64,000 bases of DNA from positions 62,001 to 126,000 of the forward strand of contig CAMPDV010000442.1 in the NCBI GenBank assembly GCA_946699065.1. Reading direction: 5' to 3'. Shown one piece after another: positions 1-64,000 of the stretch. Below the pieces are notes generated by a model. The model saw only the letters and a program-made list of their open reading frames with translations. It was not told where the DNA came from and did no database searches. A program made the position numbers and the translations under genes. The DNA comes from Loxodes magnus (Eukaryota; Ciliophora; Karyorelictea; Loxodida; Loxodidae). Position 1 is the stretch's first letter. Each line of letters begins with the position of its first letter.

Positions 1-49
1 AAAATAAAAAATCTATATTTCTTTACTTTTTATTATAAAGTTATGCAGT

Positions 50-345
50 TATATGACTAGGTTATACTGCTCTCCAGAAGGAAGACTTTATAAGAAAAGG
101 TTTATGGTGGAGAATAATTACTATTAGATATAGTCAAAGCTCAAAAAGAAGAACCAAATAAATTTTTGGCCAAAATGAGATTGGAGTAAGATTACTGTAG
201 TCAAGAAAGGTTAAATTTGCCCAAGCCGATACTCAATGAAGAAGTGAGCTCTGAAAAAGACTCTAATGATCCTATGATCGAATGAAATAATCTTATCATA
301 TACTTATAAACTTACCAGGGATAAGCTAATAATGGAAATATCAAT
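50..345 (+). pseudogene. Gag-like ORF, 3' fragment
   Basis: This is the C-terminal part of a retrotransposon Gag/ORF1-like protein, without its zinc knuckles. Reading TAA/TAG as Gln and TGA as Trp, it gives LYCSPEGRLYKK, which matches the 54.1 kb copy (LYCSPEGRLYKKK) and the minus-strand copy at 9.64-10.0 kb. The nucleotide match to the 9.64-10.0 kb copy continues for about 250 bases. The left end is cut by the window or by 5' truncation. No promoter or full ORF is visible, so I treat it as a dead copy. Its nucleic-acid-binding role is inferred only from the CCHC motifs of the longer copies. Confidence 0.6.
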
Positions 346-1289
346 TTAATAATTATCTCTTATATATTATAACAATTTAAGCTTTTGCTTTCTTTAATTT
401 CTTTTTTACCTATAAAAATCAAAAAAAATAAAGCTAATAAATTTAATTATCACATAATGTTTAAATTTATATTTTTAAGTTAATTAGAAATTCTTTTTCG
501 AATTAAAAATAGAAAAATTAAAGTATGATGAAAAAGTTTACTAAAGCAATCTAAATAATATCTAAATATAAAAAACAAAGTGTTTAGTTATCATTTATTT
601 TAAGATTCATATTGAGCAAAATACATAAATATAGGAATCAATCTTAATGTAGAATGTTTTATTTTAAATTAAAAAAAACTTAGTATAAATTTAGTTTAGG
701 ATAATTTATGATAAACAGTAACTAATAATTTTATAAAACTCATCATATTATTAAATATTTTTCTTTTTTAATTTAAGAAAAATAAAAGAACTAAAAACAA
801 ATATTTTAGATGATTAAAAATATTGAGAAATTGAAGCAATTTTTTCATTTCTTAGTTAATATTTTGCTTGGAAATAATTTATTATATTCTGAAAATTAAA
901 ACTAACGAAAAAATGTTTTATTTTTAAATGTAGAATTATAAAAAGAAATTCGAAAAGTTATATGATATTTTTTATTCAGACTTATTGAAAATGAGATCTA
1001 AACATTATTTAATGAATTTCTTTTAAGTTATGTCGATTCTATAAAATCCTTCTACTTTGTAAAATTTTTTAAGCATGAACTCTTTTAATATAAAATTAAT
1101 AATAAAGTCTAAATTAATTTTTATCTTAAATTTAAATATTTTTGGTAATAATTAATTTGAGTTCTTTAATTTTATACTTAGAACTTATTATTCTTCAATT
1201 TTTACTACGATAAAGTTTATAAATTTCTGATTCTTTTTTGAGTTGAAATTATCTAAATTTTTTGATTTAAATTGAAATTTAAAAACTAT

Positions 1290-1976
1290 TTATTTATATG
1301 GTTATTTGAAACTGCTTATTAGCAATACATCGCTGTTGTTTAAAATAAGTTCGAAAGTTTAAAACTTCTTGATTGTTAAAATCTTGACGTCTTCTCTTTG
1401 AATTTTGTAATCGTAAACATAATTCGTATTGTAGAACTAATCATTCTTGTTACAATAAAGTTTTTCTCTCTTCTTTTGTTCTTAGATTCAATATTATCTT
1501 TTAAAATTTTGGAATTTTGGAATTTCAAGCAGTTCATATACAAGTATCTTTTGCTGTTGTAGTAATATGATTTTTTCTTTTTTCCAAAAATCTAAATTTT
1601 CTGTCTTAAATAGTTCTTGCTAGTATTTCCAAATGTATTGAGTTCCTTCTCCTAATTATCCATTTTTGTCTAAGGTATCTTGGTGTCCATGTTGAATCTG
1701 TACGACGGATTCGATTTATCCCTCCGTTGTTTCCTAATCTCTTCCTGGAAGTTTAACCCTATTTTAATGAGCTTTTCCAAGTTTATCTGACCGGAAGGGT
1801 TAAATTCTGAGACTTCTTGATGCAATAAGAACTTTACTTGTTTACTAGGCTTCTCTTACGATGTTGGTGTTAGTGCATGAATTACTTTATTGAGCTGTTT
1901 ACTCCTCGTACTATTGACATGTGTTACATTCCTACTTCTTAGGATCATGAAAGAATCCCTTTCAGAAATCCGACAT
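1290..1976 (-). CDS. hypothetical protein
   Basis: The product is not recognised. From the ATG at 1974-1976 the minus strand is open for more than 200 codons with two in-frame TGA (Trp) codons and many TAA/TAG (Gln) codons. The segment 1290-1976 is richer in G+C and more varied in residues than its surroundings. The protein starts MSDFWKGFF, has a CNTC motif near residue 17 and a middle part rich in Gln, Lys and Glu. The frame stays open below 1290, but the translation there becomes low-complexity and looks non-coding, so the true end is unclear. No neighbour explains it. It could be a decayed mobile-element ORF. Confidence 0.33.
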
Positions 1977-1979
1977 TTC

Positions 1980-4290
1980 CTTCTTTTCTGCGTTAAATTG
2001 ATTTAAAATTATTAACTCAGAACTTGTGGAAGAGCAAAAGGTTGAAACGATATATATGAGACTTTGAATAATTTGGTTAGATTTGAATCTGCTTTTCTTA
2101 ACTATTAACTTAATTTAGTTATGCACAAGTGCTTTTAATTAATTTTCCTATTTTCAAGGTTATATTGAAATATTTGCTTAATTTAGTTATACAGTCTTAA
2201 TTTACTTCTCGATTTTGAATAATAAGTTTATGACTTCTTTGTGTAAAAATGTACTAAATCTTAAATCTCAATTTGCAGAGATTTGTTCAGTTTTTTTAAA
2301 TTTCTAATAGCAAATATAGTTATTTTTAAGAAATGAAAATAGTCCGAAACAAGTTAATCAAAATAGGTTTTGCAATTAAAGTTGAATATAAAAAATTTAG
2401 GTGATTTAACTAGTTTTCAGTAATCTCGAATTTAAATAAAAATAAATATTGGTTTTAAATTACTAAATATGATATCATAATTTCTTTAAAAATATCTATA
2501 AAGGAAATTAAAAAATGATTTAATTCTTTAAATGAAATTAATTATCTAAAAAGGTAGTTATTAGTTTCTTTTAACAACTTACAGTAATTATCAAAATTAT
2601 TGAGAAATATGAGGCATATAATAACTTCTTACTGTTCGTCATAAACTCTCCTAAAATATATTTTTTTCTAAATCTTTTAAAAATAAATAGGAGATGCATA
2701 GTTTTTGAAATTGCATTATTAAAATATTTAAAGAAAGTATTTATGTGTGATTATAATTCATAAAATTACTATTAGAAATTTAAATAAATTTAAAACTATT
2801 TTAGGTTAAATAAGATTAAATTGCATAAAATTAAGCAAATAAAAACGATAATCAAAACTATTAAAATATGGTAAAATGTAAAAATATATCTTCTAAGAAT
2901 CTTGTATAGAAAGATGTTTATAAGCATCAACAAATAAAATTAAATATTTAATCTTAATTCAACTGCTTAATACTTATTACCTTTAATATCTAAATTTTGT
3001 ACAAAACACTTTTGTTTGAAATATAATTAAATTTTATCTGTTTAAAGTTATAATCCACATTAAAAGCTTAAAAATTAGAAAATCTTTAATTGCAAAAATC
3101 TAAAAAATAAGACGATAGTATTATATAAAACGAATATTAAACATTTTACTCTAAATAACTTTTTTCATTTTTATTTAAATTTCGAACTCAGAAACGAAAT
3201 AATAAAATTATTTTTTGTAATATCTCCTAAAATTTCTTAAATACTAATTTATAAAATACTTATGTTCCTTTTAAAAATGTTAAATAAAGTAAAGGTTAAG
3301 GATTAAAATTATCAAGGCTTTTATAGCTAAGTAATGAAATTCTAAATTTTTCTCTACTATGATTTTAGTTTAGCTTCTAATAAAATAGCTAAAATTTTTT
3401 ATTTTCCTATTCAGATTATAAAAATTCTTCATTTTTTTCGAATCGTAAATTAAATATTTATAACTCTTCATCAGTTTCTAATTCTTAAAGGAACAAAACA
3501 ATCTTTTAAGTTATTATATTTAATAAAAAATTTGAACGAAATATTTTATTACATAATGATTTGTTTACTTAATTATGCAGTTTCTTCTTTTTTATCTTTG
3601 AATCAATAATAATTAAACATTTTAATAATAAATTTTGATATTTTAGATTTTTGCCTTTATTTTTACATTAAGTCTTAATTTTCCTATTTTTAAGTTGCGA
3701 AAAATAAAAATTTTACTTGAAAGTATATTTAAATGCATTATGATTTAATCTAATATATTTCATTATGCTTTCTAATGTATTATAAACTAACAAAAAGTTA
3801 AAGTAAGTAATGTCTTTCCGAAATGTTTAAGCTGATTCTTTACATTTTGTGCATATTCTAAATAAGTAGCTTCTAACAATAATAAACTTAAAATAGATTA
3901 AGCAAGGAATTATATTGAGGCAAAAAGTTCAGAATACAAAGAAACTCACATATATTGGAAGATTTAATTGATAAGCTATCGATCTTCATTAAACAGCTTT
4001 AAAATTTCTAGTTTTCAGCGAAAATTCAAGGGATATGTTTTCTTAAAATAATAAAATTCTTAATCTGAAATAGAAACTAAATGAATTTTAACTAATAAAC
4101 ATAAGATTAATTCGTTAGTAATGAGAGAACTTTGTATTTAATAAACTTGAAAACATCACTTAATAACATATTGATAAGACTTTGAAAATTGGACATTTTT
4201 TCTATAAATTAGACATGATTAATAATTTAAATCCTAACTCTGGTATTATATTGCTAATTTAAAGTGTATTTAATGTAGCTTGCCTTATCA
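1980..4290. other. A+T-rich stretch, nothing recognised
   Basis: About 2.3 kb of A+T-rich sequence with no motif, RNA gene or convincing coding segment on either strand. Short open stretches exist but are expected when no codon is an obligatory stop. Confidence 0.5.
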
Positions 4291-4299
4291 GAAATATTT

Positions 4300-5050
4300 A
4301 TAAAAATGTTTTAAATTTATCAGATCGAAGCATTATAGAATTTAATAATTATATAAAATAAAAAGTGAATCAAAATTTCTTTTAGGAATACCTCTGAAGA
4401 AACTAGCATATGCCTACGGTTAATAGATAAATTGATTAGATATAAAATGAATAAAGTGTTTCCCTTAGGCAACTTATACGAAATTTAACAAATACCTTAT
4501 TTAAGAGACAATCTCTCTTTTATAAGTTGAGAACATACTAATTTTTTTTAAATGAACTTAGATTAAGACATATTCCAACCTAATTCAATACATTCTACTT
4601 ATGTGGTTAAGATTTTGATGAACTTGATCACATATTTATTAACTTTTACTATTAGGACTTTCTTTAGGAATTTATTAGATGTAAAATGATTATAGAGAAA
4701 AATTATTAAAAATTAATGTCTTGAGACTAAAATTAAGTTAACCAAAACTATACTAAAAATCAAATTCCTAAAATGAAAAATTCATCAGCATTATTCATAA
4801 GAAAATTACTTAAAAGGTGCATAGAGAATTTAAAATTTTAAAAAGATGATTAAATAAACTCTTAGACGAAGAAGCCTTTGACTGGAGGCTATAACAAGAT
4901 GAATGAGAATAAGAAATTTGGTGATTATACACTTCTAGTTTTAGCATAATTTGCGTGATTATTTTCAAATAATAATGCAATTATGTCACAATATTAATAA
5001 ATTTAGAAACCCTTTTAATTTATTACTATTATTATAACATATTTATGTGA
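4300..5050 (+). mobile_element. LINE 3' end, 5'-truncated copy
   Basis: This is the C-terminal end of a non-LTR retrotransposon ORF2. Around 4596-4650 the translation reads YLCGQDFDELDHIFINF, the Cys/His module (C-G...D-x-DH) that LINE proteins carry after the reverse transcriptase. The last ~130 bases (4915-5045) align with the 3' end of the LINE at 29-33 kb: both read L(A/V)QF(A/V)WL(F/Y)S, using TGA for the Trp, followed by a similar A+T-rich tail. No reverse transcriptase is seen upstream, so the copy is 5'-truncated, which is usual for LINEs. Its 5' boundary is approximate. Confidence 0.6.
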
Positions 5051-6270
5051 ATAACAGGATAATCAATAAAATTTACAGAACTAATGAAGATTTAAAAAGG
5101 AATAGCTTTATATTATTAAGGATTCTATCTCTTTACTTTTGAGGAAACTAAAGAAGTTAAGATAGAAATTTCAAAAGGAATAGCGATAGATCTAATAGTA
5201 TGGAAAGTTTTAAGCATCTGGAAATATTTTCATGATTCTTGTTAGTTAGATTCTAAAGGAATGTCATTTAGACATATTATAACTCTGAGGCTTTTTAGGT
5301 CTTTTACAATATACTATAGGAAGTATCAATTTTCCTTAATCAACAATAGGATCACTTTTTAAGAATAACTGATAAAAAGGATATTAATATAGAGATTAAG
5401 TAGTGAGACTATCTGAATATTAAAAATAGATATTAATAATTAGGATTATAATATTAGCATTATTATTTTTACGAGATATGTTAAAGGTAAGATATAACAT
5501 TAATTCTAAAAGTAGCTACTTAGAGACTAAAAAGGATGTCACTGAAAGGATTTTTATAGAATCATTAATGATTAAAACAGTTCCTGTAAATTACTATCAG
5601 AAATAAAATAAATAGTGATGAATAGAAATAATTATTATATAAAAATTAAGAATCTGAAGCTATTACTTTCTCAAATATCTTTAAGATAGATATTATTTAA
5701 TTGAGAACCCACAATGCATCTGCGAAGAGATTGATCTGTTCGAGCATATTTAGACTGGCGATGTTATATGAAGATGCGAGAATGAATAATAGTAAAATTG
5801 GATAATGCGATATTAGAAGATTAAAAACTTAGACCAAAACTTTATAAATTAATTTGCAAATACAAATTAGAATATATTGATATACAAATAGGAATTTTGC
5901 AAAGGATTTTGCTTTAAAGGATATTATAATTATTTTAATTGGAAAAATATGAATGAATTTAAAGTTCTGAGATTAAGGATAAAAAAATTAAAGATCCAAG
6001 AAAGATGAAGAGAATAAGGGAGAGAAAGAAAAGCAAGTGGAAGAATAGAAGGAATAATTTGATAATAAAGATGATTTAATACATGAAGAGGATAAAAATG
6101 AAAGCATGAAGAAGTGAAAAAATTTAAGCAACTTTAAAGCATCTTTAAGTGAAGGAAGCAATTCCAAAAAAGAAAATATGTTACAGAACTATTTTAATTA
6201 AATTAAAATTAAAAAAAGAGAAAGAGAAAGAAAAAGAAAAAGAAAAAGAAAAAGAAAAAATTAAAGTTAC
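5050..6270 (+). mobile_element. second LINE-like C-terminal ORF with basic tail
   Basis: This open stretch probably belongs to another LINE ORF2 end. Near 5712-5750 it reads NPQCICEEIDLFEHI, resembling EICICGELDRFVHI at 22.17 kb: a C-x-C ... H arrangement typical of LINE C-terminal zinc modules. Further on, the frame changes by one base near 5960 and continues as a Lys/Glu-rich segment ending in a Lys-Arg repeat encoded by the simple repeat at 6205-6265. No reverse transcriptase is visible. The basic, charged tail is unusual for a LINE, so a host gene fused to or beside a LINE end is also possible. Confidence 0.4.
6205..6265 (+). repeat. (AGAAAA)n simple repeat
   Basis: About ten units of AGAAAA/AGAGAA. 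In the frame of the preceding charged ORF it would encode alternating Lys-Arg, similar to a nuclear localisation stretch. Length variation here would be multiples of six and would keep the frame. Confidence 0.7.
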
Positions 6271-6279
6271 AAAAATAAT

Positions 6280-9200
6280 TGAGCATTTTTAAATTTAATT
6301 TAAACTTATTTATATTTAAAAAAGCAAAAATATTAATTTTATAAATTTCTATTAATCAAATAGAAATCCAATTTTTATTTTAGACTTCAAAAATGAAACA
6401 CTCCATTTTTAATAAAAAACCATGGCATTTAAAAAATCCAATATCTATTTTGACTTCAAGTTTTAATGCTAATAATTAGGTTAGATATTAATTTTTACAA
6501 ACTTTTTATTATATTATATTTCATTATTAATTATCATTAAATATAAATTAATATTATCAAGATTTTTATAACTACTTATCATATAATTATATTTGTACAT
6601 AATTTTTCTTTTAACTAAGAAGAAAACACATAAAATATTTTTAGTGTTTCAAATTTACTATTTCTAGTTTATTTTGTTCATATAAAATAGAAATTAAATC
6701 TAATTTTTTATATCTAAATAAAGCTTATATGAAGACTTTTTCCTCACGACACCTCTTTCTTAATCATAAAATTTTGTCATTTCTGTTATTAAAGAAACTT
6801 TTGCAATTTTTAATGACTTTAACGAAATCTCGATTCTATTGATAATAAATGAATCTTTTCTATCTTTCATTGATTCAATCTAAAATTTACAAGATATTTC
6901 GTATCATCAGTGAAAAATAAATATGTTTTGAACCTACCAACTAAACTTCAAAGATTCTTTACTCTTAAAATTTTTATAAATACTTTTACATAGTTCAAGT
7001 TGCTCAAAATTAATTAGTAAGTCACTTCTTAAATTGATTTTTTTCAATTTTTAATTTATAAATTTACACAAAATCAGTAATTACTCTTGACAAATAATTT
7101 CATTTTTCTTTCTTGTAATTCACCATTTTCTTTTGATATCCTAAAAGCTAGAATAATTAATTCTGTTCTAAAACTTTTAATTTTTTCAGAAATTGTTTTC
7201 CTGTTTCTATTCTGTTATTTTCTTATCGTATATTAATTTCTCTAATGCAAATTAGTAAATAATAAAAGTAGACTCTAATATTCTTTCACTTTAATTATGT
7301 TCTAACTTAAATTATCTCTTTTATATTTTTGACTACTGACTTTTTTAATTTATTGAGATGATATTTTATTTTTTTATTAATCATAATTTAAATTTATAAG
7401 CTTTTTCCTTCCTCAAGTAATAAACTTTTTAACTTATAAGTTTAAATTATAGTTATGTATATTAATGAACTAACTGATATAAAAATAATAAATTTGTACT
7501 TAGACAAATAGAAAATTTTTTAAAGGATACTTTATCTTATAAAGGAATTTTATTTATAATGTCTTTGCTTTTTCAATTTTTTTGAGTTATTTTAATGAAT
7601 AATTTTACTATTAGATTATCAATATTTTTTAATTTACTTAATAAATATAAACATTAAAAATGTTTAATAATAAAAGATATTCCTAAATACAAAATATTAT
7701 CACTTACTGATTTCTTATTTTTAATAATTCTCTCTATTTATGACTATAGTAGGTAGATATATTTTATATAATAATTAATAATATAATGCATATATATTTA
7801 TTTTATAAATCAGATAAAATATCTGAAACATTAACCTTTATTTCTATATTATTTGTTTATTTTTTTAATTTAACTACATTATTTATATATGTTTCGTTAA
7901 CTCTCTATGCTAAAATTTTATGATTGCTTTTAATTAAGAATTTCTTCTTATTTACTTAAATAGTTTTATAAAGATAAAAAAGGTAACTTTTTCTAACAAT
8001 TGAATGATAATTTTTTTAATCTTATAATACTTTAATACTAACATAATTAAAAATGAATTGTTTATTTTATATATTTATTTTTAGTTTAAAATACTAAATT
8101 CTTTTTTAATTTACGAAGAACTTTTAAATCCTTTTTGCAAAATAAAAATATTTTATTCAAATTCCCTTTTAATTATAACTTAAAATTTTAATCCCTCAAT
8201 TTAATAAATTTCATTCAAATTATGTAATTATAGTAAAACTGAAAAATTTAATAACAAATACTAAAAAGAAATTAGCAAAAGTCTCTATTAATTTTTATAA
8301 TTAAGAAATTGAGATAATTTACTGTTATAATATAGTTATCTACTAGTTTTAGAAACTTATTGCATTTAATTATTTTTTCTTTTCAATTTTATTTTTATCT
8401 TTAATAATTTAAAATAATTTTATAATTGATAGGATTTATAAACTAACTAATGCTAATTATTTGATTATGATACATTTTATTGAAATTAATTAAATAAGTA
8501 ATTAGTTTATATTCAAATAAAGTATTATTAGTTTATCCATTTATTAATTGCATAATTAATTGCTTTTTAATGTTAAATGCTCAATTAAGTTTTTAAGTTC
8601 ATTGATGACTGGGAATTCGAAAAAAATAAAAAAGGAATATTGACAGTAATTGTTTAAAGCATTCTAAACTATACTCTTTAAATTGAAAATTTAATAATGC
8701 ATTTTAAAACTGAAAAAGGAAATAGTATAATGTTAAATATTTTGAATCTCTAGCAAACAAAATATAAAAGAGTATAATTAACTGTTCATTTATAAAGAGA
8801 ATAGTAAAGCTAATTAATTTTATTTAATAATTATAATTAGTAAAATTACAAAAAATAATTGAAATCTAATAAAAATATAATAAACATTTATAATTATTTA
8901 TTATTAATATATAGCACTATATTTTAGGTTATTTCAGAAGTTTAGTAAAAATAATTAAGCAGTAGAAAAAACTTTATGTGTTTTATATATCTAAAAAATC
9001 ATTTAATTTAGTTAAAAATTTTAAACAAAATACCAAAAAGTTATATAAAATAAAAATACCTAAAATTTGAGAAAAATTATAAAAACTTGATTTAAAAAGA
9101 GATTTAATGAAAATTATTATTCATTTTCTAACGTATGTAAAACTTGTTATGAATTTTATTTTGGAGAAAACTAATAAATCCTTTAAAATATTTAAGCATC

Positions 9201-9640
9201 TATTCTTTTTAAATAGTTAGTTTTTAATTTTTAATCATCATAAAATAATAATCAAAAAACTTCTTTATTCTTTCTTCATAATATATAAATTCTTTTTTTA
9301 AAGTAAATTATTATCTTGAACTTTCTAAAACATTATTATTATTTTATAAATATCTCATTTCCTATTTCTTTATTTCAATTATTTCTTCATTAGATTTTTA
9401 TTTTACATTTTTATTGATTTGTATAATTTATAAAAGTTTTTATCTATTTTTAGGTAAATTACTTATATTATTTATTTATAAAGTTAGCTTTTACTTTAAT
9501 ATTATTATTATAATTATGCTGTATTAAAATATACTGCATTTACATTTTTTTGTAATATTAAATTAACTTATTTTCAGGAATTATATTCTACATTTATCAT
9601 ATCTTTTTTTAGTGAAAATTAATATCGATTCAAATAAAAT
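6280..9640. other. A+T-rich intergenic region
   Basis: Mostly very A+T-rich with runs of T and A. The minus strand at 6730-7330 is open with a more protein-like composition in two overlapping frames, but I see no family motif and would not call it a gene. No RNA gene or repeat array was recognised. Confidence 0.45.
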
Positions 9641-10400
9641 TTATAAGATAAGATAAATAAAGTGATCTCTATTAGTAGGTTTATCACTGATAAGTTTATA
9701 AATTGCTTTGCTGTGACGAATGGATTATTTCGTTCGATCGCGAAATCCTTCCAATCTTTTTCAGATCTCACTTTTTGTATTATATTACGACTTACGCAAA
9801 TTTAACTTTTCTTGACCACAGGAATCATGTTCTATACTGTTTTGGCCCAAACATTTAATTTAGATTTCTTTTTTGAGCATTTTTTATATCTAAATATATT
9901 TAGTCTCCACTGTATATCTTTTTCTGTTAGATCTTTCCTATTGGAGAGCATATAATTTATTCATATAATTTCATTTCTTTTAGGTTTTTTAGTTTTTATT
10001 TCTTCTAAAAATATCAGCATGTTCTAAAAATATACCAATATTCTAACGTATAAGCATCTCTTTTTTCAATTCTTAGAGTCATAACCTATTTTTAAACATT
10101 TTTGAAATTTTTAGAATTTTTTCTGATTCGAAAGAGTTTGTTAATTATGTTCTTCAATTACCATAAAATTTTTATTAGAATTTCGAAGGAAAAGGAGTTT
10201 ACATAATTGTTCAGTCTATTAATTTCTTGTATTTATTACTCCGCTATTTCCGTTTCTTAAGTATCTTGCAACATTGAAGATTTAGTGTTAATTTCTGTTT
10301 TTAGTCATTGTTTTATTTTTATAGTTTTTGTATAGAATAGGTTAGAGAATTAATTCATTTTAAGTCTTATAGATATTATTAAAGCTTTCCATTTGCTACT
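9640..10400 (-). pseudogene. Gag-like CCHC ORF copy, decayed
   Basis: Minus-strand relative of the element at 53.7-54.4 kb. The two align from the coiled-coil part (near 10390) through the second zinc knuckle (about 10010-10060) to the CSPIGK.. segment that matches CSPEGR.. at 54.1 kb. The first knuckle has lost its cysteines and frameshifts are present, so the copy is dead. At the second knuckle the pair shows TGC TGA TAT TTT TAG here against TGC TGG TAT TTT CAG there, direct evidence for the code used in this genome. It lies directly downstream of a reverse transcriptase fragment of another type, on the same strand. Confidence 0.65.
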
Positions 10401-10429
10401 TCAAGGGAGTAAATTTCAATGAGCGAATT

Positions 10430-10998
10430 TAATTAGTTGATATCCTTTAGTTCTTTTTGGGTTATTCCTTAGAAACCATTTTATTATAAAATAATCATGA
10501 TAGGCAATCTGCTAATTTAGCAACTTCAATAGCAGAGTTTCATTATTATTCAAGTATTTTCTTCTTTTATTGTTTGAATTTGTTAATAAATAATTATTCA
10601 GGTAAGAAAGTATTATTAATAAGGTCAAAGTTTGCCCCAAGGTAGGTAAATAGTTAGCTGGGCATCGAAGTTTTTGAAATTTAGATACCAAAATACTGTA
10701 ACACAGAAAGTAACGTTAAAAATTTCTTAGGTGTACAAACTACCGCAATATCGTCAAGACATCGCATAGTCTTATCGAACGTCTTGATAATTTTATCAAA
10801 AGGTTTAAAGAATAATTAACATGCTCTAGGAGCACTTGAGATTCCAAAGGGTAGTACTCTTCATCTATATAATTAACCATTGTACTCAAATCCAAAATAC
10901 TTGCGCTATTCCAGTACAACTTCAATTTGCCAATATGCTTAATTGTAATCTACGATTCCTACTAATGAGTTCTGTTTGATAAATAGTTTTAGGTCCAT
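10430..10998 (-). pseudogene. reverse transcriptase fragment, DIRS/Ty3-like
   Basis: This encodes the palm of a retroelement reverse transcriptase. From an ATG at 10998 the minus strand reads VDYNQAYWQIE, then KYFGFEYNG, LPFGISSAPR and CLDDIAVV. These correspond to the D-x-AYWQI, LPFG-x-SSAPR and Y-x-DD motifs (Tyr replaced by Cys; both catalytic Asp kept). It then reads a YLGANFD segment like the connection region. LPFG-x-x-SAPR and the FLG-like segment resemble DIRS-type elements more than LINEs. In-frame TGA occurs between Arg codons just before LPFG and twice downstream, consistent with Trp. No LTR, integrase or tyrosine recombinase is visible. The downstream end meets the Gag-like copy. 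Confidence 0.7.
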
Positions 10999-10999
10999 A

Positions 11000-11750
11000 A
11001 CATATAATATATTTAATTATTTTTTTCAATCTTTTTTCTAAAAATTAATAATTATTTCATCTATAATAATTTTTGAAGCATATTCAATTTTTAATCATAT
11101 TTATTAAGTATCTAAAAACTGTGACGATTCTTTTAAAGAATAAGTTTGCGTTAAATTATTATTATTATTTATATAATAAATTGTATATTACTCCTAAGTT
11201 TAAACTATATCAATTATAATTCTTCCACTTCTTAAATTTCTCACAATATTTTATTACTACAATTAGTTATTTTCTGTTAATTAATTTACTTTTTTAAAGC
11301 TTCTTAACATTTGTGTATAGTTGCATTAATTTTAATTTATTTAGGCTATTTAAAATTTATAGATTATTTACTAAAAGTTAATCAGATTATATTCAAAAAT
11401 AATAAGATTTTTTTTATTTACCAGTTTCTTTTTAGGATCTATTTTCAACTTATTCGTTAAATAATACCATTTATAATTTTTTAAAAAGCTTTATTTTAAA
11501 CTATTCTAATCGTAAATTCCTTTTATAATTTAGACTATTCTTTCACTTTTAAATTATTAGATTAACTTATTTATGAATTTTACATTTTATTAAGAATATA
11601 AATACTCACTTCCATTATATTATAGCTAGAATTTTCAAAATAAATCTGTAGAAATTTATACTGTTATATTATCTTAGCTTACTAGTCTATAGTATGCAAA
11701 CGAAAATTCCTTTTTAATTATATTAAAAATAAATAATCAATGAATAAGAT
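11000..11750. other. A+T-rich intergenic region
   Basis: No gene or RNA recognised. A short ATT/TTA microsatellite lies near 11155-11177. Confidence 0.5.
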
Positions 11751-11751
11751 T

Positions 11752-11935
11752 ATTGAGCGCGTAGCACCTCAATGGCGCGCTGCTCTTTTATAAAGATTTT
11801 CAAAGTTAAAAAAATCTTCACTGAAGTCTTCCATAAAAGCATTCTCTTGTGAATCTTATCTTCTTTTGGCTCCTACCAAGATTCTTTTCCGGTTCTTCGC
11901 TCATGGGATACTTCTTGGTACCAGAATGTAAATTA
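11752..11935 (-). mobile_element. SINE-like element, family A, 5'-truncated
   Basis: Minus-strand copy with the terminal hairpin at its 3' end (GAGCGCGTAGCACC-TCAAT-GGCGCGC on the plus strand, 11756-11786) followed by the family A body. The plus strand reads TTCTTCGCTCATGGGATAC, which aligns with the reverse complement of the full copy at 29.6 kb. The homology stops near CCAGAA, so the first ~60 bases of the element are missing. 5' truncation is what copying by a LINE machinery leaves behind. Confidence 0.75.
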
Positions 11936-11939
11936 ATTT

Positions 11940-13840
11940 AACTACATTTTATTTAAAAATGCTTTCTATAGTAAATAATTACTTTACTAAATGCTCTTTT
12001 GTTGGACTTTTTCAACTTTAAATTCAAAGCATTTTGCTATAAACAATGTTTTTTATTCTTTAGCTTGTTTTACTGTAATAAAGTAATAGTTTCTTACAAA
12101 TGTTCTACTTATTGAATATTTCAGTTTTAATCAAAATATAAATAAGTTATTATAGAACTTACAAGCTATTACTGATATAATTTTGCTAGTTATTTGTATA
12201 AAGTTTAAAAATATAATTGATTATTCTTAAACCAGCTAAAGTTATTTTTTTTAGATAAGTGATTTATAGTTTTTTTAGGACAATGTACTAAAGAAGGAGT
12301 ATTAGCACTCTAAAAATAATCGAAAAAACATAGAAACTAAAAATTAAAAAAGTTTGATTTGCTTTGATCAAGTTTGAGTTTATAAATCGAAAAACTGAAA
12401 TTAAAAAATAATGCTAAAAAGGAAGTTTCATATTAGTATGAAATACTATATTTACTATTTAACTGATAAGTAAACTATGGCTATTTCTAAAAGCAATAAC
12501 ATAATTTGAGTATAAATTAAAACTTTAAATCTTAAAAAGAAAAAAGGAAGAGTTTTCAATCAATAATTTTAGAAGAAAAAAGCATATAAATTTATTTTTA
12601 GTTTCTGATATGAATAGTAATAATCTAAGGGTAATTAAAAATATCAATGCTTAATTATAGGTAATATATCTGCATCATTGGGGCATTAATGGTAAAAAAT
12701 AAGCAAGGTCTTGTTTACCGATTAGAAGTGTAAGAGGTATAAAATTTGGTTTAAATTAAACCTAAGATTAAAAACTAGTTGTTCAATTACTTAGAATGTT
12801 GAATTACAGGTCATTAATCCTTTATTTTAATTATGGCTCAGTTCGATTTTCCACTTGGGAACAATAACAATTTTTTTAACCAAGTACTTAAAGGTATAAT
12901 GGTCATATGTATAAAGAATGGTCAACGATTAATAAAGAAAATTTAGATTTTTGCTTTAGTATAATATCTTCACAAAAATAAAGAATAATAGAAATTAGGT
13001 AAACAGCATAATTTATAAGCATATAGTAATTTTATTTTACTATTTTAAGTATAAAACTTATTTAAATCATGGATGTAGGACAAAAGATATAAATATCAAA
13101 TAGCCTTCTAGTTAGAATAACATATTAATCCCTCTCGTAATTAATATTTATTAAGTATATTAAAATACATAAATTTATCACTATTTTAGAGTAATTTACT
13201 AAAATTACTCTATAAGTGACATACAAGTAAAATTATAAATATCCATTAGACTTTAAGAATCAAAATAAAGTATAGCATTAATTTAGATTTCTAAACTATT
13301 TATTAATATCTAATTAAGAACAGATTTTAATAGTCTCGATTAGATTTAAAACTAGTTAAAAGGGTTAAAAACTTTTGTTCTATATCTTATTTAAAATAAT
13401 GATGAATAGTGAATTCTATAATTTAAAGCTATTCTTAGCTAAATTTTATTTTTCTAGTTTGATGATTATATTATTTAAAGTTGCTATATCTGTAAATTTT
13501 ATAACTATGACTTAATTTTATTAAATCTAGATTTGCAAGATTTTTATCTTTGATTAAATTTCCTTATTCAAAGATTGATATTTGCTTTGATAATTAATTA
13601 AATAAGCTCTATAGTTACTAACTACTTCTATTCTAAATTAAGAATATATAAGGATTTCTATTTCCTTTAAGCAATTTACTTTTATTCAATTCTAATTAGC
13701 TAGTTAATATAATCCTTAGTTTATTATAAGAATTTAGATTTTAAGTTATATTTAGCAAAAATAACTTTCCAGCTTTTAATTTCAAAGAGTCAAATTTTAA
13801 AGTTGCATTGTCTTTTTAAATGCAAGATAAGGAGAGGGAT
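11940..13840. other. unassigned, partly open plus-strand frame
   Basis: No recognisable motif. The plus strand from about 12600 to 13130 is open with a single TGA (read Trp) and has a fairly balanced residue composition (for example MAQFDFPLGNNNNFF near 12835). It lies upstream of the LINE at 13.85 kb and could be its 5' part or an unrelated decayed gene. Confidence 0.3.
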
Positions 13841-13849
13841 ATGAAACTT

Positions 13850-16430
13850 CAAAATCAATCGATTTGGATAATATATCTGGTATAACTAGGTTTAAACACC
13901 TCAGTTTTGACTGAGAGATTCTGATATCTTTAATTACTATCATAATTTTGTATCGTTAGAAGTTTTGAAAATGAGGATAATAAAATAGTTTTAAGGCTGC
14001 TAAATAGATAAAAATGGATTATTAGAAGTTCTAGTTTGAAAGGAAGAGCTAACTAGAAAGTTATTAAACTAGCATTAGAAAAAAATAGAAAGTTTAATAG
14101 ATTTAAGCATAATTTTTGAAAATATAAGGTAGTAAGCCAAAGAAGATAGAGAAGTAATGAACTAGTCATCTTCTAAAATGCTTTAATATGAAAGAATATT
14201 CCTAAGCCAGAGAAAAGAAACAATATGCATATGGATTCTGAAAGTTTTTCTTAATTTGTAAATAATTGAGAAGGCAATGTTTTTAATAAACATACTAGCA
14301 ATGATGAAGAGTTGAAGAACTATAATTTAAGGATCGATAGTATTTTTTACAAATTTTGATTCTGTAAAAAAAGATAAAGAACCTTATCAGTAAGAATTTA
14401 GTTTAATAAACTTACAATAAGTTAAATAAACCATCAAGAGTGCATGATATCAGAACTGAGCTTATCAAATATGTTAGTAATGAATTTTAAGTAGTACTTT
14501 AGGGATTTATGAGAAATATGCTAGGAAAACATACAATTCAAAACTAATTCAAACAAGTTAGAATCCTTTTAATTTATAAAAAGTATCAAAGAGTAATTGA
14601 AAGAACTGGAGAACTATCGCGCTTATAAATATTATCCTCAAAATATATGATAAAATAATCCTTAAAGAATTTATGAATCATTTATGGGCGTAAAATTATA
14701 CACCCTTCATAATAAGGATTTTTAAAGAAGAGATAAACAATATATCAAGTACAGAAGATGAGGAAGAGAAAAATATCTTTTGTTACTCTTATAGACGCAG
14801 AAAAGACGATCGACACTATTAGCAGGGATTTAATATTTGGACATTTACATAAACTTAAGATCCCGCTTGCTCTAATAAATTGTATCGAATCTTTTTATTC
14901 AAATCTAAACGTTAGATTTCTTTTAGTCGATACATTATCGAGAAATTTGAATTATATATAAAAGAGTATTTTGCAAGGAAGTTCGCATGGTCCAGTTCTT
15001 GCCTTATTTTCTATGACATTGTAATCAAATATTTGGAAACTTATTAAAAACAACTTTGTTTAAAAACTTGCTGACATTTGCTTTTTCCCAAAGTTTGGGA
15101 ATATGGCTAATTATTACTGTCTAATGAAGATAATATTTTTTTAGACCACATATGAAGTATTTAGTTTAGTTAAATTAGAAAATACTGAAAAAATGTAAAT
15201 ATATTTGATTTAGAAAACAGAGCTAGAAGCATTAAAATTTAGAGTTCAATAAAAAATTTAAATTATTAACAAATTTAAATATCAAAAAAGTTACTGTCTA
15301 GGATATAAAAATTAATGAAAATGAAAACTATAAAGCTAATTGCTAAGAAGTTTCTATGAAGTATTAAAAATGTATGAGTGGATCTATCTAAAAATTATCT
15401 TAATATCAAATTATTTTTCCTTAGAACTTTAAATAGATTTTTCGAATAGGTTTACTACCAAAGGCAAAGTAAGGATTAGAAGTAATTCCTTGGGAATTCT
15501 TTGGAGTATAAAAAGATAAAGCATGATATAATCTCTAGCTAAAGAAAAATCGCAAGATGTGCTTTATAAAGTCCTCGTTCTATTTTTAATGAATCTTGCT
15601 TTATTGACTAGAATTGGTCACTTTTTGAAAATTATATTACAATAAGGTATTTCAAATTCTATATAAAGCTTTGAACTGAATCTTAAACGGATTCAAACTA
15701 TGATGTAGCATTTCTTTTAATAAAGCAGAGAATGATAATCTTAAATATTTCAAGAATTTAAAAGCAATAAATTAACACTTTCAAACAAATCATTAAAATG
15801 CTAGTAGTAACAAATAATATATAAGAGCAATATTTAGAATTAAATAGAATAAAAGTTTTATTAAGATAAAATAGCAAGCATGAGGGAGATTCCTACTGCC
15901 TGCATTTTTTAAGATTAAATAAATAACATTTATTTTTAGAAATTTCTAATGTATACTCACACTATATTAAACAAGACAATGATTCGAGAAATAGTATCAA
16001 TTTACAAATTAAGGATGTTTAGTTACAACTTTTAGTATGATTTAGACATTATTAAATAAAATTCTCTGAAATTTGCACTTACGGAGAATAAGACGCTATT
16101 AGCATATTCTTAGTGTGAAATTCTGCAAGATTTAGTGGAAGGGTTTAAAGATTTCAGGAATTATGAATTAGTTAACTTATAACTTACAACCCTAAATTAT
16201 ATTAATATTTACTTCCCTACTCGAAGATAACTTTAATAAACTAATTTGAGAACTGAATCCTTTTATTCAAAGTTTCTTCGTAGAAGAATTTAAATTTAAA
16301 TCAAAATGACGAAGAATGAAAGAGTTGTCGGAGTAATTTGGTTAGTGAGCAGCAAAGAAGAAATGATTGAAGGAAATTGAATAAAGATTATTGAGAAGGA
16401 AATTTCAGAACATTTTTTGTTACCTATATG
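13850..16430 (+). mobile_element. LINE (non-LTR retrotransposon), decayed copy
   Basis: This encodes a LINE reverse transcriptase. In order: ENYR then ALINIILKIYDKIIL (14600-14665), equivalent to the NYRPISLLN block and split by a frameshift. Next is TLIDAEKTIDTI (14785-14820), the first catalytic Asp block. ILQGSSHGPVLALF (14965-15006) is the QG-SP-L block. Then comes a damaged LAD-ICFF where (L/Y)ADD is expected, so the second catalytic Asp is lost. The C-terminal Cys module KFSEICTYGEQD is at 16059-16095 and matches KFSEICICGELD at 22.16 kb. Several frameshifts and the missing Asp mean the copy is dead. Gln is TAA/TAG in conserved positions, including the QG motif region. The 5' boundary is a guess; no endonuclease was seen. 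Confidence 0.72.
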
Positions 16431-19400
16431 AAAAAGGTAAACACATATTAATATATTAATTAATCAGTTGATTTTTCAATATACTTTTCCTAAAAAACAC
16501 ACTTAAATAAATCTTCTACTCTTCAATTTATTTTTCCATTTTTATCCTTTATTAGCTATTGGAAATTTCATTGAATTGTTGATTTATAGTTCATTATTCG
16601 TTCTTAGCCACTATGATGTAATAAATCAGTTTTCCTATCTTATTTTATTTACTGGTTTATTGACTAGTGTAATTATATGATAGTAATCTTCATCATTTGA
16701 AGAAGAAAGGATTAGAAAGCATAAAATAAATTAAAATAGATAAAGATAAGGAAAAATGCTTCTTCTAGCTTATGACACTTATATTGGAATTGCTTTAAAT
16801 TGTAGAAAAAAACGGAACATTTGTAATCAAGAAAAATATGAAGAAACAAGAAAAAGCTGGAAAAAAACGAAAGTATTGAGAGGAAGTAAACCTACAAAAC
16901 CCCGAATTCCCAATCTCTCCAAAAATTGGACATTCTAAATTTTTTTAATTTAACAACAGCGAGTATGAACTGCTATTTTTCTGACAAGGTTGAAATTTCT
17001 CAAAACGAAAAACTTAAATTTAATTATAAATTATAAATCTAGTAATCATCATCATTAAATCTTATTGATAATTAAGATAAATTATTTAAATTTAATTGAA
17101 CAAATACTTTAGTAACTTAAGTTTGATTAAAACGAACATCAAATATAATCATAAATCCTTATTTTGTTGCTCAGTCGTTACTATTATATTAGCTCAATAA
17201 AACGTTAATAAAATTTATAAAAGTAAATCGAAAAAATTTCCGTGAAGCTAAAATAGAAAATAAAGTATTGAAAGAAGAGAAATAGTAAAACTCCATAAGT
17301 TTTTATCAAATAAGTTGATAAAAACTAAAGAATATCTAGAAAAAAAGAATTAAACTAAGTAAACAAAATTATGGAAAAAAGCAAAAAAGAAAATCTTCAG
17401 ACTAATATTCGAATCGAAAAAAAAAGTATCTTCATCATTTATAGCTTGCTTCCTTTGTACTTTTTATATACTTTCTATTTAATTCTTGTTTTTCGAATTC
17501 CCAATAATAAATCTACTTGTTGTATACGGATTTTTTATTTAATTATCTATCACATTTCCTGCTAAAAATAAAGGTAGGAATATGAGAAATTTCCAAAATT
17601 GCATCTTTTTACTATTTATCTTATAGCAAGCAACTTTCCTTATTCTAGTAAATACTCGACTATCATAAATTTTACTATAGTCAGCATACTAAAAATTGAA
17701 ACTTACTCTACCTTGTCGTTACTTCCATTATCTAAAATCCTGCAAAGAAAATACCAGCATGGACAGAATAAATGTTAACCTTCATTTCTTAATAGTCATA
17801 GTTAAAAAGCTTAATACTGGCTCTTTCATGCCATTACTTTTAGTATTTAAATCCTTTTAACTAAGCTATGTTCATGAGCAGGAAGGAGGTATTATCTTGA
17901 TAATAAGGACATTAGTTAATAGCTTTTTAAATAAATAAAAGATATTTAAGATGCATCTAATAAACGCTTCCTTAAAGCTTTCTAATTTAGTATAAACTTA
18001 CTTAAACTATTTCTTTACAATAAGACCAAGAAAATTAACTCAAATTCAATCATAATATTTGGAAGTTTCAGTTAGCACAAATAAAATTTAGTTAATTAAG
18101 CATTCTAGTTAAGCAAAATTAGCTGATTAAAGTTAATAGCATTTGAATAATAAAGCAGATAAGTTAGGATTATATTAAAATAATATAAAATTAAAAGGAA
18201 AATTTAAGGAAGTCTAATAAATCAATCAAAAGATAAATCAATTATCATTGAAACAAGAGCAAAATCTTTACTTATTAATAAGCAAAGTTAGATCATTTTA
18301 GTTTAGTTCAAAAATCATCTGGGGTATTTTCTGAGAATTCAATCTCTCTCAAAGGAGATATGAGGAAGAATCTAATAGCTTATCTCCAGTTAAATGTCCA
18401 ACAGTTAAATATAAAATTATATAAGAATGTATTTAGATGCTCCTTAAGTTTAATGTATTATTAGGTTAAATTTCTAAAGGAGAAGTTAATATGAAATGAA
18501 TAATTTTAAAGGAAGTTATGAAGCAATTAGAAAGGAGCTAAATAGATAATACTTAAAATAAATAAAGCATAAAGTAAAGCATAAATAAAGATCGAAATTC
18601 AATAAATAGTATAATAACGAATGAAAATTATAAAATCCTATCAATAAAAGCTTTTTACTAAATATAGAAATATATCGTATCTCTATTAAAGCAAAAAGTT
18701 AATTTAATGAATAATCAACTTAAAAAACAGAAATATCTGAAGAAAAAACTTAAACATTCAATTAGTTTCTTTTAGTATTACACTACCAGAAGTTATAAAT
18801 ATAAATCATTTGCACGCAAAAAGACTTTTTAGTTTAGTCCTTAAAAATATATAAAACTGAAGATTATTAGAATAAAGTATTATACAATTTAGAGATATGC
18901 ATTTTTAAAGGTATTTATTATATTAACGGAATAATTTAGAAAGGAGTGTCTTCTAAAATAAAATTTGCAATAGTTCTAACTAAGAAATCGTTTAAATATT
19001 AATTTAAAATATAGCATGATAATAATAAATTAAGTAAGGATATTAGTTGTGTGCTTAAAATAAATCTGCACTAAATAGTTTAATAGCTATAATTTTTAAA
19101 AGCCATTTTTTCTATTTATGCTTCAGAAAATTGTCAATTTTTACTTTGATAAAGAAACAATTAAAAAAGATTTAACTGAGAAAAAAGTGAAATAAAAAAA
19201 GAGTTACAGCTTCTAAGGAAAAATGCCAAGGAAAATATAATAATTAAACGTTTAAGTTAGTTATTAATATATTCACTAATAAAAATTAAATTATCATTAT
19301 ATGCTAAATAATAGAGTCAATCATTAAATTCCTTTCAACTAATTACTAGGGATCATAATATCCTTCTATATTTATATCATAAATCTCAGTAAAATTTCAG

Positions 19401-19690
19401 CTTAAAGTAAATAAACTTAATCAATAATGTGCAAGTACTGAGTGTAAGATGACATCTTTTGTATTGTTTTAGAACAAGACATTTTTAACTTGAAGATGGC
19501 TTTTGAGAAAAGCATCTTTAACTAAACTAAGTTTAAATTTAATTTCATCAATGTACTATTAAATTTAAACTCCATAATATGCATTTAAATTAATATCCAA
19601 GGAGAACATTTAATTTAGATTGAATCGAATCTTCTTGAAAAAGTCTCGAAATAAATTTTAATACCTGATGATTAATAAAAATGTGCAAAA
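16430..19690 (+). other. unassigned open frames with possible membrane segment
   Basis: No known family recognised. From an ATG at 17371 the plus strand reads MEKSKKENLQ followed by a hydrophobic stretch (residues ~19-40) and then stays open for several hundred codons, using TGA twice or more as Trp. A second frame is equally open from about 18000 to 19020. Because sense reassignment keeps frames open by chance, I cannot tell which is real, or whether this is one decayed large gene. The 16756-16938 stretch is a short basic ORF of no known type. Confidence 0.28.
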
Positions 19691-19714
19691 AACTGAAAAT
19701 AAATAGGTAGTGAA

Positions 19715-20225
19715 TGTCAGAATTGACCAATTAGAAAAAGATATAACCGATTTTCAGAGCGGGATGAAAACGTATTCCTCTAAAAGATATCGATGAATGA
19801 TCCGAAGTATGCATGATAAATTAAATTTCCTATCGGAAAATAATGAGATGCTGATATTACAAGAGACTAGGCATAAAGTGAGAAATTGTTTCCGATTTAG
19901 ACTAAGAAGAAAAGAGAATCATGGAAAATTAATGGAAAATATATTCAAATTTTATTGCAATTAAGAAGGCAAACTTTACAGGAAAAAAATTACTTCAACT
20001 AAATAAAAAAGCTCCATTTATCTAATATCCAGTTAAGGAATTCAATAAGAAACGAATGTAACTCAACCAATCGAAAATTATTAGAAAGAACAAAATAAAA
20101 ATAATTAAGATTTATGATAGACATGATCCAAGCAAATTTGAAGTTAAAGCTTTTATTTAACAATAAACTTTTAATTCATGATGAACCAAATATAGGTGAA
20201 ATCACGTTAATTTATTATTATTATT
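19715..20225 (+). pseudogene. Gag-like ORF copy, C-terminal part
   Basis: Reads RIDQLEKDITDF at the start, a coiled-coil-like segment, then FYCNQEGKLYRKK, the same block as LYCSPEGRLYKKK at 54.1 kb. A later part, KFEV..IQQQTFNSW..TKYRW.HVN, aligns with KFEV..TQQQTINSG..TKQRW.HVN in the minus-strand copy at 28.4 kb. The zinc-knuckle cysteines are not conserved here. In both copies the RW position is AGG TGA, a conserved TGA. At least one frameshift separates the blocks. Confidence 0.6.
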
Positions 20226-20239
20226 GAACGAAATAAAAA

Positions 20240-22250
20240 AATGGAGGAAGAAATAAAATCGCAAGAATTTATTCTTAGCGGTTCTTCTTTATTTAAAAAT
20301 AAAGAAGCTGCTATCTAAAAGGATTTGCATAGACAGGTGCAAGATAACGTTAAAGGAATAGGTTTAGACTAATTTATCTTCAGAGAGTTAAAGGAATTAT
20401 AAGCTTATTAAGAAACTCTAACTAGTAACCTATAAGCAAATAGCTTCGAGTTCTTTTAAATATCTAAATACAGCTCTAAAACATGAATATTCGTTGTAGA
20501 ATATTTGAAGGGAATAGAAATAATCCTATAGACAAATTAGTTTACCTTAGTAGCATCTTAGATTTAAAAAACATGTTTAAAAGATTTGTATAATTAAGAT
20601 ATAGAATCCTCTAAAGAGCTAGATATATTATATAATTAACTATAATTAAGCTAAGAAAATTATAAGAAAAGTAAGCAAAACTAAGATTAAAGTTTATCAA
20701 ATGTAATTATAGAACAAATAATTAGCTATTTAGAGTTTGCTAGAATAGGTAATAGATTTGCTTACTGTAGTTCAACAAATATTAACAAAGTAAGAGTAAT
20801 AAGTCTAGATAATCTAATTTAAACTTACCTATCTTAGTTTAAGATAATACAACTAGCACTGTAAGCAAATAATCATTTTGTAAGTTTTCTTAAGTTTACT
20901 TCTAAGATTTACATTTTCACAATCTAATCTAATATTATCAATAACTAAATCTTAGTTACTTTAGTGGCTGCTAAAAATAAGAGGAAAAAGAAAAATAATT
21001 ATTGAGAACTAATTAAGAACTAAAGGGGTCCGAATAAAAACTAAAGCTTGGTACAAAGATTAGTAGAATCAAACTAATATGACTCAAATTTTAAGATATA
21101 TTAGAATGAATTTGCCTATTAGACAAATAATTTAACTATATAAAAAGAAAATACCAATTAAATTAGAATACATTTCCATTAAAAAAAGATTAAAAAGAGA
21201 GTGAAATTTCAATAGATTGTAATAAGTGCTAGCAATTTTAATAGGATATCTAAATAATCTTGAAAAGAATTAGATTAATTTTGGGATTATGAAATTAAAG
21301 AAAAATGTATTAACAAAATTAAAATAAATCAAAAGTAGAATGATTAAACTCAGTATCTGGTCTGCTATTAAAGAAACTTTTAACTAGTTAGCTTAAGCTG
21401 AAATATGCTGCTATATGAATGATTGTGGAACTATAACTGAAACTACTAAGTAATAACTTGAACTTTCCTTTTAAGAGTAATAAAATCTAAAATGGAGTAA
21501 TTTTAAAATATTAAAAGCTTAAAATAATCTGAATATTAGATAGTCTTAATTGGCACAAGACTATGATTATGAGCATGAAATTGAACATAAACTAAATGAA
21601 AATGAAAGAGTATCTTAACTTTAAAAGGAGAAGAAATAAGATATATCTCAATAAATTTTCAAATATTAAAAATAAAATTAAGTTAGATAGACTATTTAAC
21701 TAAGTGATTTATATGATTAATTATAAAATTGCAATTAGAGCTAACATTAAGATCTAGAAACTTTAAAATAAGATCATAAAGGAAGAATATTATGATAAAT
21801 ATAACGGATGCTTAGCTGCTTTTGAAGCAATTGGGGGAGAATAACTTAGAAGATTAATAAAATTATATTCTGCAAGAGCAGACAAGTAATACATCACGTT
21901 TGGACTTTACAATCAATTATTACTTTACATAGAAGGTAGGGGAAATCAAAAAATCTATTTAAAACCACAGAAGGATGAGATCAATGTAAACTGAACATTT
22001 TTACCTTGAAGATATCGATAAAGAAGAAGATAATTCCCATTTTATGCATATACAAAACTAAATAAAGTTATTATTAGAGAAATAATTTCTATTAACAAAT
22101 TTAAAACCTTTTGCTATAATTATTCATATGATTGATAACAAAGCTATTTCAAAATTAAATTCTCTGAGATTTGTATATGTGGAGAATTAGATCGTTTCGT
22201 TCATATTTAATCATGATAATCTAGACCGTTTTACTAAAATTATTTTAAAG
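20240..22250 (+). mobile_element. LINE-like ORF ending in a Cys/His module
   Basis: A long open stretch in three successive frames (each change +1) ends at 22160-22215 with KFSEICICGELDRFVHI. This C-x-C-G-E ... H module is the usual LINE C-terminal zinc motif and is shared with the LINE ending at 16.1 kb. The upstream 1.8 kb is Gln/Asn/Lys-rich and I find no endonuclease or reverse transcriptase motif in it. The assignment therefore rests on the 3' end only. It directly follows a Gag-like copy on the same strand, so the two could be parts of one element. Confidence 0.4.
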
Positions 22251-22259
22251 GAATTTTTT

Positions 22260-23550
22260 GCGAAAATGATGCTTTTTTATTAAATTTTTCACATTTTCAA
22301 ATTTCTTCTCAACTTTTAATTTAGCATAGTTTTTTATTAGAAATTCCTAATATTTTTTTTTCTAATAAAATTTCTATTAAGAATTATTTCCATCAAAGGT
22401 AAAATGATTCTCTAATTTTCAATCAAAATGATTGATTAATAATTTTTTAGAAAATACCCTTTTTTTTGAAAAATTCATTTATTAAATCTTCGAATACTTT
22501 CAAATTTTTATTTACATTTTTCTACTTTTATAGATATTTAGAAAAATTAAATTTATTCCATCTCAAAAATTTTTGGTTTTATAAATCGCTAAGAAAAAAA
22601 TGCTTTATTTTTGAATCTTTTTTTCTTAAACAATTTTCAAAAATTTTATAAACGATCAAAACAGAAATTTTCTAACCATTTTTTTTAATTTTTATTCCTA
22701 TTTGTGATTATTTACCCCGAACTTAAAAATTTAGTCAGTCCCGATAATATCTTCTACTGTAAAACTCTGAGCAAAAGCAAATTTTTAATTTTTCACACAA
22801 AATACTCTCATAAAATTCTCTAAAAAGATTGCTTTTTTAAAAACTATTTTCAAAAGAATGACTCGTAAAATATAATATGCTTATACTTAAATTTTATTAG
22901 TTAGTTCATTTAAATTAATGAAAAAATTGAAACAACAAATCACAAAATAAATTCAATAACAACTTTTATCTCAGAAAAATTAACAAAAAGCATCAACGAT
23001 TTTTAAATTTCTAAAATAAATTATAATTCCAATCAACAAATCATTAGTACTTCTAAAAATACCTTATTATGTAAATCACTAAGCAAATAAAAGACTTAAT
23101 AATTGTTTAACACTTTATTAATATTAATTACTATGTTATCTGAATTTTAAAAAAAATTGAAAACTTTCTTTGAAGTAAAATTTATTCTATTGATGCTTTT
23201 GTTTAAAAAATAAATAAAAAATTTTAAAACATTCATCTTTATTCACTAAATACTAAAAACCAAATTAATAAAAAATCTCTATAATTTGATATAAATAAAC
23301 AAAGACATAATCTAGATAAATTAGTCTCAAAAACATAATATATTTTAACCTATAATACCAAACAATATTAAGACCTTTAAATAAACTAAGAAAAATACAA
23401 ATAAAATAAATATACTTTAATAAACAAAAAAGAAATTGGAGCTTTAGAAAAATCTTAAGTAATATAAATATATTCACTTAGATTCATTACTTTTAATGAT
23501 AAATTACTAAATCGTAAAACTTAAGCTAGTCTTAAATAAGTTCATTCTTT
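22260..23550. other. A+T-rich intergenic region
   Basis: Rich in T runs on the plus strand. Nothing recognised on either strand; short open frames at 22466 and 23477 are low-complexity Phe/Leu/Tyr/Ile strings. Confidence 0.55.
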
Positions 23551-23555
23551 AACTC

Positions 23556-24155
23556 TCAACTCGCAATCTTCCATTTTCTAGCAGTATTGTCCTACGCTCC
23601 AGATACTAATCATCTATTGTCGCTACTCAAAGCTATAAAATATATATCTAATGAATGCTCTTATAAAGTCTCGATACACTCACCCGTACTAAAGTTCCAT
23701 ATCTTGATTGTACTATCCACAGAAAATATAACACTTGAATCGGTACCTAACTGAATTCTACGTACAACACTTGTGTGACCTCGAAGAGTACGAATTAACT
23801 AACCAGTTAAGAAGTCTCATATCTTAATTGATTTGTCCTACGAATCTGATACTATATACTTGATATCTTAAGACACAATTACAAATGAAACTGAGTTTGT
23901 ATGCTCAGAAAAAATTCGATCAAGCTGATCAGTTTGGAAATCCTAGATCTTTATTGTTTCATCATCAGATGCTGATATGATTCATTTCTGTCAGGGGAGA
24001 TAACTATTGCTCTAACTGAATCAGTATGTCCTACCAAAGTTCTTAGGAAGGTGTGTGTCTGAAAATCCCAGATCTTGATGGTTTTATCATTAGATGCTGA
24101 TATGATTCATTTCTACTTAGAGGAGATAATAATATTTTTCCTGACTTAATTCACT
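23556..24155 (-). pseudogene. WD40-repeat protein, 5'-truncated
   Basis: This is the C-terminal end of a WD40 beta-propeller protein, presumably a protein-interaction scaffold. About four and a half repeats are visible, for example [38 protein letters not shown] and RWLVSGAQDNTARKWKIAS, followed by TGA (23556-23558). The canonical Trp-Asp of one repeat is TGA GAC (TGA at 23817-23819), and the K-W-I/R-W-L positions are also TGA. A one-base deletion in a GGGG run near 23990 breaks the frame relative to its own neighbouring repeat. Upstream of 24155 the sequence turns A+T-rich without further repeats. It is closely related to the gene at 44.9-46.1 kb. Confidence 0.85.
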
Positions 24156-24424
24156 ACAATTAAATAATTAAATAATTTAATTATTAAGTTTCCTTAGAAG
24201 TACTCTATTATTAATACTTTGAAATTAAACTTCTATTTCTTTATCTTTAATCTAGATTATATAAAACTGATTTTAAATAGTCCATTATACAAGCTTTTGC
24301 AATTTTACCTATTTTATGTCTTTTTATGATTAAATAAAGAGATAAATAGTTATATCCAAAGTTTTATACCTAAGAATTTACATACTTATTTAGTAGCTTT
24401 ACTATATATTTATTATAAAAACCG

Positions 24425-24905
24425 CCATAGTTGTTCGAAGGTGAACAACAAGGTCATCTTCATCAGAGGTTGGGGAAGTTAAGTACCCATAATCGGCTTT
24501 ATGTCTTCCTCTGCTTTGGTTTGGCCTCGAGACATAAGATTCTTAGACCTTCGGTATTGTCTTAGTTTAGTTTAATTCTGGAACGAAAAAGAAATAATAT
24601 TGCGAGCTTCATCAGAGGTGGAGAATTTAAGTACCCATAATTGACACATGTCGTCCTCTGCTATGGTGATGCAATGAGACACAATCCTGCCATGTCCTTG
24701 GACCTCCAACAAGTATTAAAGATTACGAGTATTCTTAAATGATATCAGTATTGAACATTTTTATCAGTACTGAATAATTATACCAGTATTGAACAAGGTC
24801 TATCAGTATCTGGTAATTTTATCAGTAACAAACATTCTTGTCAGTATGAAACATTTTTTTTAAAGAGCTGCGCACCAATGAGAGTGCTACTCGCTCTCTA
24901 ATCTT
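24425..24905 (+). mobile_element. SINE-like element, family B, with duplicated body
   Basis: Two related body modules (about 24440-24545 and 24595-24700) share CATCAGAGGT, TTAAGTACCCATAAT and GT-TCCTCTGCT. They match the body of the copies at 48.9 and 54.4 kb. They are followed by a short tandem repeat and the terminal hairpin GAGCTGCGCACC-AATGAGA-GTGCTACTCGCTC at about 24867-24898. Duplication of the body before the common 3' hairpin is not seen in the other copies. Confidence 0.75.
24720..24862 (+). repeat. short tandem repeat, TATCAGTA unit of 18-22 bp
   Basis: Six imperfect units of the form (A/T)TCAGTA(T/C)TGAACATTTT lie between the SINE body and its terminal hairpin. Unit lengths vary between about 18 and 22 bases. 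Confidence 0.75.
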
Positions 24906-24949
24906 ATTTATTTAATTCAAATAAAGCTTAAAAGAGAAATTTTTTCTGA

Positions 24950-27240
24950 CTTTAACAGTACTTGCAAATATTCTAGGGTATGTTCGCTAGCTATTAACAT
25001 AATATGTCTATATCCTCAACAATGATTAATTGTAGAGAGTAAAATGCCTTTAATAGCAACAAAAATAAAGCCAAATACAAACATTAACTAAAGTGAATAA
25101 TTTGATTTTAGTAGAGAAAGTCGCGAAGACTAAATTACAATTATAAAATAATTAGACCAAGCAGGAGAAAAAGAATACTGAACGATAAAAAATGTTCATT
25201 AATCTTTGTATAAAAGTACTTAATAAGTGCACAAGAGATAATTATGATTCAAGTCATTACCCTAATCCAAAATTTTTTTAAGCAAAACTATTGATTTTTC
25301 ATTTTTCAAACTTGAACATTTCTAATCTTCTCTTCTATAATTCCTTATGAAAGACTTTAACTAATTAATTTACTTTAGAAAGCTAAAATCTTGAGAAATT
25401 TAATTTATATAAGTCTAATCATATTAAGCTAGTTTCTTCTAATATTTTCCAAAAGAACTAATGACTAGAAAATTCCTAAAATAAATCCCTATAGTAAAGA
25501 CAATAAAAAATGAGTTTAAATTCATCAAAATCTTAGTCACATATACAAATTGTGCTTGATTAGATATCAATGTGACGATAACTGAGTTCATATTAGAAAT
25601 TATAAGAGTAAGTTCTCAGATTATAGATGAAAATAATCTCCTGAGTAAGAAGTTTATTAAATTTCGTGTATCATACTTAAGAAAATGCACTTTAGTTATT
25701 TTACTCTTTATCTTTTTTTCTTTTTAAAGTAGATATAAATGAGGTCTTTAGGAAACATCCTTAGAAGAACCTGCTATTTTTGTTTATAAGTAAGATGCTT
25801 ATTAACTATTGAAAAGTAAGATATTTTTGAGCATCAAATTGATATTTTTAGATGCTTTTATTTAAATATCTTTGATATGGCTAATTATATTTAAGAACAT
25901 TTTGACAGTAAAAATACAATATCAGAGTTGGAGTTCTCTTAATTGATTTTGCTTAACTTAAAGTAAAAGTTCAATTATTTCATTGTTTCTAAGTGGACAA
26001 AAGGAAGTCCATTTAAATCAATAAAGCAAGACTCATTAAAAGCAGATTAAGAAGATCTAAAGGCCTTTCTTGATATTAGTCTTTAAGATTTTGCTATTTG
26101 CTAACAATTCCTTTTTGTCCAGATAAAATAGCCCAACTTATTATATCATCACCATTATCTGCTTTAGGTAAAATAAAAATTCTACATAGTGTATTAAAAT
26201 TACGTGGCGATATAACTATATACTTAGATAATATTGCAACTTTTTTAGAGATTGCTATTCTGAAACAAGAGACTTTTACTGAACAGTGAAGCTTATAGTT
26301 TTTCTCCTTACTAATACCTTATGCAAATAATTCTTTTTTACTTAATTGGCTTTTCAAATAATCTAAAAGCCATTTCCTTAATATATTATCGAGTATTTTC
26401 TCAAAGTCTTTTAGGGTGGCTATTAGTTATTTTTCATACGACCATCTAGTATGCGGACCTATAATCTATTAAGTACTTCAAATTTTCTATATTTTAGTGT
26501 GTTTATGAATAAATCTAAATTAAGCTGGATGCAAAATATTCGATAATAAATGTATTTATATAATCTTTAGGCTATTGCTTTGTTATATATTTTTAATAAA
26601 CATTTTAGTATAACAATATGCAATCAGTTACTCCTAACATTCATGTTTCTTTTCTTAAAAGTAGAGAGAATATTACTTCCTTCATTGTATTTGGTATACT
26701 AAAAGTTCTTAACGTATTATTTATAATCCAACTTAGCATACTGATCTATCTCATAATTATTATAATTACATTAGATTAAATCCAGTAAAACCTCTGAGAA
26801 GTTACTAAAACTATATTGCTGGCAATGCAATTATGTGCTATATTAAAGAATCTGAATAATATGAGGTAAATATAAAATCAAAATAGAACAAATGATTTCA
26901 GATCAACAAGTATAATATCATTTTATGACATCAAGGTAAACGAGTGGTAATAGCATGCAATATAATTACCAAAGCCTGCATGCGATAAAGTAAGTGTCTA
27001 TATGAATGAGAATGAATAAGTGTATATATGGGAAGTGTTAATCTTCTTAATTAAACATGTGTGTATGATTAAAAGGTAATATTAAAGGATGGGTAATAAT
27101 ATCCAAAATCAGTATCTACTTTGAGATAAATGGTAGCTACTAGAATAACAAACTATGGATCTGGAGTAGTAATAATGAACAAAGCCGAACGTAATTTATA
27201 CATATGACATAAAAGGAGTAGTAAATATTATTGATAAAAA
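24950..27240 (+). other. unassigned, decayed open frames at 25490-26290
   Basis: No family recognised. Between about 25490 and 26290 the plus strand has successive open frames with varied composition, such as a hydrophobic segment near 25690-25730 and LIISSPLSALGKIKILHSV near 26130-26185. The last frame meets TGA at 26287-26289, after which the composition becomes low-complexity. Frames change at least twice, so this would be a broken gene. Around 26950-26985 GCATGC occurs twice about 30 bases apart. The rest is A+T-rich. Confidence 0.3.
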
Positions 27241-27975
27241 GAGAAAATGGGGTTAATTATAATTGAGTGAGAGAGAATGGTGAAAAAGAAGAAAGCAATA
27301 TAGATATAAATATTTAAAGCAGATCAAAAGCATATTTATTATATAAAAGGAAATAAAAATAAATTGTTTAAAGTATAAGAAATCTAAGCTTAAAAGAAGA
27401 AAAAGGATTAGAACAGTAAATAAAATATATTGACTTGAAATTGTGTATGTCTTAAATAAATAAGAATGTAAATAAGTTTTAGTCAATAATAATAGGAGTA
27501 AATGAAATAAATATTTAAAAAGAGAATTTGAGTAGTTGAGATTTAAATAATTAAAGGGATTTATACAAGGAGATGAGTAGATGTTAAAGGAAGAAAAAGA
27601 AAATAGATGAATGAAAGAATATAAGAACATAAAGCAATAAAGAATGAAGAGTGAATTAGTAAGAAGAAGAGGAGATAGAAATAAAAATTAAGAGTTTAAG
27701 CGAAAGAAAATAAATAAAATTAAGAGAAAACAAAAGGGATAAATAGAAGATTTAAATAAAAAGCGGAAATGAGGTTGTTAGAGAATATGTTGAAAAGAGG
27801 AAGAAAAAATATTAAATAAGAGATAAAATATAAAAGAGAGACGGAAAGATTAGAGTAAAAAGAAGTTTAGATTATGAAGAAGTAAAAAAGGAAGAAAAAG
27901 ATTAAGAAGAAAAATTTTTAAATTAAAATTAAGGAAAACAAAGTAAAAAAGAATTAAAAAAATAAAAAAATGAAA
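27240..27975 (+). other. purine-rich tract
   Basis: Over roughly 730 bases the plus strand is strongly biased to A and G, with very few C; lines near 27660 and 27840 are around four-fifths purine by eye. In frame it would give a highly basic, Lys/Arg/Glu/Gln-rich protein, but no motif supports coding. The reverse strand gives only a low-complexity Phe/Leu/Tyr string. Confidence 0.6.
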
Positions 27976-27979
27976 TTAC

Positions 27980-28430
27980 TTTTAGTTCAGCGTTTTATAT
28001 TATAGAAGATTAATTATTCTGATATAATAATCAATAAATTCTTTACTTTCTATAAAATTTTATCTTTTATCTATTTATTTAATTTTTTTATTTTATCGTG
28101 AGAATATAATTTTTTATTAAGTTCTAAATTATCTTTTTAATGTCCCTTTATTAATATTATACGTGCAGTAAATTTATGAAAAAATAATTTTTAATGGCTT
28201 TATACTTTTTTTCTATTTTTAATTGAAAAAGCAAAGTTTGAAATAATTTGTATAAAACTTAGATTAAATTAAAATTTTCATATAGCATCGAGTTGACTTA
28301 TAGTTTCTAAACTGGAAATATATAGAATTTAATATATAAAAATCTTTTAATGAAATCGTGCATCTTTCTTTTTTTTCTCAACTCTATTTAAAGAACTTAG
28401 TCATTTTAAAATTTTTAACTTAAGAATTTT
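27980..28430. other. A+T-rich spacer
   Basis: No gene, RNA or repeat recognised. Confidence 0.5.
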
Positions 28431-28434
28431 TTGT

Positions 28435-29000
28435 CTATTCGAACAGATTTTATGTGGTTTAGTCCTTCAGATATATAATAATAATAATTGATTAACGTGG
28501 AGTCACCTTTATTTGGTTTTCCCCGAATTAATAGTTTATTGTTAAGTAATAGAAACTTCAAATTTGTCTGATCAAGTCTATCTTAAATCTTCAAGAATTT
28601 TAATTTATTTTTACTAATGGTTTCCTATAGGTCAATTTCCATTCATTTCTTATTGAACTCATTGAGTGCTCGCTAAATAAGTGGAGATTCTTTGTTTAGT
28701 TGAAGTATTTTTTTCTGTAAATTTTTCCATCTTGAGTACAATAAATTCTAAAAATATTTTCCCATTATTTTTCTATAATTCTTTTTTCTTTAAATTACAT
28801 TGCAAGCAATTTCATATTTTATGTCCAGGTCTCTTGCAATATCAGCATGTCATAATTTTCCTATAGAGAGTATAAGTTGCTAGAGTTTCCTGTTCGACAT
28901 TCATTGGATCATTTATCAATATTTTTAGAGGAATATGCTTTAAGTTAACTCTGCGAATTGGTTGAATTTTGTTTCTAGTTCTTCTATTCTGATATTTCCT
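28435..29000 (-). pseudogene. Gag-like ORF copy with CCHC knuckle
   Basis: Minus-strand copy of the Gag/ORF1-like gene. At 28806-28847 it encodes CWYCKRPGHKIWNC, a perfect C-x2-C-x4-H-x4-C zinc knuckle in which both Trp are TGA. This knuckle class binds single-stranded nucleic acid in retroelement Gag proteins. Downstream it reads YCTQDGKIYRKK (the YC..EGK-YRKK block) after a one-base shift, and then the KFEV..TQQQTINSG block shared with the 20 kb copy. Upstream (to ~29250) the reverse strand stays open but I see no second knuckle. It ends just upstream of, and opposite to, the LINE starting near 29.2 kb. Confidence 0.68.
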
Positions 29001-29612
29001 GACTATTTATTTTCAATTTTTTGTTCTTATTAATTAATCATCAGGTATTCGATTCTCCTTTCGAGTTCTTACAAAGTTCTTAGGAGTTTAAAATTTTCTA
29101 ATTACATAGCTTGGAGTGCTTAAAATATTTTTTACTGATCAAAACTTGATTGAGATGCCGTCTTTTAAGAAGAGACTTTTTGCAAGAAATGTTCGCATTT
29201 TTTTAATTATTCTAATAGTTACGATAATACTGTGAGACTAAAGTCCTTTATCTTCTAAAATATTTTGTTGATGGTTAATAGTCCAATAATTTATATTCCA
29301 TACAAAGATTATATAATCTCTACGCTTTTTTATCCAGAATTTAAAGAAAGATTGCAAGCAAGTAAAAGTAAAAAAGTATTAATCTTGGATATACTTTTAT
29401 TAAAAAAAATGATAATAAGACATTATTTAAATAGAAATCCAACTTAGTAGGAGATTCTGAAGGAATGAAGAATTCTAGTTAAAAGGGGTGCGCTGAAATA
29501 CGAACGACTAATTAATAAAAATGGGATATATAAATATTAATTCTATAGCTAGTAAATAAGTTGCATTATAATAGTTCACTTTAGATATTTATTTTGATAT
29601 TGTTCTATTCAA

Positions 29613-29938
29613 TTATAAATAAATAGGGAGGAGCAATCCTCCAACTGAAACTGACTTAAACTCTAGTTCCAGGAAATACTCCATAGGTGAAGAACCAGCC
29701 AAGAGAAGAGAAGATAAGATCGAAGAAACATCAAGTAGCATTAATGACGAAAGATGCCAGATACTAAGTTCTCTAAGGGTAGTATTCCGATCGCGGTCCT
29801 ATAGAAGACAAAACTCATAAGGGAATGCTAGCACTGTGGAAGACTTCAACAAGGAATTTTTTAACTTTAAAAATATTTATTAAAGAGTTGCGCACCATTG
29901 AGGTGCTACGCGCTCTATAATCTCATTTATTTATTTAA
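29613..29938 (+). mobile_element. SINE-like element, family A, full length
   Basis: The element starts TATAAATAAATAGGG and then forms GGAGG-AGCAAT-CCTCC. It continues with AACTGAAACTGACTTAAACT and ends with the hairpin AGAGTTGCGCACC-ATTGA-GGTGCTACGCGCTCT (29884-29916). Its body is about nine-tenths like the copy at 47.6 kb. It lies inside the endonuclease ORF of the surrounding LINE: upstream reads DIVLFN, downstream EARTQDP, which join into the family motif. TATTCAAT before and TATTTAAT after look like an imperfect target-site duplication. The TATAAATAAATA head could be part of the element or a promoter-like sequence. Confidence 0.85.
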
Positions 29939-31089
29939 TGAAGCTCGGACACAAGATCCTCATAATTTCGTAATCCTGCAATAATATCGAACTTATTTTC
30001 AAAATGACAATACTAGAGCAGGTGGAGTATGCTTATTAATAAAAAAATAACTCGATTCTTGTCAAAACTATATTGATTTTTCAAATTTTCCTGGACATTT
30101 TGTACGTATAAGTGTTGAGAAATTAACAATTATGTCATGCTATTTACCCAAAAATGAAAGTTCTAATATAAATAAGAATTTGCATATAAATATCTTAGCA
30201 GCATCGTAAATTTGAATAACTAAAATACCACTATTCTTTATGGCGACTTTAATACTTTAATCCTAGTCATGAACTTAATTAATAACGAATCAATGATACG
30301 ACTTAAAGGTTAATGGATATGATAGCAAATGATTTAATAGTTTTAAATTATTATTTAGCCAATATTTTTATTCATAGGGTAAACAATTAAAACTACTCTA
30401 ATTATTATTCTTAGTAACATAACATTTAAATTTTGATTATTTCACTGATTTTATAGTTATTTGATATTTAGGTTTACACTCTGATCATCTACCTATAAGC
30501 ATTACTTTGAAATTTGATTTTAAAAGATTTGATTAATAATAGGAGCAGCGATTGCTGTTAGGATTTCAAAACTTTTAGACCTAATTACAAAAGGCTACTA
30601 TTAAAGTCTGTTTATAGGATAATATTGCTAATTTTAATTGATTGATCAAGACAATGTTGAGAGTATACTAATTTTGGAAGTGAAAAAAATAAAAAGCTAA
30701 GAAAAAGTATAATGATCTCAATAAAGATGCTTAAGAATGTTTAAATAAGCTAAGAATCTAATAAGCTCAAAATTTGTTACTAAATAAGTTATAATTAAAA
30801 CTAACAGTAACTATTGATTAGCAGTTGAGAAAGTCAAGTGTTTAAATAGCATTCAAATCTTAGTTATGAAGAAATAGAATCCTCCAATAAAAAGATTAAT
30901 GGAATATAAAAATAAGCCTTTTATAATAACTAGGAATTGAACAACTTAAAGTAAGCTTTTTTTCGGAATTTGTAATTAATCAAATAGATTCTTAACTAAG
31001 AAACAATAAAGCCTCAGATATAATGGACTTAAAACTGAACTAATTAAATATGGAGTGTAAGAGTTATAAAGAATAATTACTTCTTTATT

Positions 31090-31760
31090 ATTAATACTCT
31101 TAGAAAGTTTAATTTATCAAATGGCTTGGAAAAAGTTAATATAATTCTTATTTTCAAATAAGGAAGCAGAAATATTTGAAGTAATTGGCGGCCTAGTTCT
31201 TTGCTAAACTGTTTGCTAAAAACTTATGCTAAGGCAATTATTTAAATATTTTATAATTATATATACTAAGAAGTATTTTACTCTCCTGTTAGTTTGGATT
31301 TCTCCGTAAGTGTTTTCTACTCAATAAATTTAAACTGTTTTATAAATTATTGATTTACATCGTAGATGATCATAGATAAAATAATTATTGCTACTCTAAT
31401 TGATGTTGAAAAGATGCTTGATAGTATACATAGGAAATTACTTTTTGATCATTTAAGAAGACTAAGGCTTCCATTAAACTTAATTCTTGCTCTTGAATTC
31501 TTTTATAGTAATATTGATGTTAAGTTTATTATTGATGGATGTCTTACTAGAACAATAAAGATTAATAATGGTGTTCTATGAGGAGGTAGTCATAGTCCTA
31601 TACTTGCAATTCTATACTATGTTATTGTAATAAGATATCTAGAAGATAATTAAAGGGATTAGGATTTAAGATTGTTCCAGATCTTTCGTTGTACGCGTCT
31701 TGCTGATGATTTAATAGAATGTGCTTATTCCTAAAAAATGCCTAGAACTATTAAAAGTCA
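31090..31760 (+). CDS. LINE reverse transcriptase domain
   Basis: This is the catalytic domain of the LINE that spans 29.2-32.9 kb, which copies its RNA into DNA at the target site. In one frame it shows IILIFKQGSRNI, then NWRPSSLLN (about 31182-31208), IIIATLIDVEKMLDSI with the first catalytic Asp, GVLWGGSHSPIL, and RLADDLIEC with the two further Asp (about 31698-31724). LADD replaces the common YADD. In GVLWGG the TGA sits where most LINEs have Gln. Many Gln are TAA/TAG. The frame is unbroken across all blocks here, so this part could be recently active. Confidence 0.85.
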
Positions 31761-33148
31761 CAGCCAATATCTTTACTTGAGTAAGACTTAATTTAAAGGT
31801 AAAGAAATGTGAAGCGATTCAGTTTCTGTCAAAAAGAAAAAGAAACTAAAAATAGCTTAAACATATATGGAATTCTAATCATATAAAAAGATTCAATCCC
31901 TTATTTAGGTTACAAATTGGGTAACAAGTAAAATGCTAAAAGCATTGTGAAGAAAGTAAATCTGCATACAGAAGAGCAATTATGAAAAAGACTGCTGTAT
32001 TTTCCAATTATGATATTTTATCTCCAATTAGTTATAAGAACCTTTGTAGAATTTCATTTTACAAAAAGTAGAATATGGAAGCAATATAGCACCTCGAGCA
32101 ATAATGTCAGGAATTAAAGGAATGGATAGAAAAATTACTATATCACAAAGTCTTATATCAAGATTACATTTCAAAACTTCTTAATCTTCCTTTAATAAAT
32201 CTAAAATAAATCTTCTAAGAATGCCTTTAAAAAAATGCCGTCATATCAACACCAAAAAATTTTTTTGACTAAATAGAAAGTATTTAAAATGCTTTACCTT
32301 TAAATCATACTCTAAATTCAATAGTCATCTAATTCAAGAAACTATTTCAATCTATAAACTAAGGATTTAAAGTAGATAAATGCATAAAAATATTTCATCA
32401 ATAATTATTTAGAAGATTATGATTTTTAAGGACTAAAGAGAAGAAAAAAAATCTTATTAAAACAAAGCCATAAGCAAATTTAATAAGTTAATCAAGTCCT
32501 TATCAAGACGAGAGTGAAAGAGAACCATGATTGAAAATGTAGAAATTTTTTAATTTAGTATAATTTGTATGATTATATAGCAATATTATGGGAATTATGA
32601 CATAATATTTCAAATGAAGCTCTTATAGTTTATTACTAATATTATAAAGATGCTAATTTATAATCAAAGCTACTTTATTCTTAATTTTCAAAATGAAAAA
32701 CAGTTAAAAGAATTCATTTTTAGAATAAAAATTTTTCACTAAAATTTACTAAGAAGAAAACTTGAAATTCTAAAGTGATATGATGAATTACTATAATTGT
32801 AAGTTATCTGGATAAAATTGAATCAGTAGAAAAAAGAAAAAGAAAAATAAGAGCAATAAGCATAGTAAGACTGATGATAGAAATGTAAATAAACATTTTA
32901 TTACTTTATGAAAATATGGTAAAGACATATTATTTGATATCATTATTATTATTTAGAAAAATAAATTTATTTTGAATCTAAAATTTATATTAAATACTTT
33001 CTAAATCATTTTCTTTTTTCATTTATAATATTATTATCTAATTTAATATTAAAAATTCTAAATACTTTTTCCCAGATATACGCACAATTTCTTAATGCTT
33101 AAACTAACTATTTTATTAATAAGTTTAACTATTCATCTTCATAAACTA

Positions 33149-35563
33149 TCACAAGTTCTTTAAGTATCTCTTCTTGTCCTCCTCACTCATCTAGATGTTA
33201 GTTATTTAGCAATTCTTAAATCTTAATCCATATTCTTCGTAGATTTAGTTTCAATCCACATGCTTTATATGTTAGAGGATATTTTAAATATTACTTACCT
33301 ATTATACCTAGTTGAATTAATCATAATCATAACTCGATACTCTTTATAAATTCCACCTTCTCATATGATAATCGTTACTCGAACCTCCAAAATATCAATG
33401 ACCATTGCCTGATATCAACCAGCAGTTATCTCTTGATACATCCAAACTACCTACATAATCCGTGTGACCTTATAATGTACACACACTCTACCAAGTTTTC
33501 GTATTCCATATTTTTATAGATTTGTCGTAAGAACCCGAGATAATATATTTGTTGTCAGATGTTAACTTTACTACTAATACATAACTTGAGTGACCTTCGA
33601 GAGTTTGAATAAGTTAACTAGTTATAAAATCCCATATCTTTATCGTATTATCTCTACTTCCCGATACGATTCAGTTCTAGTCACTCGATATCGCTACAGA
33701 GTATACACAGCCATTATGTCCCTATAAAGTTGTCTATAACTAACCAGTTTTTAAGTCCCATTTCTTTATAGTCTCATCGGCACTTCCCGAAACGATTCAG
33801 TTCTAGTCACTCGATATTGCTACAGAGTATACACAGCTATTATGTCCCGACAAAGTTCTCTTTAACTAACCAGTTGCTAAATCCCATATCATTATCGTCT
33901 CATCAGCACTTCCCGAAACGATTCATTTCTAGTCACTCGATATCACTACAGAGTATACACAATTTTTATGCTTCTACAAAGTTCTCTTTAACTAACCATT
34001 TTTAAAGTCCCATATCTTTATCGTCTCATCAGAACTTCCCGAAACGATTCATTTCTGGTCATTCGATATCGCTACAGAATACACAGAACTCGTATGTCCC
34101 TACAAATTATTCTTTAACAAACCATTTGTAAAAGCCCATATATTTATCGTATTATCAGGATATGCTGAACCTGATACAATTCATTTCTAGTCACTTGACA
34201 TCGTTAAGGTTGTGATATAGGAAGTGTGTCCTTAAATGATATGAGGATACTCAGTGGTTATGTAAGTTAGGTTGGAGTTAACGAGGTTGCAATTGATTAA
34301 CTTCGTGTTTCTCAAATTGCATAACTGTAGGTTGGAGTTAGAGAAGTTACAATTAGTAAACCTTATGTCAGATAAGTCAGCATTGAACAAGTTTAGATTT
34401 TGGAAGTTCAATTGCTTGAAATTGAAGTTTATATAATTAAGGAGAGTTATCGCATTTGCTGCATATTACTGAAATTCTTAAGATTTTCTAGCTAACTCAA
34501 AGACTTATAATGACTTTTGATAAAGTTATTAGTCTTTAAGCAATGAAACTTGCTACATTATGATATATTTTTCTATCAAGCCTGGCTTATTCAGTGGATC
34601 CTACTTTAATATTTATAAATCTATATTCTCCTATTTAAAGCGATTCAATAGTTAACGTAATTAATCGAAAATCGTGCTACTAAATTCTTATATCTTATAG
34701 CTAGAGACTATTGGCAAATCTTACTTTATTATAGCTTTTTCCATTTCACGTAACGTAATAATATTTAATTAAGTCTCTTAGATTTCTTCTTCTTACTACT
34801 TTTACTTTATCATCATTTTGTCGATTTGTTTTTCATTCTGTTTGAAATACTTAACTACCAGCAAGTGAATTTATTACTCCGTTAGTAATTAACCAAAAGA
34901 TTACTATTTTAAAAAGCTAAAAATTTCAAAAGTTTAATCTTGGATCATTAACTTAAAACTATTCATATCTATAGACTAAACTTAATTATTCTTTAGCTCT
35001 TGAACTTAGTCTAGAATTCGTTTAAAAGCTTCTTATTACTCCTTCAATTTCTATTCTTTAATTTCCAGCGAACTTGAATCTTGCTAATAAGATAATTGTT
35101 CTATCTTATGCTTAATACTGTCTAACTGATTTAAGTAATCGCCTTATTGCTGAATACTACTTTTTATATTTACTCTTATAGCTTTTAAGAGTTGCTAATA
35201 AACTTGACTCAAAATTAGCCCAAATGTCTTTTAGTTATCATTGAGTGATCTTATTGAGCTTTAATAATAAATCTATTTCTAGTAATATTCTTCTTTCAGC
35301 CATCTTATTAAGCTGTTAATCTACATTTCATTATAGAAACTTCTTAAATGCTACAAGTCTTATTCTTTCAATGCTACATTTTATAGATCTTAAGGTCTTA
35401 TATTAAACATTAAGTTATGATTCGTACACGCAATCTTTTTTATAAGCTGATAAATTCTACTAACACATTAAAGACAAAAAATACATCCACAAGGAAGCTA
35501 TTTTGCTAGATACTATTACTAATCTATCTACTGTCGACAATTTGGACATTGCTTAATATCCAT
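33149..35563 (-). CDS. RING, coiled-coil, pentapeptide and WD40 protein
   Basis: Probable E3-type ubiquitin ligase or scaffold of about 804 residues in one unbroken frame. The RING-like finger has C6, C9, C25, C27, C30, C33, C46 and H49. A long Gln-rich coiled-coil region follows (about 60-330). The helix AANAITLLN leads into pentapeptide repeats (about 379-435: NADLSDIRFTNCNFSNSNL and others) and seven WD40 repeats (about 445-740, such as VYSVAISSDQKWIVSGS). Five repeats use TAG for Gln and TGA for Trp in DQ(K/N)WIVSG. The start is the ATG at 35561-35563. I place the stop at the TGA at 33149-33151, though the TGA at 33251-33253 is possible. The helix-pentapeptide-WD40 arrangement is known from STAND/NACHT-type proteins, but no NTPase motif is seen. 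The RING suggests ligase activity, by inference. Confidence 0.9.
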
Positions 35564-35639
35564 TAATAAAAAGAAAATTAAAGCTTAGTCTTAAAAATTT
35601 AATTATATTGAAACAATAAGTTTATCGAGTCGACTTTAT

Positions 35640-37560
35640 AAATTAAAAAGATTAAAGCTTTTGAATATAAATGATAACAAAATCAAAATTAGTAAAAATG
35701 TTTTCTTGGGAAAAAAATGTTTCTTAGAGAATTTTCATTTTTTGAGTAGAAAACTGTTTTCTAGATTTCCTAGTTTAAAGCTAGATCACTTGCAGAGTTA
35801 CGTTTATAGGTAGATTAAGTTTTTTACCTTTATAGTTTTCCCTTTTCGTTGGTGAAAAGATAGTAAGGTTTTTTCAAATATTCTGTGGATTATCTTGCCT
35901 TTTCTGCAATTTTTTCAAATTTACAATATGTTATTAAAAATGAAGCATTTCTTCTTGAAATTTGTTAATCAGATTTTTCTCTTTCTTTTCAGATGGGTCT
36001 CTTATTGAACTATTAGGGATGTTGTTTTATCATTCTTCGCAAAGCTGACTCTATTTTATATACTCTAGTTTCTTCTTTAGATTTATTTTTCCTTGCTTAA
36101 TTGTATCTTTTTCACTCTGTTGTATCTCTGTAAAAATCTCAATCTAGTTCTTACTTCAAAATGTTGAACTTCTTCTAGTAACTAATACAATGTATGAAAA
36201 TAATAATGTTCATAGCTTGAAATCGATGTCATATTAGAGCTGTTTCATGTTATTTTCCAATCTCATGGCAGTTTTTATCAAGCAGAATATTATTTTACTC
36301 GTCTGCTTTTTGTAAATCCAAGCTCTTGATCTTTGGTAAGATCGCTCAAGTCATTTTTCGAAGAGAATTTTCTTAAAAAATCCTTTTCTTGTTATTTTTT
36401 CTGTTTTGGAGTATTTCAGTTTAAGTATTTAAGCTTTTTTTGTACTTACCTGATTGAAAGAGATATCTGGCTTATTCCTTTCTGTATTTTTTCTCCTCTT
36501 TTGATGAATGGCTAAGATAGTTAAAGTTAATCTATGATCTAAAAATTATGTTTCTTACTTACTCTGCTGCTTTGAGAAGATGTGTAGCATTCTTTTTTAA
36601 ATCTTTTATCATTTTCATATTTTTATACATTTAAATGTAAGTAAAAGAGATCAGATAATGGAAAACAAAGTTTCAATTGTTCAAGAACAAAAAAAACTGG
36701 AGGAGTCAAGATCAATTTAATATAGAGATTGAAAGAAAAATGGAATTATTCCGATAAGATCCAAATAAAGTGGTATTATTATTGGAAATGTTTTTTATGA
36801 TACTGATTAGAATAATTGAATAGATAGCATAATATAATATAATTAAATTAATAAGGTATCACCTTCATTAAGTTTACCATATATTATTTTATTGTTCAAA
36901 ATTGTAATTACTATAAACTTTATGGATCTTCACTATTATGAGTCTTGATATTTTTAAATCTGCTTTATTGATTTTTTCCTATAGATCAACTTTACTCATT
37001 TTTATTAGATTCTTGGACTTTATATTAGATATAGGATGCTTCTTTATTTACTTGAAATATTCTTTTCCTATAGAGCGAGTCTTTTTAATTGTATTAATTC
37101 TTAAGTAAAATTTGCCATTAGTTTCTATTATTCTTTGTTCTTCTTATTTAAATTGGTATAAAATTTCTTAATTTATGTCTGGTCACTTGCAGTTTCAGCA
37201 AATCATAGTTTTTCAGTTGGAAATATCTTATGTTGTAGGTTATTGTTTTTTTCCATTGCACTGTTATATATTTAGGATTATGCTGGCTTATAGATTCTAG
37301 TGTTCTAAATTTCTCTTACGGTCTATTTTATCTAGAAAATTTTCCCTTAGATTTGCTAAAATGATGAATTTAGAACAAAATACTATCGTAATGTTAATTT
37401 TTCAGATTTTAAAACTCCATAGAGTTTATTAAATTTTAAGTTAGATCATTGACAATCTTTGCTAATTTTTGATTTCCCATATTAAGAAAGAAATAATCGC
37501 TGATATATCTTATTAAAAGTTATTAAGTTTTATTTGAGACTTCTGCTATTTCTCTAGTGT
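35640..37560 (-). pseudogene. decayed Gag-like fragments
   Basis: The minus strand shows several remnants of the CCHC block. Near 37180-37205 it reads C-W-N-C-K-x-P, aligning with CWYCKRPGH at 28.8 kb but losing its frame by one base. Near 35785 and 37450 short nucleotide matches to the same block occur (AAGTGATC and CAATGATC contexts). These may be two or three old copies in tandem. No intact knuckle or long matching frame remains, and boundaries are approximate. Confidence 0.4.
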
Positions 37561-37576
37561 AATTTTATTTTTACAG

Positions 37577-37615
37577 TGTAGTCCGCCATTGAGATATTAC
37601 GCGCACTTTAACCAA
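37577..37615 (+). mobile_element. solo SINE terminal hairpin
   Basis: TGTAGTCCGCCATTGAGATATTACGCGCAC resembles the common SINE 3' hairpin, including the ATTGA loop. I recognise no body upstream, so this is probably a severely 5'-truncated copy. Confidence 0.5.
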
Positions 37616-38019
37616 TTTTTTTAATTTTAAAAAATTTAACTTAATCAATTTGAAGCATTGTAAGGCCTTATGAAAAGTGATTAAGAGTTTCTTAAATTTA
37701 TCCTATTTTGTCCCACTAAAAAAGATAAATTCAGCGTTTATCCATTTACTTATTGGCATCTCTTGTCTTGTTAAAAAATTATTGCAAAGATAGAGATATT
37801 ATTTGCAATATTTAGATTTAAAGTATTGACAAATATGAAAAAATTAGGAATCAAAAGAAAAAACTAAGAGTATTATATTAAAAAAAGTATTTAAAGAGAC
37901 TAGAAAAGGAGGAGTTTTGAATGAGATAAAGATTTTGTTTTGAATAGAAAAATCTGATAGTAATTTTTATCTTAGGTATCTATTTTTAAGTTTATATAAA
38001 TTAATATACTACCTTAAAA

Positions 38020-38475
38020 AATATTGTGCCGCTAGGTAAACCTGTGCCAAAAATCTATTTATTATGAATATGGATGTAGGCAAGGTCAGGAGAACTAGTA
38101 AGCAATCTGGTGCTCTATACATTGTATAGTGAGTAATCTCACACTAGATTTCGTCACGGGGAAGGGTGGATAAGCTGTGACAAGACAAGCCCAAATTGCC
38201 AGAGAGTTGTCGCTTGCAGTATGAAAGTTTGATTGAAGGCCTACTAATAACTTAATTACTAATTCTTATTTTGATCTTATTCAAGAAGACTGGAGCATTT
38301 GATTTGAGCCTCAAGAATAGTTTTAAAAAGCAGATTCCCCATTTGGAGAAGCTGACGTGACTCAATGGACGAATAGAATGACAACAAGAAGTATGAGAAC
38401 AATTTTTTTAATATTAAATATTAATATTGAAAGAACTGAGCGCCAACGAGTTTCTACGAACTCTATAATAGTATT
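38020..38475 (+). mobile_element. SINE-like element, family C, with structured RNA body
   Basis: The body (about 38030-38240) is distinctly G+C-richer and contains three consecutive perfect stems: CTATAC-ATT-GTATAG (38115-38129), GTGAG-TAAT-CTCAC (38129-38142) and GTCAC..GTGAC (38153-38157 with 38177-38181). It ends in the common hairpin in a variant form, GCGCCAACGAGTTTCTACGAACTC, at about 38440-38463. The body does not resemble families A or B. A SINE derived from a structured non-coding RNA is likely, but I do not recognise the parent RNA. Confidence 0.65.
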
Positions 38476-39054
38476 TATTTATTATTATTATTTATTAGAT
38501 TAGTTATTGTAAATCTTTCTAGGAAAAATTTTGTTTATTTAACGATTTGCAAAAAATATTTATAAAGCTTTAATTTTCGTTTATTTCTTCCATACCTTTT
38601 ATAATTTCAATTTTTTTCTTTTTTGTTTAACAAAAGATTTTACAACATTTTTTAATTTAATTACTTTGGCCATTTTCAAACATAAAAATTTATTTATATT
38701 TTTTATTTTTATTAATTTATATAAATAGAACTATTCACATATTAAAGAGATCTTATTCTTCTCTATTTTGTTATTTTTATTTAATTTTTTTTGTTTCTTT
38801 TCTTTTAAATTTTTCGTCATAAAATGTTTTTTAATTAAATTTTATTTTTTAATTTTAAATGCAATTTTGATAAAAATTTAATTGTCAATACTGAAATGTT
38901 AAATTACCTATTAAGGTTAAATAAACTTTTCTTTTTTTATAGTGTTAATTTATTAGATTTTGATGGTGTAAAATTTTCTAAATTTAGGTAGTTATTTTCA
39001 ACGTATATTTACGTGGTTTTTTGTTTATAAGGAAATGCTTTTCTAAATTTGGTG

Positions 39055-40164
39055 ATGTAAACTGAAAAACCCTAGATTTCATAGTGTCAATCATGTAAAG
39101 GAGCGTTCGATAGATAGATGAAAATCCCAATGATCCTTCCTTGCAAGCACAACATATGCTATATTTGTGTCAATGACCAGTTCAAGAAAAACATGAGCTT
39201 AGTATGTTTATTCTAAAGCTGCTAATAAGTCTATGAGATACATCCAGTAAATTTATAAAAAGATGACTAGTTACTCAGCCATCTAGAACAAAAGGGAGTT
39301 TTAGAAAGTATAGCATTACTAGAGAGATAATAGTAATAAATACATTAAGCTTATTCATAATTGACTGAAGTCTATAGTAATTTCATCTAGTAGTTAATCA
39401 AGCATGTAAACAATTATATTTTCAAGGATAATATAAATCTACAAAGATAATTGAACTAATAGGCTAAAAAAATACAAGGTTAACTAAAACGCTTGAAATT
39501 TTAAAAGTAATTAATCAATAACTAGGGAAGCAACTAATAATAGTACGTTTCATAAGTTTTAGCAACTGATTAATTTGAAAAGTAAGTATAAAAATCGGTC
39601 TCTGATGCCTAAAGAGTCATATAGTAGAACAATTTGGTATCAACTAAAGTTTATGAGGAGTTAGACAGCTATAAATTCGGTCATGTTTAAATGATTTAGG
39701 AAAACAACCATCTTAAGAATGAAATGCAAAAGTTGAATCTCTAAGTTTAGCAATTGCAAAAGTAGCTATCTTAATTATAAGATTCTTTGAGCCAATAGTA
39801 GTAATAAAAGCAGATAAAACCTATAGACATCTAAATAAAAATTATGTCTCCAAATAATAAATCAGTATCTCTATAAGTCAAATAAGAGACTACAATAAAG
39901 TAGGTAAAGGAATAGATCAACTCAAAAACTAATTTATTAGTTTAAGGTTTGGATATCGCTAAGAGTAGCTTCATTCTGGATGATAATAAAACTATAGCTC
40001 ATTATAATACAGTAAACGGTGAATAGTTGCAAATGAAATTCAGTAAGTTCAAATTTAATATGGGATAATAAAACTACTATAGACTGTATCTAATTTATAA
40101 TGCTAATAAAGAGAAAGGATGTAAACTCGATCTCAAGCAAATTCTTATTTAGGGGGTAATGTGA
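39055..40164 (+). CDS. RING, coiled-coil and ubiquitin-like protein
   Basis: Probable E3 ubiquitin ligase-like protein of 369 residues with no internal TGA and dozens of TAA/TAG Gln codons. The N-terminal RING finger has C11, C14, C30, H32, C35, C38 and then C51 and C56, in the form CQSC...LPCKHNICYIC. Residues about 60-250 are a Gln-rich coiled coil. Residues about 257-330 resemble a ubiquitin-like fold (SVSLQVKQETTIKQVKEQIN ... FILDDNKTI). RING ligases transfer ubiquitin from an E2 to a substrate; the ubiquitin-like part could mediate proteasome or substrate contact, by inference. The start is the first ATG in frame before the RING; the stop is the TGA at 40162-40164. A 32-bp minisatellite begins about 200 bases downstream. 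Confidence 0.85.
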
Positions 40165-40364
40165 TATTTAATAATTTTAAAACGTTAGATGGTAATTATT
40201 TTGATATCTAAAGATTGTAATATTCATTCTAAATAATCGTAATATTTAGATTGTAAGTTTCGGGTTTAAATAATCCTTACTTAAGGGGGTAATTTTCATT
40301 TCAAAACTTTATTTTATTTTATAGGTAAGTTTGAGTTTAAGTATTCTGAACCATAGAGAGTAAG

Positions 40365-40872
40365 AAGACATTTAATGTGAAAACGAAGATAGTAAGTAGA
40401 CATTTAAAGTGAAACTTAAGATTGTAAATGGACATTTAATGTAAAAATGAAGCATGTAAGTTGATATTTAATGTGAAAATGAAGGAAGTAAGTTGACGCT
40501 CAATGTAAAAATGAAGATTGTAAATTAGCATTTAATGAGTAAATGAAGTTAGTAAGTTGAAATTTAATATGAAATGAAGTTGGTAAATTAACATTTAATG
40601 CGAAAATGAAGAATGTAAGTTGAAAATTAATGGGAAAATGAAGTATGTAAATTGATATTTAATATGAAAATAAAGTTAGTAAGTTGACATTTAATGTGAA
40701 AATGAAGCAAGTAAATAGACATTTAATGTAAATGAAGATTGTAAGTCAACCTTTAATGTGAAAATGAAGCAAGTAAGCAGATATTTAATGTGAAAACGAA
40801 GGTTGTAAGTTGATATTCAATGTGAAAATGAAGAACGTAAGTTGACATTTAATGTTACACTAGAACGTAAGG
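40365..40872 (+). repeat. 32-bp minisatellite
   Basis: About sixteen tandem units with consensus GTAAGTTGACATTTAATG followed by TGAAAATGAAGNNN. Most are exactly 32 bases, with a few of 30-31. Because 32 is not a multiple of three, the array is unlikely to be translated. Every unit starts GTAAGT or GTAAAT, which resembles a 5' splice site. Looser GTAA-rich motifs (GGGGGTAA) flank the array on both sides, at 40153, 40285 and 41008. Confidence 0.92.
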
Positions 40873-40879
40873 AGTTATT

Positions 40880-41785
40880 TTGTTTTAGGATGTAAGAAAT
40901 CTTTAAAGGATATTTATTTAGATTGTAGATAATTATAATTATTTCTGAATAGGTGGTAACATACTTAATTGCTATTATAGAATGTATGAAAATTTGAAAA
41001 TATTTAAGGGGGTAAGATCAGTTATAGAAATAAGGATGTAATTTATTATCATTAATACAGTGATAAATTGTTGAGAACTCTATCGAACTTAATACTTTAT
41101 TAAGATTCTATTTAATTAAAAAATTATATAAGATAGTATTTTAATTTTATTTAAATTTAAGATAAATTATAAAAATAAAGATAAGCAACTATAAATTTAG
41201 AGAAGCAAAGTAAATCATACAAATATAAATTAGCTTATTATGCTTTTATTTTGGATGACTATAAACTCCTTTATTTAGCTTAATGAAAATAATATTATCT
41301 TAATAAAAGCCAAATGCATATCTCGTTGTTTAATAAATTAAGTTTCGAATTAAGATTTTAATAAATATAGTGACAGTTATCAAGATATTAGCAAGATTAG
41401 ATAGATAAAAAGATTTTGCTTCTTTGAAGGGATTAATTCTATCAGTAGATAATAAATCGACAGGATTGAAGTTTGATTTTATCAATAGAATTAGAAATTT
41501 TAAGTAAAGTGAACCTCAGTTTCATCTATTTTTTATTTATTTCAGAAGATTATCATATAAAAGGAATTAAAAAATGTTGAAAGGTAATATAAAAGAGCAA
41601 AGAATTATAGTTTTAAATTTAAAAATATGTAATTAAATCAAACTGTAAAAATGTAAAAATTGCTTCAAATAGTTTTAATTTAAGAAAAGCATCTAGGAAT
41701 GTTAGATAAAAAAAATAGAAATAGTGAAAAGAAATATATTTGTACTTTGCCATTTAAAAGTTTATTAAAAATAATTTAATTTAAA
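40880..41785. other. unassigned region
   Basis: The plus strand from about 41220 to 41740 is open in one frame with several TGA codons and moderate complexity, but shows no motif. No RNA gene was recognised. Confidence 0.35.
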
Positions 41786-41789
41786 TAGG

Positions 41790-42062
41790 GTGGTCCTTAC
41801 CTTTTAAGGTCGCGAGAAGAATTCCCCAGAGATGAACTGACTGTGAAGCAATTTTTTCTAAATGTTGGACTTGACTAATCTCTTCATTATGGGTTGGAAA
41901 TCTACCTGTAATCGCCTGGTGGCGTCCTGTGCTTTGGAGATTTTGAATCGCAACTCTACCCACAAATAGAAGAGAGAATGCTATGGGAATATTGGAGATT
42001 AATGAGATTTATAAATTGACTTTTTTAAAGAGATGCGGCCTATTGTAGGGCTACGCACTATA
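41790..42062 (+). mobile_element. SINE-like element, family B variant
   Basis: The head GGGTGGTCCTTACC and the middle CTACCTGTAATCGCCTGGTGGCGTCCTGTGCTTTGG (split across about 41900-41937) match the family B core GTACCCGTAATCGC..GT.TCCTATGCTTTGG. It ends with AAAGAGATGCGGCCTATTGTAGGGCTACGCACT at 42028-42060, a shortened version of the common hairpin. It is more diverged than the copies at 48.9 and 54.4 kb. Confidence 0.7.
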
Positions 42063-42064
42063 AT

Positions 42065-44895
42065 AACATTTTTTTTAATAAAAAATTTATTTTATTTGAA
42101 TATGACTTTTTTTATCTTTTTTATATTTAAAAAAATTGAGGATAAAATTGTCAATTATTTATAAGAGAATAATTTAGATTTTTTAAATATGATTTTAAAA
42201 ATGCTTTACTAAAATTTGTGTTAAACATTTTTTAAATAAATTTAAATTAAAACTCGATTTTTTTTATTTTTAATTAAATATAAGAACCAAATATAATTAT
42301 ATGTAACAATTTATTATCAGAATTAATATAAGAATTAATTGTAAAAAAATATAAGAATTAATTGCAATAAAAAATTAAAATAAATAAATATTTAATTTTT
42401 TATATATTTTACTTAATGAGATTTTATTTACTTATTTTCATAATTTTGATAATTTTTTACGAATAAATTGTGGGAATAATAATAAAGATTTTTGTGAAGT
42501 ATCCTTTCAAAAAATGTATTGGTTGATAAAGCTTCTAAAAAAGGAAATCAAAAAAGTTTGATATAAAATTCCGTTTTATTTTAATTTTTTAATTCAAAAG
42601 CAATTTTAATTTTGATACAATTATATAAAAATTAAAAATATTTAAATTTAGTATGTCACAAAAATCTTTTGTGGTAAAATCCTCGATAATTTTTATTTTA
42701 TCTTTTAGTACATTAACCTTAACTTTTACGATAACAATCAAAAAAAATCTTGCTCCGTTTGAAAAATTTGATTCTTTTCAAAAAGTTTAATTTTTAAGCA
42801 ATTTAAATTCTTTTCAAATAGACACATATTAGAATTTTTTATTTATAAAATTAAGAAAATTTATATTAATTTATAATCATCCTCAAATTTTAAAAGATAA
42901 AAAATGTAAAAAAGGTAAAATTAAATTTATAGTCCTCGAAAAGAACTTCACAACTAACTTGATTCCGCTTTCTCACAAACTAAAGGATGACTTAGGACTT
43001 CGTTAGTCCGCCATCCTTATTTCCCACACAAATACCATTTTTTCTTTTAGTTTCTATTTCAATTTTCGTTTTATTCTTGAAATCTTGAGTTGTAAAATTT
43101 CTTTCTATATATTTATTCTGTTCTCTTTAGTCAAATGCAGAAAATTTCGTCTAATATTTATTTCTTATTATTTCTTTCATTTTCATTTTTCTTTCAGCAC
43201 TATCTTCAGCTGTGGTTTTTCCGATATATATAGCACCTGATCTTTCTATAATAGTAATTTATCTTATTTGTCTCTTATTATTATTATTCAGGTTCGATTT
43301 TCATAGGAATGCTTGATTACTAATCTTGTAATTTTTAAACTGCTAGATGTTATTATTCTAACCTTATTTAAAGTTCTTTAATTTCATATAAGAATCTAGA
43401 GAATTAGAATTAAAATAACTAAGGAACTTCATCGAATTATTTGTCAATATCTTCAAATTTAGCTACTATAGACTCTTAAAGCTTATCAAGAATTTCTTGT
43501 ATGGATGGAAATTATAGATCTAGTAATTAAATCAATTTATCTAACAATTTTTCTAATTTTTCTACTCTTAATCTTTGCTGCTTTAACTCATATTATATAT
43601 TTGATATCTTTTGCTGCACTGATTACGCAAAGGATGCCTAAGATTATTATTCTTAGTTCTATTAAGATGACTATTCGATTAAATTAGGTAGCCATTCTTT
43701 ATTTTAATAATATTGTTAATAGAAATCTATCACCTCTTAGGTTTCATGTTTTTATGTAAAATAAACTTAAATTTGAGAATTTCTTTCTTTAACTTTATAG
43801 CACTATATTATAAATTTTCTTCGGATATTTTGAAAATTTCTTTAATTTATTCCATCGCAAAAATCTTTGGCAGTATAAAACTCTGAGAAATTTTTTTTCG
43901 TTTTAACAACTTTTTTCCATTTATCAACTTTTGAATTTATCCTTATTATCTCTGATTTTTTTTTCCTATAATTTTGTAAAATTTTTAATTTATTTTTTTT
44001 CAAAACTTATTTATATAGCTTATTCTTTTTATCCCCAAAATTAAAATTTCTGTCCATTCTCAAATCTTATCTAGTATAAAACGTGGAACAAAAACGCATT
44101 TTATTTTTATTTTTAATAATTTATTTTTCTCTCTTCACTTTAGCAAATCTTTATACGTTCATATACATTTTCTAAAGCCTCACAATATTCCATTTTCGTT
44201 TTTTCATTCAAAATTTTTTTCTTTAATTTTTCGATTTTTTATAAATTTTTATAAAAAAAGGCTAATTAAAATTGATTAATAAATTAAACCTAAATTAAAA
44301 ATTATAGTTAAATATTAAATTAAATTTTTATAAATTTTAAGCTAAAATTAATTTATACTTTTTTAAATATATTCATAGTTTTAATCAGAATTAGTAATCC
44401 ATCGTAAAAAACACCTATAGTACAAATATTTCAGCAAAAAAGGACTAATAAACTTTTACTAATGTTCTAACACTTAAATTAATACTTAAATACCAAAATT
44501 TAAATTAATTAAAATTTATTTTTTTTCTTATTTTATTTTAAAATAAATGAACCCACCTAATTTTAAAACTTTTAATACTTAACAATCTAAAAATCTTTAT
44601 ATTATTTATTATATACTTCTTAATTAAATAAATATAAATATCTCACTCTTACAAACTTTGCCAAGATTGAAAATAAGTTCTTAAAACATATATTAGTAAA
44701 CTTAAGTCATAATGTTTTAAACATTAAAAAAAGCATTAAGATTTATTGAAATCTTAGCTACAATGAAATATTAATATCTTTTAATTAATCATCACTCATT
44801 AAATATCTTATACTCCCTTTTAAATTTATAAAGTTTTAATTGTATTTCATAATTAACTTCTTAAAATTTAAAAATTATAAGTCTAAAATTCTTAC
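42065..44895. other. A+T-rich region, no gene recognised
   Basis: Contains long A and T runs. A more G+C-rich patch at 42940-43040 holds the hairpin listed separately. Region 43030-43700 is open on the plus strand without a recognisable motif. No RNA gene was found. Confidence 0.45.
42983..43014 (+). other. isolated stem-loop
   Basis: GGATGACTTAGGACTTCG followed by TTAGTCCGCCATCC can fold into a stem (GGATG/CATCC with inner GGAC/GTCC) in otherwise A+T-rich DNA. It could be the remnant of a SINE or a small structured RNA; neither is proven. Confidence 0.4.
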
Positions 44896-44901
44896 ATACT
44901 C

Positions 44902-46124
44902 TCAACTCGCTATCCTCCACTTTCTCACTGTCTTGTCATACGCTCCTGATACTATCCATTTGTTGTCTCTACTTAGTGCTATAGAATTTATATATGCTTC
45001 GTGGCCCAATAGAGTCTATATACATTCACCCGTATTAAAGTTCCATATCTTGATTGTTTAATCACCTGATCCAGAAAATATAAATCTTGAGTCATTACTA
45101 AGTTGAATACTACGTACATTATTTGTATGGTTTTGAAGAGTTCTAATGCATTATCCCGTTTAGAAATCTCATATTTTAATTAAATTGTCAGCTGAACCTG
45201 ATATTATTTATTTGTTATCATTTGTTAATATTACCGAAGCAATTCATTCTGCATGTTCAGAGATAGTTCTATTATATTATCCTGATTATAAATCCCATAT
45301 CTTTATCGTAGCATCTTCAGATGCTGATATGAGATGTTTTGAATCAGGTGAAAATACTACAGATAATACATAACTCGTGTGTCCCTAGAAAGTATTCTTT
45401 AACTGACCAGTTGTAAAGTCCCATATCTTTATCATATTAATAAAATCTAATGAACCTGAAGCAATCCATTTCATGTCATTTGATATCGCTACAGAGTAAA
45501 CACTACTATTATGTCCCTTCAAAATTTAGTCTAAAATAAGTAAAAATATACCTTAACTCTTATCATAATTTATTTATAAATTTGCTTATATCTAAGTATC
45601 ATTCGCTTACATATCAGATTTATTTTTTATTTACTCTCTTATATCCTAAGTCAAGTTCTTTACCTGCTAGTAGTCTACTTAAATTCTTTCACTCTTATTT
45701 TTCTCCTAATAAACTTTATTTATAAGTACGTAATATTTGCTTCAATAATATCTAACTTGCTAGATAACTTCTATACTTAACTAATATAACTCTAATTCAC
45801 ACTTCTTGTTATGTTTTCTATTTTTTCTTTTATTTCTTCACTTTTCTAACTGACAACTTTCTCTGCTTCATTTTAAATTTACTTAGTTTTATCTTAAATA
45901 AGCTCATTCGTAGCCTAATAATCCTAAACTTATTATATTTTATCCAATTTATCAATCAACAACTACTAAATCTATTTTAGCGTATCTTATATGCTTATTA
46001 TTTGCTGTTTGTTTTCCATTATATTATTCTTAATCATCTCTCAATCTTCTTTAAAAAGCATAGTAGACTAAAAAGAAACTTATGCTATCAAGATAATAAA
46101 AATAATAATTAGACAAACTTTCAT
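44902..46124 (-). CDS. WD40-repeat protein with signal-peptide-like start
   Basis: WD40 propeller protein, probably a secreted or endomembrane interaction scaffold. It starts at the ATG at 46124 with MKVCLIIIFIILIAQVSFQ, a basic residue then a hydrophobic core, typical of a signal peptide. A coiled-coil region and then about six to seven WD repeats follow (for example [39 protein letters not shown]), ending RKWRIAS-TGA (44902-44904). Trp is TGA in LIKIWDF (45169-45171), in EHAEW and in KEDWEM near the N-terminus. One frame change, equivalent to losing 2 or gaining 1 base, occurs near 45740 between the coiled coil and the repeats. It may be a short intron, an indel or an assembly error. The truncated paralogue at 23.6-24.2 kb shares the same C-terminus. 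Confidence 0.83.
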
Positions 46125-46129
46125 AATAT

Positions 46130-47640
46130 TCCATCTTTATTCCATTTACTATTTTCTTTAAATCTTACTTCCTCAATCGAAGTCTTTGGTATAGTCTCCT
46201 TCATAATTTTTTAGTTACTATTTTCCATTTTTTATATATTGATATATTTAATATATGCATATGCGTTAATAAAACGGATAATTCTTAAGAATAGAAACAT
46301 AATTATTTTAATTATTTTATAAACTATTTTATAATATAAATTATCATAATATTAACGAAAATAAAATAAATCATTGTTACAAGTATTGAGGGAGATGATG
46401 TTGATTCTCTGATCAAGCATTCTAGTTTTATGGATAATTTAAAGTTTCTTTTGCTGAGAAGGTTCTTGTTTATGTCAGTATAAGCAAGTGAAAAAATTCT
46501 TTTTGATTATCCACTCTTGTTATCGACTTCTAGCCTGTCAGTCTTTAGTTATGGAACTCACTGACCGAAGTTTATTGAATTAAGCAACATGATATCTGCA
46601 TTATATACATTAAAATAGTGCCTTAAGTTATCTAGTTGTAAATTCCTTTCCATTTCCTCGGAAGATAAGTTTTTTAAGTTGATATTTGATTATTTGAAAT
46701 AAACTAGATAAATTAAATGATTATTTTATCCTCTCATTTATACTAAAGATCTGAGAGTGTTTTATTTGTAATTTATTAAAAGTATAATGCTTCTCTTGAG
46801 TTCGCCAGTATTCTTGTGAATTTTTTTATATAGTAATTCCCTTTTGAGTAATATAGAAGCGTTATTTTTTGTCCTAATTTTCTAATTTTTGTTTTTTATA
46901 TGTTTTTAAATTCTTAGCACCATTTTAGAAGATGATAGATAGAACCATAGTAATAATATTTTTTATTGGTTATTTTACTATAATTAATATGGTTTTCGTG
47001 AAACATGGACAGAATGCCTTTACTTTGGATTCCTAAATCATTTCAATTAAGGTATATTAAGTTTGAATTCTCCTTTTACTTCTGAAATTTAATTTTTTTA
47101 ATTTTGTCAATTCTTTCTTTAGGTAATATATTGACGCCTGCATGTCTTGAAATTCAATTCTTGTGAAATTTAATCCACTCGTTCTCTTAACATCATATTT
47201 TCGTATCTTTGATCACAAACCATCTTACATACTTCTTCTACATCATATGAGACATACTAATCTTCAATGTACTTAACCTAATAATAGTCTTCATTCTAAG
47301 CTTTAAACAGTCTTATTTTTTAGGTTTATTTAGTTTTTATTTCTATTTATTTCTTAAGTCTATCCAGAAGAGAGTTGGTGTTTTTCTTGCTTCGGAAGAG
47401 AAGTTTATAAACTAAATACTTCCTTTCTTCTTCTCATTTTCTTCTTCGAATTCAGAAAACACTTTTAGATACCTTCCATTTTATATAAATATAAATTAAA
47501 TATATTTAAAAGTTAATAGATAGCTAATTAACTAAAAAGAAGTAATTACTTACTTAGGAAAAAGAGAAAAATTAAAACCCCACTGTTCAGCTAGAGTCTC
47601 TGATTTCAGAATAGTAATTTCTAAAACTATTACAATATTA
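46130..47640. other. unassigned region
   Basis: Upstream of the WD40 gene there is a short alternative frame (MKETIPKTSIEE.., minus strand, about 46155-46215) that could be an upstream exon. The rest is open on the plus strand from 46380 without a recognisable motif. Confidence 0.35.
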
Positions 47641-47642
47641 TA

Positions 47643-47955
47643 TTATAAATAAATAGGAAGGAGTAATTCTCCAACTGAAACTGACTTAAACTCGTGTACC
47701 AGGAAGTACCCCATAGCTGAAGAACCAGTCAAGAGAAGATAAGACAAGATCGAAGAGGTTCAAGTAACATTAATTTACGAAAGATACCAAATACTAAGGT
47801 CTCTTAGGGTAGCATTCCAATATCTGCCCTATAGAAGAAAGAACTCCTAAGAAAATGCTAGAACTGTGGAAGACTTCAACAAGGAATTTTTTAACTTTAA
47901 AAATCTTTATTAAATGCGCATCATTGAGGCACTACGTTAAAAAAGTGCATAATCA
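47643..47955 (+). mobile_element. SINE-like element, family A, nearly full length
   Basis: Starts TATAAATAAATAGGAAGGAG and follows the 29.6 kb copy at about nine-tenths identity, including AACTGAAACTGACTTAAACT and the CTGTGGAAGACTTCAACAAGG tract (split here). The terminal hairpin is disrupted: TGCGCATCATTGAGGCACTACG is followed by a run of A and GTGCATAATC instead of CGCTCT. Confidence 0.85.
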
Positions 47956-48279
47956 TTTAATTTTCCATTATTTCATTTTTTATCTCCAAATTATTTAGTT
48001 TTACTTTTGATATTCTTTTTAGACAAAAAATAAGTTTAGTTTATAATTTAAATAATGTATCTTCTGAAATTCTATTAAATATTTAAGATAATACTTTAAA
48101 TTTAATCTCTATAGCAAACAACATAATTCAACTTTATACATTAGTAGATTTAATATCAATATTCAATATAACTAACTTCAAATTCAATCAATCTCTTATT
48201 ATTTTTTGTACTTTTAAGAATCAAACCTTAAACTATATAAAAATTAACAATTCTAAATTAAAAATTTATAAAAAAACTT

Positions 48280-48605
48280 TATAAAGCGCGTAGCACTTTT
48301 GTTGGTGCGCAGTTCTTTAATAAAGATTTTTAAAGTTCTAAAATATTCTTCTGAAGTCTTCCACTCTGCTAGTATCCTTTGTGATTCTTGTCTTCTATAG
48401 ATCGTGATTGGAATATTCCCTAAGAGACCTTAGTATCTGGTATCTTTCATCAATAACGTTACTTGATACCTCTTTAGTCTTTGTTGTCTTTCTAGGCTCC
48501 TTTTAGATTCTTGTTCGGTTCTTGCCTCATAGGTACTTGCTTGTATCAGATCTTAAGTAAATGTCAGTTGGAGAATTGCTCCTAACTATTTATTTTATAT
48601 ATGAT
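48280..48605 (-). mobile_element. SINE-like element, family A, full length
   Basis: Minus-strand copy. The hairpin AGCGCGTAGCAC..GGTGCGCAGTTCT lies at about 48284-48315 and the element head is at 48565-48600 (CAGTTGGAGAATTGCTCCTAA, split). It sits only ~330 bases from the plus-strand copy at 47.6 kb, in opposite orientation, so their 3' ends face each other. Confidence 0.82.
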
Positions 48606-48892
48606 TATAAAGTTAAAACTTGATGTAATGTTTATCTCTTCTTTAAAAATCCTTGTTATTGAGGTTATTGTTCTTATGCTCATAAATGTATCCATAAATT
48701 ATTTAAGCTAATTTATATATATATTTATCTTTTTTTACTTTATTTCTATTTGACTATTAAAAAACTACTAAAATTTGTTATTCCTAATTTAAATCTTTGT
48801 TTTTTAAGTTAATTTAGTATACTTTGAACTTTATACTTTTAATAGCAACTTAAAATATTTATTTATAATAAATAATAAATAAATAAATAAAT

Positions 48893-49232
48893 TGAGCACC
48901 TAGCACTCTCGTTAGTGCGCGGCTCTTTTAATTAATTTTATTTAATGTCGAAAAATAAAATTTTATGGGTCTCTCTATCCTTGTTTTTCTTCCTACATCC
49001 CTGTAATTTTTCCTTCCAAAGCATAGGATACAATATGCGATTACGGGTACATTTCCCCGACCTATGATGAAGAAAATTTCCTCCTAACATTTAGAGTTCT
49101 CCAGTTTGTCGCATCTTCCTTCTTTTGTTATTGGTTTCTCTTCCTCCGATTTATCCTTCGTCCGCGCTCATTTTTTGGCTGCCTTGCTGGGCCTGCAAGC
49201 AGCATCCGAAGGAAAGGACTTTCCACCGTATT
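48893..49232 (-). mobile_element. SINE-like element, family B, full length
   Basis: Minus-strand element. In its own sense it starts GGTGGAAAGTCC and has an internal near-perfect hairpin GCTGCTTGC-AGGCCCA-GCAAGGCAGC (plus-strand 49178-49203). It contains the core GTACCCGTAATCGC and ends in GAGCCGCGCACTAACGAGAG-TGC..GCTC. It is about nine-tenths identical to the copy at 54.4-54.8 kb. The G+C content is far above the surroundings. Confidence 0.88.
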
Positions 49233-49239
49233 GAAAAAT

Positions 49240-49950
49240 AATAAAATGTAAGTAATGTAGGTAATAGTTGTGTTATGCTTTTAAGGTATTGGTACTGCCT
49301 TGTTGTAAATGAATAATATTGAAAGCATTAAAGTTGATGATTTTTAAAAGAGAAATGTATAATTTGATAATAAATATTATTTAAATAAAACTAATTAATC
49401 AATTTATAAAATAAACAAAAAATAATAAATCTTAGCGTTAAAACTTTAAAAGCAATAATAATTTCCATTATATCTTTAAATTATAATGTCTTTTAGAGAA
49501 CCAATTTATATATCAACATATAATTTAAATAATAATCTTTTTATTAAAACTAAATCATTGTTTAAGTATCTCAAGATACATTTATTACTTCAAATATTAA
49601 TTCATTTAATTATCAAATCTTTTTATTTATTATTATATATTATACTTAAAAACAATATTTACCAACCAGATTTAAATCATATTAATACATAAAACTGCTA
49701 ATCAAATATCTAATTCCTATTATTTACCTAATTATTACATCAATCTAATTATTTACTATTTATCCTAATTATATAGATTAACCTTTAAATACATACCTAA
49801 AGTAACTATATTCAATTCATTACTCAACCAGATTTAATATCAACATTTTATAAGTAACTTCAAATATTCAAATCTAACTTTTTTCTATAACAATCAAACC
49901 TTAAACTAAACTAATATTATAAAATTACTCATTTATATTCAAAACATTAT
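49240..49950. other. A+T-rich spacer
   Basis: No gene recognised. An open frame at 49486-49692 is low-complexity Ile/Leu/Asn/Tyr. Confidence 0.5.
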
Positions 49951-49954
49951 ATTA

Positions 49955-50232
49955 TACAGTCTAGAACCCAATGGGCTCGCAGTTCTTTTATAAACTTTTT
50001 TAAAGTAAAAAACATTTTTTTCTTTCACGGTGCCAGCTTTCCTTTATGAGTCTTACTTTCTATAGAATCGTGATCAGAATGCTACTCTTAGAGACCTTAG
50101 TATCTAGCATCTTTCATCATTAACAGTACTTGATGTCTCTTTATCTCTTGGCTCCTACCTAGATTTTTGTTCGTTTTTTGCACATAACGTATTTCAAGCT
50201 GCCAGAGTTAAAGTCGATCTCAGTTGTATTAT
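49955..50232 (-). mobile_element. SINE-like element, family A, diverged
   Basis: Minus-strand copy. A shortened hairpin (CTAGAACCCAATGGGCTCGCAG) at about 49962-49984 is followed by a body matching the 48.3 kb copy. Shared pieces include AGAGACCTTAGTATCTAGCAT, ACTTGATGTCTCTTT and GGCTCCTACCTAGATTTTTG, each split by short differences. It is more diverged than the other family A copies. Confidence 0.72.
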
Positions 50233-50234
50233 TT

Positions 50235-51240
50235 TTGGTATTTAAAATAAATGATATATAATAAATATAATTTAAATGGTTTTAATCTAAAATTAAATTT
50301 GAAGTTTATTAAAATAAGTAAATTATTTATTTCTTTATTTAGTTTATTTTTAAATATTCTATAATTAATCATCTAGCATATTGTTTTGAAAACATATATA
50401 GTAAAGATATCCCATTTAATTATTAAATTATTGCCATAATTAATGATCTTTTAACTATCTTCCTATCTAAATAAGTTATATAAGCATATTAATTTAGTCT
50501 TTAATATAAGTTCAATAATACTCCCTTATTTGTAATAATTTATCTTCTATTAAGTTATCTATAAACTATTTATAATATATCATAATATTTATATATATTC
50601 AATAGATTAAAGCAGAATACAACTTAATATACCACTATCAAATATCTAGATACATTAATATTAGACTAACCTAACCTAGTTTATCATACTAATTGTAATC
50701 ATCTAATCTAAACTGTTATATTTACACTTTTACCTCATTTATTTACTTTATAATCAAATGTAAGTCATCTACCTATGCTAATACTGCTCTTATCCTTTTA
50801 ACCTAACTAACGCTATTCCTACTGTCTTACCTTGTTCTCACACTTTCTGTAGTTTATGCTTAAGGACTTAGTACTATTTATAGAATCAAATCAGCTGCTG
50901 TATTTGTTATAAGGTATTTCACTTTAGATTTGAAGATTTACCTATAAAGTAAGAATGGGTAGAGATATTGCAATAATAGTAAGAGAAGATGAATATTAGA
51001 AAGTAATGGTAATAGAAATGAAATGAAGAAGTAAATTGATGAGAAGCAAAATAAAATAACTAAGAAGCAATAAATAGTTAGCTATTAGTTTATAAATCAA
51101 ATACTCTCATAACATATTACATTACTAAAATAATAGGAACTAAATAATATATAGAAATATAGCATCCTTCTATAATATTTTATTTCTATCATCTAAAAAT
51201 ATTCCTCAACTACAATCAAGTAACAATATTAACGGATAAA
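50235..51240. other. spacer upstream of the kelch gene
   Basis: Mostly A+T-rich. The plus strand directly upstream of the kelch start (50950-51240) is open in a neighbouring frame and might contain an upstream exon, but shows no motif. Confidence 0.4.
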
Positions 51241-51247
51241 AGCTAAA

Positions 51248-52117
51248 ATGATTGATTAAGGAATTATTAAGCCAGATATAAAATAAATAATTTAAGCTGA
51301 GTAGAATATAAAGGAAAGTAAATAAATTCATTTATTTATATGGGAATCTTAAATTCTTTTACTATTTAATATAGAAACAGAATAAATTAAAAAAGTTTAA
51401 ATAAATACTTAAGTTCCTATTTTAAGTAGAAGCGTTGAATATAGAAATAAATTATATTTAGTTGGAGGAAAAATACATGAATAAGGAGTAAAAGATACTT
51501 GATAATTAGACTTTTAAGGAAATAGTAGAAAACTAGCTGATCTTAACTAAGGAAGATTTTTATTTGGAATAGCAGCAGCTTAAGATTAAATTTATGTAGT
51601 AGGAGGATCTTTTGATTATAGTAAAGTTTTTAGAACAGTAGAAAGATTAAAGATAGGAAGTTAAAATAAATGATAAAAATGCTCTTAGTTTCCTTTAGGA
51701 ATAGCATATTAGACATTAGTAGTAGATAAAAGTGAATAAAATATTTATTCGTTTGGAGGAATGAACTAAAATAGATAAAGTTTAAATGACATATGAAAAT
51801 ATAATATAAAGAACGATATATGAAATAAATGTAATTTAATTATTCCTGAAGCTGTTACTTATCCTTTTGTATTACTTGAACCTCTAATTATAGTTGGAGG
51901 AGTAAATAATTTTAATAATGAAGAATTTTTAAGAAAGATGTATAAAAGAAGCAATCAGCAATGATAATAAATAGAATTTAAACATAATTCTTATAATTTA
52001 TCAGCATTTAAAACTAGAGATAGATTTGCTTATACTTTTATTTCTGATTATGGTAAGTTTTTATTGTTGAGAGTCGACGTAGTAAATTTGGGTTACAAGA
52101 CGTTAAAAATAAAGTGA
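51248..52117 (+). CDS. kelch-repeat protein
   Basis: Kelch beta-propeller protein of about 289 residues, a likely protein-interaction module. Four kelch repeats carry the Gly-Gly pair and the spaced Trp: LYLVGGKIHE, IYVVGGSFDY, IYSFGGMNQN and LIIVGGVNNF. The conserved Trp is TGA in all of them: KDT-W, QNK-W-QKC, NDI-W-KYN, NDI-W-NKC and QQ-W-QQ. Before the repeats the protein reads LLLFNIETEQIKK, then PILSRSVEYRNK, typical of a first blade edge. The start is the ATG at 51248; the frame upstream is also open, so the N-terminus may be longer. The gene ends at two consecutive TGA codons (52115-52120), supporting TGA as the stop. Four blades suggest a partial propeller or dimerisation. Confidence 0.85.
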
Positions 52118-52119
52118 TG

Positions 52120-53640
52120 AAGTTAAAGAGACAAATATGAATTAATTTAAAGTATTTTTAATAATAAATTTTATATTATTTTATATTTTAAATTTTTATT
52201 ATTTAGCATTTTAGAAGTTAGTAATTTGATAATTAATAATATTTTATATAAGCCTTATTTTAAATATTTACAAGAATAAAATAATAATTTCTTACTGAAA
52301 ATAAATATTTAAGCAGTATTATTATGAAAATTTTAACCTATAATTTTAGAATAAGTACCCTATTTTGGCTTTGTGCAATGTAAAGTAGTTAGAAAAATAA
52401 GAAATTATCTATATGAAATATAAAATTTTATATATTTTTGATTTATTTAAGCAACTTATTAAGAAATTATAATAACTATAATTTTAAGTGAATTCTCTTT
52501 AAGCCATCATGTATTTTACCAGTTAATATCACTAGCATCCTTTATGCGATTCCGACTCAATAATACATGATTACATTTACTTCTTCATAATCTTCTTCCA
52601 TAAGATCTAATAAGTTGGTAATTTGAGTTAGTTTATCTTAAAATGTGCTGTTGTAATAATTGAAAAGTGAAATATATAAATTTTTTGAGTCTTGATTCAT
52701 ATTTAATTTTGTATATGTATCTTAGATATATCTTATAAGTTTTAAAATATTATAATAAAAGCGATCCAGTTTAGATTTCTGAATTTAGGATTTTTGATTT
52801 TAAAAATAAATGTAATTAAAGTTTTGTTGATGCAGCTGTATAATAATTTTGATAGAATTGTATTTGTAAATATAATAATGATATTTATAGTGGTTTATTC
52901 TTATATATTTATAAAGTTTATTATAAAAAATGTAAACTTTAACTGATTTATTATTTATCTCTAATCTGTATATATTACTTAGTTTAATTAAAGATACTTT
53001 ATATCACAGATATTCAATTTTATATACAAATTTTAAATCATTATCATTTTACCTATATCATTTTTAAATCATACTAAATTCTATTTTCTAAAATTCATCC
53101 AAATTTACATTTTTATAAACCTAATTTATAAGATGATAAAGTAAGAGTTTTATTAGCAATCTTTAAAAATTAAGTAAGATATAAATAATTTTAAGATAAA
53201 TAAAAGAAATTAAAATATTTTAATAAATCTTACCATTAATCTATTCTATTCGGATTTTATAAACCTAAAACTCATAATATTTATGTATATTGTAAAATCT
53301 TAAAATTATTTACTTTTTCTATAGTAATTGCTTTAAAATAAATAAAAAGCAAATTACTTTAAATTTGTTTAAACTAAAATATTTACTTTATTCATTTTAT
53401 AAATTAATTAAACTCTTTTATACCATTAAAGATAGATCAAATTTATAACTTATGTATCATCAATTTCTTTTATAGATCATTTTTATATTATAAAATATTA
53501 CTTACAAATTTATCTATGCACCATTAATTTATATAACAAAAACCAATTATATTATCGATATTTAGATATATTTTAAATTATAATAAACTATTATATATTA
53601 AATAAAATATTTCCTAAGAAATAATCGACCAAAAACTAAC
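52120..53640. other. A+T-rich intergenic region
   Basis: No gene, RNA or repeat array recognised. Confidence 0.5.
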
Positions 53641-53700
53641 AGGAAATCGAACAATAAAGCTCTCTAATCGAAATATACTCTAGAAACGGAAAACAAAAAA

Positions 53701-54430
53701 ATGCAACAATCACTTCTAGACTTTATTTAACGATTAGATTCTCTAACTTTTACTTTGCAATAATTATAAAACGAAAATTAATGGTTAGAAACAGAAATAA
53801 GCACTAAAGACTTGATGTTGCAAGGTAATTAAAAAATGGAAAAAACGGAGTAAAAAATAGCAGAAAATAATAAACCAATTCTAATCTTAATAATGATCCT
53901 ATGGTAATAGAAGAACAAAATTTAAATTCTTTTACGGAAAAAAATTGTCAATTTTTTAAGATTCCAAAAGTGCTAAAAATGCTTAAAAATAGGACATAGC
54001 AAGAAATATTGTAAAAAAAGATGTTTTTATTGCTAAAAGGTTGGACACATCTTTAGAAGATGCTGGTATTTTCAGAAGAAGCAAGAATCTAATAATTGAA
54101 AGATATGAAATAATATGATAAAATTATACTGTTCTCCAGAAGGAAGACTTTACAAGAAAAAATTATACGGTGGAGATAATTACTATTGGATATAGTAAAT
54201 ACTCAAAAAAGAAGGACGAGGAAGATGTTGGGACCTAATTGAGATTGAAGAAAAATTCCTAAGATCAAGAAAGGTTATGTACAACACGATATGCAATAGA
54301 AGACGCAAACTCTGAAGAAGACATGAATGATTAATTTACATCTTAAAACTCATAAACTAATTAGTGGCAAACCAAATAAAGGTGAAATCATTTAATATAT
54401 TATGTTATAAATAAATAAATTCGATTATAG
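53701..54430 (+). mobile_element. Gag-like ORF with two CCHC zinc knuckles
   Basis: Retroelement Gag/ORF1-like protein, the best copy of its family here. It starts MQQSLLDFIQRLDSLTFTLQ and is followed by a coiled-coil segment. After a frame change near 53890-53930 come two perfect C-x2-C-x4-H-x4-C knuckles: CQKCLKIGHSKKYC (53971-54012) and CFYCQKVGHIFRRC (54022-54063). The block LYCSPEGRLYKKK follows. Such knuckles bind RNA or single-stranded DNA. No reverse transcriptase lies downstream; a minus-strand SINE abuts it at 54428. It is related to copies at 0.05, 10, 20 and 28 kb. Whether it belongs to a LINE or another element type is not shown. Confidence 0.75.
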
Positions 54431-54770
54431 AGCGCGTAGCATTTTCGTTGGTGCGCAGCTGTTTAAATTAATTTTATTTTATGTCGAAAATTTTATATGT
54501 CTCTCTTTTCTCTCTTTTCTTGTTTCCTCTTCCTACGTTCCTGTAAATTTTCCTTCCAAAACATAGGATGCAATATGCGATTACGGGTACATTTCACCGA
54601 CCTATGATGAGGAAAGTTTCATGCTGACATTCAGAGTTCTCCAGCTTGTCACATCTTTCTTCTCTTGTTATTTGTTTCTCTTCTTCCGATTTATCCTCCA
54701 TCCGCGCTCATTTTTTGCTGGCTTACTGGGCCTCCAAGCAGCATCCGAAGGAGAGGGCTTTCCACCCTAT
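54428..54770 (-). mobile_element. SINE-like element, family B, full length
   Basis: Minus-strand copy about nine-tenths identical to the one at 48.9-49.2 kb, with hairpin GAGCGCGTAGCATTTTCGTT-GGTGCGCAGC at 54434-54464. Its 3' end lies directly against the 3' end of the Gag-like ORF copy. That could be an insertion next to or into the retroelement tail. Confidence 0.87.
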
Positions 54771-54949
54771 TTAAATTATGCAATAATAAAGTTTTATTAA
54801 AATTAAATATAAATATGAGATATTTAATTAAAGCTTAATAAAATTAATTAATTGTTAATTGAATATTTTAAATTTATAAATAAATAACTTATTCTATATC
54901 TAGTATTATTTTTCATTTATTCAAAAATAATTAAAAAGAGTTTAAAAGT

Positions 54950-55290
54950 TGTAATGAATTAATAGTTTCAAAAATTGCCATTTGCAATGCAGACATTATT
55001 GAGGAACTTGAAAGTCATAAAGCTTTTAAAGAAAAAGACAAGAAGAAATTAATTCTTTATGACTAAAACTATATAAACAAACATTTTTCGAAGAATCAAA
55101 TTCCAAAAATAGACAAATTAATCAAAAATTTTCATTCTAAATTACTAAAAAAGCGTATTGAAATGTTTGAACTACAAAATGAGCTTTTAGAAGAGTTTCT
55201 AGAAGGAAAAAAAGACAAATTTCATCAAGACAATAAATAAAAATATATGATAGAGAAAGAACAAAAAGAAGCTTGATTGGCATTTACAAA
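54950..55290 (+). CDS. hypothetical coiled-coil protein, fragment
   Basis: Not recognised. The plus strand reads KIAICNADIIEELESHKAF and continues with a Lys/Glu-rich, helix-forming stretch to a TGA at about 55273-55275, with few TAA/TAG codons and ordinary composition. No clear start codon was found in frame nearby. A second basic stretch (AENKIKASTMIHKRKGFK.., 55605-55790) may be a related exon in another frame. The remaining sequence to 56037 shows nothing else. Confidence 0.4.
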
Positions 55291-56037
55291 CTTTTATCTT
55301 TCAACATATTTGTAATATTTATAGTCTAAGCTAAATTTATTGCAACTATGTCTCAATATTCTTAAATATTGAAACTATTGAATTTTAATTAATTAATAAA
55401 GAGTATAAAAATTCTAAAAATCATACGAAAACTGAACTTTTTAAGAAAAATTAAGAAAGTAAATATAAACTCATGAGTGTAAAATATTACAAACCTATTT
55501 TATAGACTAATTTATGATAATTTAAAAAAGAATCTTTCTCATTCTCATATCCATCTCTTTTCTTAATTTAATCTTTCTATAAATTTATCTTTTTCATAAT
55601 AAGAGCCGAAAATAAGATAAAGGCTTCAACTATGATACATAAGAGAAAAGGATTTAAAATTAAGGCTGTTTTGAATAAGACATTTTTTGAAGAAAAAATA
55701 AAAATAAACATGACTAGAGAAAAATATAAAAACCCATAGAAATCTTAAAGAGCCAAAGCAGAAAGAAAATTATTTATTTATTTTTTATAATTATTTAATT
55801 TTACTATGACCTATATTCGAAAAAGAAGCGATTAAATAACAATTTTCTTAGATAATTAAAAAGAAAATAATTGAAAAAAATTTTTAATATTAGTTAATAA
55901 GCCTCCATTCGGAATTTAATAAATTTAAGAGATAAAAAGGAATCAAAAATATTATTAGAAAGAAAGAAAAAAAGTATAACATAAGACAAAAAGACAAATC
56001 TAAATTAAAACTAAACGCTAATTAAAACTTACTTACA

Positions 56038-59000
56038 ATGTCAAAAAAATCTAGTACCTATAATCCATTTACTCTTCCAATTTAAATAATACTTAAATAT
56101 TTAAAGAGAAAGAATTTTCTTTATATGCTAAAACTAAAAAATTGTTTAGGTGGAAGATGTAAATTACTCAAAAGCCAAGAAAGGGAGCAAATGCTGAGTT
56201 TAGATCTTAGTAGTCTTTCAACTTTAATCAATGAATTTCAGTTTATAGAAGAGCAATAGTTAAACCTTATGGAAAGAGTCCACAAGAAAACATTCTTTGA
56301 GAAAACCTCTAAAGAGAGTTTCTATCTTTTTTAAGCTGTATAATACTTATGAATATTAGATAGTAAGATATAGAACTTTCAAAAGTAACTCTAAAATAAT
56401 GCAAAAATTATACTTTCTTATGAAATCGTAAAAATAGCAACGCAATACCAAAGAAAGAGTGAAATTAATTAAGGAGAGTAAAAAGTAAAGAAGACATTTC
56501 TATTCAGTATAAATAAAAAGCTAAGATTATATACTAAAAATGTTAATGCAAATACCACTGAATCAAATAAGCATATAAATATGTCCTCTATTTATGGGCT
56601 ATATATAAAGCTATAATACAAAGGAAACTGGAATGCATATTCCTTTTTACTGGAGATTAGATTTAATATCATATATTTTAATTAAAACAGAAAAAACGCA
56701 GGCTGAGTCAAAAGTGTATACAAGTTAGAGAGAAAAGATAAAGATATCAAAGCGATAGCTCGTTATATTGCAGAAGTAAATTAAGTTTGTTGAAAAAATA
56801 TTTTATACCAGGTTTATATAAGAATATGTTTCTAGACATATTAATGATATCTAATCCAAACACCAATTTATCATTTTCAATATTTTCTCAAAACATAAAA
56901 ATTTCTCTAAGTTCTAGGATTTAAAAGATCTATTTAAGTTATCAAAACACTACACTAAGATTAATTAAGATATTATTGTCTACTAATTTAAATAATTAGT
57001 CTAATAAAAAGAAGGCTAGACTTATAGCTGAATAATGTAGTAAATATAAATTTAATTTGTAGTTAAAACTGAAAGATAAGAGGTGTATATAAAGTAATTC
57101 ACCTTAAGAAAAGCTTGTAAATATAAAATTAAAAGGAGCTAATGCAGAAAGTTTTGAAAGCAAGTACCTCAAGAATAAGAGGAAGAAACTTGTATTTAAT
57201 AATAGCTGAACTATTGAATAAAGAGTACCAACTAGATACTTAAACTTAATCTTAATGTTATTAAAGAAACCTTTTATATGTTTGGAATATTGCCAGTTGT
57301 AAGATAAGAAAGTAGGGAAAATAATGATAATACAAGTTGTAATCAAGGATTGAAGAATTAGCTTTATAGAGATCATAAATCATTCAAATTTCATACTTAT
57401 AGCTTTCTTAATTTTATTTTTCGAGATTATTGAGTAGAATCTGATGAAGTCAATATATAAAATTCCTTAAAGGGAGATAAATCTAAGATAGTCAACATTG
57501 TTTTGCTGCATCTAATCATTAACTATAATCAAATTAAACTGAATAATTAAAAGCTTTCTATTTCAATACATCTCCAAATAAATGAAATAAGAAAGATAGA
57601 TTATAAGAATCATTTGGAATCAATAAATGTAACTAAAGGATTGAGTATAATAAAAAGGTATATGATTAATAGAAAAAGAGAAGCTACTATATAATAAAGA
57701 AAGTATAAAACTAATCCAAGAGTAAGTTCACTTTAAGTAATTTAGAAGCTTACTTATTAAAAAATCTGGCAAATTGGAACAAAAATAGATACTCTAAAAG
57801 ACTAGAGATATAGTCACTTTTGTAAATTTATTAGTTATATTAAAAGTTAAGAAACCAAATAGATCCTAATTAAAAAGCACTTAAAGAAACTAAAGGTAAT
57901 AAGTCAAATCAAAAGTAAAGGAATCAATTAAGCAAGTATAATTTATTAAAAAGCCAAATATTTGGAAAATGTTTGAAAAATTGAAGAGCGTTAAATAGAT
58001 ATACTCTTGGAAAGTAAAATATATCTTAGTGGAAAAAAGGAAATATTATAGAAGATTTGTCTTAGCAGTATATTAAATAAAGATATACTCATCCAATAAA
58101 TTTCTATAAGCTATACTGATATAAGAAAATATCTTGCTAATATTATGAATAGTCAGATACAATGAAACTGACTTTAATGTTCATAAGTAAATTATAAGTA
58201 AAGTAATGTTTTTATTTATGTAGAGAGCTTATAGTAAAGTATTGCAAGATATACTTAATTAAGAATATTCAAACATAAGGCTCAAAACTTATATATCTTT
58301 GTCTTAAGTAACTAAATAAATAAGTTAATGTTATTTTTATTTTAAGAAAGGTGATCAATTAAAACTAAAAACTTACACTTTTATTAATAAGATAGGATAT
58401 ATACTTATAAGGAAGCATTAGCATAACTTTATATCTAATTATAACATGAGCATCTAATATTAGCCACCTAATAAGATAATAGGATGAAGTTAATTAGTTT
58501 AAAGCAATATAAAGAACTTAGAAAATACACATTTAATGAGAATGGAGAGATGATTTGAAGGGTAAGAAGCTATGTTGGCAAATTAAAGGAAAACTGAAAG
58601 AAAAGAGAAAAATATTAATTAGCTTAGTTCATAGGATTGCTGAAAAACTAGAAATTAACAGAGATTCATTCTTTAATAAACGCATTGATAGATAATCTTA
58701 GATCTATTGTCAGCAATACATTAAATAAAGTAAATTTGAATGGAGTTTGATTAAATAACTTTTGATGCGAAAGATGATTGTATATGCTTCCAAAATATCA
58801 GATAAGATAAATGAAATCATAAAGTCAGTTGGATTATGCATAATGTACTTTTAGACATTCATATCTTTCTTTTAATTTTAAATGTATAGCCTTTTAAATG
58901 AGTCGATATATAAAATAATATTCTAGTCTACCGCTCTTAGTAATTAAAAAATAGACTTCTCATTTTAGTCTATAAAGCTAAATTTCTAGCTTTTATTATT

Positions 59001-60700
59001 ATTGCAGTTTAATGTATTTAATTAAAGATAGTCCTTCAAGAAACTAAAGCTATTAGATCTACTTTTTGAGCTACTTAAATCTATTTTTTAAATAAAATTT
59101 GGCTTTCTTAATTTTATAGAATAAAAAATAAAGACACTGAAGATTGTAGCATCCTGGCTTAATTTACTTATGATTTCAGCTGTAAGAAAAAGAAATAAAA
59201 ATAGAAATTAAATTTTTGATTTGATCTTTGAACTATGCTTATAGTAGATGTTGAGGCTTTTCTAAAAATTGGATGAGAGAATTAATAGCTTCAAAGGTAA
59301 ATTTACTAACAGACTGAGAATCTTTTGTGGAACTGTAAGCAGATCTGAATTTTATACCAAATGAGAAGAAAGGCAAAGGTTTCTTGGTATAATGAAGAGA
59401 CAATATTAATATTAGCAAGATAAGACTCTAAAAAATGTAGCAATCAATGAAAAAATTTGAGTTCTTTAAAAGAAAATTTGCTCTATTAAGAATAAAACTG
59501 AATGAATAAACCAAAGAAAACCATTAAGTTTGCAGTAAAAAGCTTTTAAAGCAAAATATTATTATCCACATTAATCCAGAAAAGATTGTCAATAAATAAA
59601 GTGAAGTCAAAGAAGTTAGCAACAGATAATAGAATGAATAGTGATATTATAAATACAGAAAGAAAATTATTGATGAAATAAGCATCTTTTTGAGTAAAAG
59701 CAGAGAAATTAGACAGGCTTCCTTTGCATAACTTCTAGAAAGGTAATTGAAACTAACTTTGACTATTTAGAAGAGAATAAAAAATTATGGAATAACACAG
59801 AGCTTAAACAATTATGCATACACAAGATATGAAGGAATAGGCTGAGATAGGTAGAATTTACTATCTAAGGTACAGATTTCTAAAGCATTCATTTCATTAG
59901 TAAATGAGAGCTAAAATAAAGAAGAAAAAAAAAATTCTGAAAGGTTTACAAAATTGTCAAGGTGATAAACCCTTAGATGCTACAATTCAGGAAAAAACAG
60001 AAACCAAATATCAGAAAAATAAAATTATCCTTAATTTTGAGAAGGAAACATCAGAAGAGTAAGAGAAGACGATCTTAATGCAACTCTATTATTTGCTCAC
60101 TTTTATTAAGCAAAAATCTTGCTAAAACTACATTCTTTTAGTCATAGTAATTTTTGTCCTATTACCAGGTCTAATATATTTTTAATATTAATTAATTAAG
60201 TTTATAATTAATAAAAGAAGCTTAATAGCAAATCATAAATCTTCCTTTTCTATTATTATTTTTACTTATTTAAGTTTAACTAATTATTAATTTTAACAAA
60301 GTGTTTTAATATCTTCTCTATATTATATTAAACGAGCACTATCAAGTTTATAATCATCAAATAAATGCTATTCGATACTTATTAGCTAATAAGCATAAGA
60401 AACCCTCAAAATGGAGTGCTATTTAAGCTTTATTCCTAGTTATATTATTTCTTAAGAATCTTACTAGTCTTCTCTTTTTATCTAACCTATTATAATTATT
60501 AAGTCGTATAACAATATTATCCAAGTCTGTTTGCTAATAGCCTATGGATAAAAGAAATAATCATTTAAGGTTCTTTAGAATTTTCCACCTATTGGGTAAA
60601 TCTTTTGCGAAAATTCCAAAATTCATAGAATTTCTATTCCAGGATTTAGTTTGAAGGATCAAATTTTTTATTAGTTTTTTTCAAAAAATTTAGCCTTTTT
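56038..60700 (+). CDS. very large protein with C-terminal membrane segments, frame-broken
   Basis: Function not established. From the ATG at 56038 the plus strand reads MSKKSSTYNPFTLPIQ and stays open to about 56790. A +1 shift then leads into a frame open to about 59940 with occasional TGA (Trp), for example RFIQEYVSRHIND near its start. A further shift at an A10 run (59929-59938) leads into a frame with a strong hydrophobic segment, NYILLVIVIFVLLPGLIYF (60130-60187). The layout of a long helical cytosolic part and membrane spans reminds me of the large TmcB-like/PAS membrane proteins of ciliates, but no diagnostic motif confirms this. One long gene with indels in homopolymers is the simplest reading. 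Several decayed ORFs are the alternative. Confidence 0.4.
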
Positions 60701-63700
60701 TTCATTATTTTGCTTAATAACCAAACATATAATAAATTAAGCATATTAACTATTTCCACTTATAACTTAAAAGTTCTACAGTAGTATATAGATGTGCTAT
60801 AAGTATATCTCTTATAGTCTTTAAATTAAAGCTAATAAATATATAATACTAATAGCCTACTTTGCTAAAATAAAGGGTTGCTAGTATTCTTATTAACTGT
60901 AATATAATAATGCTCAGCTATTAAAATTAGGATATAGTGATTAGTTAATTAAGGCTAGATTGTTAATCTTATATCCTTGCTACTGTAATATCTAAGTATT
61001 TGTCTATTTAGGTTAAAATAAGAAGCTAAAGCTTCTTTTAAGTGTGTTAAGGTTTTTCAATATTTGTAGTTATAGTGAGGGAGGTTACTACGTTTGAATA
61101 GCAATCAGTTGAGAAGACTCAAAATAGGTAGATCTAATAAAAACTTAGTCTAAACTAGTAATATGTGAAGCTTAAAATATTGCTTGAAGTCGTTGATTGG
61201 AAATTCCTTTATATCTTGATATGGTGAATAAAGGAACATTAAAGAAAAGTCAGAAAATGAAAAGTTAATTCTATCTTAATAAGAAACAGTGTTCTAAAAG
61301 ACAGAGTCAGATATCAATTTCTATAGACCAAATTTTAGTAAAATGTAGAGAATGTTGAATGAAGCAAATATAATGGACACTAAGAATGTGCTAAAAATCA
61401 AGATAAAGCGAGGTATTCGGACAATCTCATATTTGTCATTAGTTGTTTGACTGGTTGTATCCATGAATTCATCTAAGAAATATTTAAAAGCCTAAAATAC
61501 TTCCAAACGAGAGATTCTTATTGGTGATGTTAATTTCTCTAAAGATTGCTAAAAATTTAGAACTCTTTGATGGAGGTTACGGAGAACATTAAATTGCTGT
61601 CTGATTTCTACTTAACTTCATTACTAGAATTACGATATGTTTGTAGTTAGAAATGCTTGATAAACAGAAAAAGATGAAATACAAAAAATAAAGAATTCCA
61701 AGTATGAAATTCATATTTAAAATAAATTGATATCTTCAAAGATAGAAATGAAAACGACGGTTAACTTTTTATCCAAATCTCGTTGGATATAAATGGGTAG
61801 ATTTGATAAGAAACTAAATATAATTTAAAGATTAATCTCATAAAACCATCAGTGGTTTAGTAGAATTCCTACTCTTGAAAGAATAGTTTGAACTAAAGGA
61901 ATTAAAGCAAAGAAAAAAGTATAAAAATATCCAATCAACGCAAGATCTTTAAAATTAAAGAATCTCAATGAGCCTCCTATTGTTTTTAACATGCTGAATA
62001 TAACTGCCAAGTAAAACTGAATAGTAAAGAATGTTTAACCTACCTGCTTTCAATTTTGTATATTGCAAGTTTAGTCTCGGAGCTACGCTACAATGAGGAG
62101 TTTAATCTAGCGGTAAAAGATACTAACCAATTTTCTTTAAAAGGGAAGAAAAAAGCAAAAAAATTATCAATCTAAGCTTTAAGATTTAAGGATTAAGGAA
62201 CATGTATATCATTTACTTACCTAATAAGTAGAATCTGGAGCTTAAAATGAAAAGCATTTGATAGATTTATTTTTTAAGCTTTTCCTAAAAGAAAATAGAC
62301 AACTTCATATTATTCTTTTTTAGAAGATTTACAATATTGAGGCTAGGAAATAGATTTACCTTCAAGTAGCTGCTTGCTTCTATGAATCAATTAAGATAGT
62401 TTAGTTGCTGGTTCAATTTCTCCCTTTTATCTTCTTAAAATATTTCTGTTAAAGCAAGACAAACTAAGTGTAAGAGCGAGGAACTACATATCAAAGAACA
62501 GTAAATAGAAATGACTAGAGAAGAAAGTAAGTTCAAACTGACCAAAAAAATACTTTAAAGTACTCTCCTCAGAGTTAATAAATTAATTAAAGTATTTAAT
62601 TGATTATTTATTATATTGGAGCATTACTAGTTAAATTAATAAATTATTAAGTTTACAAGACTCAGTATCTTTAATTAAAGATAGCCTAATTCTGTATAAT
62701 ACTTCTTATTTATGTATCTTAAGAAACTAACAAGATACATTAAACCTTTAAATATACAATATATTTCATTCTAAGCTTTTATTTACAAAATATTTGCTAA
62801 TAAGTATATTAAACTAATTTAAAAATAAAATTTAGCTTTAATGCTTTTTGTGGTAGTTAATATTTTAGGTTCATTTTAGCTTAGAGATATAAGGAAAATT
62901 AATTAGAGTAATATGATCTAAATGAAGAAGAGAGAAGTTAAGTAGATAGAATTTTAAAAGATTTGATAGATAATTTTTTAAAGAGACTAAAGTATGAATG
63001 TTGTTGTAGTTTTGGGATTTAAATTTATGCTTATTGTATAGTCTAGAGAATGGATCAACGTTTAGTCTAAAATATTGCAAATTTGGAAAAAATGACCGCA
63101 ATTTTTATATTCCTTAGAATATAAAAAATGAACACAACTAAAAATTTTTGATTCAAGATAATCAAGAAAATGAAAAAACTTAAAGAGTGTGTACAATTAT
63201 GCTACTTTGAAAATTTAGATATCAAACTATCACATTAATATTTCAATCTAGATTTTATAAAAGTCATTGAATATTTGTCGTTCTAGAAGGATTTACATTT
63301 TTTTTTCAAAAGGACAATTCTTAGATTTATAAGTTCAAAGTAGACATTTTGGCAACCACTTTGGACATGTACATTTCTCATTTATTCACCGCTTTTTTAT
63401 TTATTACTTTGATTAATTAAATTTTAGTGATTTCGTTTTTTTCATTTAGAAGCACCAGAATTCTATAATTATTTAATTCTTCTGTAAAACTTTTGCTATT
63501 CTATTTTATCTTAAGAAACACTTGTTAAACCACGCTCAATATACAATCTATAACTACTTGTAAACTTAAATATTTTTAAATATCAAGCATGTCTTTTCGT
63601 TGCAATTGATTCTTTTAATTTATTCAGAAAAATTGGAATTTAGAAGCTATTTCATTCTAGATTGCAAATGATATTCTTTAGTCTTTTAATAAATAAAGTT

Positions 63701-64000
63701 CAATTTAAGATTTAAAATTCTTACCTTGTAGGTTTAATTTGTTTCTGACTTTCATTATGTTTATTTAAATCCTTTGTTATTACTACTAAAGACTGTATTC
63801 TTTTTTAATTTTGGAACTAAAGCCAACTAGACTAGGATTTCTTGTGGCATTAATTTTAGTTTACATAATTTATATTAGCTAATCTAATATTTATATTATC
63901 TCATGCTTATTACAAAGAAACATATTATGTTAAGTTTACTCTTTCTATTAATTCAGAAAATAGTAATAGAAGATAGTAAAGATATTTTTTGTTTCTTAAA
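60700..64000 (+). other. open plus-strand frames, possible membrane protein cut by the window end
   Basis: Two overlapping plus-strand frames are open through most of this region. One contains MEVTENIKLLSDFYLTSLLE (61571-61630). Another, from about 63130 to the end, is hydrophobic with many Phe/Leu/Trp, as in LWTCTFLIYSPLFYLLLWL (63364-63420), as expected for membrane spans. No family motif was seen and no RNA gene was recognised. The short minus-strand frame at 62871-63101 is probably a shadow. Confidence 0.3.

Follow-up and report, generated by a model that had tools for sequence, protein, structure and literature searches.

Support for glutamine at UAA and UAG, and for both tryptophan and stop at UGA, in a genomic region of Loxodes magnus

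The 64,000-nucleotide stretch of DNA analyzed here (the window; C442:62001-126000 in an assembly of 705,730,643 bp and 7843 contigs) is best explained as macronuclear DNA of Loxodes magnus, or of a very close strain, read with the karyorelict code, in which UAA and UAG (UAR) specify glutamine and UGA specifies tryptophan within genes and stop at gene ends. We place the probability of this reading at about 0.95, a figure that excludes the question of whether UAA can also serve as a stop. The code itself is already known—it has been published for karyorelicts and, in all likelihood, for the assembly analyzed here. The initial annotation had stated that all three standard stop codons are sense codons here; this is borne out for their meanings as Gln, Gln and Trp, but that account omits both the role of UGA as the main stop and a possible stop function of UAA.

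The gene from which that statement arose occupies 33149..35563 on the minus strand, extending from an ATG at 35563 to a TGA at 33151-33149, and comprises an N-terminal Cys-rich part that looks RING-like by eye, a middle part and a WD40 part, as judged from translation, codon counts, stop-masked Pfam searches and alignments to WD40 proteins in the PDB. Its frame contains 41 TAA and 32 TAG codons (73 TAR) together with 8 TGA codons, and translation of the plus strand over the same interval gives no comparable protein. A Pfam search, which had been proposed as a check, recovered the WD40 family with E=5.9e-60 when TAA, TAG and TGA were all masked as X, and because the score survives masking, the frame is real independently of any assumed code. 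The intact frame of 805 codons described earlier therefore stands, with the corrections that it lies on the minus strand, which had been left unstated, and that its length counts in the final TGA (33149..33151, minus strand), which probably acts as the stop and is followed directly by a TAG and then by an AT-rich stretch. The RING finger that had been assigned to the same protein can be recognized by eye as a pattern of cysteines, but no RING family is among the 25 of 39 Pfam families listed for this gene.

The earlier argument rested on the motif DQ(K/N)WIVSG, in which TAG and TGA were said to stand always as Gln and Trp. Pattern matches and codon reading place this motif, in the form D(TAG or CAA)(K/N)(TGA)IVSG, in five tandem 126-nt WD40 units (33660..34192, minus strand), with matches at 33660, 33786, 33912 and 34170 and a CAA copy at about 34038-34060, the latter computed from codons 502-509 of the gene. 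The Trp position is TGA in 5/5 repeats and the Gln position TAG in 4/5, the second repeat having CAA. A degenerate form of the pattern (TAR, TGR) has 4 matches in the window and a maximum of 0 in 100 shuffles. By the comparisons made here, the motif is nonetheless weaker evidence than had been claimed, in that the units carrying it arose as tandem copies and the residue opposite its TGA varies. When 80 bacterial WD40 loci are aligned, the eight residues met most often in this column are T, R, Q, I, L, K, Y and F, without W, and the solved WD40 proteins shown in the PDB alignments have mostly T, not W; as the column varies outside this genome, the motif alone is no proof of Trp by outside comparison. 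Matches to the motif DNA pattern in two viral contigs (46% and 42% G+C), which lack similarity to the window, were set aside as chance.

Within the genome, the motif gives better support for Trp than it does by outside comparison. The genome's own WD40-coding satellite has CAG and TGG in the motif in 190/190 counts, which come from 8 loci of a single contig (C1503), several of them overlapping, so that copies were counted repeatedly and are not independent. This satellite is built of 126-nt units and was seen on contigs C1503, C119, C9, C620, C272 and C1832 in a genome search in which 150 of 98,940 first-look candidates were scored. Its matches are spread over about 89 kb of C1503, where three loci of 3.1 kb each (L083, L085 and L087) contain 18.9 to 24.7 copies at 94-95% match according to TRF, and its G+C content is 0.38-0.46, against about 0.24 in the window. 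In the GHxx(.)V column of the satellite (L083-L090, overlapping loci again counted repeatedly), TCA (Ser) was counted 90 times, against 70 for TGA (Trp); Ser (145) and Trp (126) likewise head the bacterial counts at one column of this type in the second WD40 gene of the window. The word WD40 is absent from the main text of the L. magnus paper (PMC11441545), and a single literature search yielded no paper on the WD40 satellite.

The same use of the code had been claimed for a WD40 gene at 44902-46124 and a kelch gene at 51248-52117, and these two differ in what they contribute. The first (WD40 part at 44880..45570, minus strand) gives better evidence for Trp than the motif does. The stretch 44800-46140, with all three codons masked as X, matches Pfam WD40 with E=4.7e-47, and its codon 324, a TGA at 45169-45171, falls at the Trp of a WD dipeptide, a column in which TGA stands against W in 597/606 aligned residues (several alignments per locus, 80 bacterial loci). 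The kelch-repeat gene (50855..52231, plus strand), identified by Pfam, alignments and codon counts, contains in-frame TAA, TAG and TGA and matches Kelch_1 with E=1.7e-6 when stops are masked as X. The TGA of its NK(TGA) is aligned with W in 9tsn_A and KLHL3 (one alignment each) and with L, N or Q in others, the latter being shifted by one or two at the conserved Trp; NDI(TGA)NK aligns with W, and NDI(TGA)KYN with a Glu of 9tsn_A. These alignments, mixed and shifted against each other, lend weak support to UGA as Trp.

A further gene on the plus strand (38872..41178) encodes a RING-like part and a ubiquitin-like part, the latter at about 39838-40035, and has many in-frame TAA and TAG codons. 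With stops masked, the ubiquitin family is matched at E=5.2e-5, with a score of 23.4 bits that falls short of the family's cut-off (25.4), and the solved structures matched include ubiquitin chains (best 1.1e-9), with weak TRIM25/RING matches at 0.005 to 0.08. A tandem repeat at 40345-40851, within a segment whose composition predicts coding sequence, has a unit of 32 nt, which is not divisible by three. In no frame of the window do more than 144 codons pass without a TAA, TAG or TGA, so that a stop-based gene finder would miss genes of this kind. Of two self-trained gene finders, the first drifted onto a few segments and was discarded, and the second gave 42 segments of at least 150 bases. 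Of thirty extended stretches searched against Pfam after masking of stops, 4 matched a family, including the sub-cut-off ubiquitin match, and the 26 without a match were not used. An Rfam search of the window gave no match.

A third WD40 copy on the minus strand (23449..25107) is decayed and frameshifted, with TAG at the Trp of one WD dipeptide and TGA at that of another. Such a copy is what would be expected if the in-frame stops belonged to pseudogenes or an assembly artefact, an explanation to which we attach hardly any weight. Many contigs hold extended matches to the tubulin, actin, HSP70, histone and eRF1 families with in-frame TAA and TAG, and in many rows TGA, and the tubulins compared have open frames with an excess of differences at third codon positions. 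The window also contains diverged interspersed repeats (19660-20225/28477-29049/36834-37224; 9866-10493/53594-54213; 47625-48614; 29603-29920), several of them mutually inverted, which lack a clear codon-position pattern and are probably old mobile elements. Repeats of the window outside the WD40 genes were excluded as paralogues, most of them having no codon-position pattern and a decayed appearance.

Conserved proteins elsewhere in the genome support Gln for UAA and UAG and Trp for internal UGA independently of the motif. In the beta-tubulin L150, compared with 6u0h_B with stops masked, TAA stands at Q in 10/10 cases, TAG at Q in 5/5 and TGA at W in 3/3. Log-likelihoods from four HSP70 genes against eight bacterial DnaK sequences favor Q over E for both TAA (12.3 vs. 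5.8) and TAG (19.1 vs. -12.6), in a comparison in which 48/49 sense codons give their own residue. In HSP70 columns where one residue reaches at least 85%, TAA falls at Q 13 times, E 3 times and K once, and TAG at Q 4 times and at E, G and A once each. When the four HSP70 genes are compared with one another, TAR is paired 52 times with CAR and 40 times with GAR, although GAR is 3.5 times commoner in these genes (181 vs. 52 codons). The pairing, the likelihoods and the 15/15 TAR positions of L150 together uphold UAR as Gln, and the WD-dipeptide column and L150 do the same for UGA as Trp. The ciliate code of table 6, with UGA as a stop only, was rejected because UGA occurs internally at conserved Trp positions, both in the WD dipeptide and in L150.

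The WD40 columns themselves (80 bacterial loci) do not separate Gln from Glu, as TAA scores 6.0 for Q and 5.4 for E and TAG 8.3 for E and 5.8 for Q; the best residue for TGA, summed over 9 columns, is R, not W. In this table, 38/45 sense codons give their own residue, and only the single-column results of the gene at 33149..35563 and of the second WD40 gene were used, the row for 23449..25107 being partly misframed. Glu is thus tolerated at TAR positions of WD40 columns, as a code of the Blastocrithidia type (UAR as Glu, UGA as Trp) would have it. Such a code is refuted for the conserved tubulin and HSP70 columns by the TAR codons of L150, all of them at Gln, and by the HSP70 likelihoods, and is extremely improbable for this genome.

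UGA is the main stop as well as a sense codon. Among 53 chosen gene ends, 47 are TGA and 6 are TAA (5 distinct). They were drawn from 63 listed ends (55 TGA and 8 TAA) and kept because homology fixes their position, either to the codon or to within a few codons; the ten rows of a group labelled "tdiv", including L164 and L168 with TAA, were left out, their end having been picked by eye as the first stop-like codon after an acidic tail. The end motifs were read off just before the stop-like codon, so that the lack of TAG or any other codon at these ends is owed in part to the selection. Among relatives, the end falls at the identical place in the actins, in canonical H3, in the EDEELL tubulins and in the LTD(M/V) H3 variants; elsewhere it agrees to within a few codons. 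Many of the 47 TGA ends belong to closely related paralogues or to copies within arrays, such as 9 beta-tubulins, 7 actins sharing one motif and 5 H3. The cytosolic HSP70 genes end in EEVD-TGA-TGA. Alpha-tubulin, HSP70, divergent beta-tubulin and actin occur in many similar tandem or clustered copies (C64, C45, C86, C441, C266 and C711). Outside the end table are HSP70 L121-L123 and L125-L132, histones L195-L197, the actin relatives L209, L212, L213, L214 and L216, and the alpha-tubulins L137, L138, L140-L146, L148 and L149, all of these alpha-tubulins ending in TGA. Frame breaks, undefinable ends or closeness to a row already used led to the omission of the tubulins L151, L152, L157, L159, L161, L162, L165, L167, L225, L226, L229, L230 and L233; neither L165 nor L167 shows a TGA, over the 103 and 79 codons read, respectively.

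The TAA ends occur where close relatives have TGA. The beta-tubulin relatives L153 and L236, the second of which looks like a copy of the first, end in EDEELL-TAA, against EDEELL-TGA in L154, L155, L234 and L237; the H3 variants L183 and L186 end in GEKHLTDM-TAA, against GEKQLTDV-TGA in L184; and the actin relatives L207 and L208 end in KTF-TAA and KTC-TAA, against KCF-TGA in actin. Two ways of reading these ends have to be weighed. The one toward which we lean is a graded three-way code, in which UGA is Trp or stop, UAA is Gln but ends a minority of genes, and UAG has no meaning other than Gln. The other is table 27 taken strictly, with UGA as the sole stop, as the L. magnus paper calls it (PMC11441545), so that a terminal TAA would be Gln and the protein would run on to a later UGA. 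This variant is possible, though we consider it doubtful. An in-frame TGA does follow the TAA after 5, 23 and 40 codons in L183, L207 and L208, but there is none within the 68, 55 and 41 codons read for L153, L236 and L186, and L153 is itself an open frame of 449 codons with a third-position excess of differences against its relatives. The five G+C values computed after TAA ends are 0.12-0.25, as low as after most TGA stops. A change from TGA to TAA is a single and common transition, making TAA a likely product of a lost stop, the number of ends compared is small, and genes ending in neither codon would have been dropped by the way in which ends were chosen. As a null rate, TAA makes up 68/1100 of the codons in the 20 positions that follow TGA ends, by which five TAA of five would come to about 1e-6; given the single transition and ends that were not chosen blind, no probability was taken from this value. 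In L. magnus transcripts, according to the published account, UAA and UGA, and not UAG, are depleted in the roughly 20 codons before stops (PMC11441545)—a difference that a UAA stop in a minority of genes would explain, and one that speaks against UGA as the sole stop.

A set of gene ends with UAA where close relatives have UGA could add something to the known code, as it would allow a stronger and a weaker stop to be compared naturally within the same cell. The abstract of a 2022 article by Seah et al. in Peer Community Journal reportedly names UAA as a possible stop in a small minority of transcripts of karyorelicts; if so, a UAA stop has already been proposed. UAG is found at 0/53 chosen ends, uncertain ends having been left out, among them L209, L216 and L229, which have TAG near the expected end (in the tubulin L229, TAG-TAA after the tail). 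The code of Condylostoma is table 28, in which each of the three codons serves as sense and as stop, and the UGA and perhaps UAA ends, together with these three omitted rows, would be in keeping with it. The 0/53 count, with its restriction to clear ends, and the match of the genome to Loxodes point the other way and make table 28 an improbable choice.

Candidates for the decoding apparatus fit the preferred reading of UGA as Trp within genes and stop at their ends. A tandem array of tRNA-Trp(CCA)-like sequences with a spacing of ~241 nt lies at C148:155434-165068 (34 of 40 matches listed), and the three copies sequenced (L247, L248 and L249) have the anticodon stem TTCGA/TCGAC, whose top pair is T-C, which leaves 4 bp. 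Copies with a normal 5-bp stem are found on C110 (L239, L242 and L244); L243 has an inner stem mismatch and received no ARAGORN call, and the neighbors L245 and L246 were scored as Arg(CCT) and Met(CAT). The tRNA-Gln with UUA or CUA anticodons that the initial annotation had suggested looking for were sought and did not appear: search patterns that were narrow, and from which absence does not follow, turned up no tRNA for UAA or UAG, two of them having 0 matches and another leading to tRNA-Trp. A UUA-anticodon-like stretch (L238), possibly a tRNA-derived repeat, was dismissed, as ARAGORN finds no tRNA in it. A tRNA family search gave 63 high-scoring matches, and the 26 loci scanned were all Lys, with Ala beside some. 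Arrayed tRNA matches also occur with a spacing of 527 nt on C103 and about 1750 nt on C78 and C158, being Lys, in some cases plus Ala, in the loci scanned.

The usual forms of two stop-reading motifs of eRF1 are TASNIKS and YLCDNKF. Here, the eRF1 genes L134 and L135 have RAQNIKS and FLCENTF and end in DEDFL-TGA, and the Gln of RAQNIKS is coded by UAA in both gene copies read. The best match to the eRF1_1 family, L133/L241 (C2:1762690-1763037), looks by eye like Pelota/Dom34, not eRF1. Single eRF1 changes have no simple link to codes, according to Swart et al. (2016; PMC4967479), and for this reason the changes are described here and not taken as proof. The array of 4-bp-stem tRNA-Trp(CCA) and the altered eRF1 would thus agree with decoding of UGA as both Trp and stop.

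As to mechanism, UGA would most likely be read by the near-cognate tRNA-Trp(CCA) with its anticodon stem shortened to 4 bp, which would compete with the eRF1 bearing changed stop-reading motifs, and nearness to a short AT-rich 3' end would decide for stop. The roles of tRNA-Trp and eRF1 in decoding, and of position in the choice, are inferred. For related codes, Swart et al. (2016; PMC4967479) put forward a model in which tRNA and eRF1 compete and the end of the transcript settles the outcome, and 4-bp-stem tRNA-Trp(CCA) are described as raising UGA readthrough in test systems (PMC13092985). The same paper reports such UGA-reading tRNAs from Condylostoma, Blepharisma and Loxodes (PMC13092985), citing Swart et al. 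(2024, eLife) for the Loxodes tRNA-Trp.

Finally, the code described here can be set beside four known systems. It is closest to karyorelict table 27, which is stated for L. magnus, itself a karyorelict, with UGA as the only stop and also as Trp upstream (PMC11441545), and the earlier attribution of UAR as Gln and UGA as Trp to karyorelicts is thereby confirmed. UAR as Gln, UGA as both internal Trp and terminal stop, and low G+C after stops are common to both; 6/53 chosen ends (5 distinct) are TAA here, whereas UGA is the only stop in the paper (PMC11441545). With Condylostoma magnum, it shares the use of all 64 codons as sense codons and a context-dependent stop, but three stops are inferred there, and UAG is not among the 53 chosen ends here (PMC4967479). 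The broken top pair (T-C) of the three C148 copies is shared with the 4-bp-stem tRNA-Trp(CCA) system, with the difference that 5-bp-stem copies are present here as well, on C110 (PMC13092985). The dinoflagellate Amoebophrya ex Karlodinium veneficum likewise translates all three codons and possesses a 4-bp-stem tRNA-Trp(CCA), this form being among its 7 tRNA-Trp(CCA); tRNAs for UAA and UAG were found there, in contrast to the result obtained here with narrow patterns (PMC12005148).
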